Positions 1 through 40,586 of a stretch of 40,586 nt of DNA are shown here, piece by piece (the stretch's first letter is position 1; every line of letters starts with the position of its first letter). Where the stretch lies: NCBI GenBank assembly GCA_016866785.1, contig VGLH01000017.1, positions 1 to 40,586 of the forward strand. The letters run 5' to 3'. The notes beneath the pieces were generated by a model. The model was not told the DNA's origin. It worked only from the letters and a program-made list of their open reading frames with translations, and did not search any database. Origin of the DNA: Candidatus Poribacteria bacterium. GTDB taxonomy: Bacteria; Poribacteria; WGA-4E; GCA-2687025. Position numbers and translations under genes: made by a program.

Positions 1-2
1 AG

Positions 3-2048
3 ATGGAGAGCGTCCTCTACGCGGTCGTCCTCAAGACGCCACAGGGGATCGACTTCCGTCCGGCGGAGAAGACGGACGTCGACGCGCTCGAGGCGGCGGA
101 ACGGGAGCTCGCGCGGCTCCGTCCGAAGTGGGAGCGCGAGGGAGTCATCCCGACGGAAGCAATACCGACCGGTGACAAAACAGGCTCTGACCCCTACGCT
201 CGAGGAACAGACTTGCCGCTCAAGCGCGGAGAAACGCATTGGAGTCATCTTTTCTCTCCGCGGCAGTTGCTTGCGATGGGGACGCTCGTCGAGGAGTTGC
301 GCCGCCTGCGGCCTGAGATCGTGAGGGCGGAGGGCGCGGAACTCGGCGAGGCGGTGATGCACCTGTTGGCGTTCGCTATGGACAAAGTAGCGAACCATAA
401 CTGCGCATCGAGCAAATGGGAGAACACGCGGCAAGTTATCAAAGGCAAGTTCGACCGTCACGACTTCGCTTTTCGAGCGACGTTCGCGGAAATGGCGACG
501 TGCGTCGCGGGGAGCGGGCTCGAATGGGCGATAGACAACGTCCTCGACGCCTACGAGGCGCTCGCGAAACTCCCGCGCGTCGAGAACGCGCAACCCGTCG
601 TCGTGACGCAGGGGAGCGCGACGCACCTCGTCGAGGTGGACGACGGGAGCGTCGCGGCGGTCGTCGTCGACCCACCCTACGCGGACAACGTCCAGTATGC
701 GGAGCTCGCGGACTTCTTCTACGTCTGGCTGAAGCGGACGCAGGGGCACCGCCGTCCGGAGTGGTTCTCGACGCCGCTCTGCGACCCGTCCGAAGAGGCG
801 GTCGTCAACGTCTCGCGGTTCCGCGCGAGTCCGAAGGTTCCGGCGAAGGACGCGAAGGAGCGCGCCTACCAGCGCTATGACGCCTTGATGACGGAGGTGT
901 TCCGCGAAGCGCGCCGGGTTCTCCGTGACGACGGCGTGTTGACGGTGATGTTCACGCACAAGAAGCAGGAGGCGTGGGCGTCGCTCTTCGAGTCCCTCAT
1001 CGAGGCGGGGTTCACGGTCACCGCGACGTGGCCCGTCCGGACGGAGAGCGAGCACAGCCTGCATCAGGCGGGGAAGAACGCGGCGCAGAGCACGGTGATC
1101 CTTGCGTCGCGGAAGCGTCCCGACGACGCGGGTCTTGGGCTCTTCAATGACGCGATGCGCGAGGAGATACGGGGGGCGGCGCGTCAGGCGGCGGCGGCGC
1201 TCGCGGCGCAGGGGTTGACGGGCATTGACGGTCTCGTCGGTTCGTTCGGGAAGGCGATGGAGGTGTTCAGCGGCTACGCGGAGGTGCGGACGGACACGGG
1301 TCAGCGTGTCGGCGTCGCGGAGGCGATAGAGACGGCGGCGGACGCCGTCGCGGAGTGGCGTATCGAGCAGCTCGCGGCGCGGGGCATCGAGGGGTTGGAC
1401 GCGGAGAGCCGGTTCGCGCTTCTGTGCTGGGACACGCTTCAGGCGCCGGAGTTCCGGTTCAACGAGGCGATGATGCTGGGTCGCGCCGTCGGGATGGACG
1501 TGGACGCGCTCATCGGCGCCGGGTTGCTCGTCAAGAAGGGCGAGCAGGTGCGGTTGCTTCCGGCGTCGGAGCGCCGTCGAGAGCGCGCCGTCCGGCGGGA
1601 CACCGCGGAGGCGCAACTGATGTTGTTCGGCCTGCCGAAGCGGGGTCGGGCGCGGCGCGCGCGGTCGGTGCATCCGTTGGACGAGGTGTTCGCCAGCGGG
1701 ATCGATGCGTGCCACGCGGTCGCGCTTCGGTACGCGGACGCGGGCGGCGGGGACGCGGGTATCGGCGCGGTGAAGGGGATGGCGCGTCAACAGGGTTGGA
1801 GCCGCGAAAGCCCGCCCGCCCGGCTCATGGAGGCGCTCGTCCGGGCGGCTCCGGCGTCCGTGCGGTTCGGTGGCAAGGGGGAGAAGGTCGCGGAGACGTA
1901 CCCGGAGTTTCGGGCGTGGCACGCCTTGTTGAATCCGGTGTTCGGCATGGAACCGCTGGAGTGGAAGCGCCCCGTGAATGTGCAACCGTCGTTGCATGGG
2001 ATGGACGACGAAGCCGACGCGGACGAGTCCGATGGCGACGAGGAATAA
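3..2048 (+). CDS. DNA adenine methylase, DUF1156-type (5' partial)
   Basis: Predicted N6-adenine DNA methyltransferase of the large DUF1156-type family. The catalytic DPPY motif is at residues 223-226 (counted from the Met at position 3), inside VVVDPPYADNVQYAEL, and is followed by the FFYVWLKR stretch typical of these enzymes. A second Rossmann-like part (VLRDDGVLTVMF) and a long C-terminal helical region follow. The Met at base 3 is probably internal: family members are usually several hundred residues longer and carry the DUF1156 domain before this point, so the gene is cut by the window edge. It ends 3 bases before the helicase gene, so the two are probably cotranscribed. The frequent TTG leucine codons look different from the rest of the window, which fits horizontal transfer. 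The likely role is host DNA modification in an anti-phage cassette; that role is inferred. Confidence 0.85.
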   Translation: MESVLYAVVLKTPQGIDFRPAEKTDVDALEAAERELARLRPKWEREGVIPTEAIPTGDKTGSDPYARGTDLPLKRGETHWSHLFSPRQLLAMGTLVEELRRLRPEIVRAEGAELGEAVMHLLAFAMDKVANHNCASSKWENTRQVIKGKFDRHDFAFRATFAEMATCVAGSGLEWAIDNVLDAYEALAKLPRVENAQPVVVTQGSATHLVEVDDGSVAAVVVDPPYADNVQYAELADFFYVWLKRTQGHRRPEWFSTPLCDPSEEAVVNVSRFRASPKVPAKDAKERAYQRYDALMTEVFREARRVLRDDGVLTVMFTHKKQEAWASLFESLIEAGFTVTATWPVRTESEHSLHQAGKNAAQSTVILASRKRPDDAGLGLFNDAMREEIRGAARQAAAALAAQGLTGIDGLVGSFGKAMEVFSGYAEVRTDTGQRVGVAEAIETAADAVAEWRIEQLAARGIEGLDAESRFALLCWDTLQAPEFRFNEAMMLGRAVGMDVDALIGAGLLVKKGEQVRLLPASERRRERAVRRDTAEAQLMLFGLPKRGRARRARSVHPLDEVFASGIDACHAVALRYADAGGGDAGIGAVKGMARQQGWSRESPPARLMEALVRAAPASVRFGGKGEKVAETYPEFRAWHALLNPVFGMEPLEWKRPVNVQPSLHGMDDEADADESDGDEE

Positions 2049-2051
2049 GCG

Positions 2052-5000
2052 ATGGCGCGTCGAAAGAAGCCGGGAAGTCTCCGTTCGGTCGCCTGGAAGC
2101 GGTTCGTTCACGCTCCCGACGCGGAACTGCTGGAATCGCTCTACGTTCCGGCGTTGAGTCGCGCGGCGCGCTACGACCGGTGTTGCGCCTACTTTTCGAG
2201 CAGCGTTCTTTCGACGGCGGCGCGGGGATTCGGCGGCTTCATTCAGAACCTTCTCGCGCTCGGCGATGGGGCTCCGAAGCCGTCGGCGCGGCTGCTCGTC
2301 AACGAGCAGTTGAACCCGCGCGACCTCGACGCCTTGCTGGCGACGGGCGACGACCGAAACCTCGGCGGACAACTCCTCAAGCAGTTCAAGTCACCCCAAG
2401 AGGGGCTTGAGCGAGAGCGTCTGAAGATGCTCGCGTGGCTCGTCGCGAGCGGTCTCATGGCGGTTCGCGTCGGGTTGATGCGCCGGACGCGCGGGATACT
2501 CCACGCGAAGTTCGGAGTTGTGACGGACGCGCGGGGGAACCGTCTCGCGTTCATGGGGAGCGGCAACGAGACGGGCGAGGCGTTGACGGAGAACTACGAG
2601 GAGCTCGAAATCCGCGCGTCGTGGCAGGACGCCGAGTTCGTCGAGAACTACGCGCGGCGGTTCGAGGCGATATGGAACAACCAGGACGCCGATGTCGTGT
2701 CCGTTCCTCTTCCGGAGGCGGTGCGGGAGCGACTTGTCCAGTTCGCGCCGGAGGAACCTCCCGTCGAGGAAGCGACCGCGACGAAAGAGGCGGCGTCCGT
2801 CGCGATGTTGTGGCATTTCCTCGCGGAAGCGGGGTATCTCCCGAACGGCGACGCCGCCTGCGATGCGACGGCGTTCGTTGACCTTTGGCCCCATCAGAAA
2901 CGCGTTGTCGAGGATGTCGTATCGGCGTTTCCGGAGGGTCGTCTGCTCTGCGACGAAGTCGGAATGGGCAAGACGATTGAGGCGGTCGTCGCGTTGAAGC
3001 GATTGCTCTGCGGTCGTGGGGTGCGGCGCGCGTTGCTTCTCGTTCCGGCGGGGCTGTTGCGGCAGTGGCAGGAGGAGTTGCGCGAGAAGGGCGGATTGTT
3101 CGTTCCCGTCTGGGATAACGGGTGGCTGACTCACGCGGGCGGTCGTCGGGAACCGGTCGACGAATCGGTCGTCTTCGTGGAACGCGATGTTCTTCTGGTG
3201 AGTCGGGAATGGGCGCGGTTGGCGGGTCATCGGGAGCGATTGTTGACGGCTCCGACGTGGGACCTGGTTCTGTTGGATGAGGCGCACGCTGCGCGACGGG
3301 CGCGACCGATAGAGGGCGAGTTCAACAGCGGGAATCTGCTTCTCGATCTGTTGCGGCAGTTCCAACTGAAGCGACGAGCGCGCGGGATACTGCTCCTGAG
3401 CGCGACGCCGATGCAGACGAAGCCGTGGGAGCCGTGGGATTTGCTGTCCGTGTTGGGCGTCGGGGGACAGTGGCTCGCGGAGTTCCGCGATATTCGGAGC
3501 TACTACGAAGGCATCGAGGAGCTCCGCGTCATGTTGCCGTCGGAGGCGCGGTCGCGGGCGATGTCGCGTCTCGCGTTGTCCGACCCGTCGTTTCCGGGGT
3601 CACCGGACGGGAAACGACATGAGTCGGTGGACGAGCTCGCGTCGGACTTACAGTTTGCCATTGCCGATCAGCGCGAGAGGTTCGCGGAATGGCTCCGACA
3701 AGGGAGTCCGTTGTCGCGTCGGATGCACCGGAACACGCGAGAGACGTTGAGGAAGTACTATCGGCAGGGACTTCTCGACACGGCTCCGCCGGAACGGCGC
3801 GTGGACGACGTCGTGTTCGACTACGAGGACGCGCAAGAACGGAAGTGCTACGACGCCGTTCGGAGCTACATCAACAAGCGCTTCGAGGCATTGGAGGGAC
3901 AGAAGAAGGGCAAGGGGTTCGTGATGACGGTTTACCTGCGGCGGGCGTCGAGTTCGCCGTTGGCGATTCGTCGGAGTCTGGAGCGTCGTCACGAGAAACT
4001 GAAGGGTGTCGCGGAGCGTCGCGCTGTGGACGTTTTCTACATCGAGGGCGACGAGGAGTTGGACGCTCGCGACCTGAGCGACGCGGACGCGGACATCGAA
4101 AAGGTCGACCCGGCGTTGCCGACGGACCCGAACGAGGCGGCGGCGGAGATACAGGAGATTGACACAGTAGTCGGTCGCCTCGACGGGTTGGGAGCGACGG
4201 ACAGCAAGTTCGCGGAGTTTCTGCGCGTTGTGCGTGACCTGACGGGTTCGGGACGCCGAGCGCTCGTGTTCACGGAGTATACGGACACGATGGAGTACCT
4301 CCGCGAGCACCTTCGGCACGAATACGGCATCTCGTTGGCGTGCTACAGCGGACAAGGAGGGAGCGTCCGCAAGAACGACACGTGGGCGAAGGTATCGAAA
4401 GCGGAAATAACGCAGCGACTCGCGGACGGACACATTCGCGTGTTGCTCTGCACGGACGCGGCGAGCGAAGGATTGAACCTCCAGGCGGCGAACGCGCTCA
4501 TCAACTACGACCTTCCATGGAACCCCAGCAAAGTCGAACAGCGCATCGGTCGGATAGACCGCATCGGGCAACGAGAGCCCGAGTTACCGATCCGCAATCT
4601 GTTTCTGCGGAACAGCGTGGATATGAAGGTCTATCAGGCGTTGAGAACGCGTTGCCGGTTGTTCGAGCAGTTCGTCGGGCGGATGCAACCGGTGCTTGCG
4701 TTGGCTCGAAAGACGTTGTTGCGCGATAGCTTGAACGCCGCGAACGTCGAGGCGTTTCTTGCCTCGCTTGAGAACGAGGCTCAGGGAATCGAGTCCGACC
4801 CGCTGGCTTCGAGCGTCTTTTCCGACGCAGACGCCGATGCAACGAGCGACAGCGCGGTTCCGTCGGCGACAAAAGAAGATTTCCACGAAGCCTTGAAGAT
4901 GACGGCACAGGCGGGAAGCGGGCTGACGATACGGCGAACGAAGGAGTCGGAATCGTGGCGCATCGGTGGATTACGACCGCGCGTCGTCACGGTGACGACT

Positions 5001-5687
5001 TCGCGCGACACGCTGGAGCGGAAAGAGAACGTCGAACCGCTGACGGTCGGAGCTCCGGTTGTCGAAGAAATTCGGCAGCAGTTCGCGTTTCCGTCGCGGG
5101 TTCCTCTTGTGTTGGCGAGTTCGGAGTTTGGTTCGTTTCGATGCGTTGAAGCGCGGTGGATTGGGAGAGAGAGCATCGAAGCCGTCGAGTCGGCGGGACA
5201 ACTCCGAAGGCTTCTCGATGAGTGGGACGGAGCGCCAGTGTCGCCAGAATCCTGCATCCACGCATCGGATGCGGCAAGAGCAGAAGCGACGCGACGATCG
5301 ACGGAGCTCGTCGACCGCGCCCGCGAACGCGAGGAACAAGGTCTCGCGGCGCAAGTCGAGGCGGCGCGATTGCGGCTTCTGCGGGAACTCGGAAGGACGC
5401 TCCGGTGCTCCGGTCGCGGCGATTTGCGAGCGCTTCTGGCGCAACAGATACGCCACGAGAAGCCGTCGAGCGACGGAACGATGCGTTACAAGTCCGCCCA
5501 ACAGCGTTTGCGAGGACGCGAGTGGACGGCGGACGACACGCAGGACATCGAGAGCGACGTGGCGGCGATGAAGGACCCCGAGAAGAAAGCGCGGGGTACC
5601 GGAAGCGTCCTCGATGCGGCTCTCCACGATCCTCGGTGGAGGTGTCGGGCGTCAACCGTTGTCACAACCGCGAGCGAAGACCGATAG
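2052..5687 (+). CDS. PLD-like nuclease/SNF2-family helicase fusion
   Basis: A 1211-residue protein with an N-terminal phospholipase D-like domain and a C-terminal SNF2/DEAD-like helicase. The PLD part shows HAK at 151-153 with Asp159 and a following GSGNETGE stretch. The helicase has Walker A GMGKT at 304-308, DEAH at 409-412, LLLSATP motif III, and a C-terminal RecA domain with ASEGLNLQ and QRIGRIDRIGQ at about 830-840. The last 350 residues are charged and not recognised. Only one HxK motif is visible, so nuclease activity would need a dimer or may be absent. It starts 3 bases after the methylase stop. Methylase plus PLD plus SNF2 helicase recalls DISARM-like and other methylation-linked defence loci. 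Related proteins are known beside DUF1156 methylases and DUF499 ATPases; a DUF499 gene would have to lie upstream of this window. Confidence 0.88.
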   Translation: MARRKKPGSLRSVAWKRFVHAPDAELLESLYVPALSRAARYDRCCAYFSSSVLSTAARGFGGFIQNLLALGDGAPKPSARLLVNEQLNPRDLDALLATGDDRNLGGQLLKQFKSPQEGLERERLKMLAWLVASGLMAVRVGLMRRTRGILHAKFGVVTDARGNRLAFMGSGNETGEALTENYEELEIRASWQDAEFVENYARRFEAIWNNQDADVVSVPLPEAVRERLVQFAPEEPPVEEATATKEAASVAMLWHFLAEAGYLPNGDAACDATAFVDLWPHQKRVVEDVVSAFPEGRLLCDEVGMGKTIEAVVALKRLLCGRGVRRALLLVPAGLLRQWQEELREKGGLFVPVWDNGWLTHAGGRREPVDESVVFVERDVLLVSREWARLAGHRERLLTAPTWDLVLLDEAHAARRARPIEGEFNSGNLLLDLLRQFQLKRRARGILLLSATPMQTKPWEPWDLLSVLGVGGQWLAEFRDIRSYYEGIEELRVMLPSEARSRAMSRLALSDPSFPGSPDGKRHESVDELASDLQFAIADQRERFAEWLRQGSPLSRRMHRNTRETLRKYYRQGLLDTAPPERRVDDVVFDYEDAQERKCYDAVRSYINKRFEALEGQKKGKGFVMTVYLRRASSSPLAIRRSLERRHEKLKGVAERRAVDVFYIEGDEELDARDLSDADADIEKVDPALPTDPNEAAAEIQEIDTVVGRLDGLGATDSKFAEFLRVVRDLTGSGRRALVFTEYTDTMEYLREHLRHEYGISLACYSGQGGSVRKNDTWAKVSKAEITQRLADGHIRVLLCTDAASEGLNLQAANALINYDLPWNPSKVEQRIGRIDRIGQREPELPIRNLFLRNSVDMKVYQALRTRCRLFEQFVGRMQPVLALARKTLLRDSLNAANVEAFLASLENEAQGIESDPLASSVFSDADADATSDSAVPSATKEDFHEALKMTAQAGSGLTIRRTKESESWRIGGLRPRVVTVTTSRDTLERKENVEPLTVGAPVVEEIRQQFAFPSRVPLVLASSEFGSFRCVEARWIGRESIEAVESAGQLRRLLDEWDGAPVSPESCIHASDAARAEATRRSTELVDRAREREEQGLAAQVEAARLRLLRELGRTLRCSGRGDLRALLAQQIRHEKPSSDGTMRYKSAQQRLRGREWTADDTQDIESDVAAMKDPEKKARGTGSVLDAALHDPRWRCRASTVVTTASEDR

Positions 5688-5777
5688 CGGCGTGGTGAGA
5701 GTGCTCGGCAACGACAGGAAAGTGCCGGGCAGGATTCCGTAGTCCGGGGTCGGGCGGGGGCGCGGTCGCCCTGCGGA

Positions 5778-5789
5778 GCGTCTAGACGC
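5778..5789. repeat. 12-bp perfect palindrome after the helicase gene
   Basis: GCGTCTAGACGC reads the same on both strands. It lies about 90 bases after the helicase stop, in the 141-base gap before the small - strand ORF. There is no T-tract, so it is not a convincing terminator. It could be a protein-binding site or chance in GC-rich DNA. Confidence 0.35.
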
Positions 5790-5828
5790 CTTCCCGGGGC
5801 GGGACTCTGGCGACGGTCGTTTGAGCCC

Positions 5829-6278
5829 CTACCTATCTGCCTGGCAGATAGGCGTTTCGTACGTTTCCGCATCGGGCGCGTCGCCAACGAGATAGACGCG
5901 CCTTTCGATTTCGCTGCGTTCGACCACGACGCGCAACCCCCCGCCTTGGGAAACCCCCCTCCGCGCCTTTCGACCCGTCCACGTATCGAGCCAAAGCAGA
6001 AGGTCGCCCAACGCAACGTGATGCTCGCAACGCTTGCCGGTTCCCTTCGGGAGCGATACGAACGGGTGGTCTTTCTTTGAACGGCGAATCCTCTGCCTCA
6101 TCGCGGGAACCGAGACGCCTGCGACCGTGGCGGCGTCGGGAAGCGATAGCATCATGTCGCCGATATACCCGCCCTCAATGCCCTTGTCCCGCCAAGACTG
6201 CAACTCGCTTGCGGTTCGCGGTGGCGCGCCGATAGGGAACGTCCCGACGGGCGCGATGGCGAACTCGTGGACGGTCAC
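5829..6278 (-). CDS. Small helix-turn-helix protein, unknown role
   Basis: A 149-residue protein from a GTG start. No strong Shine-Dalgarno sequence precedes it, so the start is uncertain. Residues about 44-100 look like an excisionase/MerR-like helix-turn-helix: LSLPDAATVAGVSVPAMRQ, then RIRRSKKDHP, ending LLLWLDTW. The layout resembles the N-terminal domain of the HTH-DUF4912 protein at 30524. The rest is unrecognised. It faces the helicase gene and sits between that gene and a truncated isomerase remnant, so it probably belongs to the island, perhaps as an excisionase or regulator. Its last codons lie in a perfect inverted repeat. It may be a spurious ORF, but the HTH pattern makes a real gene likelier than not. 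Confidence 0.5.
   Translation of the reverse strand: MTVHEFAIAPVGTFPIGAPPRTASELQSWRDKGIEGGYIGDMMLSLPDAATVAGVSVPAMRQRIRRSKKDHPFVSLPKGTGKRCEHHVALGDLLLWLDTWTGRKARRGVSQGGGLRVVVERSEIERRVYLVGDAPDAETYETPICQADR
5832..5852. repeat. Perfect 10-bp inverted repeat with 1-base centre
   Basis: CCTATCTGCC, one T, then GGCAGATAGG. It covers the last codons of the HTH ORF and stops one base short of its TAG. No T-run follows on either strand. It could be an operator or recombinase site of the island, or a transcript-end hairpin for the HTH gene. A 10-bp perfect arm is unlikely by chance. Confidence 0.55.
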
Positions 6279-6308
6279 AGGCAGCGTAAGCCAACCCGCA
6301 GGGGCGCG

Positions 6309-6491
6309 GAGATAGACGACTCGACCTTCAAGCGCGGCGTTGTCGATTGGGGTGGGTTCGCGGCGGCGCTCGCGGATGTCGGCTACGCGGGCTCGTTCAT
6401 CTACGAGACGCCGCTGGAGGGCGACACGCCACTCGAATGCTTCCGGGGCGTCGCGCCCAACTTCCGGCGCATCCTCGAAGCGGCGGGGTAG
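6309..6491 (+). pseudogene. C-terminal remnant of a sugar phosphate isomerase/epimerase
   Basis: The last 60 codons of this frame encode RGVVDWGGFAAALADVGYAG, then a SFIYETPLEGDTP stretch and FRRILEAAG before a TAG. This matches the last strand-helix unit of xylose-isomerase-like TIM barrels (compare GNVDLRGVMRGLKKAGYQG in the intact protein at 26593). The Glu of IYE corresponds to the last metal ligand. No start or N-terminal two thirds precede it, because the sequence before about 6310-6337 belongs to the HTH ORF region. It is best read as the residual 3' end of a chromosomal gene cut by the island on its left. Confidence 0.72.
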
Positions 6492-6528
6492 GGGCGATCC
6501 GGTTCCCGGTGAGGTCGCTGGATCGGCG

Positions 6529-7113
6529 CTAGCGAGCGGTCTTCATCTGCGCCCAGGTGACCGCCGCCTTGCCGCGCGGTTCGACGGCGAGCCCGCCGAT
6601 GCCGAACGGCCGCGACTTGACGGTCTGCCCGATGAGGTCGAACTGCGCGATGTAGCGTCCCGCTCCGACCCAGGGTCCCACGCTGTTGACGGGTCCCGCC
6701 GGACGCGGCTCCGGCTTCTTGGCTTGGACGTCGCCGACGTCGATGCCGACAGGCTCGTCCGGGTCGTCGCCGGGACGGACGGGCGGGAGGTCGTCGACGC
6801 CCGGGATGTAGCGCTTCTGGTCCCAGCGCCAGAGGGCTTCGTCGCCAGGTCCGAGCAGTCCGAGGGCGTTGTCCATCGCCTGGGGCAGCATCAGCACGGG
6901 CTCCTCGCGCCCGTCTTGAGAGAGCCGCGCGATGGTCGGATAGCGCCCGATGGAACCCCACATGACCTCCGCCTGGGTCGCGTTCTTGAGCGTCAAGATG
7001 ACAGGCTGGCTGCGGTCGTAGGTGGCGCGGTCGGTTGTGAGCATGACGGCTGCGCGGGCGGTTCCCCCGATGGAGAGGGCAAGAAACAGGGAAAAGGCGG
7101 CGTAGCGTGTCAC
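6529..7113 (-). CDS. Secreted protein, Ig-like, with shared C-terminal tail
   Basis: A 194-residue protein. The GTG start at 7113 is chosen because GGAGG lies 8 bases upstream and translation gives a clean signal peptide (VTRYAAFSLFLALSIGGTARA, about 21 residues). The mature part begins with LTTDRATYDRSQPVILTLKN, a pattern seen in BsuPI-like or other small beta-sandwich domains, continues with LGPGDEALWRWDQK, and closes with VGAGRYIAQFDLIG. A proline-rich linker (about 120-145) interrupts it. The last 18 residues, VEPRGKAAVTWAQMKTAR, match the ends of the two LamG proteins next door. It is co-oriented with them, so the three probably form an export group. Function is unknown. Confidence 0.72.
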   Translation of the reverse strand: MTRYAAFSLFLALSIGGTARAAVMLTTDRATYDRSQPVILTLKNATQAEVMWGSIGRYPTIARLSQDGREEPVLMLPQAMDNALGLLGPGDEALWRWDQKRYIPGVDDLPPVRPGDDPDEPVGIDVGDVQAKKPEPRPAGPVNSVGPWVGAGRYIAQFDLIGQTVKSRPFGIGGLAVEPRGKAAVTWAQMKTAR

Positions 7114-7200
7114 GGCGTATGCCTCCGACAATGAAACGGGGCGAGGACGTTGGCACGATGCCACGGACCCCACCCCGTCATGTCAGTCGAACGATGGCAG

Positions 7201-8001
7201 TTAGCGCGCCGTTGACTTGATCTCAGCCCAAGCCGTCGCAGCCTTGCCGCTCGGCTCCACGGCGGTGGCGCTTCCGACCGCCTGGAAGACCTGCTTGACC
7301 TCGGCGGCGCTCAGGGCGCGGTTGTAGATGACGACTTCATCGATCTTGCCGATGAACCCGCCGTCGGCAGCCTTGCCGATCTCTGTCGCCGGTCCTTTGC
7401 TCTTGGGCGACCCACCCGGCGACTCTTGCTCCATGCCGACCGCGCCGTTCAGGTACACCGTCATGAGCTTCTCGCCGTACACTGCCGCGAGATGGTGCCA
7501 GGTGTTCGGGGCGAGCTTCTTGACGCCGAATCCGCCGTCGCCGACCCAACCCGCCGAGTTGACGATGAACTCCATCTCCTTGTCCGGGTTGCGCCCGTCA
7601 TAGCGGAGCGCCCAACCCTCGGCGCCGCGCTGAGCGACGATGCTTCCGCAGCACCCGGCGACGACGCCCTTGACGGGGTCCGCGCTGGCGGCGTTGACCC
7701 ACGCGGCGACCGAGAAGCCCTTCACGGCGGAGAAGTTGAGCGCGGCAGTTCCGGCGATCTCAATGCCCGCATCGCCGTCGAACTCGAGCGCCTGCTGGAC
7801 CTTGCCCGCGACGGACTTGACGGTTCCCACGACGACGCCGTTGTTGCCGCCGACGACGTCCTTGACGTCCTTGCCGCTCACCGTCGATGTGTCCAGCGGC
7901 CAATGACCGACGAGACCATCTTTGGGAAGCTGAGCGAGCGCGGAGCCCGCGAACGCCAAGGCGAGGATCGCTACATGCCAAGACCGAATCTTCGTTCGCA
8001 C
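7201..8001 (-). CDS. Secreted LamG-domain protein (copy 1)
   Basis: A 266-residue secreted protein with a concanavalin-like LamG (laminin G 3) domain. The GTG start at 8001 has AAGGAG about 9 bases upstream and gives a signal peptide ending GSALA before QLPKDG. LamG hallmarks follow: GLVGHWPLD, ALEFDGD, FSVAAWVNA, a cysteine pair in GVVAGCCGSIVAQ, NTWHHLAAVYG and IDEVVIYNRALSAAEV near the end. LamG domains usually bind glycans or matrix proteins and no enzyme site is seen. The C-terminus is VEPSGKAATAWAEIKSTAR. It is a close paralogue of the protein encoded just upstream (8139-8933), so a tandem duplication is clear. The target of binding is not known. Confidence 0.85.
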   Translation of the reverse strand: MRTKIRSWHVAILALAFAGSALAQLPKDGLVGHWPLDTSTVSGKDVKDVVGGNNGVVVGTVKSVAGKVQQALEFDGDAGIEIAGTAALNFSAVKGFSVAAWVNAASADPVKGVVAGCCGSIVAQRGAEGWALRYDGRNPDKEMEFIVNSAGWVGDGGFGVKKLAPNTWHHLAAVYGEKLMTVYLNGAVGMEQESPGGSPKSKGPATEIGKAADGGFIGKIDEVVIYNRALSAAEVKQVFQAVGSATAVEPSGKAATAWAEIKSTAR

Positions 8002-8029
8002 TCTGATTTTCTCCTTATTGGGTGACGGT

Positions 8030-8046
8030 TTCCCGAACGTCGGGAA
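8030..8046. repeat. Short hairpin between the two LamG genes
   Basis: TTCCCGA, loop ACG, TCGGGAA: a perfect 7-bp stem with a 3-base loop. In the transcript it lies after the upstream LamG gene and about 30 bases before the start of the downstream one. It lacks a U-run. It may be an RNA-processing or stability hairpin that tunes the two paralogues differently. Confidence 0.4.
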
Positions 8047-8138
8047 TGGTGCCGAGTCGGAGGGCGGGTTCCAGCCCCGACCTCCGACCCGCCCAGGTAG
8101 CCTTCGTGAACGTCGCGGAACGGAAGAAGCCGCAGCCC

Positions 8139-8933
8139 CTAGCGGGCCGACTTCATCTCGCCCCACTTCGTCGCGGCCTTGCCGCTGGGCTCGACGCCCA
8201 GGCCGCTCGCCGTGTAGATCTTCTTCACGTCGGCAGCAGTGATGGCGCGATTGTAGATGAGCACTTCGTCGATCTTGCCGACCCAGCCGCCGTCGGTCGA
8301 CTTGCCGATCTCCGTGTTGACGCCGGTGCTCACGGGAGATCCGCCGGGCGATGCTTGGGATACGCCGACCTCGCCGTTGAGGTAGATGATCATATCCTTC
8401 TCGCCGTAGACGCCGACGAGGTGGTGCCAGGTCTTCGGGGCGAGCTTCTTGACGCCGAATCCACCGTCGCCGACCCAGCCCGCCGAGTTGACGATGAACT
8501 CCATCTCCATGCCGGCGTTGCGTCCGTCATAGCGGAGCGCCCAGCCGGCGGCGTTGCGTTGCGCGACGATACTCCCACAGCAGCCGGCGACGACGCCGAC
8601 GACCGGATCGTCACTCGCGGCGTTCACCCATGCGGCAACCGAGAACGCCTTCATTTTCGCGAAGTTCAGCGACTCCGTTCCGGCGATCTCGATGGGGCTA
8701 GCTCCATCGAACTCCATCCCCTCACGGACCTTTCCGGCGGTGGAGCTGATCTTTCCATTGATGACGCCGGGGTTCTTGCCGATGACGTCCTTGACGTCCT
8801 TGCCGCTGACCGTCGAGGCATCCAGCGGGTAGTAGCTGATAATGCCGTCCTCAGGCAACTGCGCTATGGCGGACACCGAAACCACGGCGAACAGGGCAGC
8901 GACGAGCCAACCCCTATTCTCCTTCCGTCCCAT
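8139..8933 (-). CDS. Secreted LamG-domain protein (copy 2)
   Basis: A 265-residue secreted LamG protein. ATG at 8933 is preceded by AGGGAG, and the signal peptide ends VSAIA before QLPEDG. The domain order equals copy 1: GIISYYPLD, GMEFDGA, FSVAAWVNA, GVVAGCCGSIVAQ, a stretch identical over NSAGWVGDGGFGVKKLAP, KTWHHLVGVYG, and IDEVLIYNRAITAADV. It ends VEPSGKAATKWGEMKSAR. The conserved CC pair could form a disulfide or bind a metal. The genes are separated by 137 bases. Surface glycan binding or self-assembly is a plausible role; this is inference. Confidence 0.85.
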   Translation of the reverse strand: MGRKENRGWLVAALFAVVSVSAIAQLPEDGIISYYPLDASTVSGKDVKDVIGKNPGVINGKISSTAGKVREGMEFDGASPIEIAGTESLNFAKMKAFSVAAWVNAASDDPVVGVVAGCCGSIVAQRNAAGWALRYDGRNAGMEMEFIVNSAGWVGDGGFGVKKLAPKTWHHLVGVYGEKDMIIYLNGEVGVSQASPGGSPVSTGVNTEIGKSTDGGWVGKIDEVLIYNRAITAADVKKIYTASGLGVEPSGKAATKWGEMKSAR

Positions 8934-9060
8934 ATGCGTTCTCCCTACCAAAGCGGTATCGAGTGCGTGTGGCGACATGGCAACCGGAGGCAATCCACCC
9001 AGAGTGTAACCAATTTCGGGGCTGAGCGCACGTGGCGACGCAGACGCGAGCCACGGCGTA

Positions 9061-11760
9061 CTACCGTATAAGGACGTGGTAGATCGCGTCCGGGTTGAGC
9101 TCGGTCAGCACGGAACCGTCCGCGGCGTCCGGCGGAGCCGTCTTGCCGCGCGGACGAACGTACCCGTTCTCGTCCAGCGCGACAACCTGAATCGGCCGGC
9201 CATTCGCCCTCGGGAACTTCACAGTCGCCCTGATCTCGGCGACGCCGAACGGGCTCCCGCCCAGCGACGCGATCCGCTCGCCCTCTTGCCGGAACCCGTA
9301 AGGGCGATCCTCAGTCAGCGTCTGAACGAGAATGCGGCGCGACTCGGCGAGCGGGAGCCCGTCCAACGAAATGACGCTCACCGAGCCGAACTCGTTCCGA
9401 CATTCGATCGTCACGTCTCCGAGCGCGATGGGTCCCGCCTTCGCCAGGAACCCGACGGCTCCCTGGCTCCGAGGCGTGTCCACCGTGGCGATGCCCACGC
9501 CGTAGCGCCATTCGAGCTCGCCGGTGAGGCTCCTGACGACCTGAGCGGAGCGGTCGATGTAGTGGGACATCGCCGCCTGGGTCGAATCGGCGGGGTTCTC
9601 GCCGAAGACGCGGACGACGGGTCCGACGGCGAACGAGAGCGGGTCGAACGTCGAGACGGGACCCGACACGCGCGCATCTGCCGGGACATCGGCGGCGCGG
9701 AGGGCGTCGAGCGCTTCGGGCGTCGCCGCGCCGGAGCCCTGCATCGCGAACAGGTCGTCCAGCCGCAGCACCTGGCGGATCGCCGGCACTCCTGCCGCGA
9801 CATCGCCCCGGCGGTACTGGAGCGCGGCGGCGGGGAACGAACCCGCGACCACCGGCGAGCCGACCTGGAACTTCGCCATCGACGTGTCGCGCAGGAAGTT
9901 GCTCCCAACGGCGAAGAAGTAGAACCCGTCGATGTCCTGCAGCGAGCCGTAGGCGGACGCGAGAAACGTCATGTCGGCGCGAAAGCGGTTCGGCTGGGGC
10001 CAGCCGATCTCCGAGACGGTGTGCGGGTAATCGCCCGTCTGGAACACGTTGAAGGGCAGGTTCGTCGGATTCTGCACGGCGGCGGTGTTCTCGAACGTGT
10101 GCTCGACACGTACGGCGTAGCCGGAGCCTTCGCCGTCGTGCTTGCCGCCGAAGTATCCGTGCCGGTCGATGACCTCTCCTGCCCCGTAGGTGTAGCGTTC
10201 CAGCGCGTCGAGCGTGGGCCCGTCGGTCACGTGCCAGTTGCTCGGGGACACGAGGCTCTGGGAGCCCAGATCGTCGCGCAGATGGCGGATCGTCTGCTCG
10301 TAGAACTCGCGCTGCAGTTCGGTCAGGAATCGAACTTGATCGCCGATGCGGCGCGTCTTGTCGGGTCCGCCGGCGCGGGAGCCGTCGCGGGTCATGTGCC
10401 ACGCTTCGAAGATGCCCGCGCGTCCGCCGGCGGCGTCGTCGGGATGGGTCGCGGAGCCCCACGATTCGAGCGCATTCGCCAGGGAACCGTACCGCCCTTC
10501 GAGCCAATGGGCGAACCGACGCTCCAGCCGCTCCCAATGAACGGCAGGGACGTTCTTTTGCGTGAACGTCCAGAAGAAGAAGCTGTCCTCGTTCTGGAGC
10601 TCGACGACGGAGACGGCAGGCTCCTGGGACAGTGGAACGCCCGTATAGGGGTTGGGCGTGGAGAAGATGCCGTCGAGCCACGAGCGATAGATCGCCTGCA
10701 TCCGCTCGTCGAAGAAGAGCAAGGCGAAGGGCTTCTTGTTCTCGATGGTCTCGTAACCGTCGATGCCGTAGGACGGCCGGATGTCGAACCAGAGCGGGAA
10801 GTAAAAGCTGAGGAAGGTGTAGATGCCCTCGCTCTTCATCGCGGCGATGAGGTAGTGCAGGTCGTCGAGTTTCCGCGCGTCGATGATGGCGGGATCGCCG
10901 GAGGCATCGAATAGGGGCCCGTGGTAGCGCACGCAGTTGACACCGAGTTTGGCGAGCTTCCGCGCCAGATAGGCGACGGACTTCCGATCCTGTCCCGCGT
11001 TGTTGGCGCTCACGTTGACACCCCAGAAGCGGACGGGGGTTCCATCGCCGAGGACGAACCGGGCTCCGTCGCGCTGGACGAAGCCGTGTTCACCGGCTGC
11101 CGCTTCGTTCAGCGAGCGCAGGTCGAGCAGCGCGGAGTCGGAGAAGGGATCGAGCCCGGGCTCGAAGGGGAAGTAGCCCGGATCCGCTTTCGCGGAACGC
11201 TCGCCGGGCTTCAGCTTGCCGTTGGGCAGGAAGGCGTCTTGTGTCAGCAGGAACGCGTCGAACGCCGCCGTCAGGTTCTCGCCGGGACCCGCAAGCAGCC
11301 GGAGCTCGAAGCGGGCGTTCCCTTCGCGGAGATCGATGGTTCCCAGGTAGACCCAGTGGGCTCCCAGGTGCGTGCGCAGGTAGGTGTCGTCGGCGAGGGA
11401 AACATCGCGTCCGCAGATGCGCCATTCGTCGGTTCCGAAGCGCCATCGGAAGGGCCCGTGCTTCCAGAACTTGCGCGTCCAGAGGTCGTACTGCCCGTCG
11501 GCGGGTACGGCGACGTCGTAGATCGCGTAGGCTTCGTCGCCGGTGCGTTCGCCGGCGTTGGTGAGCCATTCGCCGCCGGAGAGGAGGTCGCGGGTCTCCG
11601 GGAAGGTGGACGAGGAGAACCAGGACGAGTCGGGGAAGTTCGTCTCGATCGGGTTCTCGCCCTCCCACCAGACCCATCGTTCGGCGCACTTCCCGGCGCG
11701 CGCAGGGAGCAGGGCGATGGCGATGCACGACAGCGCAAACGTCGCGATTCGGAACGTCAT
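9061..11760 (-). CDS. Large secreted glycoside hydrolase-like protein
   Basis: An 899-residue exported protein. ATG at 11760 has GGAG 5 bases upstream and a signal peptide (LSCIAIALLPARAGKC). Residues about 27-180 form a carbohydrate-binding-like beta domain (WVWWEGENP, then YDLWTRKFW). A TIM barrel follows from about 235: PVRFWGVNVSANN, LAKLGVNCVRYHGP, a candidate acid/base Glu391 in VVELQNEDSFFFW, and a candidate nucleophile Glu584 in VSEIGWPQPNRF. That arrangement is typical of clan GH-A (GH5-like) enzymes. The C-terminal 250 residues look like beta-sandwich domains. The exact GH family and substrate cannot be set from sequence alone. It is divergent from the TIM-barrel gene at 11904. Confidence 0.8.
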   Translation of the reverse strand: MTFRIATFALSCIAIALLPARAGKCAERWVWWEGENPIETNFPDSSWFSSSTFPETRDLLSGGEWLTNAGERTGDEAYAIYDVAVPADGQYDLWTRKFWKHGPFRWRFGTDEWRICGRDVSLADDTYLRTHLGAHWVYLGTIDLREGNARFELRLLAGPGENLTAAFDAFLLTQDAFLPNGKLKPGERSAKADPGYFPFEPGLDPFSDSALLDLRSLNEAAAGEHGFVQRDGARFVLGDGTPVRFWGVNVSANNAGQDRKSVAYLARKLAKLGVNCVRYHGPLFDASGDPAIIDARKLDDLHYLIAAMKSEGIYTFLSFYFPLWFDIRPSYGIDGYETIENKKPFALLFFDERMQAIYRSWLDGIFSTPNPYTGVPLSQEPAVSVVELQNEDSFFFWTFTQKNVPAVHWERLERRFAHWLEGRYGSLANALESWGSATHPDDAAGGRAGIFEAWHMTRDGSRAGGPDKTRRIGDQVRFLTELQREFYEQTIRHLRDDLGSQSLVSPSNWHVTDGPTLDALERYTYGAGEVIDRHGYFGGKHDGEGSGYAVRVEHTFENTAAVQNPTNLPFNVFQTGDYPHTVSEIGWPQPNRFRADMTFLASAYGSLQDIDGFYFFAVGSNFLRDTSMAKFQVGSPVVAGSFPAAALQYRRGDVAAGVPAIRQVLRLDDLFAMQGSGAATPEALDALRAADVPADARVSGPVSTFDPLSFAVGPVVRVFGENPADSTQAAMSHYIDRSAQVVRSLTGELEWRYGVGIATVDTPRSQGAVGFLAKAGPIALGDVTIECRNEFGSVSVISLDGLPLAESRRILVQTLTEDRPYGFRQEGERIASLGGSPFGVAEIRATVKFPRANGRPIQVVALDENGYVRPRGKTAPPDAADGSVLTELNPDAIYHVLIR

Positions 11761-11828
11761 GGCGGCTCCAAACGTGTACGATTCCTCGTTCTGAGCGTAG
11801 CCTTCAGCGTGCGCGCACGCCAGCGGGG

Positions 11829-11857
11829 TTGCCACCAGAACGACGGGCGTCTATCGT
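11829..11857 (+). promoter_or_regulatory. Possible sigma70-type promoter
   Basis: TTGCCA at 11829-11834 and TATCGT at 11852-11857, 17 bases apart, sit about 47 bases before the ATG at 11904. The match is 5/6 and 4/6 to the E. coli consensus. Chance matches are possible, but the position between divergent genes is right. Confidence 0.4.
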
Positions 11858-11903
11858 CGGCAGCGCAGGCTCGGCTGACGCACACTCGTTGGAGGCAGGA
11901 ACC

Positions 11904-13049
11904 ATGTCGATGCTCGCCGTTGCCGCGTGGGCGCTCATGGCAGCCGGAAAGACGACGACGGAATGGCGCTTCGGACCGCCAACCGACCCGGATCACTTCC
12001 CCATCGGCGTCTGGCTTCAGGCTCCCAAGAACGCCGTGCGATATCGTGAAGCCGGGATCAACTTCTATCTCGCCCTCTGGCGGGGTCCCACTCAGGAGCA
12101 GCTCGACGAACTGACCCGCGCCGGGATGCCTGTCATCTGCGGACAGAACGCCGTCGGGCTGGCGAACCGCGAGAACCCGATCATCATCGGCTGGATGCAT
12201 CAGGACGAACCCGACAACGCCCAATCGCTCGGAGAGGGCAAGGGATGGGGTCCGCCGGTACCGCCGTCGAAGGTTTGGGAGGACTACGCCAAGTGGCGAG
12301 CCGCCGATCCGACGCGCCCCGTGCTGCTGAACCTGGGGCAGGGCGTCGCCAACGACAACTGGCGCGGGCGCGGGTCGTGGGGCAAGAAGGAGGACTACCC
12401 GGAATACGTGAAGGGTTGCGACATCGTCTCGTACGACGTGTATCCCGTCGCGGATCGGGCGTTGACCGACGGCGACAATCTGTGGCTCGTCGCCGAAGGC
12501 GTCGACCGACTGCGGGCGTGGACGAACGACGAGCGGATCGTCTGGAACATCGTCGAGGCGTCACGGATCGGCAACGTCGAACGCAAGGTGTCGCCGGCGG
12601 AGCTCCGCGCCGAGGTGTGGATGTCGCTGATCCACGGCTCGCGCGGGATCGTCTACTTCGTCCATCAGTTCGAGCCGCACTTCGTCGAGGCGAGTTTGCT
12701 GGAGGACGCCAACCTGCTCGCCGCCGTGACGGCTCTCAACGCGGAAGTTCGCTCCCTGGCGCGCGTTCTAAACACAGGCGAGTCCGTGGGAACCGTGTCC
12801 GTGGCGTCGAGCGCGGCTGACGTGCCGATCGACGCGCTGGCGCTCCGTTCCGAGGGCGCGCTCTACGTTTTCGCCGTCGGGATGCGGCAGGGAGCGACGA
12901 CGTCGCGATTCTCGCTGCGCGGCATCGCCGACGGCACGACCGTCGAGGCGCTCAACGAGGGTCGGTCGCTGACGGTGGAGGGAGGCGGGTTCTCGGACGA
13001 CTTCGCGTCTTACGGCGTGCATCTCTACCGGATCGACGCGCGTCCGTAG
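11904..13049 (+). CDS. TIM-barrel glycoside hydrolase-like protein
   Basis: A 381-residue protein. ATG at 11904 follows GGAGG by 8 bases. The first 15 residues (MSMLAVAAWALMAAG) could be a short signal peptide. The body looks like a (beta/alpha)8 glycosidase-like domain: FPIGVWLQAPKN, YREAGINFYLALW, IIGWMHQDEPDN with Glu102 as candidate acid/base, CDIVSYDVYPV, and a late WMSLIHGSRGIVYFVHQFEP. Residues 290-381 form a small beta-sandwich tail, as in many barrels with a C-terminal beta domain. Similar proteins occur widely in Poribacteria-like and planctomycete genomes as uncharacterised hydrolases. It heads a + strand run with the dehydratase-like gene 76 bases downstream, suggesting sugar breakdown. 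Confidence 0.75.
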   Translation: MSMLAVAAWALMAAGKTTTEWRFGPPTDPDHFPIGVWLQAPKNAVRYREAGINFYLALWRGPTQEQLDELTRAGMPVICGQNAVGLANRENPIIIGWMHQDEPDNAQSLGEGKGWGPPVPPSKVWEDYAKWRAADPTRPVLLNLGQGVANDNWRGRGSWGKKEDYPEYVKGCDIVSYDVYPVADRALTDGDNLWLVAEGVDRLRAWTNDERIVWNIVEASRIGNVERKVSPAELRAEVWMSLIHGSRGIVYFVHQFEPHFVEASLLEDANLLAAVTALNAEVRSLARVLNTGESVGTVSVASSAADVPIDALALRSEGALYVFAVGMRQGATTSRFSLRGIADGTTVEALNEGRSLTVEGGGFSDDFASYGVHLYRIDARP

Positions 13050-13125
13050 CGCCGGCTCCGTTGCCGCCCCACGACCGCTGCGATATCGTGTCACCGCATC
13101 CGACCCCAACCAACAGGAGAGCGCC

Positions 13126-14292
13126 ATGAAGATCGCGTCGATCCAAGCGGTGCAGGCTCACATCCCGCCGCGCCCCGGACCTCGCACGGAGGCGCGCCGA
13201 CCGCCCTGGGCAGCGGATGACGAAGTCGCCAACCCCATGTCGAAGTTCCCGCGCTACAAGCGCTACCGTTCGAGCTGGCTGCCCAAGTGGCCCGGCGTCT
13301 GGGTGAAGGTCACCGCCGAGGACGGCACGTGGGGGCTCGGCATGACGAGCTACGGCAGGGCGACGGCGGCGGTCATCGACGACCACCTGGGGCCCCTGCT
13401 CGTCGGCGAGGAATGTCTCGCCATCGAGAAGTGCTGGGACATGATGTTCCGGGCGTCCAAGCCCTACGGAACCGCTGGGATCGCCTCCTGCGCCATCTCG
13501 GGGATCGACCTCGCGCTCTGGGACCTCGCCGGGAAGATCGTCGGGAAGCCTGTCTATGAGCTCCTCGGCGGACCTTTCCGCGACCAGCTCTTCGCCTACG
13601 CGACGGGCAACGACGTCGATTGGTATCTCGAATGCGGCTTCCGAGCCGTGAAGCTCGCCTGTCCCTACGGGCCCGCCGACGGGCTCGACGGGCTCCGCCG
13701 CAACGAAGACCTCGTCGCCCGAACACGTGAGCTCTGCGGCGACGAGGTCGAGATCATGCTCGACTGCTACATGGCGTTCGATGTCGAGTACACCGTGCGT
13801 CTCGCGGAACGCCTGAAGCCCTACCGGCTCAAGTGGATCGAAGAGTTCCTCCTGCCGGAAGACCTCGAAGGGCATATCCAAGTGCGGCAGCGAGTTCCGT
13901 GGCAAACGCTCGCCGGCGGCGAACACCTCTTCACGGCGTACCCGTTCCGCCAGCTCATCGAACATCGCGCGCTCGACATCCTGCAGCCGGACATCTTCTG
14001 GATCGGCGGCTTGACGCCCACGCGGGAGGTCTGCCATCTGGCGAACGCGGCGGGGATCAACGTCATCCTTCACGGCGGCGGGATGAACCAGTACGGACTC
14101 CACCTCTCCGCGGCAATGCCGAACACAGCTTGGTGCGAGTACTTCGTCGGAAGTCCTCCCGGCGTGCCGTTGGAAGAGGCGCGCGGCGTCAATGCAAGCG
14201 TTGTGCCGGTGAACAGCGCGATCTTCCCAGGCAACGGACCCGGGTTCGGCTTGGACATCCGAGAGGAGTGGCTGAGCCCCTTCTTCGCGTAA
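13126..14292 (+). CDS. Enolase-superfamily dehydratase, L-rhamnonate dehydratase-like
   Basis: A 388-residue member of the mandelate racemase/muconate lactonizing group. It likely removes water from a sugar acid to give a 2-keto-3-deoxy acid. The metal ligands fit Asp213 (IMLDCYM), Glu239 or Glu240 (KWIEEFLLPED) and Glu266 (LAGGEHLF). Asp289 (ILQPDIFW) and His316 (VILHGGG) fit the general-base pair, and Lys176 (AVKLACPYG) matches the lysine loop. The order of blocks, including NPMSKFPRYK near residue 40 and the end PGFGLDIREEW, resembles rhamnonate dehydratase more than mandelate racemase. The substrate is not proven. ATG has AGGAG upstream. The membrane protein gene begins 22 bases after its stop, so the two may be one operon. 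Confidence 0.85.
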   Translation: MKIASIQAVQAHIPPRPGPRTEARRPPWAADDEVANPMSKFPRYKRYRSSWLPKWPGVWVKVTAEDGTWGLGMTSYGRATAAVIDDHLGPLLVGEECLAIEKCWDMMFRASKPYGTAGIASCAISGIDLALWDLAGKIVGKPVYELLGGPFRDQLFAYATGNDVDWYLECGFRAVKLACPYGPADGLDGLRRNEDLVARTRELCGDEVEIMLDCYMAFDVEYTVRLAERLKPYRLKWIEEFLLPEDLEGHIQVRQRVPWQTLAGGEHLFTAYPFRQLIEHRALDILQPDIFWIGGLTPTREVCHLANAAGINVILHGGGMNQYGLHLSAAMPNTAWCEYFVGSPPGVPLEEARGVNASVVPVNSAIFPGNGPGFGLDIREEWLSPFFA

Positions 14293-14314
14293 CCCCGTTG
14301 GCAGGGACACTCGG

Positions 14315-16234
14315 ATGGCGAAGCAGGCAGTCCGACGAACGAGCGGCGTCACCGCCCGCTCGTTCGTCCTGGGGATCGTCTTGATCCCCGTCAACGTCTA
14401 CTGGATCATCTACGCCGAGATGGTTTGGTGGGGCTTGTTCCCTACGACGATGTCCCTATTCTTTAACGTCGTCTTCACCCTCTTCATCCTGACGCTCCTA
14501 AATCTCGCCGTCGGGCGCTTCCGTCCGAAATGGGCGCTGACCCCGGCGGAGCTCGCCGTCGTCTATGTGATGCTCTGCATGGCGAGCGCCGTCGCGTCCC
14601 ACGACCGGGCGCAGGTTCTCATCTCCAGCCTGGGACACGCCTTCTGGTTCGCCACGCCGGAGAACGACTGGTCGGGGCTCTTCGCGCGCTACCTGCCGTC
14701 GTGGCTTACCGTCCAGGACCGCTCCATCCTCCAGGGCTACTACGAGGGGGATTCGACCTTCTACCAGCGTCGGATCGTCCTCGCGTGGCTGGGGCCCGCC
14801 CTCTGGTGGACGCTCTTCATCGGCGTCCTCATGTTCGTCATGATTTGCCTGAACGTCCTGCTGCGGCGGCAGTGGACCGACCACGAGAAGCTCGCCTACC
14901 CGATCATCGAGCTTCCGACGGCGATGATCCAGGAGAGCGGCAAGTCGTTCTTCTCGAACCGCACGTTCTGGACCGCCTTCGTCCTCGTGACGCTGCTGGA
15001 CATCGTCAACGGGATGCGCGCCATCTACCCGACGATCCCCGTCATTGGCGTCCGGCTACGCGACATCAGTTACCTCTTCACGTCGAAGCCCTGGAATGGC
15101 GTCGGTTGGACACCCTTCTCGATCTACCCGTTCGTGGTCGGGTTGGGCTTCGTCATGCCGCTCGACCTCTCGTTTTCGAGCTGGTTCTTCTTCCTGTTTC
15201 GCAAGGCGCAGCACATCGTCGGCGCGGCGTTAGGCATCCGCGCGCTGCCGGGGTTCCCGTACGACCGGCAGCAGTCGCTGGGAGCCTATCTCGGGCTGTC
15301 GCTCTTCGCGGTCTGGGCGAGCCGGGGCTACTTCGCCGCCGTATTGCGCCACGTCTTCCGCTCGTCGTCACGGATGGACGATTCGAGGGAACCGATGCGC
15401 TACCGCGCGGCGGTCGTCGGCATCGCGGTGGGAAGCGTCTTCCTGCTGGCGTTCGTCCATCGGATTGGGATGAGCCTGTGGGTCGCGGTTCTCTTCTTCG
15501 GCGTGTTCTACGTGCTGTCGATGGGTATCACGCGGATGCGTGCGGAATCCGGCGCTCCGGCGCACGACCTCCACTTCATGGGACCCGACTACACGCTGAC
15601 GGCGCTCTTCGGCTCGCGGTTCTTGGGGAAGGACAACGTGACGGCGTTCTCGCTCTTCTTCTTCATGGGCAGGGCGCATCGGAGCCACGTCATGCCGCAC
15701 CAGTTGGAGGGATTCAAGCTCGCCGAGCGCGTGCAGATGCGATCCGCGCCGTTGGTCGTGGCGATGGTCGCCGCGATCCTCGTCGGCGGTCTGGCGTCCT
15801 TCTGGGCGTACCTTCACGACGTCTACATCTACGGCTCCGGCGGCGGGTTCGGTTGGGAACCCTTCAACCGTTTGCAGGAACGCCTTGTCACGCCGACGGG
15901 CCCCAACGTGCCCGAGATCTCGTTCACGCTGGCAGGGATGGGGTTCGCCTTCCTGCTGATGTATCTTCGGCGAGCGCTGGTGTGGTGGCCCTTCCATGCG
16001 GTCGGCTACGCCGTCTCCGGCGCGGACGACTGGTGCATGAACTTCATCTGGCCCTCGCTCATCATCAGCACGGTTCTGAAGTGGATCATCCTGAAATACA
16101 GCGGGTTCCGGCTTTATCGGAAGCTGATTCCGTTCTTCCTGGGGCTGGTGCTGGGCGAGTTCGTGACGGGCAGCCTGTGGAGCATCTACGGCATCTCACA
16201 GGGCGTGCGTATCTTCCCGTTCAAGGACTGGTAG
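14315..16234 (+). CDS. Polytopic membrane protein, DUF6785/DUF6784-type
   Basis: A 639-residue integral membrane protein with a dozen or more hydrophobic segments. The first is ARSFVLGIVLIPVNVYWIIY after a basic N-terminus. Conserved-looking cytoplasmic parts include DHEKLAYPIIELPTAMI at about 190-205, HLLHFMGPDYTL-like text (DLHFMGPDYTLTALFG) near 420, and SHVMPHQLEGFKLAE near 465. The overall plan resembles the DUF6785 plus DUF6784 family, common in Poribacteria, Armatimonadetes and Planctomycetes and vaguely like oligopeptide transporters. A transport role, perhaps for sugars or sugar acids handled by the dehydratase gene just upstream, is inference. AGGGA lies 7 bases before the ATG. Confidence 0.78.
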   Translation: MAKQAVRRTSGVTARSFVLGIVLIPVNVYWIIYAEMVWWGLFPTTMSLFFNVVFTLFILTLLNLAVGRFRPKWALTPAELAVVYVMLCMASAVASHDRAQVLISSLGHAFWFATPENDWSGLFARYLPSWLTVQDRSILQGYYEGDSTFYQRRIVLAWLGPALWWTLFIGVLMFVMICLNVLLRRQWTDHEKLAYPIIELPTAMIQESGKSFFSNRTFWTAFVLVTLLDIVNGMRAIYPTIPVIGVRLRDISYLFTSKPWNGVGWTPFSIYPFVVGLGFVMPLDLSFSSWFFFLFRKAQHIVGAALGIRALPGFPYDRQQSLGAYLGLSLFAVWASRGYFAAVLRHVFRSSSRMDDSREPMRYRAAVVGIAVGSVFLLAFVHRIGMSLWVAVLFFGVFYVLSMGITRMRAESGAPAHDLHFMGPDYTLTALFGSRFLGKDNVTAFSLFFFMGRAHRSHVMPHQLEGFKLAERVQMRSAPLVVAMVAAILVGGLASFWAYLHDVYIYGSGGGFGWEPFNRLQERLVTPTGPNVPEISFTLAGMGFAFLLMYLRRALVWWPFHAVGYAVSGADDWCMNFIWPSLIISTVLKWIILKYSGFRLYRKLIPFFLGLVLGEFVTGSLWSIYGISQGVRIFPFKDW

Positions 16235-16268
16235 ACGGAGTTCGCGCTCGAGGCGTGCGGCGTCTGGG

Positions 16269-17804
16269 CTAGAACGACGTTCCCAGACGGATGTGAACCT
16301 TGCCTTCGAGCGGCGAGACCCCCGGAGCGAGCCCGTAGTCCAGCCGGACGATCCCGCCGCGCGACTCCAGGTTCGCCCCGATCCCGTAGCCGTACTTCAC
16401 TGAAGTGGCGGGCGATGCCCCGGCGATCTTCCCGACATCGAGGAAGGCGAACACGTGCGAGTCGGGACCCGTCAGGATGCGGTACTCCACGCCCGCGAGA
16501 ACGCGGCGCGTGCCTCGGTACTCCCGTTCTCGGTAGCCTCGCAGCGTCGACGCGCCGCCCATGAAGTACCACTCCGTCACGGGCAGGTCGTCCCCCCGAA
16601 CGTAACCGGCGCGGACGCTGGGAGCAAGCACGTGCCGCGACCACAGCCGCCGATGCGCCGTCGCCGCTACGTCGATGCGCGTCAGCGGGACATCGCCCGC
16701 CATCTGGTCGACGCGCACTCGAGCGTAGCTGCCTTGCGTCGGATTGGGTTGGTAGTCGCGCCGGTCGTAGGTCGATTCGGCGAGGACGCCCCATGCCGAG
16801 GAACCGTCCGCACGCGTCGCCTGAACGCCCGCGCCGACGCGCAGGTAGGGGCTCAACCGCCAATCGGCGCGGGCAAGACCGTTCCGACGACTCGAACCCT
16901 CATACGTCTCGGCGTTCCATTCGACCGAGAGCCCCAACGGCGCGCCGAACAACGCCGGTTCCCGATACAACGCATGGGTCGCCCGGTTTTCGCCGGACTC
17001 CCAGCGGAACCCGACCTGCCGACCGGTTCCCAGCAGGTTCGTCTCCGCCACCTCGATGATGCCGGTGAGCTGCGGCGTGTCCTCGTCGTCTCGGGGCGGC
17101 GCGTAGCCGAGAACGCCAGCGGCTCTGCCTGTGCGCGCCTCTTCGACGCGGGCGCGGAAGACGACCCGATCCGGGGCCGATCCGCGCTGCACCATCGACG
17201 GGTGGACGCTGTCGAAGTACCCGCTGTTGACCAGCAGGTGTCGCGAACCGTCAATCGCGCGCTGATCGTAGCGGTCGCCAGCGCGGATGGAGACCATGCG
17301 CTCGACCGTCGTACGGCGGGTCTTCCTCAAGCCCTCGAACTCGATCCGCTCCACCGTGACGACGGGTCCTGCCCGAACATGGACGAGGAGCCCGACGTCT
17401 CCCGTATTGCTGTCGAGCGAGACGACCTCGGGAACGATCTCCGCGAGCGGGTGTCCCGCTTCGGAGAAGCGCATCAGCAACCGCTCGACACCCCGGTTCC
17501 ACCGGTCGCTGGAGAACGGCGCGCCGACTCGGACTCCCAGCGTACGGCGCAACGTTGCGTCCGAAAAGCCCTCGATTCCGTCGATACGGAGCGATGCGAT
17601 CCGGGCTCGCGGTCCCTCGCGGATCGCGAACGTGACGCTGACCGTGTCCTGATCGACCAGCAGGCTCGGAGTGATCTCGGCGAACAAGCGTCCTGCGCGG
17701 CGGTAGGCATCGAGGAGCCTGGCGGCGCCTTCTGGGAGCGAGGCAGGATCGAACGCGGTACCCGGTTCCCATCCCAGGGCGGCTTGGAGGGCGGGTCGTG
17801 ACAA
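16269..17804 (-). CDS. Omp85/BamA-like outer membrane protein (start unresolved)
   Basis: An Omp85-superfamily protein with N-terminal POTRA domains (ARIASLRIDGIEGFSDATL and VTVERIEFEGLRKTRRTTVE, about 60-220) and a C-terminal 16-strand-type surface antigen barrel. The barrel carries the GGASTLRGYRERE motif and FAFLDVGKI. It would insert or secrete outer-membrane proteins or lipids. At about 511 residues it is shorter than BamA (about 800), so it is closer to TamA-like or other accessory members. The only usable start is a TTG at 17804, but the same frame continues upstream to 17916 and encodes a good signal peptide (WIAIALTLAVSASAQ, then HVELVLS). There is no ATG, GTG or TTG in that stretch, only an upstream TGA near 17991. 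The true start may be non-standard, or a base is missing. The GcvH-like gene ends at 17917. Confidence 0.82.
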   Translation of the reverse strand: MSRPALQAALGWEPGTAFDPASLPEGAARLLDAYRRAGRLFAEITPSLLVDQDTVSVTFAIREGPRARIASLRIDGIEGFSDATLRRTLGVRVGAPFSSDRWNRGVERLLMRFSEAGHPLAEIVPEVVSLDSNTGDVGLLVHVRAGPVVTVERIEFEGLRKTRRTTVERMVSIRAGDRYDQRAIDGSRHLLVNSGYFDSVHPSMVQRGSAPDRVVFRARVEEARTGRAAGVLGYAPPRDDEDTPQLTGIIEVAETNLLGTGRQVGFRWESGENRATHALYREPALFGAPLGLSVEWNAETYEGSSRRNGLARADWRLSPYLRVGAGVQATRADGSSAWGVLAESTYDRRDYQPNPTQGSYARVRVDQMAGDVPLTRIDVAATAHRRLWSRHVLAPSVRAGYVRGDDLPVTEWYFMGGASTLRGYREREYRGTRRVLAGVEYRILTGPDSHVFAFLDVGKIAGASPATSVKYGYGIGANLESRGGIVRLDYGLAPGVSPLEGKVHIRLGTSF

Positions 17805-17916
17805 GGCGCTGGAACCTATGAACCGGGTGTCCGACAGGACCAGCTCGACGTGCTGGGCTGACGCCGAGACAGCGAGTGTCAGCGCGATGGCGATCCAGGC
17901 GTAGTTTGGCGTGCGG

Positions 17917-18336
17917 CTAGAACTCGTCCTCGCCGAAGTCGTCCCCTTCGTCGTCGTCCTCGTCCTCGTAGAACTCGTACTCTTCCGGTGTCATCAGGGC
18001 GTCCAGCTCGTCGACGAACTCCATGCGGATGCGGATCAGCCAACCGTCGCCCTCCGGCGAGTTGTTGAGCAGGCTGACGTCGCCGTCCAGGTCCTCATTG
18101 ATCTCGACGACCTCACCGGTCACCGGCGCGTGGTAGGTGACGGTCACGCCCTCGCGCGTTTCGATCACGCCAATCGGCTCGTCCTGCTCGTACTCGGCTC
18201 CGACTTCGGGAAGCTCCACAAAGACTACGCGCCCATTCTCCAGTACCAGGCGCTCCGAGACACCGACGGTCGCCAACTCCTCGTCGTCCGTCTCGACCAG
18301 GATCCACTCGTGAGTCTTCGTGTACCGAGTTTCCAA
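17917..18336 (-). CDS. GcvH-like protein without the lipoyl lysine
   Basis: A 139-residue glycine-cleavage H-protein homologue. The TTG start at 18336 is chosen for AGGAG 7 bases upstream; the usual YTKTHEW begins at residue 5. Fold landmarks are present: ATVGVSE, VVFVELPEVGAEYE, then APVTGEVVEINEDL and GDGWLIRIRM. The lipoylation loop normally reads ESVKA, but here residues 59-63 are ETREG with no lysine at or near the site. The only lysine in the protein is in YTKTHEW. It therefore cannot carry lipoate in the normal way. The tail (about 120-139) is almost all Asp and Glu. No gcvT or gcvP lies nearby. A structural, regulatory or moonlighting role is possible. The fold assignment is firm; the function is open. 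Confidence 0.85.
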   Translation of the reverse strand: METRYTKTHEWILVETDDEELATVGVSERLVLENGRVVFVELPEVGAEYEQDEPIGVIETREGVTVTYHAPVTGEVVEINEDLDGDVSLLNNSPEGDGWLIRIRMEFVDELDALMTPEEYEFYEDEDDDEGDDFGEDEF

Positions 18337-18484
18337 ACTGAGTCTCCTGACGGTCACGTTTCCGTATGGCGCCAGCAACGATGGATGCCGGCGGCATGGG
18401 CTGTTCCGGCGAAGCCCGCTAGTTCTAATAGCACAGGGTCAGACGCTTTTCTATGCGATTTGCGGGATTTCTCTGGTACCCGCC

Positions 18485-19543
18485 TCACTGGGCGCGGCGT
18501 ATCCCGAACGACCAGGTCCATCGCGACGACTCGCGCTCGACCAGGTAGCCGTCCGAGGCGATTGGCAGGAATCCCGGCGAAGCTCCGAGCGACAGCGACC
18601 ATTCACCGAGTAGAATCGAGCCTCCGAACGTCGGGCCCTGCGCGACCCACAGGTGTTCATGCGGCGTCGTCGTTCCAGTCGTCAGGTCCGTCCGGGTCGT
18701 GATCCGGGGCTCGACGCGGCGTTCGTATCCGGCGTTGAGCCGAACTCGATCGCCGATGCCGACCGACCCACCGCCGCTCACCTGCGCCCCGTCCTTCGAT
18801 GGAAAGCGCGCGTCTCCGACCAGATCGACGGAGACTCGATCCGTCAACTGCCGCGTGTGACCGAGCCCAACGGCTACCTGCCGCCAGAGCCGCGTCGGTG
18901 ATGCGGCCTCCAGAGCGCCCACGCCATTGCTCAGATTGCGCGCAAGCAGCCCAACGCGCCAGCCTGTAGCGATAGACCATGCGCCGCCCGCGTCGAATGC
19001 CCAACCATGGACATAGGCGGGATCGCCGCCTGCGCCCGTCTGCTTCGAGCGGAGCCATTTCGCCGTGCCGCCAACCGACACCGAGTCGCTCAGACGGCGT
19101 CCCAGGCTGCCGGCGACCAGCCAGTCCGCCCGTGGGAAGGCATGGATCGACGTTCCGTCGTGATCGACGCGCGTGAAATCGCCTTCTTGCCGCATGCCGA
19201 CGCTCAACGCGAAGGGAGTCTGGTCGCCCAGGCTCCCGATGTGATCGATCTGCTGATAGGTGTAGCCGGGCTGGTAGAGCTCGCCGCTCGTCGTTTGCCC
19301 GCCTTCGGGTGTTCCCGCGAGGAGCAACACGCGAGTGTCCGGTACTCGGAGCGCGTTGATCTGGGTTCCATGCACCGTCATAGGAAACGCCGGATTCAGC
19401 GCAAGGGCGATCGTGTTCCCTGAAGCCCGCGCGTCCGCCTTTGGGCTGTCGGACAAGTACGGCAGCGCGGGCGCGCCATGCGCCGCCAGAACGCCGGCAA
19501 GGGTCCAAACCAAAGCAAAGGCAACCGAACGATGGTTACGCAA
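18485..19543 (-). CDS. Predicted outer-membrane beta-barrel protein
   Basis: About 352 residues. The start is taken as the TTG at 19543, which overlaps the 3' end of acpS; other TTG codons nearby are possible. The N-terminus has a hydrophobic export signal (VAFALVWTLAGVLAAHGAPA). The rest is rich in alternating beta-strand patterns with Gly/Arg turns, such as VSVGGTAKWLRSKQTG, WRVGLLARNLSNGVG and DRVRLNAGYERRVEPR, and ends with WSFGIRRAQ. NPAFPMTVHGTQ near the start recalls the PorV/UPF0164-type barrels. It follows acpS in one transcription unit. Substrate or pore role is unknown. Confidence 0.65.
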   Translation of the reverse strand: MRNHRSVAFALVWTLAGVLAAHGAPALPYLSDSPKADARASGNTIALALNPAFPMTVHGTQINALRVPDTRVLLLAGTPEGGQTTSGELYQPGYTYQQIDHIGSLGDQTPFALSVGMRQEGDFTRVDHDGTSIHAFPRADWLVAGSLGRRLSDSVSVGGTAKWLRSKQTGAGGDPAYVHGWAFDAGGAWSIATGWRVGLLARNLSNGVGALEAASPTRLWRQVAVGLGHTRQLTDRVSVDLVGDARFPSKDGAQVSGGGSVGIGDRVRLNAGYERRVEPRITTRTDLTTGTTTPHEHLWVAQGPTFGGSILLGEWSLSLGASPGFLPIASDGYLVERESSRWTWSFGIRRAQ

Positions 19544-19922
19544 GGAGGAGGAGTACTTCGGCAATGGCGTGGTGCTCCGTGTGCGAAAGGCTGACGCGGA
19601 CATCGACGCCGCCCATTTCCTGGAAACGCGCCAACGCTCTGCCCCAGAACCGGATGGTCGGCTTGCCGCTTTTTCCTCGAACGACCTCGATCTCTTTCCA
19701 GTCGACGCCGCGCCAGCCGGTTCCCAACGCCTTCATCGCGGCTTCCTTGGCGGCGAACCGGGCGGCGAAGCTCTGATAGGGTCGGCTCCGAGAGCGGCAG
19801 TAAGCCTGCTCGTCGGGGGTGTAGACGCGCCGCTCGAACCGACCGCCCCAGCGTTCGACCGCCTCGCGGATGCGATGGACTTCGACGATGTCGACGCCGA
19901 CTTCGATGTCGCCGATGGTCAC
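19536..19922 (-). CDS. acpS: Holo-[acyl-carrier-protein] synthase
   Basis: A 128-residue AcpS-type phosphopantetheinyl transferase. It moves 4'-phosphopantetheine from CoA to the serine of acyl carrier protein, priming fatty acid synthesis in the cytosol. The Mg2+/CoA motifs are GVDIVEV with Asp11 and FAAKEAAMKALG with Glu60. The usual HTEHHAIAEVLL end is seen. Length is normal for the family (about 120-130). GTG at 19922 begins 4 bases after the folP stop, so translation is coupled. Its last codons overlap the start of the barrel gene. Confidence 0.95.
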   Translation of the reverse strand: MTIGDIEVGVDIVEVHRIREAVERWGGRFERRVYTPDEQAYCRSRSRPYQSFAARFAAKEAAMKALGTGWRGVDWKEIEVVRGKSGKPTIRFWGRALARFQEMGGVDVRVSLSHTEHHAIAEVLLLLA

Positions 19923-19926
19923 TCGG

Positions 19927-20799
19927 TCACCTCAACCCGTGGCAGATGGCGTCCGAAACGCGCACGACGCGCGCGATCTCGCGGACATCATGGACGCGCA
20001 CGGCATTGGCTCCGTGAGCGATGGCGACCGCGACGCTAGCGGCAGTTCCCATGAGGCGGTCGTGAACCGGCGCGTCGAGAATCGTCCCGATGAACCGCTT
20101 GCGCGAGGTTCCCATCAGCACAGGATAGCCGATGGCGCCGAACTCGCTCAATCGCCGCAGCAGAACCAGATTGTGCTCGACCGTTTTGCCAAAGCCGATG
20201 CCCGGATCGACCAGGATCGACTCGCGGGCGATCCCCGCATCGACGGCGGAAGCGGCTCGCCCTGTCAGGAACGCCCCGACCTCCGCGACGACGTCGCCGT
20301 AGACGGGCTCTGCCTGCATCGTCTTGGGCGTTCCCTGCATGTGCATGACGCAAACGGCGGCGTCGAAATCCGCGATGACAGCCGCCATGCCCGGATCGCG
20401 CAAGCCAGTGATGTCGTTGACGAGATGCGCTCCACGTCGCAGGCATTCCCGCGCGACTTCCATCTTGGCGGTATCCACCGACAGCACCACGCGCGGGTCG
20501 TTCGCGAACGCTTCGATGACCGGCAGGACGCGGCGGAGCTCCTCATCGGCTGGAACCGGTTCCGCTCCGGGTCGGCTCGACTCGCCCCCCACGTCGAGGA
20601 TGTCCGCCCCGTCGCGGATGAGCCCTTCGGCGCGTTCCAGCGCCGCGTCGAGCGCGAAGGCATCGCCGCCGTCGGAGAACGAGTCGGGAGTCACATTGAG
20701 GATGCCCATGACGAGCGTGCGGCGGGCGTAGTCGAGCTCGCGGTCGCGGCATCTCAGCACCGTTCGCCGCGCCGCTGTCGGGAGTGTCAGGTTCTGCAT
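19927..20799 (-). CDS. folP: Dihydropteroate synthase
   Basis: A 290-residue FolP: it joins 4-aminobenzoate to 6-hydroxymethyl-dihydropterin pyrophosphate in folate synthesis. The signature MGILNVTPDSFSDGG is at 31-45, DVGGESSRPGAE at 69-80, then LVNDITGLRD, VDPGIGFGKTVEHN, and GTSRKRFIG, which places the phosphate-binding Ser-Arg pair. The ATG at 20799 is picked because the family motif then falls at the usual distance from the N-terminus. It begins 17 bases after ftsH and couples to acpS. The ftsH-folP arrangement is common in bacteria. Confidence 0.95.
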   Translation of the reverse strand: MQNLTLPTAARRTVLRCRDRELDYARRTLVMGILNVTPDSFSDGGDAFALDAALERAEGLIRDGADILDVGGESSRPGAEPVPADEELRRVLPVIEAFANDPRVVLSVDTAKMEVARECLRRGAHLVNDITGLRDPGMAAVIADFDAAVCVMHMQGTPKTMQAEPVYGDVVAEVGAFLTGRAASAVDAGIARESILVDPGIGFGKTVEHNLVLLRRLSEFGAIGYPVLMGTSRKRFIGTILDAPVHDRLMGTAASVAVAIAHGANAVRVHDVREIARVVRVSDAICHGLR

Positions 20800-20816
20800 G
20801 CAGTGGGTGAAGCCGG

Positions 20817-22790
20817 TTAGGACGCCGGCTGCAGAGAGGCTTGGCGCGGACCCAGGAGCGCTTCCAGCTCGGGTCCGTCCAGCGACTCGCGGGCGAGGAG
20901 CATCTCGGCGAGCTCGTGCAGCTTGTCGGAGTGGTGGCGCAGGATGTCGGTCGCCGTCGCCCAGCACTTGTCGATGATCTCGCGCACCTCGTCGTCGATG
21001 ACGATGGCGGTCTGCTCCGAGTAGTCGCGGTGTGTCGCGAGCTCCCTACCGAGGAAGATCTGCTCTTCGCGTTTGCCGAAGGTGAGGGGCCCCAGCTTCT
21101 CGCTCATGCCCCACTCGCAGACCATGCGGCGAGCCGTGTTCGTCGCCGTCTCGAAGTCGTTCTTGGCGCCGGTGGTCGCTTCGTTGAACACGAGCTCCTC
21201 GGCGACGCGTCCGGCGAGGCGGGTTGCGATGTCCGCCAGCAGGTAGCTCTTCGTGTAGTTGTGCCGCTCGGCGATGGGGAGCTTGACGGTGATTCCCAGC
21301 GCGCGCCCGCGCGGGATGATGCTCACCTTGTAGTTGGGATCGCCTTCGGGCAGGTAGTGGGCGACGACGGCATGTCCCGCCTCGTGATAGGCGGTGACGC
21401 GCCGCTCCTCCTCGCTGATGACGAGGCTCCGGCGTTCGGGCCCCATCATGACGCGGTCCTTCGCCTCTTCGAGCGTCGCCATCGTGATCTTGTCGAGGTT
21501 CTGCTTCGCGGCGAGCAGAGCCGCCTCGTTGACGACGTTCTCCAAGTCCGCGCCGGAGAAGAATGGCGTCCCCTTCGACAGGCGCGCCAGATCGACGTCA
21601 TCGGCGAGGGGCTTGTTCTTGGCGTGAACGCGCAGGATCGCCTCGCGTCCCGCGATGTCCGGCAGATCGACGATCACCTGTCGGTCGAACCGTCCGGCGC
21701 GCAGCAACGCGGGGTCGAGGACGTCGGGACGATTCGTCGCGGCGATGAGGATAACGCCGCCGGACGAGTCGAACCCGTCCATCTCGACGAGGAGCTGATT
21801 GAGCGTCTGCTCGCGCTCATCGTGTCCGCCGCCGATGCCCGCGCCGCGATGCCGTCCGACGGCGTCGAGCTCGTCGATGAAGATGATGCACGGCGCGTTC
21901 TTCTTGCCCTGCTCGAACAGGTCGCGCACTCGCGCCGCCCCGACGCCGACGAACATCTCGACGAAGTCGGACCCGCTGATGCTGAAGAACGGCACACCGG
22001 CTTCGCCCGCGACGGCACGCGCCAGAAGCGTCTTGCCGGTTCCGGGGGGTCCGACGAGCAGCACGCCTTTCGGGATACGTCCGCCCAGGCGCTGGAACTT
22101 CTTGGGTTCCCGAAGGAACTCGATGATCTCCTCGAGGGATTCCTTCGCTTCCTCGCAGCCGGCGACATCGGCGAAGGTGCGTTTCGGCTGCCCCTCGGAG
22201 TAGATACGCGCGCGGCTCTTGCCGAACGAGAGAGCGCGGTTTCCGGTTCCCTGCATCTGCCGAGACATGAAGACGATGAGACCGATGAAGAAGAGCAGAG
22301 GCAGGACGCTCGTCGCGACGATGCTCAGCCACTGGAACTTGGGCGCGGCTTCGTACTCGAAGGGAATGCCGACCGACTGGAGCTTTTCCTCGAGCGGGTA
22401 CTGCGAGCTAGGGAGCTTGTTGATGCGGGCGATCTGCCGGTTCGCATACTCGACGCGGATCGCCTCGGGTCCGATGACCACTTTCTCGATGGTGCCCCGG
22501 TTCCGCTCGATCTCGGTCAGGAGCTGGCTGTACGTGATCGAGCTCTCGCTCGAGTTGTTCCCTGCGCCGTTGGTCCAATGCCAATACGACGCGAACACCA
22601 GCACGAGCAGAACGATGATCCAAACGGTGAGACTTCGGGGATTCTTGCCCACGGGACTCTTGCGACCTATTCCTGTGTGGGATCGTCGCACCATCGACGA
22701 CAGCGGCGCGACGGCGACAGCGACCTCCCGCTGTGCCGTGCGGTAGCGAGGGCTCCCATGCCTGCCCGGGAATCGAGCGGGCAACGGCAT
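20817..22790 (-). CDS. ftsH: ATP-dependent zinc metalloprotease FtsH
   Basis: Membrane-anchored AAA+ protease that degrades misfolded or regulatory proteins. From the ATG at 22790, TM segments are at about 55-69 and 154-175 with a periplasmic domain between. Walker A GPPGTGKT is at 247-254, Walker B IIFIDELD at 302-309, GRFDRQ (arginine fingers) at 366-371, and the zinc motif HEAGH at 469-473. Length (657) is normal. The start is uncertain. ATG at 22790 has AGGAG only one base upstream, the in-frame TTG at 22784 has it 7 bases upstream, and ATG at 22694 would drop an Arg-rich leader with no family match. It leads the ftsH-folP-acpS unit. Confidence 0.97.
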
Positions 22791-22805
22791 ACTCCTCGCA
22801 TGTGC

Positions 22806-22835
22806 AGTATATCAAACCGGCGCGAACGTTGACAA
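22806..22835 (-). promoter_or_regulatory. Strong sigma70-type promoter for ftsH
   Basis: Read on the - strand, TTGTCA (22830-22835) and TATACT (22806-22811) are each 5/6 matches to consensus, 18 bases apart. It points at ftsH and would start transcription near 22799, leaving a very short leader if translation starts at 22790 or 22784. The A+T rise here stands out in the GC-rich surroundings. Confidence 0.6.
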
Positions 22836-23088
22836 CCAAAAGCCCGCGCGTTCAGCCACCGTGCCGCTTGCCTGTTGGCGCTCCCCATCGATGCCGCTGG
22901 CACGACTCTACGGCGAGACCGTGTGAGACGCAGTCCACACCCAAAGACACGGCTTCTATCCTCCCCTGTTCGTCCGGCTGGATCGCCGTCGTCGATGTCT
23001 CGGAGATCGACTTCACGCACGAAGCCGTCTTGAGGCGGATCGCGTCTCCGATACACAATGGCGCGGGCCCATCGAAAGGACTCGACCC

Positions 23089-23955
23089 ATGAAGATCGCG
23101 ATGCACCAGATCACGAGTATCCGTGCCTCCTTTGAAGAGGACATGCGCGCCTACGCGGAAGCGGGCTGGACCGCCTTCGAGATGCATCTCCACAAGGCGA
23201 GCCAGCACATCGAGAAGCACGGAATGGAGCACTTCGTCCGGTTGGTCAAGGACTCGGGGCTGAGCCCCATCGCGGCGACCGGGCACGTCGTCGTCGCGTT
23301 TGGAACCGACGAGGAGCTCGCCGCCAACGAGGCGCAGTTGTCGCAGGCGTTGGACATCATGGCGGCTGTCTCTTGCCCTGCCATCGTCTTTGGCGGAGAC
23401 GCGCCCAAGAGCGTCGCCCCCGCGCCCAACCAGAGCGAAGCCGGCCTCTCGGAGCGCGACCATGCTTACCGAGCTCAGTTGGCGCGGTTCGCCAACCGGG
23501 TCGGCAAGCTGGCAGACCTCGCCAAGACGAAGGGCGTCACCATGGCGCTCGAAGTCAACTGGTGCGGCATGTGCCGATCCATCAGCACGGCAGCGGAAGC
23601 TGTTGAACTGGCGAACCGGCAGAATGTCGGCCTGCTGTTCGACACGGCGCACTTCGCCTGCACGCCGTCGCGTCTATCCGACCTGGATCGGCTGTCGGGA
23701 CGCATCGTCGCGGGCCATCTGAACGACATGCGCGACTGCCCGCCGGAAGTGCGCAACGTCAACAACGACCGCGTCATCCCCGGCGACGGGGTACTGCCGC
23801 TGCGCGAATGGCTCGACAAGGTCGGCGAGTGCGGCTTCGACGGCTGGCACTCCGTCGAGCTCTTCTCGGAAGACCTCTGGGGCGAGGACGTCCTCACCAT
23901 CGCTCGCAAGGTCAAAGAGGGCTGCCAGCGCGTCTGGCCCGAGGCCCAGTTCTAG
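23089..23955 (+). CDS. Sugar phosphate isomerase/epimerase (TIM barrel)
   Basis: A 288-residue xylose-isomerase-like TIM barrel (AP endonuclease 2 superfamily). The metal-ligand pattern is intact: MALEVNWCG (Glu), LLFDTAHF (Asp and His), IVAGHLNDM (His) and HSVELFSEDLWG (Glu). Such enzymes usually isomerise or epimerise sugars, keto-sugars or inositol derivatives with a divalent metal. The specific substrate cannot be told. The 249 bases before the gene hold no recognised feature. Its stop shares CTAG with the converging dioxygenase gene. Confidence 0.85.
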   Translation: MKIAMHQITSIRASFEEDMRAYAEAGWTAFEMHLHKASQHIEKHGMEHFVRLVKDSGLSPIAATGHVVVAFGTDEELAANEAQLSQALDIMAAVSCPAIVFGGDAPKSVAPAPNQSEAGLSERDHAYRAQLARFANRVGKLADLAKTKGVTMALEVNWCGMCRSISTAAEAVELANRQNVGLLFDTAHFACTPSRLSDLDRLSGRIVAGHLNDMRDCPPEVRNVNNDRVIPGDGVLPLREWLDKVGECGFDGWHSVELFSEDLWGEDVLTIARKVKEGCQRVWPEAQF

Positions 23956-24737
23956 GCTCCGGCGCGATGGATGACCGGACAGCGCGACTCGTCGTCGATG
24001 AACGACGTGAGCCCCGCGCGCTTGCCATCGACGGGAGCGGAACGCTCCGTGCGCATGTGGATCGCGAAGCTGCGACGCATCACGCCGGAGCGATTCTGCC
24101 CGCTGGCGTGCATCGTCAGACAGTCATGGAAGCTGACGCCTCCCGGTGAGAGGATCGCCGATTCCTCCTCCCACTCGGCTCCATCCGGGGCGATGACTTT
24201 CCGTTGCGCGTCGTGATCCTGCCCGAAGAAGTCGCTGCCCTCGACGAATCCCCACTTGTGGGAACCACGGACGAACCGCATGGGGCCCGCATCGGCGGTC
24301 GCGTCGCTGACGGCGACCCACGCCGTGAAGAGCTCGCTACCCTCTTCCCACGAGCGCCAGTAGTAGCGGTCTTGGTGCCAGCCGATGTTCGTCTGGATGT
24401 CCGCGCCGGGCGGCGACGGGGGCTTGCCCAGAAGCTGAACCCACCAGACCTGCACGCGCTGGGCCCCGGTCACTTCGGCGGCGAGCCGACCCAACGCCGG
24501 ATGGCTCACCAGTTCCCAGATGGCACGGTTGGCGATTTGCGGCATTTCGATCTTGCAGAGCTTGTCGGGGTCGTCGCCGGGATTCCAGTAGGACGGCTGG
24601 GGCGGGGTTCCCGTGTCGTACTCGCCGCGTCGAAGGGCGTCCATGCCCTCCGACGCTGCGCGAACCACGTCCGCCGGGATGACCGGCTCCGGGTGGATGA
24701 CGTATCCGTCGCGCTGATAGTCGTCGCGCAGGCTCAT
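23952..24737 (-). CDS. Phytanoyl-CoA dioxygenase family protein
   Basis: A 261-residue Fe(II)/2-oxoglutarate oxygenase of the PhyH type. The iron triad is His121-x-Asp123 (GWHQDRYYW) and His210 (CLTMHASGQNRS). Arg221/Arg222 (VMRRSFAIHM) fit the 2-oxoglutarate salt bridge. Reaction: oxygen-dependent hydroxylation of a small molecule with decarboxylation of 2-oxoglutarate. Many lineages in this gene-content class carry dozens of such proteins with unknown substrates. AAGGAG precedes the ATG by 6 bases. Convergent with the isomerase at 23089. Confidence 0.92.
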   Translation of the reverse strand: MSLRDDYQRDGYVIHPEPVIPADVVRAASEGMDALRRGEYDTGTPPQPSYWNPGDDPDKLCKIEMPQIANRAIWELVSHPALGRLAAEVTGAQRVQVWWVQLLGKPPSPPGADIQTNIGWHQDRYYWRSWEEGSELFTAWVAVSDATADAGPMRFVRGSHKWGFVEGSDFFGQDHDAQRKVIAPDGAEWEEESAILSPGGVSFHDCLTMHASGQNRSGVMRRSFAIHMRTERSAPVDGKRAGLTSFIDDESRCPVIHRAGA

Positions 24738-24853
24738 CGAACACTCCTTGCGTCACGCCGTTCACCGTCGGGGGTTCCCATGGTACCACGCGGATGAGGA
24801 ACTCGTGAAGCCGCCAGTCCGCGATTCGACAGCATTCCATCGGAACCCGCTCG

Positions 24854-24883
24854 TTGACCGCTCGTTCGCGCCGGTGCTAACAT
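24854..24883 (+). promoter_or_regulatory. Possible sigma70-type promoter for nadB
   Basis: TTGACC (24854-24859) and TAACAT (24878-24883), 18 bases apart, match consensus 5/6 and 4/6. The distance to the nadB start is 84 bases. No NAD-regulator operator was recognised. Confidence 0.45.
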
Positions 24884-24967
24884 GACTTCGACGCGAACGC
24901 CGCTCGCGCCGCCTGAGCTTCGTGCAAGCCGATCCGCGTTGCCCTCAGCCTGCGAGTCAGCGAAACG

Positions 24968-26596
24968 ATGCCAGATCGCCTCCCGCGCTACCTCGTACCC
25001 ATCGACACCGACAACATCCCGACGATTGAGACGGACTTCGCCGTTGTCGGCAGCGGCAACGCCGGACTGCGCGCCGTCGTCGAGCTCGCTCCGCATGGCA
25101 GGACGCTCGTCCTGACCAAGGAGAACCCCAGCGAGGGCAGCACGCGCTACGCCCAGGGCGGCATCGCCGTCGCGATGAGCGAAGAGGACGGCGTCGATCT
25201 GCACGTCACGGATACGCTCGTCGCCGGAGCCGGACTGTGCGACGAGACAGCGGTTCGCGTGCTGGTCGAGGACGGCATCGCCCGCGTTCAGGACCTTCTC
25301 GACTGGGGCGCGCAGTTCGACCGCAACGGCTCCAAGCTGGCGTTCGGGATGGAAGGGGCTCATCGCGTCCGGCGCGTCGTCCACCGAGGCGATTCGACCG
25401 GCGAGGAGACCCAGGACGTTCTCGTTCGCCAGGCACTCAACCACCCGAACGTCCAGATGCGCGACTTCACCATCGCCGTCGATCTGCTGACCGCCGACGG
25501 CGTTTGCCAGGGCGTGTTGGCGATGGACCGCGACGGCTCGCTGGTCGCCATCCGAGCCCGGGCGACCGTGCTGGCATCGGGCGGCTTGGGGCAGCTTTAC
25601 GGCTACACGTCGAATCCCGCCGTTGCGACGGGCGACGGCATGGCGATGGCGCTCCGCGCGGGAGCCGAACTCGCCGATATGGAGTTCGTCCAGTTCCACC
25701 CAACGACGCTTTTCTTGGCGGGCGCGCCTCGGTTCCTCATTTCCGAAGCCGTGCGCGGCGAAGGAGCCCATCTCCTCAACTCGCGCGGCGAGCGGTTCAT
25801 GATCGCCTACGACGACCGCGAGGAGCTCGCCCCGCGCGATGTGGTCAGCCGAGCGATTCTGGCGGAGATGGAGCGCACGGGAATGCCCTGCGTCTATCTC
25901 GATATCACGCACAAGCCGCAGAGCTTCCTGATGGAACGCTTCCCCATGATCTACCGGACGTGCCTCCAGTACGGACTCGACATCTCAACGGATGCGATCC
26001 CCGTGCAGGCGGCGGCGCACTTCATGATGGGGGGCGTCTTCACCGACCTCGACGGCGCGACGAACGTCCCCGGCTTGTTCGCGTGCGGCGAGGTCGCCTG
26101 CACCATGGTGCACGGCGCGAACCGCCTCGCCAGCAACTCGCTGCTCGAAGGCATGGTCTTCGGCGCGCGAGCCGGCAAGAGCGCCGTATCCTACGCGAGC
26201 GGGGTCGCCGTACCCTCGAACCGCATCGCCGCCGCGTCGATCCCGTCTTCCGATTCGCCCGACGACGTGACGAAGCACCGCGCGACCATCACTCAGCTCA
26301 TGTGGGAGCACGTCGGAATCCACCGCGACGGGCCCTCGATGCGCCACGTCCTCGAAGAGCTCCGCGAGCTCCCGGTGACGGGCCCAGTGACACGCGAAGG
26401 CGTCGAATACGCGAACATGAGGCTGCTCGCCGAAGCCATTGCCGAAGCGGCTCTCACGAGAACCGAGAGCCGGGGAGCCCACTACCGCCTCGACCATCCG
26501 TCCGCCGATGATGCCCACTGGCGGAGGCGCGTTGTCGTTCGGTGCGCCGACGGGGCTCTTCGCCTCACGACGACTGGACCGGAAGACCGACCATGA
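24968..26596 (+). CDS. nadB: L-aspartate oxidase
   Basis: A 542-residue FAD enzyme that oxidises L-aspartate to iminoaspartate, the first step of de novo NAD synthesis. The FAD-binding GSGNAG is at 28-33. STRYAQGGIAVA is the conserved flavin loop. Substrate residues are seen in FVQFHPTTLF (His), APRDVVSRAI (Arg), AAHFMMGGVF (His) and HGANRLASNSLLEG (Arg). The last 100 residues are the helical capping part. Length is normal. Neither nadA nor nadC is in the window. It overlaps the next gene by ATGA, so a TIM-barrel protein is translated in step with it. The Shine-Dalgarno sequence is weak. Confidence 0.94.
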   Translation: MPDRLPRYLVPIDTDNIPTIETDFAVVGSGNAGLRAVVELAPHGRTLVLTKENPSEGSTRYAQGGIAVAMSEEDGVDLHVTDTLVAGAGLCDETAVRVLVEDGIARVQDLLDWGAQFDRNGSKLAFGMEGAHRVRRVVHRGDSTGEETQDVLVRQALNHPNVQMRDFTIAVDLLTADGVCQGVLAMDRDGSLVAIRARATVLASGGLGQLYGYTSNPAVATGDGMAMALRAGAELADMEFVQFHPTTLFLAGAPRFLISEAVRGEGAHLLNSRGERFMIAYDDREELAPRDVVSRAILAEMERTGMPCVYLDITHKPQSFLMERFPMIYRTCLQYGLDISTDAIPVQAAAHFMMGGVFTDLDGATNVPGLFACGEVACTMVHGANRLASNSLLEGMVFGARAGKSAVSYASGVAVPSNRIAAASIPSSDSPDDVTKHRATITQLMWEHVGIHRDGPSMRHVLEELRELPVTGPVTREGVEYANMRLLAEAIAEAALTRTESRGAHYRLDHPSADDAHWRRRVVVRCADGALRLTTTGPEDRP

Positions 26597-27375
26597 TCGC
26601 CTGTGGATCGCTCGGATTCACGCGGCAGTCTTTCAGCCGCGCCTGCGCCGAAATCGCCCGACTCGGCTTCAAGGCGATCGATATCGCCGTGATGGAGAGC
26701 TGGGCGCACTTCAATCCGTCCGAGCTCGCGACGAACGTCGAGGATGCCGTGGCAGTCGCACGTTCGGCGCTTGCCACATCCTCTCTGACGCCTATCGCCC
26801 TGAACGCGTCGGCGGGAGCTAGCGACCCGAACACGGAGACTCCTCGGTTCCGCGCGATCTGCGAGTTCGCAGCGGCTCTAGAGGTCCCGGTCATCTGCTA
26901 CGCCGCGCCCATCGAGGCGGTCGGGTTCGAGCGCGCGTTGCGCCGCTACGAACGTCTAGCAGCGATGGCGGCGGAAGCTGGCGTTGTGCTCGCCGTCGAA
27001 GCGCACGCCCGGACGATGCTGGAGACCCCCGAGGTCGCCGTCCAGTTTTGCGAGGCGATCCCAGGGCTCTACCTGACGCTCGATCCCAGCCACATGTGGG
27101 CGGGACCGCATCAGGGCGGTTCGTTCGACGAGCTCTACCCGCTCGTGCGGCACACGCACTGGCGCGACGCCGGAATGGCTTGGGAACACGTCCAGATGCC
27201 GGTCGGAGAGGGGAATGTCGATCTTCGGGGGGTTATGCGCGGGCTGAAGAAGGCGGGGTATCAGGGAGCCTACGCCGTCGAGTACATCGACACGTTCCCG
27301 AACTTCTCGTACCGCGAGATATCCGTCATGCGCCGCTTGCTCGAGCAGACCATCGGCGGGAGCGCTTCCGCATGA
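26593..27375 (+). CDS. Sugar phosphate isomerase/epimerase (second TIM barrel)
   Basis: A 260-residue xylose-isomerase-like barrel. The start at 26593 shares ATGA with the nadB stop. Metal ligands: LAVEAHA (Glu), LTLDPSHMW (Asp, His), VRHTHWRDAG (His) and YAVEYIDTF (Glu). Its C-terminal block GNVDLRGVMRGLKKAGYQG is the best match in the window to the broken remnant at 6309-6491. It also shares ATGA with the HicB-like gene. A link to NAD synthesis is not expected from the family; the coupling may simply reflect operon packing. Confidence 0.85.
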   Translation: MIACGSLGFTRQSFSRACAEIARLGFKAIDIAVMESWAHFNPSELATNVEDAVAVARSALATSSLTPIALNASAGASDPNTETPRFRAICEFAAALEVPVICYAAPIEAVGFERALRRYERLAAMAAEAGVVLAVEAHARTMLETPEVAVQFCEAIPGLYLTLDPSHMWAGPHQGGSFDELYPLVRHTHWRDAGMAWEHVQMPVGEGNVDLRGVMRGLKKAGYQGAYAVEYIDTFPNFSYREISVMRRLLEQTIGGSASA

Positions 27376-27632
27376 ACACGCTCAAGACGGTCGTCCACGC
27401 GACCATCCGCCGAGACGCGGACGGCAACTACGTTGGCACGTGCGACGAGATCGCCGTTGACGCGCGAGGGGCGCGCCTAGAAGACGTCGTCGCTCAGTTG
27501 CGCGACGAGGTCGTCGGACACCTACGGGATGAGCGCGTCGCCGAGTTCACCCTCTCCGCCAAGCCCAAGCTCCAGGTCACCATCGACCTGGACGTCGACC
27601 CAGCCTCTCAGTCGCGCTCCAAGGCGAGATAG
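27372..27632 (+). CDS. HicB-like small protein
   Basis: An 86-residue protein. Its N-terminal 50 residues, with the pattern [20 protein letters not shown] followed by [16 protein letters not shown], fit the partial RNase H-like fold of the HicB/UPF0150 family. HicB normally neutralises the HicA mRNA interferase, but no HicA is nearby and there is no C-terminal DNA-binding domain. It starts by ATGA overlap with the TIM-barrel gene and runs 25 bases into the converging deoxyhypusine-synthase-like gene. It is likely a solitary HicB-fold protein rather than an antitoxin. Confidence 0.6.
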
Positions 27633-28711
27633 TCCGCCGCGAGAGCTTCCAGACGCTCGTCCAACACGTCGTAGAGCCGTTTCAGCGCGCGTGGCTGCCG
27701 CCGTGTCAGCGCATACGCCGTCAGAATGGGCAGCGCGACGGTCGCATCGCTGTAGCAGACGACTGTCGACGGAAGCTGATCCGGGTTGATCTTGCCCCAA
27801 CTGACCGCCTCTGACGGCGTCGCGCCGGAGAGTCCGCCCGTGTCGGGTCTGGCGTCGGTGAGCTGGATGAAGTAGTCGTGTCCCTCCTCCTCCAGCCCGA
27901 GGACTTCCTGAATCTGTGGCTCCGTCTGCAGGACGAAGTTTTTGGGGGAACCCCCGCCGACGATGAGGACGGCGCTCTTGCCGCCGGAGCGCTTGGCTCC
28001 GTAGACGATCGCCGCCGTTTCGTTGACATCACGCGTGGGATCGAACCGGAGCTGGTTCCCCGTGAGCGCGAGCGCGGCGACGTTCATCCCGATGCTGCTG
28101 TCGCCCGGACTCGACGTGTACACGGGAACCCCTGCGCGGTAAGCCGCCGCCAGGAAGCTTTGCCGCGAGATGCCCAGCGCCTGCTCCCGTTCGTCGACAT
28201 ACTTGCCGAACTGGTAGTGGAACTCCGCCGTGCCCATCGTCCGCTGGAACTCGGGGCCCGCGATCACTTGGCGGCAGAAGGCGTCCGTCGAGAGGAGCAC
28301 GTCATAGTCGAACACGACATCATAGATGCGCACGATGCCCTCGCGGCGGAGCTCGCGATCGTCGACGAACGGCGTCGCGCGGTGCATCGTCTTGCCGATG
28401 CCGAAGTGCAGGTCGTGGTAAAGGTTCGCGCCGGTCGAGACGACCCAATCGACGAATCCCGCTTCGACGAGCGGGATGAGGGCGCTCATGCCGAGCCCAG
28501 CGGGCGTGAGGGCTCCGGTCAGGCTCAGGCCCACGGTGACATCGTCGGCGAGAACGCGTTCGGAGAACAGGGCGCACGCTTCGCGGAGCCGGGCGCCGTT
28601 GTAGGCGAGGAATGCGCTGTCCACCAGGTCGGCGACCGATATGCCGGGCTGGATGGCCGGCGGGGCGATGCGCCGCGAGTCCGCGAGCAGACCGTTACGG
28701 ATGTCGTCCAC
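27608..28711 (-). CDS. Deoxyhypusine synthase family protein
   Basis: A 367-residue homologue of deoxyhypusine synthase, an NAD-dependent enzyme that moves the aminobutyl group of spermidine. GTG at 28711 is chosen for AGGAAGG just upstream. Landmarks: [56 protein letters not shown], and [12 protein letters not shown] with Lys307 matching the catalytic lysine of the human enzyme. Bacteria have no eIF5A; bacterial relatives are thought to act on polyamines (homospermidine-type or related reactions). The substrate here is undetermined. Confidence 0.88.
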
Positions 28712-28872
28712 GTCCTTCCTCTCCGCCGTCGTAGCACAACCGTCGGGACTATGTCCGACGACCGGCTCCCAAGTCAACGCCATCGGAGCGATGTCATCCT
28801 GAGCCGCAGGCGAAGGCGCTGCGCGCCAGTCTCTACGGAAGCGACGGAGAAGCGCCAGGCGCGGACATAGAG

Positions 28873-28904
28873 CGGGCTCCCATCCAGTGCCGGAAGGGAG
28901 CCCG
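28873..28904 (-). terminator. Hairpin downstream of the SnoaL gene
   Basis: On the - strand, CGGGCTCCC and GGGAGCCCG form a perfect 9-bp stem around a 14-base loop, beginning about 24 bases after the SnoaL stop. No clear U-run follows, so intrinsic termination is possible but weak; it may protect the 3' end of the mRNA. Confidence 0.45.
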
Positions 28905-28927
28905 ACTCGTGCGATCTGTTCGTCTGC

Positions 28928-29839
28928 CTAGTGGACGTGCTCCTTGTGCTTGTCGTCGTCATGCGACTTGCAGCAGTCGCCTTCGGGACAGCACTTGTCG
29001 CCGTCCGTGCAGCAAGCCATCATCTCGCCCTTGTCGGACCCGCCACCCGACATGGCTCCATCCATGGGCGGAATCAGTCCGAGCTGCATCATCATGCCCA
29101 TCTCGTCCCAGTTCTCCCAGTTTTCATGGATCATGCCGCCGCCGATTCGCGCGATGGTGATGCCCGTGACCTCCGCCGCCTTGCCGGTCGGCTCCATGCC
29201 CATCAGCGGGCCCGTGTTCGTCCCCTTCGCGGACCATCGGACGAGGACGCTGTCGCCGTCCACCATCGCGAACTCGACGTTCATCTTAAGGTCGGGGAAC
29301 GCCTCGAGGATGCCTGCCAGCCGCGCTTTAACGCCTTCCTTGGTCCGGTTGGGTCCGGGTACGTGAGTCACCCAGCCCGGAGCGATGATGGCGTCCATGG
29401 CGTCGACGTTGCGCCCGTTCATCACCTTGTCGAAGAGGCTGCGGACGAGGGCTTCGGCGGCTTCGGGCTTCATCTTCTCGCCGATGTCCTTGGGTGACTG
29501 GACGTCCACCATCGCGTCGGATCCGTCCTGCTCGCCCATCGCCGGCATGACCCCCAGTTGGCGCATCATTCCGAGGTCGTCGGAGTTGCCCCAGTGCTCG
29601 ACGGCTTTCCCGTCTTTGAAGCGGATGAGGTCGATTCCGGTGACGCTGAGCTTCCGACCGGTCGCCGGAATGCCCATGAACTCGCCCGTATGCGTCCCGA
29701 CAAGGCGGTACGCCATACCAATGTAGTCGCCGCTCGACAGGAGACGATCGATGACGAACTTCGCGTCCGGCATCCCTTGCCTCAGCCCCGTGACGAACGC
29801 GCGCAAGCCCTCGATGCCCTCGGGCATCCCAGGCACCAC
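28928..29839 (-). CDS. SnoaL-like double-domain protein, 3' part after an in-frame TAG
   Basis: The 303 residues after the TAG continue the SnoaL/NTF2-like fold begun upstream. The first domain goes on with VPGMPEGIEGLRAFVTGLRQ and GTHTGEFMGIPATGRKLSVT. A second complete SnoaL domain covers about 120-250 (VDAMDAIIAPGWVTHVPGP, then GMEPTGKAAEVTGIT). SnoaL ester-cyclase-like folds act on small molecules, but the substrate is unknown. The end carries ACCTDGDKCCPEGDCCKSHD and a His/Lys tail. The GTG at 29839 directly follows the TAG and has GGAG 6 bases upstream, so reinitiation is possible; the product would lack a signal peptide. Best explained as one gene with a nonsense change or a sequencing error. 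Confidence 0.75.
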   Translation of the reverse strand: MVPGMPEGIEGLRAFVTGLRQGMPDAKFVIDRLLSSGDYIGMAYRLVGTHTGEFMGIPATGRKLSVTGIDLIRFKDGKAVEHWGNSDDLGMMRQLGVMPAMGEQDGSDAMVDVQSPKDIGEKMKPEAAEALVRSLFDKVMNGRNVDAMDAIIAPGWVTHVPGPNRTKEGVKARLAGILEAFPDLKMNVEFAMVDGDSVLVRWSAKGTNTGPLMGMEPTGKAAEVTGITIARIGGGMIHENWENWDEMGMMMQLGLIPPMDGAMSGGGSDKGEMMACCTDGDKCCPEGDCCKSHDDDKHKEHVH

Positions 29840-30220
29840 CTAGTGCTCCACGAAGTGGGGCGAGACGAACTCCTCGAGACGACCGAGGTCTCCTCCGTTG
29901 ATGACCGCCGAGATCATCTCCTTGACGACAGCGCGATTGTCTCTGGGCTTGTCAGCCTTCATGGCTTTCTCGCCCTTTTCCGGCTTGTCGGACTTCTTGG
30001 CTTTGTCTTCCTTGTCGGCTTTCGCCGGCTTGTCGGATTTGGCGTCGTGCGCCTTACAGCAGGCGCCGTTCGGACAGCAGGCTTCGCCCTTGACGCAGCA
30101 AGCCGGTTTCTCCGACTTGGCTTCGGGCTTCTTGGCTTCCTCCGCCATGGAGAGAACTGGAGTGAGCGCCACCACGACCAGCGCCCCTGCCACTAATAGG
30201 CGCCGATAGAACCGATACAT
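29840..30220 (-). CDS. Secreted Cys-rich and SnoaL N-terminal fragment, ends at in-frame TAG
   Basis: A 126-residue reading. ATG at 30220 follows GGGAGG. It has a signal peptide (LLVAGALVVVALTPVLSMA), then ACCVKGEACCPNGACCKAHD, a Lys/Asp-rich spacer of repeated AKSDKP/KADK units (about 55-95), and the first helix of a SnoaL domain (VVKEMISAVINGGDLGRLEE, then FVSPHFVEH). A TAG follows in the middle of the domain, and the same frame continues as the next entry without a shift. A truncated SnoaL helix would not fold alone, so the gene is either broken, read through, or contains a base error. It is exported and likely periplasmic. Confidence 0.75.
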   Translation of the reverse strand: MYRFYRRLLVAGALVVVALTPVLSMAEEAKKPEAKSEKPACCVKGEACCPNGACCKAHDAKSDKPAKADKEDKAKKSDKPEKGEKAMKADKPRDNRAVVKEMISAVINGGDLGRLEEFVSPHFVEH

Positions 30221-30523
30221 CGCCGACCTCCCTAAGGCTCCTCCAGGCTGAGGGGCCCGCTTGATGCGATTGCCGTCCGCCAGGTGCGGCGTACTCGACT
30301 CACCAGGTGACGCTCCGTGCGGAACGTCCATGTGAACATACGCCGCCGCTCCCCGCGTGTCAATCGACACCGGGCGCTCGCGTTGGGGCGATGGTCGCCG
30401 CGTGCTACTATTGGCGTGGCGACCGCCAGAGCGGCCGCGCGGGACGGACGATGGGAGTCGCAGACGTGGCACGGGTCTTGCCACTCTGTCGCGCGTCCGG
30501 CTCGACGACACGGGAGGAACGGC
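30221..30523. other. Divergent intergenic region, 303 bases
   Basis: This gap between the SnoaL gene (leftwards) and the HTH-DUF4912 gene (rightwards) holds a good leftward promoter (30335-30363) and a weak rightward candidate (TTGGGG, 17 bases, TACTAT ending about 30417). Nothing else was recognised. Confidence 0.5.
30335..30363 (-). promoter_or_regulatory. Sigma70-type promoter for the SnoaL gene
   Basis: On the - strand TTGACA (30358-30363, perfect) and TATGTT (30335-30340, 4/6) are 17 bases apart. Transcription would start near 30328, about 108 bases before the ATG at 30220. Confidence 0.6.
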
Positions 30524-31453
30524 ATGGCATCGAAGAAGACGCGTGTGGAAACGACACTGACCGTCGCTGAAGCCGCCGAGGAACTCGGCATCAGCGCCAG
30601 CGCCCTCTACGTTAGGATCCGGCGCGCTCGTGCCAAGGGGGAACCGGTTCCCTTCGCCCCGAGCCGGACCGGGTCACGCGCCCTCGTCGCGAAGCGTTCG
30701 GAACTTCTCAAGTGGTATGAAGCATCTCCCCGAAAACGAAGGAAACCCCCCTCGATGCCCACGCGCCCAGCGCCGTCGGTTCCTGCGCCTGAGGTCGTGT
30801 CTGCGACATCCGGCGAGGGCGACGCCAGCCCTCTGGCTCCCTCGGCACAGGCAGACACGGCGACGCGCCTCGAAGCGCTGGAACCCGTCGTGACCCATGG
30901 CACGCAGGAGCTCGTCGAGCTCCCGCTCTCCTACATGGAGACGCGCGTCACCGTCATGCCGCGCGACGAGGACACGATCGTCGTCTACTGGGATGTCCAT
31001 CCGGAGGTCGCCAACCGGCATCTCACGGCGCGATGGGGCATCCGCGTCGAGTCCGATGCGGGCGTCGAGGTGATCGAAGTTGGGCACGGAGCTCGGAACT
31101 GGTACATTCGCAAGCCGGGCATCGCTCTGCGGCATCGCGTCGCGTTCGGACCCCTGGATGAGCACGGCAACGTGATTGCCCTCGCGCACGGGACGTGGAA
31201 GCCCCTGACCCGCGCCGAAGCCCGAAGGAACCCGTACGACAACGGCGCTGCTCCGGACGAAGCCCCCGAATGGGCGCGCGGCGTCGTGACGCCCAACGGA
31301 GTCCAGCTCCAGGCTGCCGACGCCCAGGACGCGATGCGGGCGGACACCGAAGTGCTCGTCGCCGCGTCGCCCGTCCAGTCGGAGCCGGGGTCATCCGCGC
31401 TGCTGAGCGTGCCGTCGTCGCCGCACGGACTCCGCTGGCAAGGCGCCAGCTAG
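30524..31453 (+). CDS. HTH-DUF4912 fusion protein
   Basis: A 309-residue protein. GGGAGG lies 6 bases before the ATG. Residues 10-68 form a helix-turn-helix (LTVAEAAEELGISASALYVR, then RIRRARAKGEPVPF, LLKWYEASP) resembling MerR/excisionase domains. A Pro/Ser-rich linker (70-120) leads to DUF4912 (about 130-235): LPLSYMETRVTVMPRDEDT, IVVYWDVHPE, and a RNWYIRKPG-type strand. DUF4912 proteins often sit beside GH57 branching enzymes; here GH57 is two genes downstream, so a role in glycogen or polysaccharide handling is inferred. An N-terminal HTH is unusual, since others I know carry a Rho-N-like part. The tail is low-complexity. Confidence 0.78.
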   Translation: MASKKTRVETTLTVAEAAEELGISASALYVRIRRARAKGEPVPFAPSRTGSRALVAKRSELLKWYEASPRKRRKPPSMPTRPAPSVPAPEVVSATSGEGDASPLAPSAQADTATRLEALEPVVTHGTQELVELPLSYMETRVTVMPRDEDTIVVYWDVHPEVANRHLTARWGIRVESDAGVEVIEVGHGARNWYIRKPGIALRHRVAFGPLDEHGNVIALAHGTWKPLTRAEARRNPYDNGAAPDEAPEWARGVVTPNGVQLQAADAQDAMRADTEVLVAASPVQSEPGSSALLSVPSSPHGLRWQGAS

Positions 31454-31465
31454 AAAGCTCCCACC

Positions 31466-32209
31466 ATGCCCGAATCCGACAACGACGCTTTCCGAGTGGC
31501 GAAGCTGTTCCAGCCGCTCCGCGTCGTCGACGTCTGCGACGCCCTCGACGGGATCGGCTACTTCGACATCGGGCTCATGTCGCCGGAAGTGCGTCCCCTA
31601 TGGCAGGGGATGAAGTTCTGGGGTGTCGCGCTGACGCTCCGGTGCGTTCCGGCGAACCGCCCCATGTGGAAGCTGGACACGACCGAAGACATCGTCAACG
31701 CCCACGGCATCTGGTTCCGCGAAGTAGGGCATGTCGGGGTGGGCGGCTTGGTGCGGCCCGGACACGTGATCGTCACGGACACGGGCGGCTCGCGCGAGGT
31801 CGGCTTCTGGGGTTCCGCCAACGCACTGGGAACCGTCGCCGACGGTGCCGTCGGCATCGTGACGGACGGTTACTGCCGCGACACGGCGGAGCTCACGCTC
31901 CAGAAGACGCCCATCTGCTCGCGGGCGCGAGGACGGACGATCATCCCCGGCAGGATCGACGCCGTCGAGGTGCAGACGAAGATCGGATGCGGCGGCGTCC
32001 AGGTGCGCCCCGGCGATATCGTCGGATGCGATGACGACGGCGTTGTCGTCGTCCCCATCGAGGTCGCCGAGGAGGTGAGCTGCCACGCGAGGGCGGTCCT
32101 CATCGCCGACATGCGCGCCCGACGCCGCCTCTACGACCGCCTCGGGATGGAACACGACGCGACCGTCGATCACGATGCGGTCGAGGCGTACTACGCGTCT
32201 CTCGGTTAG
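31466..32209 (+). CDS. RraA-like/aldolase family protein
   Basis: A 247-residue member of the RraA/4-hydroxy-4-methyl-2-oxoglutarate aldolase superfamily. Motifs: VVDVCDALDGIGY at the N-terminus, then the active-site stretch ALGTVADGAVGIVTDGYCRD with the conserved DG-x-x-RD, and VQVRPGDIVGCDDDGVVVVP. Relatives cleave pyruvate-containing acids or, in RraA itself, bind RNase E. Sequence cannot separate these. It follows the DUF4912 gene by 12 bases and ends 19 bases before GH57, so the three genes are probably one unit. An enzyme role in sugar-acid catabolism is likelier than RNase control. Confidence 0.85.
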   Translation: MPESDNDAFRVAKLFQPLRVVDVCDALDGIGYFDIGLMSPEVRPLWQGMKFWGVALTLRCVPANRPMWKLDTTEDIVNAHGIWFREVGHVGVGGLVRPGHVIVTDTGGSREVGFWGSANALGTVADGAVGIVTDGYCRDTAELTLQKTPICSRARGRTIIPGRIDAVEVQTKIGCGGVQVRPGDIVGCDDDGVVVVPIEVAEEVSCHARAVLIADMRARRRLYDRLGMEHDATVDHDAVEAYYASLG

Positions 32210-32228
32210 CCAGTCATCGAGGGGTCGC

Positions 32229-33827
32229 ATGCACGGCACGCATGAGCCCACAGGCCTCGTCGCGTTTGTCTTGCACGCCCACCTGCCGTACGTCCGCCAT
32301 CCCGAGCTGCCCAAGTTCATGGAGGAGGACTGGCTCTTCGAGGCGATCTCGGAGACCTACCTGCCCCTGATATCGGTCTTCGAGGGCTTGCTCCGGGACG
32401 GCGTTCCTGCCAGATTCACGATGACACTGACGCCGCCGCTGGTCGCCATGCTCGCCGACGAGCTGCTCCAACAGCGCTTCGTCGGGTACCTCGACGAGCG
32501 GATCGAGCTCGCCCAAAAGGAGCTCCGGCGGCTGCGCGGCTCCGCCGAGTACTACCCTCTGGCGGAGATGTACTACGGTATCTTCTCGCGCCAGAGGCGG
32601 GCATTCGTCGAGGAATACGGGCGGAACCTGGTGCAGGCGTTCCGGCGGCTCCAGGACCACGGCATCCTGGAGATCATCACCTGCGGCGCGACCCACGGGT
32701 TCCTGCCGCTGCTGATGGACCCCGTCTGCCAGCGCGCGCAGGTGCAGATCGCCGTCGAGCACTACTGGGAACACTTCGGGCGAGCGCCCATCGGCATCTG
32801 GCTGCCGGAATGCGCCTACACGCCGGGGATCGACGACCTTCTGGCTCCGTTGGGCATCCGCTACTTCCTTGTCGAGACGAAGGGCATCCTGGGAGCCGAC
32901 CCCTCGCCGCACTACGGCGTCTACGCACCCGTCCTGACGCCGTCGGGAGTCGCCGCCTTCGGGCGCGATGTGGAATCGTCGCAGCAAGTCTGGAGCAAGG
33001 AGATCGGTTATCCGGGCGACTACGCCTATCGCGAGTTCTACCGCGACATCGGGTTCGACCTGCCGCTGTCCTATGTCGTGCCCTACCTGCACAGCCCGGA
33101 CATCCGCCACTTCACCGGCATCAAGTACCACCGCATCACCGGCAAGACGGTTCACAAGGCGACCTATCACCCCGGATGGGCGACCGACCGGGCGGCGGAG
33201 CACGCCGGCAACTTCGTGTTCAACCGAGGGCTGCAGACGCAGCATCTCCGGACGCACATGGATCGGCAGCCGATCGTCGTCGCCCCGTACGACGCGGAGC
33301 TCTTCGGACACTGGTGGTACGAGGGCCCCCAGTTCCTCGACTTCGTCGCCCGCAAGACGCACTTCGACCAATCGCTCATCGCCCTGACAACGCCCGGCGA
33401 CTACTTGAACCGATATCCGGTGAACCAGGTCGCCGTGCCCGCGACGTCGAGCTGGGGAGCCAACGGCACGTTCGAGGTTTGGCTCAACGGCGCGAACGAC
33501 TGGATGTACCCCCATCTCCACAAGGCAGGCGAGCGCATGCGCGAACTTGCCGACACTCACCCCCAGACCGACGGACTGATGCGCCGCGCGCTCAACCAAG
33601 CCGCCCGCGAGTTGCTTCTCGCCCAAAGCAGCGACTGGGCATTCATCATGACGACTGGCACGACCGTGCAGTACGCCGTCCGGCGGTTCCGCGACCACAT
33701 CGCCCGGTTCACCAAGCTCTACGAGGACATCAAGGCGGGAACGCTCGACGTACCCTGGCTGACCGATGTCGAGCGGCGGGATCGGCTCTTCCCGAATATC
33801 CGGTACGAGGTCTACGGCAACGGCTGA
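32229..33827 (+). CDS. GH57 1,4-alpha-glucan branching enzyme
   Basis: A 532-residue GH57 protein. It makes alpha-1,6 branches in glycogen or a similar glucan. HAHLPY at 16-21 is GH57 motif 1. The nucleophile is Glu194 in IWLPECAYTPG and the acid/base is Asp355 in PYDAELFGHWWYEG. The C-terminal helical part contains SSWGANGTFEVWLNGANDWMYPHLH, split here by its order: SSWG, then WLNGANDW and the final HLH, typical of branching enzymes rather than amylopullulanases. Length matches known GH57 branching enzymes (about 525). A GAGGGG sequence precedes the ATG. No glgA or glgC is in the window. Confidence 0.92.
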   Translation: MHGTHEPTGLVAFVLHAHLPYVRHPELPKFMEEDWLFEAISETYLPLISVFEGLLRDGVPARFTMTLTPPLVAMLADELLQQRFVGYLDERIELAQKELRRLRGSAEYYPLAEMYYGIFSRQRRAFVEEYGRNLVQAFRRLQDHGILEIITCGATHGFLPLLMDPVCQRAQVQIAVEHYWEHFGRAPIGIWLPECAYTPGIDDLLAPLGIRYFLVETKGILGADPSPHYGVYAPVLTPSGVAAFGRDVESSQQVWSKEIGYPGDYAYREFYRDIGFDLPLSYVVPYLHSPDIRHFTGIKYHRITGKTVHKATYHPGWATDRAAEHAGNFVFNRGLQTQHLRTHMDRQPIVVAPYDAELFGHWWYEGPQFLDFVARKTHFDQSLIALTTPGDYLNRYPVNQVAVPATSSWGANGTFEVWLNGANDWMYPHLHKAGERMRELADTHPQTDGLMRRALNQAARELLLAQSSDWAFIMTTGTTVQYAVRRFRDHIARFTKLYEDIKAGTLDVPWLTDVERRDRLFPNIRYEVYGNG

Positions 33828-36109
33828 GCGGCTCGGCGGGACTGGGACCACTCGCACCGCTCGATCCAATCGTCCATCGCCAGGCGGTCGCCCTCCAGAT
33901 CGGACAGGCTGCGGCTCATCTCGAACGCCTGACGCGCGTCGACGAACCGCCCTTGGCGAAATCGGGCGATCCCGATCAAACGCGCCGTCTCCCGCTCGAA
34001 CTCCCGCTCTGGCAGGCTGATTCCCCACGCCTCTGACAGCCATCGTTCAGCCTCTTCCCACTGATCCTCGATGAACAACGATCTGCCCAGCAGATAGGGT
34101 CCCAGCGCCCAAGCCGGCTCGCGGACGACGATCTCCCGCAGCCGGTAGAGCCGCACGGCTGCCCGGTCGTCGTCGAAGTAGCTCTGGACGAGCGCCTGAG
34201 ATTCCGCGGCGAGCTCCATCGCAGCGACCTTGACGCCCAACCGCCGAATGGCTTCCGGCGACCGATCCTCCCGCGCGACCTGCTCGAACGCCTCACGGGC
34301 TTCCTCCAGCGAGTCGAGCCGCCACGCCGCGTCTCCCATGCCTTCTCGGATCGTCCGGCGCGTCGGGTCGTCGATGGACGGGTCGCCGAGCAGCTCGCGC
34401 GCTTCGTCGCGGACGGTCTGCCACTTGCCGGCGGCGATGTCCGTCTGGAGCACGCGCAACCGATGGGTCGCGTTCGACGGATCGAGCGCCGCCATCCGCT
34501 CGAACACCCTCCGGGCCCCCGCGTAGTCGCGCGACCGATACCGCCTCCACGCCTCCTCTTCGAGCGACGCGATCTCATGAGCGCACGTCGCCTGAGCGAC
34601 GCTCGGGCGGCTGAAGCGCGACTCTGCCATCGCCCGTTCGGCGTCCGTCAGCGGCACGCTAGCGAGGAACGCCCGCCACTCGCGCGACAAGTCGGCGAGG
34701 GACTTCCCGTAGGCTCTCTGGAACCCCGCGAATGGATACGCGCGCGCGAACGAATCCATGCCGTACGTCTCGATGAGCCACCGCACGAAGGAACCGGCGA
34801 CCGTATAGGCACGACCGGACGGCTGCGACCAGAAGCCCAGCGGCGACATGATCCGCGCCGGATCGGGCATCCGACCGAGCTGATCCATCGCCTTCGCCCA
34901 CTGATGCGGCGTCAGGTGGCTGTCGTCCCACTCGGCGGCGATGGCGACGCCTTCCAGCAGCCCGACGGCGGTCGACAGCTCCATCCACGGATGGAACTCC
35001 GCCGCGAACACATGGGCGAGTTCGTGCTTGACGACCGGTGACGGGAACTCACGGTAGTCCACATGAATGTCGCCGTTGATGGGGTCGGCGATGTCTGTCC
35101 GATGGGCCCCGACGAGCTGCTTCTTCTGCGCCGAAGTCGTGTAGACGTAGACGCCGACCTTGCGGCGCGGCTCGAACTCGAAGAACCGGCTCAACTGCCC
35201 ATAGCGGAATTCAGCGTCGGCAGCGACGGTCTCGCGCTCGCGGTCCACGACGGAGCCCGGCTCGAACCGCACGATGAGGTGCTCCGTCTCGATCCGACAG
35301 GCGAGAACGCGCTCGACATCGCGCCGCCCGGGACGAAGCCCCAACGGGCCCCGGCAGAACCACACCGCCGCGAACGCGATGCCGCAGGCGATTGTCGGTA
35401 TCAACACCGCCCGTCGATTCAGGACGAGGGAGAAGCGGAATCGATGCGACGCCGCGTCGTGACCGGCAGCAGCCGCCAGCAGGAGCCCCGCGCTGCCGAG
35501 GAGCGCGACCGCGCGGCTGAACACCAGCGTTCCCGTGACGCGGATATCGTCGTCATAGATGGGGCCCGGGAAGAACCCGATGAGCGCGTGGTAGACGAAC
35601 TTGGGCGGCTCGAAAATAACGGCATGGATTGCCGCCGCAACGGTGAACGCGATCCATCCTGCCCACAGCAGGCGGGCGCAGCTAGCTGTCGGCGTCACAA
35701 CCGCTGCGAACACTCCCGTCGCGGAGCCGTACACCGCGCTCACGAGCGAGATTGACGCGAAGAACGCCAACCCCTGAGCGAAACTGCAATTCGGCACGCG
35801 GAGCGCGTTCAGCGAGATGAGCGCGAGCGGCGCGACGAGGGAGAGGCAGCCCAGGACGAACCCGTCGGCGAAGTGCGCTCCAACGCCGCGCGGTTCGCCG
35901 TCTTTCCGAGCCGACGTGACGGCTGAGATGCCGAACTTCGCCCCGGTCGCCCCGCCCAGCACGCCGAAGAGCGCCGAGAACTCGTAGCCCAGCAGGTCGA
36001 ACAGCGGGACGAAACAGACGGCAAGCGCGACCGCGCCGAGCCCGCCGAACCATGCCCAGCTCGAACGCGCGCGAAGCTGCGAGCCGATCCGTCGGGAGAA
36101 CGGTTCCAT
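33812..36109 (-). CDS. Membrane-anchored gluzincin protease with TPR-like repeats
   Basis: A 765-residue protein. The ATG at 36109 overlaps the thiE stop by one base (TGATG). Residues 15-255 contain about six or seven hydrophobic segments. A soluble metalloprotease domain follows: zinc motif HELAH at 362-366 inside VVKHELAHVFAAEF, and a likely third ligand Glu386 in GLLEGVAIAAEW (gluzincin, peptidase MA-like). Residues about 520-750 form helical repeats (YAGARRVFERMAALDPSN, then WRLDSLEEAREAFEQVARED and others) of TPR type, probably for binding partners. The active site should face the periplasm if the topology is odd-numbered; this is not certain. It converges on GH57 with a 16-base overlap. 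Substrate is unknown. Confidence 0.75.
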   Translation of the reverse strand: MEPFSRRIGSQLRARSSWAWFGGLGAVALAVCFVPLFDLLGYEFSALFGVLGGATGAKFGISAVTSARKDGEPRGVGAHFADGFVLGCLSLVAPLALISLNALRVPNCSFAQGLAFFASISLVSAVYGSATGVFAAVVTPTASCARLLWAGWIAFTVAAAIHAVIFEPPKFVYHALIGFFPGPIYDDDIRVTGTLVFSRAVALLGSAGLLLAAAAGHDAASHRFRFSLVLNRRAVLIPTIACGIAFAAVWFCRGPLGLRPGRRDVERVLACRIETEHLIVRFEPGSVVDRERETVAADAEFRYGQLSRFFEFEPRRKVGVYVYTTSAQKKQLVGAHRTDIADPINGDIHVDYREFPSPVVKHELAHVFAAEFHPWMELSTAVGLLEGVAIAAEWDDSHLTPHQWAKAMDQLGRMPDPARIMSPLGFWSQPSGRAYTVAGSFVRWLIETYGMDSFARAYPFAGFQRAYGKSLADLSREWRAFLASVPLTDAERAMAESRFSRPSVAQATCAHEIASLEEEAWRRYRSRDYAGARRVFERMAALDPSNATHRLRVLQTDIAAGKWQTVRDEARELLGDPSIDDPTRRTIREGMGDAAWRLDSLEEAREAFEQVAREDRSPEAIRRLGVKVAAMELAAESQALVQSYFDDDRAAVRLYRLREIVVREPAWALGPYLLGRSLFIEDQWEEAERWLSEAWGISLPEREFERETARLIGIARFRQGRFVDARQAFEMSRSLSDLEGDRLAMDDWIERCEWSQSRRAAQPLP

Positions 36110-36744
36110 CACGAAAGCGCGGCGCGGATCGCGCGGACGAAGTCCGCCGCCGCTCGGCGCGGGTCGGGGTCGGCGCACACCGCCGAGATGACGGCGACGC
36201 CCCAGGCGCCCGCCCGGATGATCGCCTCGGCGTCCGACGCTCGCACGCCGCCGATGGCGATGACGGGAACTGGACTCACCACCGCGAACGCCGCCACGCC
36301 CTCGACGCCGAACGGTTCTCGCCCCGTGTCCTTCGTCTGCGTTCCGAAGACGGGCCCGAACCCGACGTAGTCCGCGCCGTCCGTCGCCGCCCGGATCGCC
36401 ATCGCCTGGGTGTGCGCCGACACGCCCAACAGGCGCTTCCAGCCGAGAAGACGTCGCGCGACTCTCGCCGGCAGGTCGTCCGCGCCGACATGGAGACCGT
36501 CCGCATCGACGGCGAGCGCGATATCGAGCCGATCGTTGACGACAAACGTCACCTGGGCGTCCTCGCAGACACGCCGCGCCGCTTCCGCCTCGCGGAGCGC
36601 GTCGCGGATCGGCAGCAGCTTCTCGCGGAACTGGACGCCGTCGGCTCCGGCGTCTGCGGCGAGGCGGGCGAGCTCCGCGTGGGTGTAGCGTGTCTGGATG
36701 GTCGTGTCGGTGAGCACGTGCAGGCGGGGTACGGATCGCTTCAT
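36109..36744 (-). CDS. thiE: Thiamine-phosphate synthase
   Basis: A 211-residue TIM-barrel enzyme that couples HMP-pyrophosphate and HET-phosphate to thiamine phosphate. Motifs: GVQFREKLLPIRDA, FVVNDRLDIALAVDADGLHV, LGVSAHTQAMAIRAA, YVGFGPVFGTQTKDTG and PVIAIGGVRASDAEAI. All the usual pyrophosphate and thiazole-phosphate contacts are visible. ATG at 36744 is 5 bases after the thiD stop. thiD and thiE are next to each other and cotranscribed. Other thiamine genes (thiC, thiG, thiS) are absent from the window, and no TPP riboswitch was recognised. Confidence 0.93.
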   Translation of the reverse strand: MKRSVPRLHVLTDTTIQTRYTHAELARLAADAGADGVQFREKLLPIRDALREAEAARRVCEDAQVTFVVNDRLDIALAVDADGLHVGADDLPARVARRLLGWKRLLGVSAHTQAMAIRAATDGADYVGFGPVFGTQTKDTGREPFGVEGVAAFAVVSPVPVIAIGGVRASDAEAIIRAGAWGVAVISAVCADPDPRRAAADFVRAIRAALS

Positions 36745-36749
36745 GGGCT

Positions 36750-37541
36750 CTAGGGCAGAAACCGCCAGAAGTGGTTCGTGGGCCCGTGTCCCTTGCCGAT
36801 GGACGGCGCATGGCGGATCGCGCCTGCGACGTACTGCTTGGCGGCGCGCGCCGCATCGAACAATGGGGTCCCCGAGGCAAGCCGCGTCGCCAGCGCGGCG
36901 GAGAAGGTGCAGCCCGTCCCGTGGGTGCTCTTCGTCGCGTATCGGGGCCCGACGATGACGTGCGTCTCGTGACCATCGAACAGAACGTCGCGCGCGGATT
37001 CGTCGTCCTCGGCGTGGCCCCCCTTGACGATGACGGCGCGGCATCCGTACCGCGTGATGGCGCGAGCGGCTTTACCGGCGTCGTCCGCGCTTCGGATGGG
37101 GAGCTCTGCGAGGAGTTCCGCCTCAGGGATGTTCGGCGTAACCACGAGCGCCAGGGGCAGCAATCGTTCCTTCACGGCTTCGACCGCGTCGTCATGGAGC
37201 AGTTTGAAGCCGCTCTTGGAGACCATCACCGGGTCTACGACCAGGCGCTCGACGGAACGCACCGCCAGGCATTCCGCGACCGTCTCGACGATCTCCGACG
37301 ACGAGAGCATGCCGGTCTTGACCGCATCGACGGGCAGATCGTCGAATACGGCGTCGAGCTGGGCGCGGATTACCTCAGTCGGTAGGTCGTAGGCGAGACG
37401 CACTTCGCACGTGTTCTGCGCCGTCACGGACGTGATGACGGACATGGCGTAGCCGCCGTTGGCGCTGATCGCCTTGATGTCCGCCTGGATGCCGGCTCCT
37501 CCGCCGGAGTCCGACCCAGCGATGGTCAGTACGCCGACCAC
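36750..37541 (-). CDS. thiD: Hydroxymethylpyrimidine (phosphate) kinase
   Basis: A 263-residue ribokinase-fold enzyme that phosphorylates HMP and HMP-phosphate to HMP-pyrophosphate for thiE. Motifs: LTIAGSDSGGGAGIQADIKA at the N-terminus, VITSVTAQNT, VDPVMVSKSGFKLL, VVTPNIPEAELL and the anion-hole STHGTGCTFSAALA. It starts at a GTG at 37541 with AGGAGG 4 bases upstream. It lies 13 bases after the DsrE2 gene, so it may belong to a single unit with tusA-dsrE2. Confidence 0.95.
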   Translation of the reverse strand: MVGVLTIAGSDSGGGAGIQADIKAISANGGYAMSVITSVTAQNTCEVRLAYDLPTEVIRAQLDAVFDDLPVDAVKTGMLSSSEIVETVAECLAVRSVERLVVDPVMVSKSGFKLLHDDAVEAVKERLLPLALVVTPNIPEAELLAELPIRSADDAGKAARAITRYGCRAVIVKGGHAEDDESARDVLFDGHETHVIVGPRYATKSTHGTGCTFSAALATRLASGTPLFDAARAAKQYVAGAIRHAPSIGKGHGPTNHFWRFLP

Positions 37542-37554
37542 GATACCTCCTACG

Positions 37555-38157
37555 CTAGATGAACAGCGTCACACGCGATTTGACCGCGTCTCCTAGGAAG
37601 GTTCCGACGCCGCCGTAGTCGAGCCCGTCCTCCATCTCGGCGTCGGTGATGCCGAGGATGTCCATCGCCATCGTGCAGGAGATGATCCGCACGCCCATCT
37701 CCTGCGCTACGTCCATCAGTTCGTCAAGCGAGGCGACGTTCTTGCTCGACATGATGGAGCGCATCATCTTGGCGCCGGCTCCGGCGAAGTTCATCTTCGA
37801 CAACCCCAGCTTGCTCATGTTCTCGGGGAGCATCGCGCTGAACATCTTCTCCGGGAACGACTTCCCGGACATCTCCACCTGTTTCTTGATGATGCTCAAG
37901 CCCCAGAACGTGAAGTACATCGACACCTGGTAGCCCATCGCCAACGCGCCCGTCGCGATAATGAACGCCGCCATCGCGCGGTCGTAGTCGCCGCTGAAGC
38001 AGACGATCGTGACGCGGTCTTCCGGAAGCTGCGCCTCCAGCGCCTTGATACGGGCTTCGTACTTCTCTTCCAAAAGCTGGACGCGAGCCTCGACCTGTTC
38101 TGCGACCAGCGCAGCCAACTCCGTCGAGATCGCTGCGTTCTCCACCGTCGTCGCCAT
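37555..38157 (-). CDS. DsrE2-type DsrE/DsrF/DrsH-like protein
   Basis: A 200-residue protein. Residues 15-45 are a coiled-coil-like helix (LVAEQVEARVQLLEEKYEAR), a common feature of DsrE2. The core has VTIVCFSGDYDRAMAAF, YFTFWGLSIIKKQ near 81-93, and Cys161 in VRIISCTMAMDILGI, the sulfur-carrying cysteine position. A role in moving persulfide sulfur is known for the family. Several hydrophobic segments (64-88) suggest membrane contact. GGAGG lies 4 bases before the ATG. TusA precedes it by 22 bases, the usual partner. Confidence 0.9.
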   Translation of the reverse strand: MATTVENAAISTELAALVAEQVEARVQLLEEKYEARIKALEAQLPEDRVTIVCFSGDYDRAMAAFIIATGALAMGYQVSMYFTFWGLSIIKKQVEMSGKSFPEKMFSAMLPENMSKLGLSKMNFAGAGAKMMRSIMSSKNVASLDELMDVAQEMGVRIISCTMAMDILGITDAEMEDGLDYGGVGTFLGDAVKSRVTLFI

Positions 38158-38179
38158 GTGACCTCCTTCGTCCTCGAGC

Positions 38180-38443
38180 CTACGAGCGGCGTCGGACGAC
38201 GTGGACGTAGACTGTCTTGCCGTCTGCGCCGACCGTGTTCTCCTGGCTCACCAGCTCGTACTCGGGCCGGTTCTTGATCCACGCCTGGAAATCGGGAACT
38301 GATCCGCGATCTGTCGCCAGGACGCGGATCGACTCGCCGGGAGCCACCTGACGGATCGCCTGGCTCGCCCGCACGAGCGGCATCGGGCACTGAAGCCCGC
38401 GCGCGTCGATCACCTCACGAACGTCCGTATCGCTCTGTGCCAT
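38180..38443 (-). CDS. TusA family sulfur-carrier protein
   Basis: An 87-residue TusA/YeeD-type protein. The active cysteine is Cys19 in RGLQCPMPLVRASQA (CPxP motif). TusA proteins carry persulfide sulfur to acceptors in tRNA thiolation, sulfur oxidation or molybdenum cofactor synthesis. Its partner here is most likely the DsrE2 protein encoded just downstream. GAGGT is upstream of the start. No dsrAB, sox or hdr genes were seen, so the pair may serve general sulfur traffic. Confidence 0.92.
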   Translation of the reverse strand: MAQSDTDVREVIDARGLQCPMPLVRASQAIRQVAPGESIRVLATDRGSVPDFQAWIKNRPEYELVSQENTVGADGKTVYVHVVRRRS

Positions 38444-38454
38444 ATCGGTCTACC

Positions 38455-39354
38455 TCACTGGGTTCGTTGTGAGATCGTCTCGGCAACGGCGGCGAGCTCG
38501 GGAATCCCTCCCAGCGCCCGAAGCGTGGCAGCACGCAGCTCCAGCTCTGGATCGGGCGCTTGGGCGGCGCTCGCCCCGTCCGCCGGCGACAGACGCCAGT
38601 AGGATAGCCCCACGATCACCTCCAGATGCAGATGCACCTCGGTGTCGTCGCGTGTTCCCTCCATGCTCGTGCCGCTCTTTCCGACGGTTCCGATCTCCTG
38701 CTCCGGCGTGACGTAGGTTCCCACCGGTAGGTTCTCGACGCTCCGTAGATGCCCGTAGATGGACAGGATCGGCTCCCGCTGGGCGTTCCTGCCGTGGTAC
38801 ACCCATACCTGGCGGCCTCGCAGCTTGTCGAGAATGTCGCCGTAGACGAAGTCCGGCGGCACGCCGAACGACCCCGGCGTCGCGCCGAGCTCCTGGCACC
38901 GTGCGAGCAGTTGGTTCCTGTAGGCGCCGGACATCGGCATGTACACCCGATCGACTCGGATGATGATCCCCGCCGCGACAGGATAGACCGGCTTGCCGGC
39001 GGGTATGCCGTAGAAGTCGGCTCCCTGGTGGATCCCATGGCGGTAGTCGCGCGGAACCCCAGGGCGGCGCACGTCCGCGACGGCAACAGGAACCCTCACT
39101 GGCATGGAGAAGGCTCCCGCGAGGTCCGTGTCCGTCACCGCGGAGACGTCCGGCATGGCGTACCGGCGAGCCAGCCGCTCGACGGGCGGCAGTATCCCGC
39201 GGAGATGCGCATACGGGTTCGCACCCGCGACGACGGCGATGCCCACGGCGACCGCCCAAGCCGCACACCGAGCCGCGCGCATCCGCCGCGACGCGCAGAC
39301 CCGCTTGGAACGGTATGTTTCCGCCCGCGATGGAGTCGAACGCTTAACGCACAT
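38455..39354 (-). CDS. M23-family peptidase, LytM-like, exported
   Basis: Up to 299 residues. ATG at 39354 is used, but ATG at 39282 gives a cleaner signal peptide (CAAWAVAVGIAVVAGANPY). The peptidase domain has GIHQGADFYGIPAGKPVYPV with HxxxD (zinc His and Asp), SIYGHLRS, and VHLHLEVI with the HxH pair, so all zinc and catalytic residues are present. It should cut peptidoglycan cross-links in the periplasm. An insertion (about 155-200) precedes the last strand. It lies 11 bases upstream of tusA on the same strand, and the functional link is not obvious. Confidence 0.82.
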   Translation of the reverse strand: MCVKRSTPSRAETYRSKRVCASRRMRAARCAAWAVAVGIAVVAGANPYAHLRGILPPVERLARRYAMPDVSAVTDTDLAGAFSMPVRVPVAVADVRRPGVPRDYRHGIHQGADFYGIPAGKPVYPVAAGIIIRVDRVYMPMSGAYRNQLLARCQELGATPGSFGVPPDFVYGDILDKLRGRQVWVYHGRNAQREPILSIYGHLRSVENLPVGTYVTPEQEIGTVGKSGTSMEGTRDDTEVHLHLEVIVGLSYWRLSPADGASAAQAPDPELELRAATLRALGGIPELAAVAETISQRTQ

Positions 39355-39483
39355 GGGAAGATGCGCCCCTCTGCCTCGTGACCATTATTGTACCGTAGGG
39401 GCAGGTGTTGCGCATGCACGATCTCCCGTTGCCATCCCCTGCGGGCTCGGCGAGAATGAGCCGCCGACCTACCAGGAGAACCT

Positions 39484-40586
39484 GTGCGCCGCCTCATGCT
39501 CATCCTGATCGCCGCGACAGCCGCCGCCTCTCCGGCGCACGCCGACAACTACTCGGACGTGTGGGGGCACTTCGCCGTTCTCGTCTGGCAGTACCGGACG
39601 CCGCCGCCGGGGCAGACCGCCGAACGCGCCTACGACTCTCTGAATCTCTCCGGCATCCACCTGGACGATGGCTTCCCGAGAGACCTCTACCTCTTCGCCC
39701 GCTCGCGCGACTTCGAGTACTACGTCGATCATGCCGCCGGCAAAGGCGACCTCCATCTACGGAGCCGCGACTGGGGCGCGTTCATGGACGCCTACCGCAA
39801 AGACCGGCGAGCCCCTCGGCGTCCGAACAGCCTCAACGATCCGGCCGTGCGCGAGCGCATGCTGAACCGACTCCGCGAGAACATCCCGCGCGCCCTCGAC
39901 GGCCTCTGCCTCGCCTACGCGTTCGACGACGAGATTTCGACGACATCCTTCACCGCACCGGCGGACGTGGACTGGGCCCCCGTCGCGATGGCGGCCTTCC
40001 GCGGATGGCTCGCCCGGCGCTACGGCACGGTCGATGCGCTGAACCGACAGTGGGAGACGCGCTTCAAGTCCTTCTCCGACGCGCTCCCGGCGACAGTCGA
40101 CGACGTGCGCCGGTTCCACAGCGAACCGTTCTCGCGGTGGAACCTCTCGCAGTGGGCTGATCATCGCGAGTTCATGGACGACGTGTTCGCCGAGACGCTC
40201 GCGCTCCTCCGCGACGAGGCGAACCGGCTCGACCCCGACCGTCCTGCTGGATTCGTCGGAGGCCAAGCGCCATCCACCTACGGCGGGTACGACTACTCGA
40301 AGCTGGCGCGCGCCGTCCAGTTCGTCGAGGCTTACGACATCGGCGCGACCGACAGTATCCTCCGATCCTTCTGGGGCTCTGAGAAGCCGCGCGTCCAGAC
40401 CTTCTTCGCCACCGGCAAGCTTCATGTCGACCGGTGGTTCCTGTGGAACGCGCTGGTGCGCGGGAACCGAGGCGTCATCGCGTGGCCCGAACTGAACGCC
40501 GCGAGTTGGTTCGACGGCGAACGCGCCGTCCCGGAGATCGCCGCGCTGGCTCCGACGTTCGAGCAGGTCCAGGGCCTCGTCAGCGA
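39484..40586 (+). CDS. Secreted GH42-like glycoside hydrolase (3' partial)
   Basis: The reading frame is open from GTG at 39484 to the end of the window (367 codons). AGGAG lies 5 bases upstream. The signal peptide is LMLILIAATAAASPAHA. The barrel shows LAYAFDDEISTTSFT with Glu150 as candidate acid/base, followed by FRGWLARRYGTVDALNRQW, then ETRFKSFSDALP, the FR-x-WL-x-x-RYG and LN-x-x-W pattern of GH42 beta-galactosidases and relatives. A likely nucleophile region is not yet reached; the last strand seen is WNALVRGNRGVIAWPELNA. The exact family is uncertain. Confidence 0.72.
   Translation, partial: MRRLMLILIAATAAASPAHADNYSDVWGHFAVLVWQYRTPPPGQTAERAYDSLNLSGIHLDDGFPRDLYLFARSRDFEYYVDHAAGKGDLHLRSRDWGAFMDAYRKDRRAPRRPNSLNDPAVRERMLNRLRENIPRALDGLCLAYAFDDEISTTSFTAPADVDWAPVAMAAFRGWLARRYGTVDALNRQWETRFKSFSDALPATVDDVRRFHSEPFSRWNLSQWADHREFMDDVFAETLALLRDEANRLDPDRPAGFVGGQAPSTYGGYDYSKLARAVQFVEAYDIGATDSILRSFWGSEKPRVQTFFATGKLHVDRWFLWNALVRGNRGVIAWPELNAASWFDGERAVPEIAALAPTFEQVQGLVS

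Follow-up and report, generated by a model that had tools for sequence, protein, structure and literature searches.

A short C-terminal tail on secreted proteins of Candidatus Poribacteria and its possible role in protein sorting

Secreted proteins of Candidatus Poribacteria share a C-terminal tail of about 18 residues, which is probably a sorting or retention peptide and would be recognized in trans by a receptor common to the phylum, presumably located at the outer membrane. The almost exclusively C-terminal position of the tail, its link to Sec signal peptides, its indifference to the fold of the passenger, its restriction to one phylum and its sequence constraint are properties that a tag for sorting or retention, recognized in trans, would be expected to have. 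Sorting signals at the C-terminus are well known as such; one of about 18 residues that lacks both an anchor and a domain, occurs on about 85 proteins of one genome and is confined to one phylum was not found in the databases and papers searched. If this reading is true, sorting would be accomplished by a short peptide that has neither an anchor nor a domain. Sponges harbour Poribacteria as abundant symbionts that have not been cultured, and contact with the host is believed to be mediated by proteins of the bacterial surface. With the tail as a simple criterion, about 85 candidates for sorted proteins can be picked out in the genome studied here, and the criterion applies throughout the phylum.

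Tailed proteins in the window and in the genome

The window, i.e., the whole analysed stretch of 40,586 nucleotides, corresponds to contig C17 in an assembly of 291 contigs and 4.35 Mb. Three ORFs on its minus strand (6529-7173, 7201-8166, and 8139-8993) have the common C-terminus VEPxGKAAxxWxxxKxxAR, and their ends read exactly as quoted in the sequence-only reading. All three start with Sec-like signal peptides; here and throughout, a hydropathy rule was used instead of SignalP to predict signal peptides. The features are as follows:

6529-7113, minus strand: protein 1, secreted and tailed, about 194 amino acids from a GTG at 7113 (the frame is open to 7173)
6532-6585, minus strand: tail of protein 1, VEPRGKAAVTWAQMKTAR
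7051-7113, minus strand: predicted signal peptide of protein 1, MTRYAAFSLFLALSIGGTARA (hydropathy rule)
7201-8001, minus strand: protein 2, secreted LamG protein, tailed, 266 amino acids from 8001
7204-7260, minus strand: tail of protein 2, VEPSGKAATAWAEIKSTAR
7933-8001, minus strand: predicted signal peptide of protein 2, MRTKIRSWHVAILALAFAGSALA (hydropathy rule)
8139-8933, minus strand: protein 3, secreted LamG protein, tailed, 264 amino acids from 8933
8142-8195, minus strand: tail of protein 3, VEPSGKAATKWGEMKSAR (AlphaFold pLDDT about 50-60, unpacked against the LamG domain)
8862-8933, minus strand: predicted signal peptide of protein 3, MGRKENRGWLVAALFAVVSVSAIA (hydropathy rule)

The Pfam domain Laminin_G_3 was detected in the second (E-value 5e-23) and the third ORF (2.5e-21). 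Protein 1 matched neither Pfam nor NCBIfam models, in agreement with the earlier claim that it is not a LamG protein. Orthologues of protein 1 are present in relatives of the same family. Among its diverged orthologues, four close ones retain the tail, also in cases in which their central part has diverged; three of these four are 40-48% identical to protein 1 over nearly the whole length. Folding of protein 1 from its single sequence yielded a pLDDT of 31. The AlphaFold model of protein 3, calculated with 48 sequences, comprised a confident LamG core with blocks above 90, followed by residues 247-255 with values below 50 and the remaining tail with values of about 50-63, for which a low-confidence helix was drawn.

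The ending was searched for in the whole genome, as the sequence-only reading had proposed, using the strict DNA pattern CCNNNNGGNAARNNNRCNNNNNNNTGG, which encodes P-x-G-K-x-[AT]-x-x-W. The pattern matched 45 times, compared to three matches for a reversed-pattern control, which rules out chance or low complexity as the origin of the motif. In 41 of the 45 matches, the motif was located 14-21 residues before the stop codon of an ORF with a signal peptide-like N-terminus (hydrophobic and preceded by basic residues). A profile built from 40 tails found 91 places in the genome at E-values up to 10. Of the 44 additional places examined, 43 were C-termini, nearly all of which belonged to ORFs with signal-like starts, the single exception being an internal chance match on contig C59. 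A further few degenerate tails were recovered by a search for LamG domains. Taken together, strict pattern, profile, and LamG search resulted in about 85 tailed proteins, where the same tailed gene may be represented on both C126 and C227; the tail is thus not limited to the window. A total of 42 LamG loci exceeded the Pfam cut-off, 41 of which were tailed, some of them with degenerate tails (strongly so on contig C76). The sole untailed LamG locus encodes a protein of 818 residues on contig C2.

The tailed proteins are small, mostly 190-290 amino acids (41 from this genome and 117 from other genomes). LamG domains were assigned by Pfam to 19 of the 41 and to 60 of the 117 proteins, and the other passengers included GH43_C2, 3keto-disac_hyd, CBM_4_9, CBM9_1, NPCBM, DUF4960, DUF1349, and more. 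In most cases, the assigned passengers have carbohydrate-binding or ConA-like folds. The tail is therefore independent of the domain, as had been claimed, since it is found on LamG, on several other folds and on protein 1, for which no Pfam domain was found. A role of the tail as part of the LamG fold was ruled out by the non-LamG passengers and the low model confidence in the tail. The suspected link to secretion was borne out by a crude rule, according to which signal peptides precede 128 of 137 tailed ORFs versus 146 of 424 other ORFs. One long protein was observed as well (locus L070, a frame of 874 amino acids), which contains an LPVELSTF...ESELDNAGFNILRS module and carries the tail at its end. 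Modules of the LPVELSTF type often precede the C-terminal domain (CTD) in substrates of the type IX secretion system (T9SS) of Bacteroidota.

Consensus, constraint, and distribution of the tail

The phylum consensus was determined as V-x-P-x-G-K-[LA]-[AT]-T-T-W-[GA]-x-[LIV]-[KR]-x(0-8). It is based on counts from 173 tails, in which P, G, K, and W were fixed by the search pattern and the other positions were free. Of the latter, V at position -2 was found in 169 of the 173 tails, G, A, or S after W in 173, L, I, V, or M at +11 in 168 and K or R at +12 in 173. The ending VEPxGKAAxxWxxxKxxAR, as originally quoted, describes the local tails correctly, except that its terminal AR is a local property and absent from the phylum consensus. 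LamG proteins next to tailed ones in other genomes that seemed to be untailed mostly carry degenerate tails, e.g., VEPEDKLTTTWGSIKSR and VSARGKLATTWANLKR; from such versions, V, K, W, and the final K can be regarded as the core of the tail. The same codon was used at shared residues with frequencies of 0.53 and 0.36, compared to 0.50 and 0.355 expected from codon usage, respectively. This match is barely above expectation, indicating that the tail is conserved as a protein sequence and was not spread by recent DNA copying.

Matches to the strict pattern were present in all 85 Poribacteria genomes examined, covering 22 genera, and nearly all of these genomes were far above their own reversed controls. 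A scan of the named GTDB r220 genomes was conducted with a stricter pattern, and its figures cover the matches listed. Among the about 80 rows listed, about 75 belong to Candidatus Poribacteria and about five to others, which assigns the window to a Poribacteria genome. The rows of Yoonia, Anoxybacillus, and Enterovibrio among these matches represent short frames or internal matches. The pattern counts were at background level in five non-Poribacteria genomes (1-5), compared to 37 in one Poribacteria genome. A genuine-looking poribacterial tail, VHPRGKLATTWGEIKGSR, was observed on a 3.8 kb contig of a Deltaproteobacteria MAG (L076). Because this MAG has only two pattern matches in all, contamination by a misbinned contig or a single transfer is likely. 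Among the matches listed, the tail is essentially confined to the phylum Poribacteria, and rare occurrences elsewhere are possible. The restriction to one phylum, which the sequence-only reading had put forward for checking, is thus in accordance with the data.

Comparison with known tails and T9SS-like proteins

The 40 tails had no match in NCBIfam and no credible match in Pfam, which places the tail outside the domains described there, and a search of the tail profile against PDB sequences resulted in chance-level matches only. In the literature searched, which left out subscription journals and preprints, neither the motif nor a description of it was found. No transmembrane segment was detected in the last 35 residues of 161 proteins; the highest mean over 19 residues was 1.52 on the KD scale, so that no window reached 1.6, and the absence of a hydrophobic anchor noted earlier was confirmed. 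None of the tails contains a cysteine. The last 12 residues have a mean net charge of +2.1. A known sorting signal was rejected because no curated model matched and no transmembrane segment was present. The comparison with PEP-CTERM, T9SS, and other tails, which had been suggested, had the same outcome. The helical hydrophobic moment over the tail equals that of shuffled sequences (p 0.44-0.66), and an amphipathic-helix peptide was therefore rejected. The strand-like moment at 160 degrees was higher and slightly in favour of an extended strand, a weak statistic with p about 0.01-0.07.

Several known systems resemble the tail in part. Like PEP-CTERM, LPXTG, GlyGly-CTERM, MYXO-CTERM, and PGF-CTERM, it is short, recurs on many secreted proteins per genome and has basic last residues; in these systems, however, the motif is followed by a transmembrane helix. 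Dockerins follow the logic proposed here, in that one common module displays varied carbohydrate-active proteins, but a dockerin is a folded calcium-binding domain and the poribacterial tail a short unpacked peptide. No candidate for a cohesin-like partner was found among the neighbours of the tail genes. The encapsulation peptides of BMCs are also short terminal targeting peptides of similar length; they form amphipathic helices on cytosolic cargo, whereas the tailed proteins are equipped with Sec signals and their helical moment does not exceed that of shuffles. Signals of the KDEL type resemble the function proposed here, being C-terminal peptides read in trans after translocation, but they comprise four residues, function in the eukaryotic ER and use a machinery unrelated to the poribacterial tail.

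The T9SS type A CTD (TIGR04183) is similar to the tail in being C-terminal on Sec-exported proteins with many unrelated passengers, and the tailed proteins have the Sec signals of T9SS CTD substrates according to the hydropathy rule. The CTD is abundant in the same genomes and sometimes located directly after the tail motif. It differs from the tail in its length of about 70-90 residues (profile of about 72 positions) and in its start with NYPNPFNPETWIPY; the tail has about 18 residues, lacks the NYPNPFNPETWIPY sequence and occurs mainly on small proteins. No CTD match (TIGR04183/Por_Secre_tail, NCBIfam) was obtained for the tailed proteins of the window or the 40 tails. Programmed readthrough into a Por domain was rejected, since in none of 161 cases was PNPF encoded in the 400 nt downstream.

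An earlier study detected TIGR04183 domains in Poribacteria without finding genes for structural components of the Por system (Kamke et al., 2014; PMC3909097). The T9SS components looked for here were Por C-terminal domains, SprA, PorV, and PorU/C25. Each of the 25 relatives tested encodes between 9 and 78 Por_Secre_tail domains, the majority of them in long reading frames. The tail motif was located upstream of the Por domain in none of 26 Por-domain proteins examined. The sequence W-[GA]-x-[hydrophobic]-K followed, after a short gap, by N[YF]PNPFN was detected in 56 of the 85 genomes, which represent 9 of the 22 genera; the control yielded no match. The spacing between motif and Por domain is tight in these proteins. 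The examples include full tails, e.g., VEPTGKQATTWGKVKDAEVFQNYPNPFNPETW, and several in which the P-x-G-K part is degraded. In the loci L080, L114, L129, and L224-L243, the tail motif stands immediately before the Por/T9SS domain, and the passenger of L080 contains FG-GAP-like repeats. All that can be concluded from proteins with both tail and CTD is that the tail tolerates a Por domain following it.

SprA-like matches were obtained in 25 of 25 genomes, one of which exceeded the NCBIfam cut-off. The SprA-like fragment of the genome studied here (contig C144:2-5278, locus L208; 1758 amino acids, cut by the contig end) passed the Pfam cut-off of SprA_N, and similar SprA-like proteins of about 2,160 residues are present in most relatives. 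About 1.4 kb away from this fragment, there is a LamG gene with a tail. In one genome examined, no obvious T9SS gene cluster surrounded SprA. PorV-family proteins above the cut-off were found in 13 of 13 genomes, often with 10 or more matches each. C25/PorU-like peptidases also matched in 13 of 13 genomes (several each), and none of the 13 exceeded the cut-off for full-length PorU. On contig C27, a frame of 2011 residues (11691-18790; L365:3692-10790) encodes a Peptidase_C25 domain together with a propeptide and a C-terminal Ig-like domain according to Pfam. It is directly followed by a PorV-family gene, resulting in a PorU-PorV-like pair. The SprA-like, PorV-family, and C25/PorU-like matches and the pair on C27 make a divergent T9SS in Poribacteria likely, as judged from sequence, and revise the conclusion of Kamke et al. 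(2014; PMC3909097) on missing Por structural genes. In the window, an ORF on the minus strand (18485-19603), about 10 kb from the tail genes, showed a weak PorV-family match (18806-19237, E-value 6e-9) and no Pfam match.

Possible function of the tail

An undescribed tag for export, docking, or retention, as suggested by the sequence-only reading, is the best reading of the tail, because it occurs on about 85 proteins of the genome, belongs to no known domain, is linked to signal peptides, is independent of the fold, is restricted to one phylum and has no anchor. The evidence supports the three functions jointly and makes no choice among them. In the proposed mechanism, a small and usually carbohydrate-binding jelly-roll protein would be exported by Sec via its N-terminal signal peptide and then fold, while the flexible tail of about 18 residues would remain exposed at the C-terminus. 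The tail would then be bound in trans by a receptor present throughout the phylum, most probably at the outer membrane, and this receptor would either move the protein to the cell surface or hold it there. We infer the existence of this receptor, its outer-membrane site, and the display at the surface. An all-against-all comparison of 771 ORFs around the tails revealed no constant neighbour gene, which would fit a reader that acts in trans; a dedicated neighbouring partner gene was accordingly rejected. The SprA-like, PorV-family, and C25 proteins are the leading, but unproven, candidates for the reader machinery. Against this reading stands the length of the peptide, which is much shorter than any T9SS domain.

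More specific and rival readings differ in probability. Possible, but somewhat less likely than not, is an undescribed Poribacteria-specific sorting system, in which the anchorless tail on scores of lectin-like secreted proteins would be recognized by a dedicated outer-membrane receptor beside or branching from a divergent T9SS, so that small substrates (tail) would be separated from large ones (Por domain). A post-export docking tag is possible but rather unlikely; here, the proteins would use another export route and the tail would bind a surface scaffold, comparable to dockerin and cohesin, by which many lectins would be displayed together. The overwhelmingly carbohydrate-binding passengers and the unpacked tail with its strand-like rather than helix-like hydrophobic periodicity would suit this function, but the statistic for the periodicity is weak (p about 0.01-0.07) and no scaffold candidate is present among the neighbours of the tail genes. 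The proteins with tail and CTD also bear on docking, since the removal of the CTD known from T9SS would place the motif close to the C-terminus of the mature protein, a situation compatible with both docking and export; the cleavage position, however, is presumed from T9SS knowledge. Doubtful, in our view, is a minimal T9SS-type signal, for which one of the several PorV-family proteins would read the tail in place of a CTD of about 90 residues and deliver the small protein to the channel formed by the SprA-like protein; large passengers would use the classical Por domain. Such a signal would be in line with the Por_Secre_tail proteins and SprA-like matches in all 25 genomes, the PorV-family and C25/PorU-like proteins in all 13, the adjoining PorU-like and PorV-like genes on C27, the SprA_N match of the genome's own fragment, the small size of the tailed passengers and the position of the motif directly before the CTD in some proteins. 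On the other hand, the tail has neither the sequence nor the size of a type A CTD, a cryptic CTD was found downstream in none of 161 tail-only proteins, and the NCBIfam cut-off was passed by SprA in one of 25 genomes and by PorU in none of 13.

Two further explanations carry less weight. The tail could be a processing signal analogous to short sortase or PorU signals, with a C25-type Lys/Arg peptidase cutting at GK or LK and linking the C-terminus to a surface lipid or sugar. This is improbable because the residues after GK are conserved as strongly as those before it and a hydrophobic stop-transfer segment is absent, even though the conserved K and K/R positions, the basic end (+2.1 on average over the last 12 residues) and the several C25 matches per genome, one of them Pfam-confirmed with a propeptide, would be compatible with it. 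Least probable by far is a relic, i.e., a junction left behind by the loss of a Por domain and kept by descent without function. The same motif does precede the Por domain in some proteins; however, it was absent from all 26 Por-domain proteins examined, the tail is under strong constraint on unrelated passengers while the passengers diverge, and its conservation across 22 genera largely refutes such an origin.

Apart from the tailed proteins, the window encodes a deoxyhypusine synthase (27608-28783, minus strand; PF01916, E-value 2e-72), although this enzyme is mainly known from eukaryotes and archaea.
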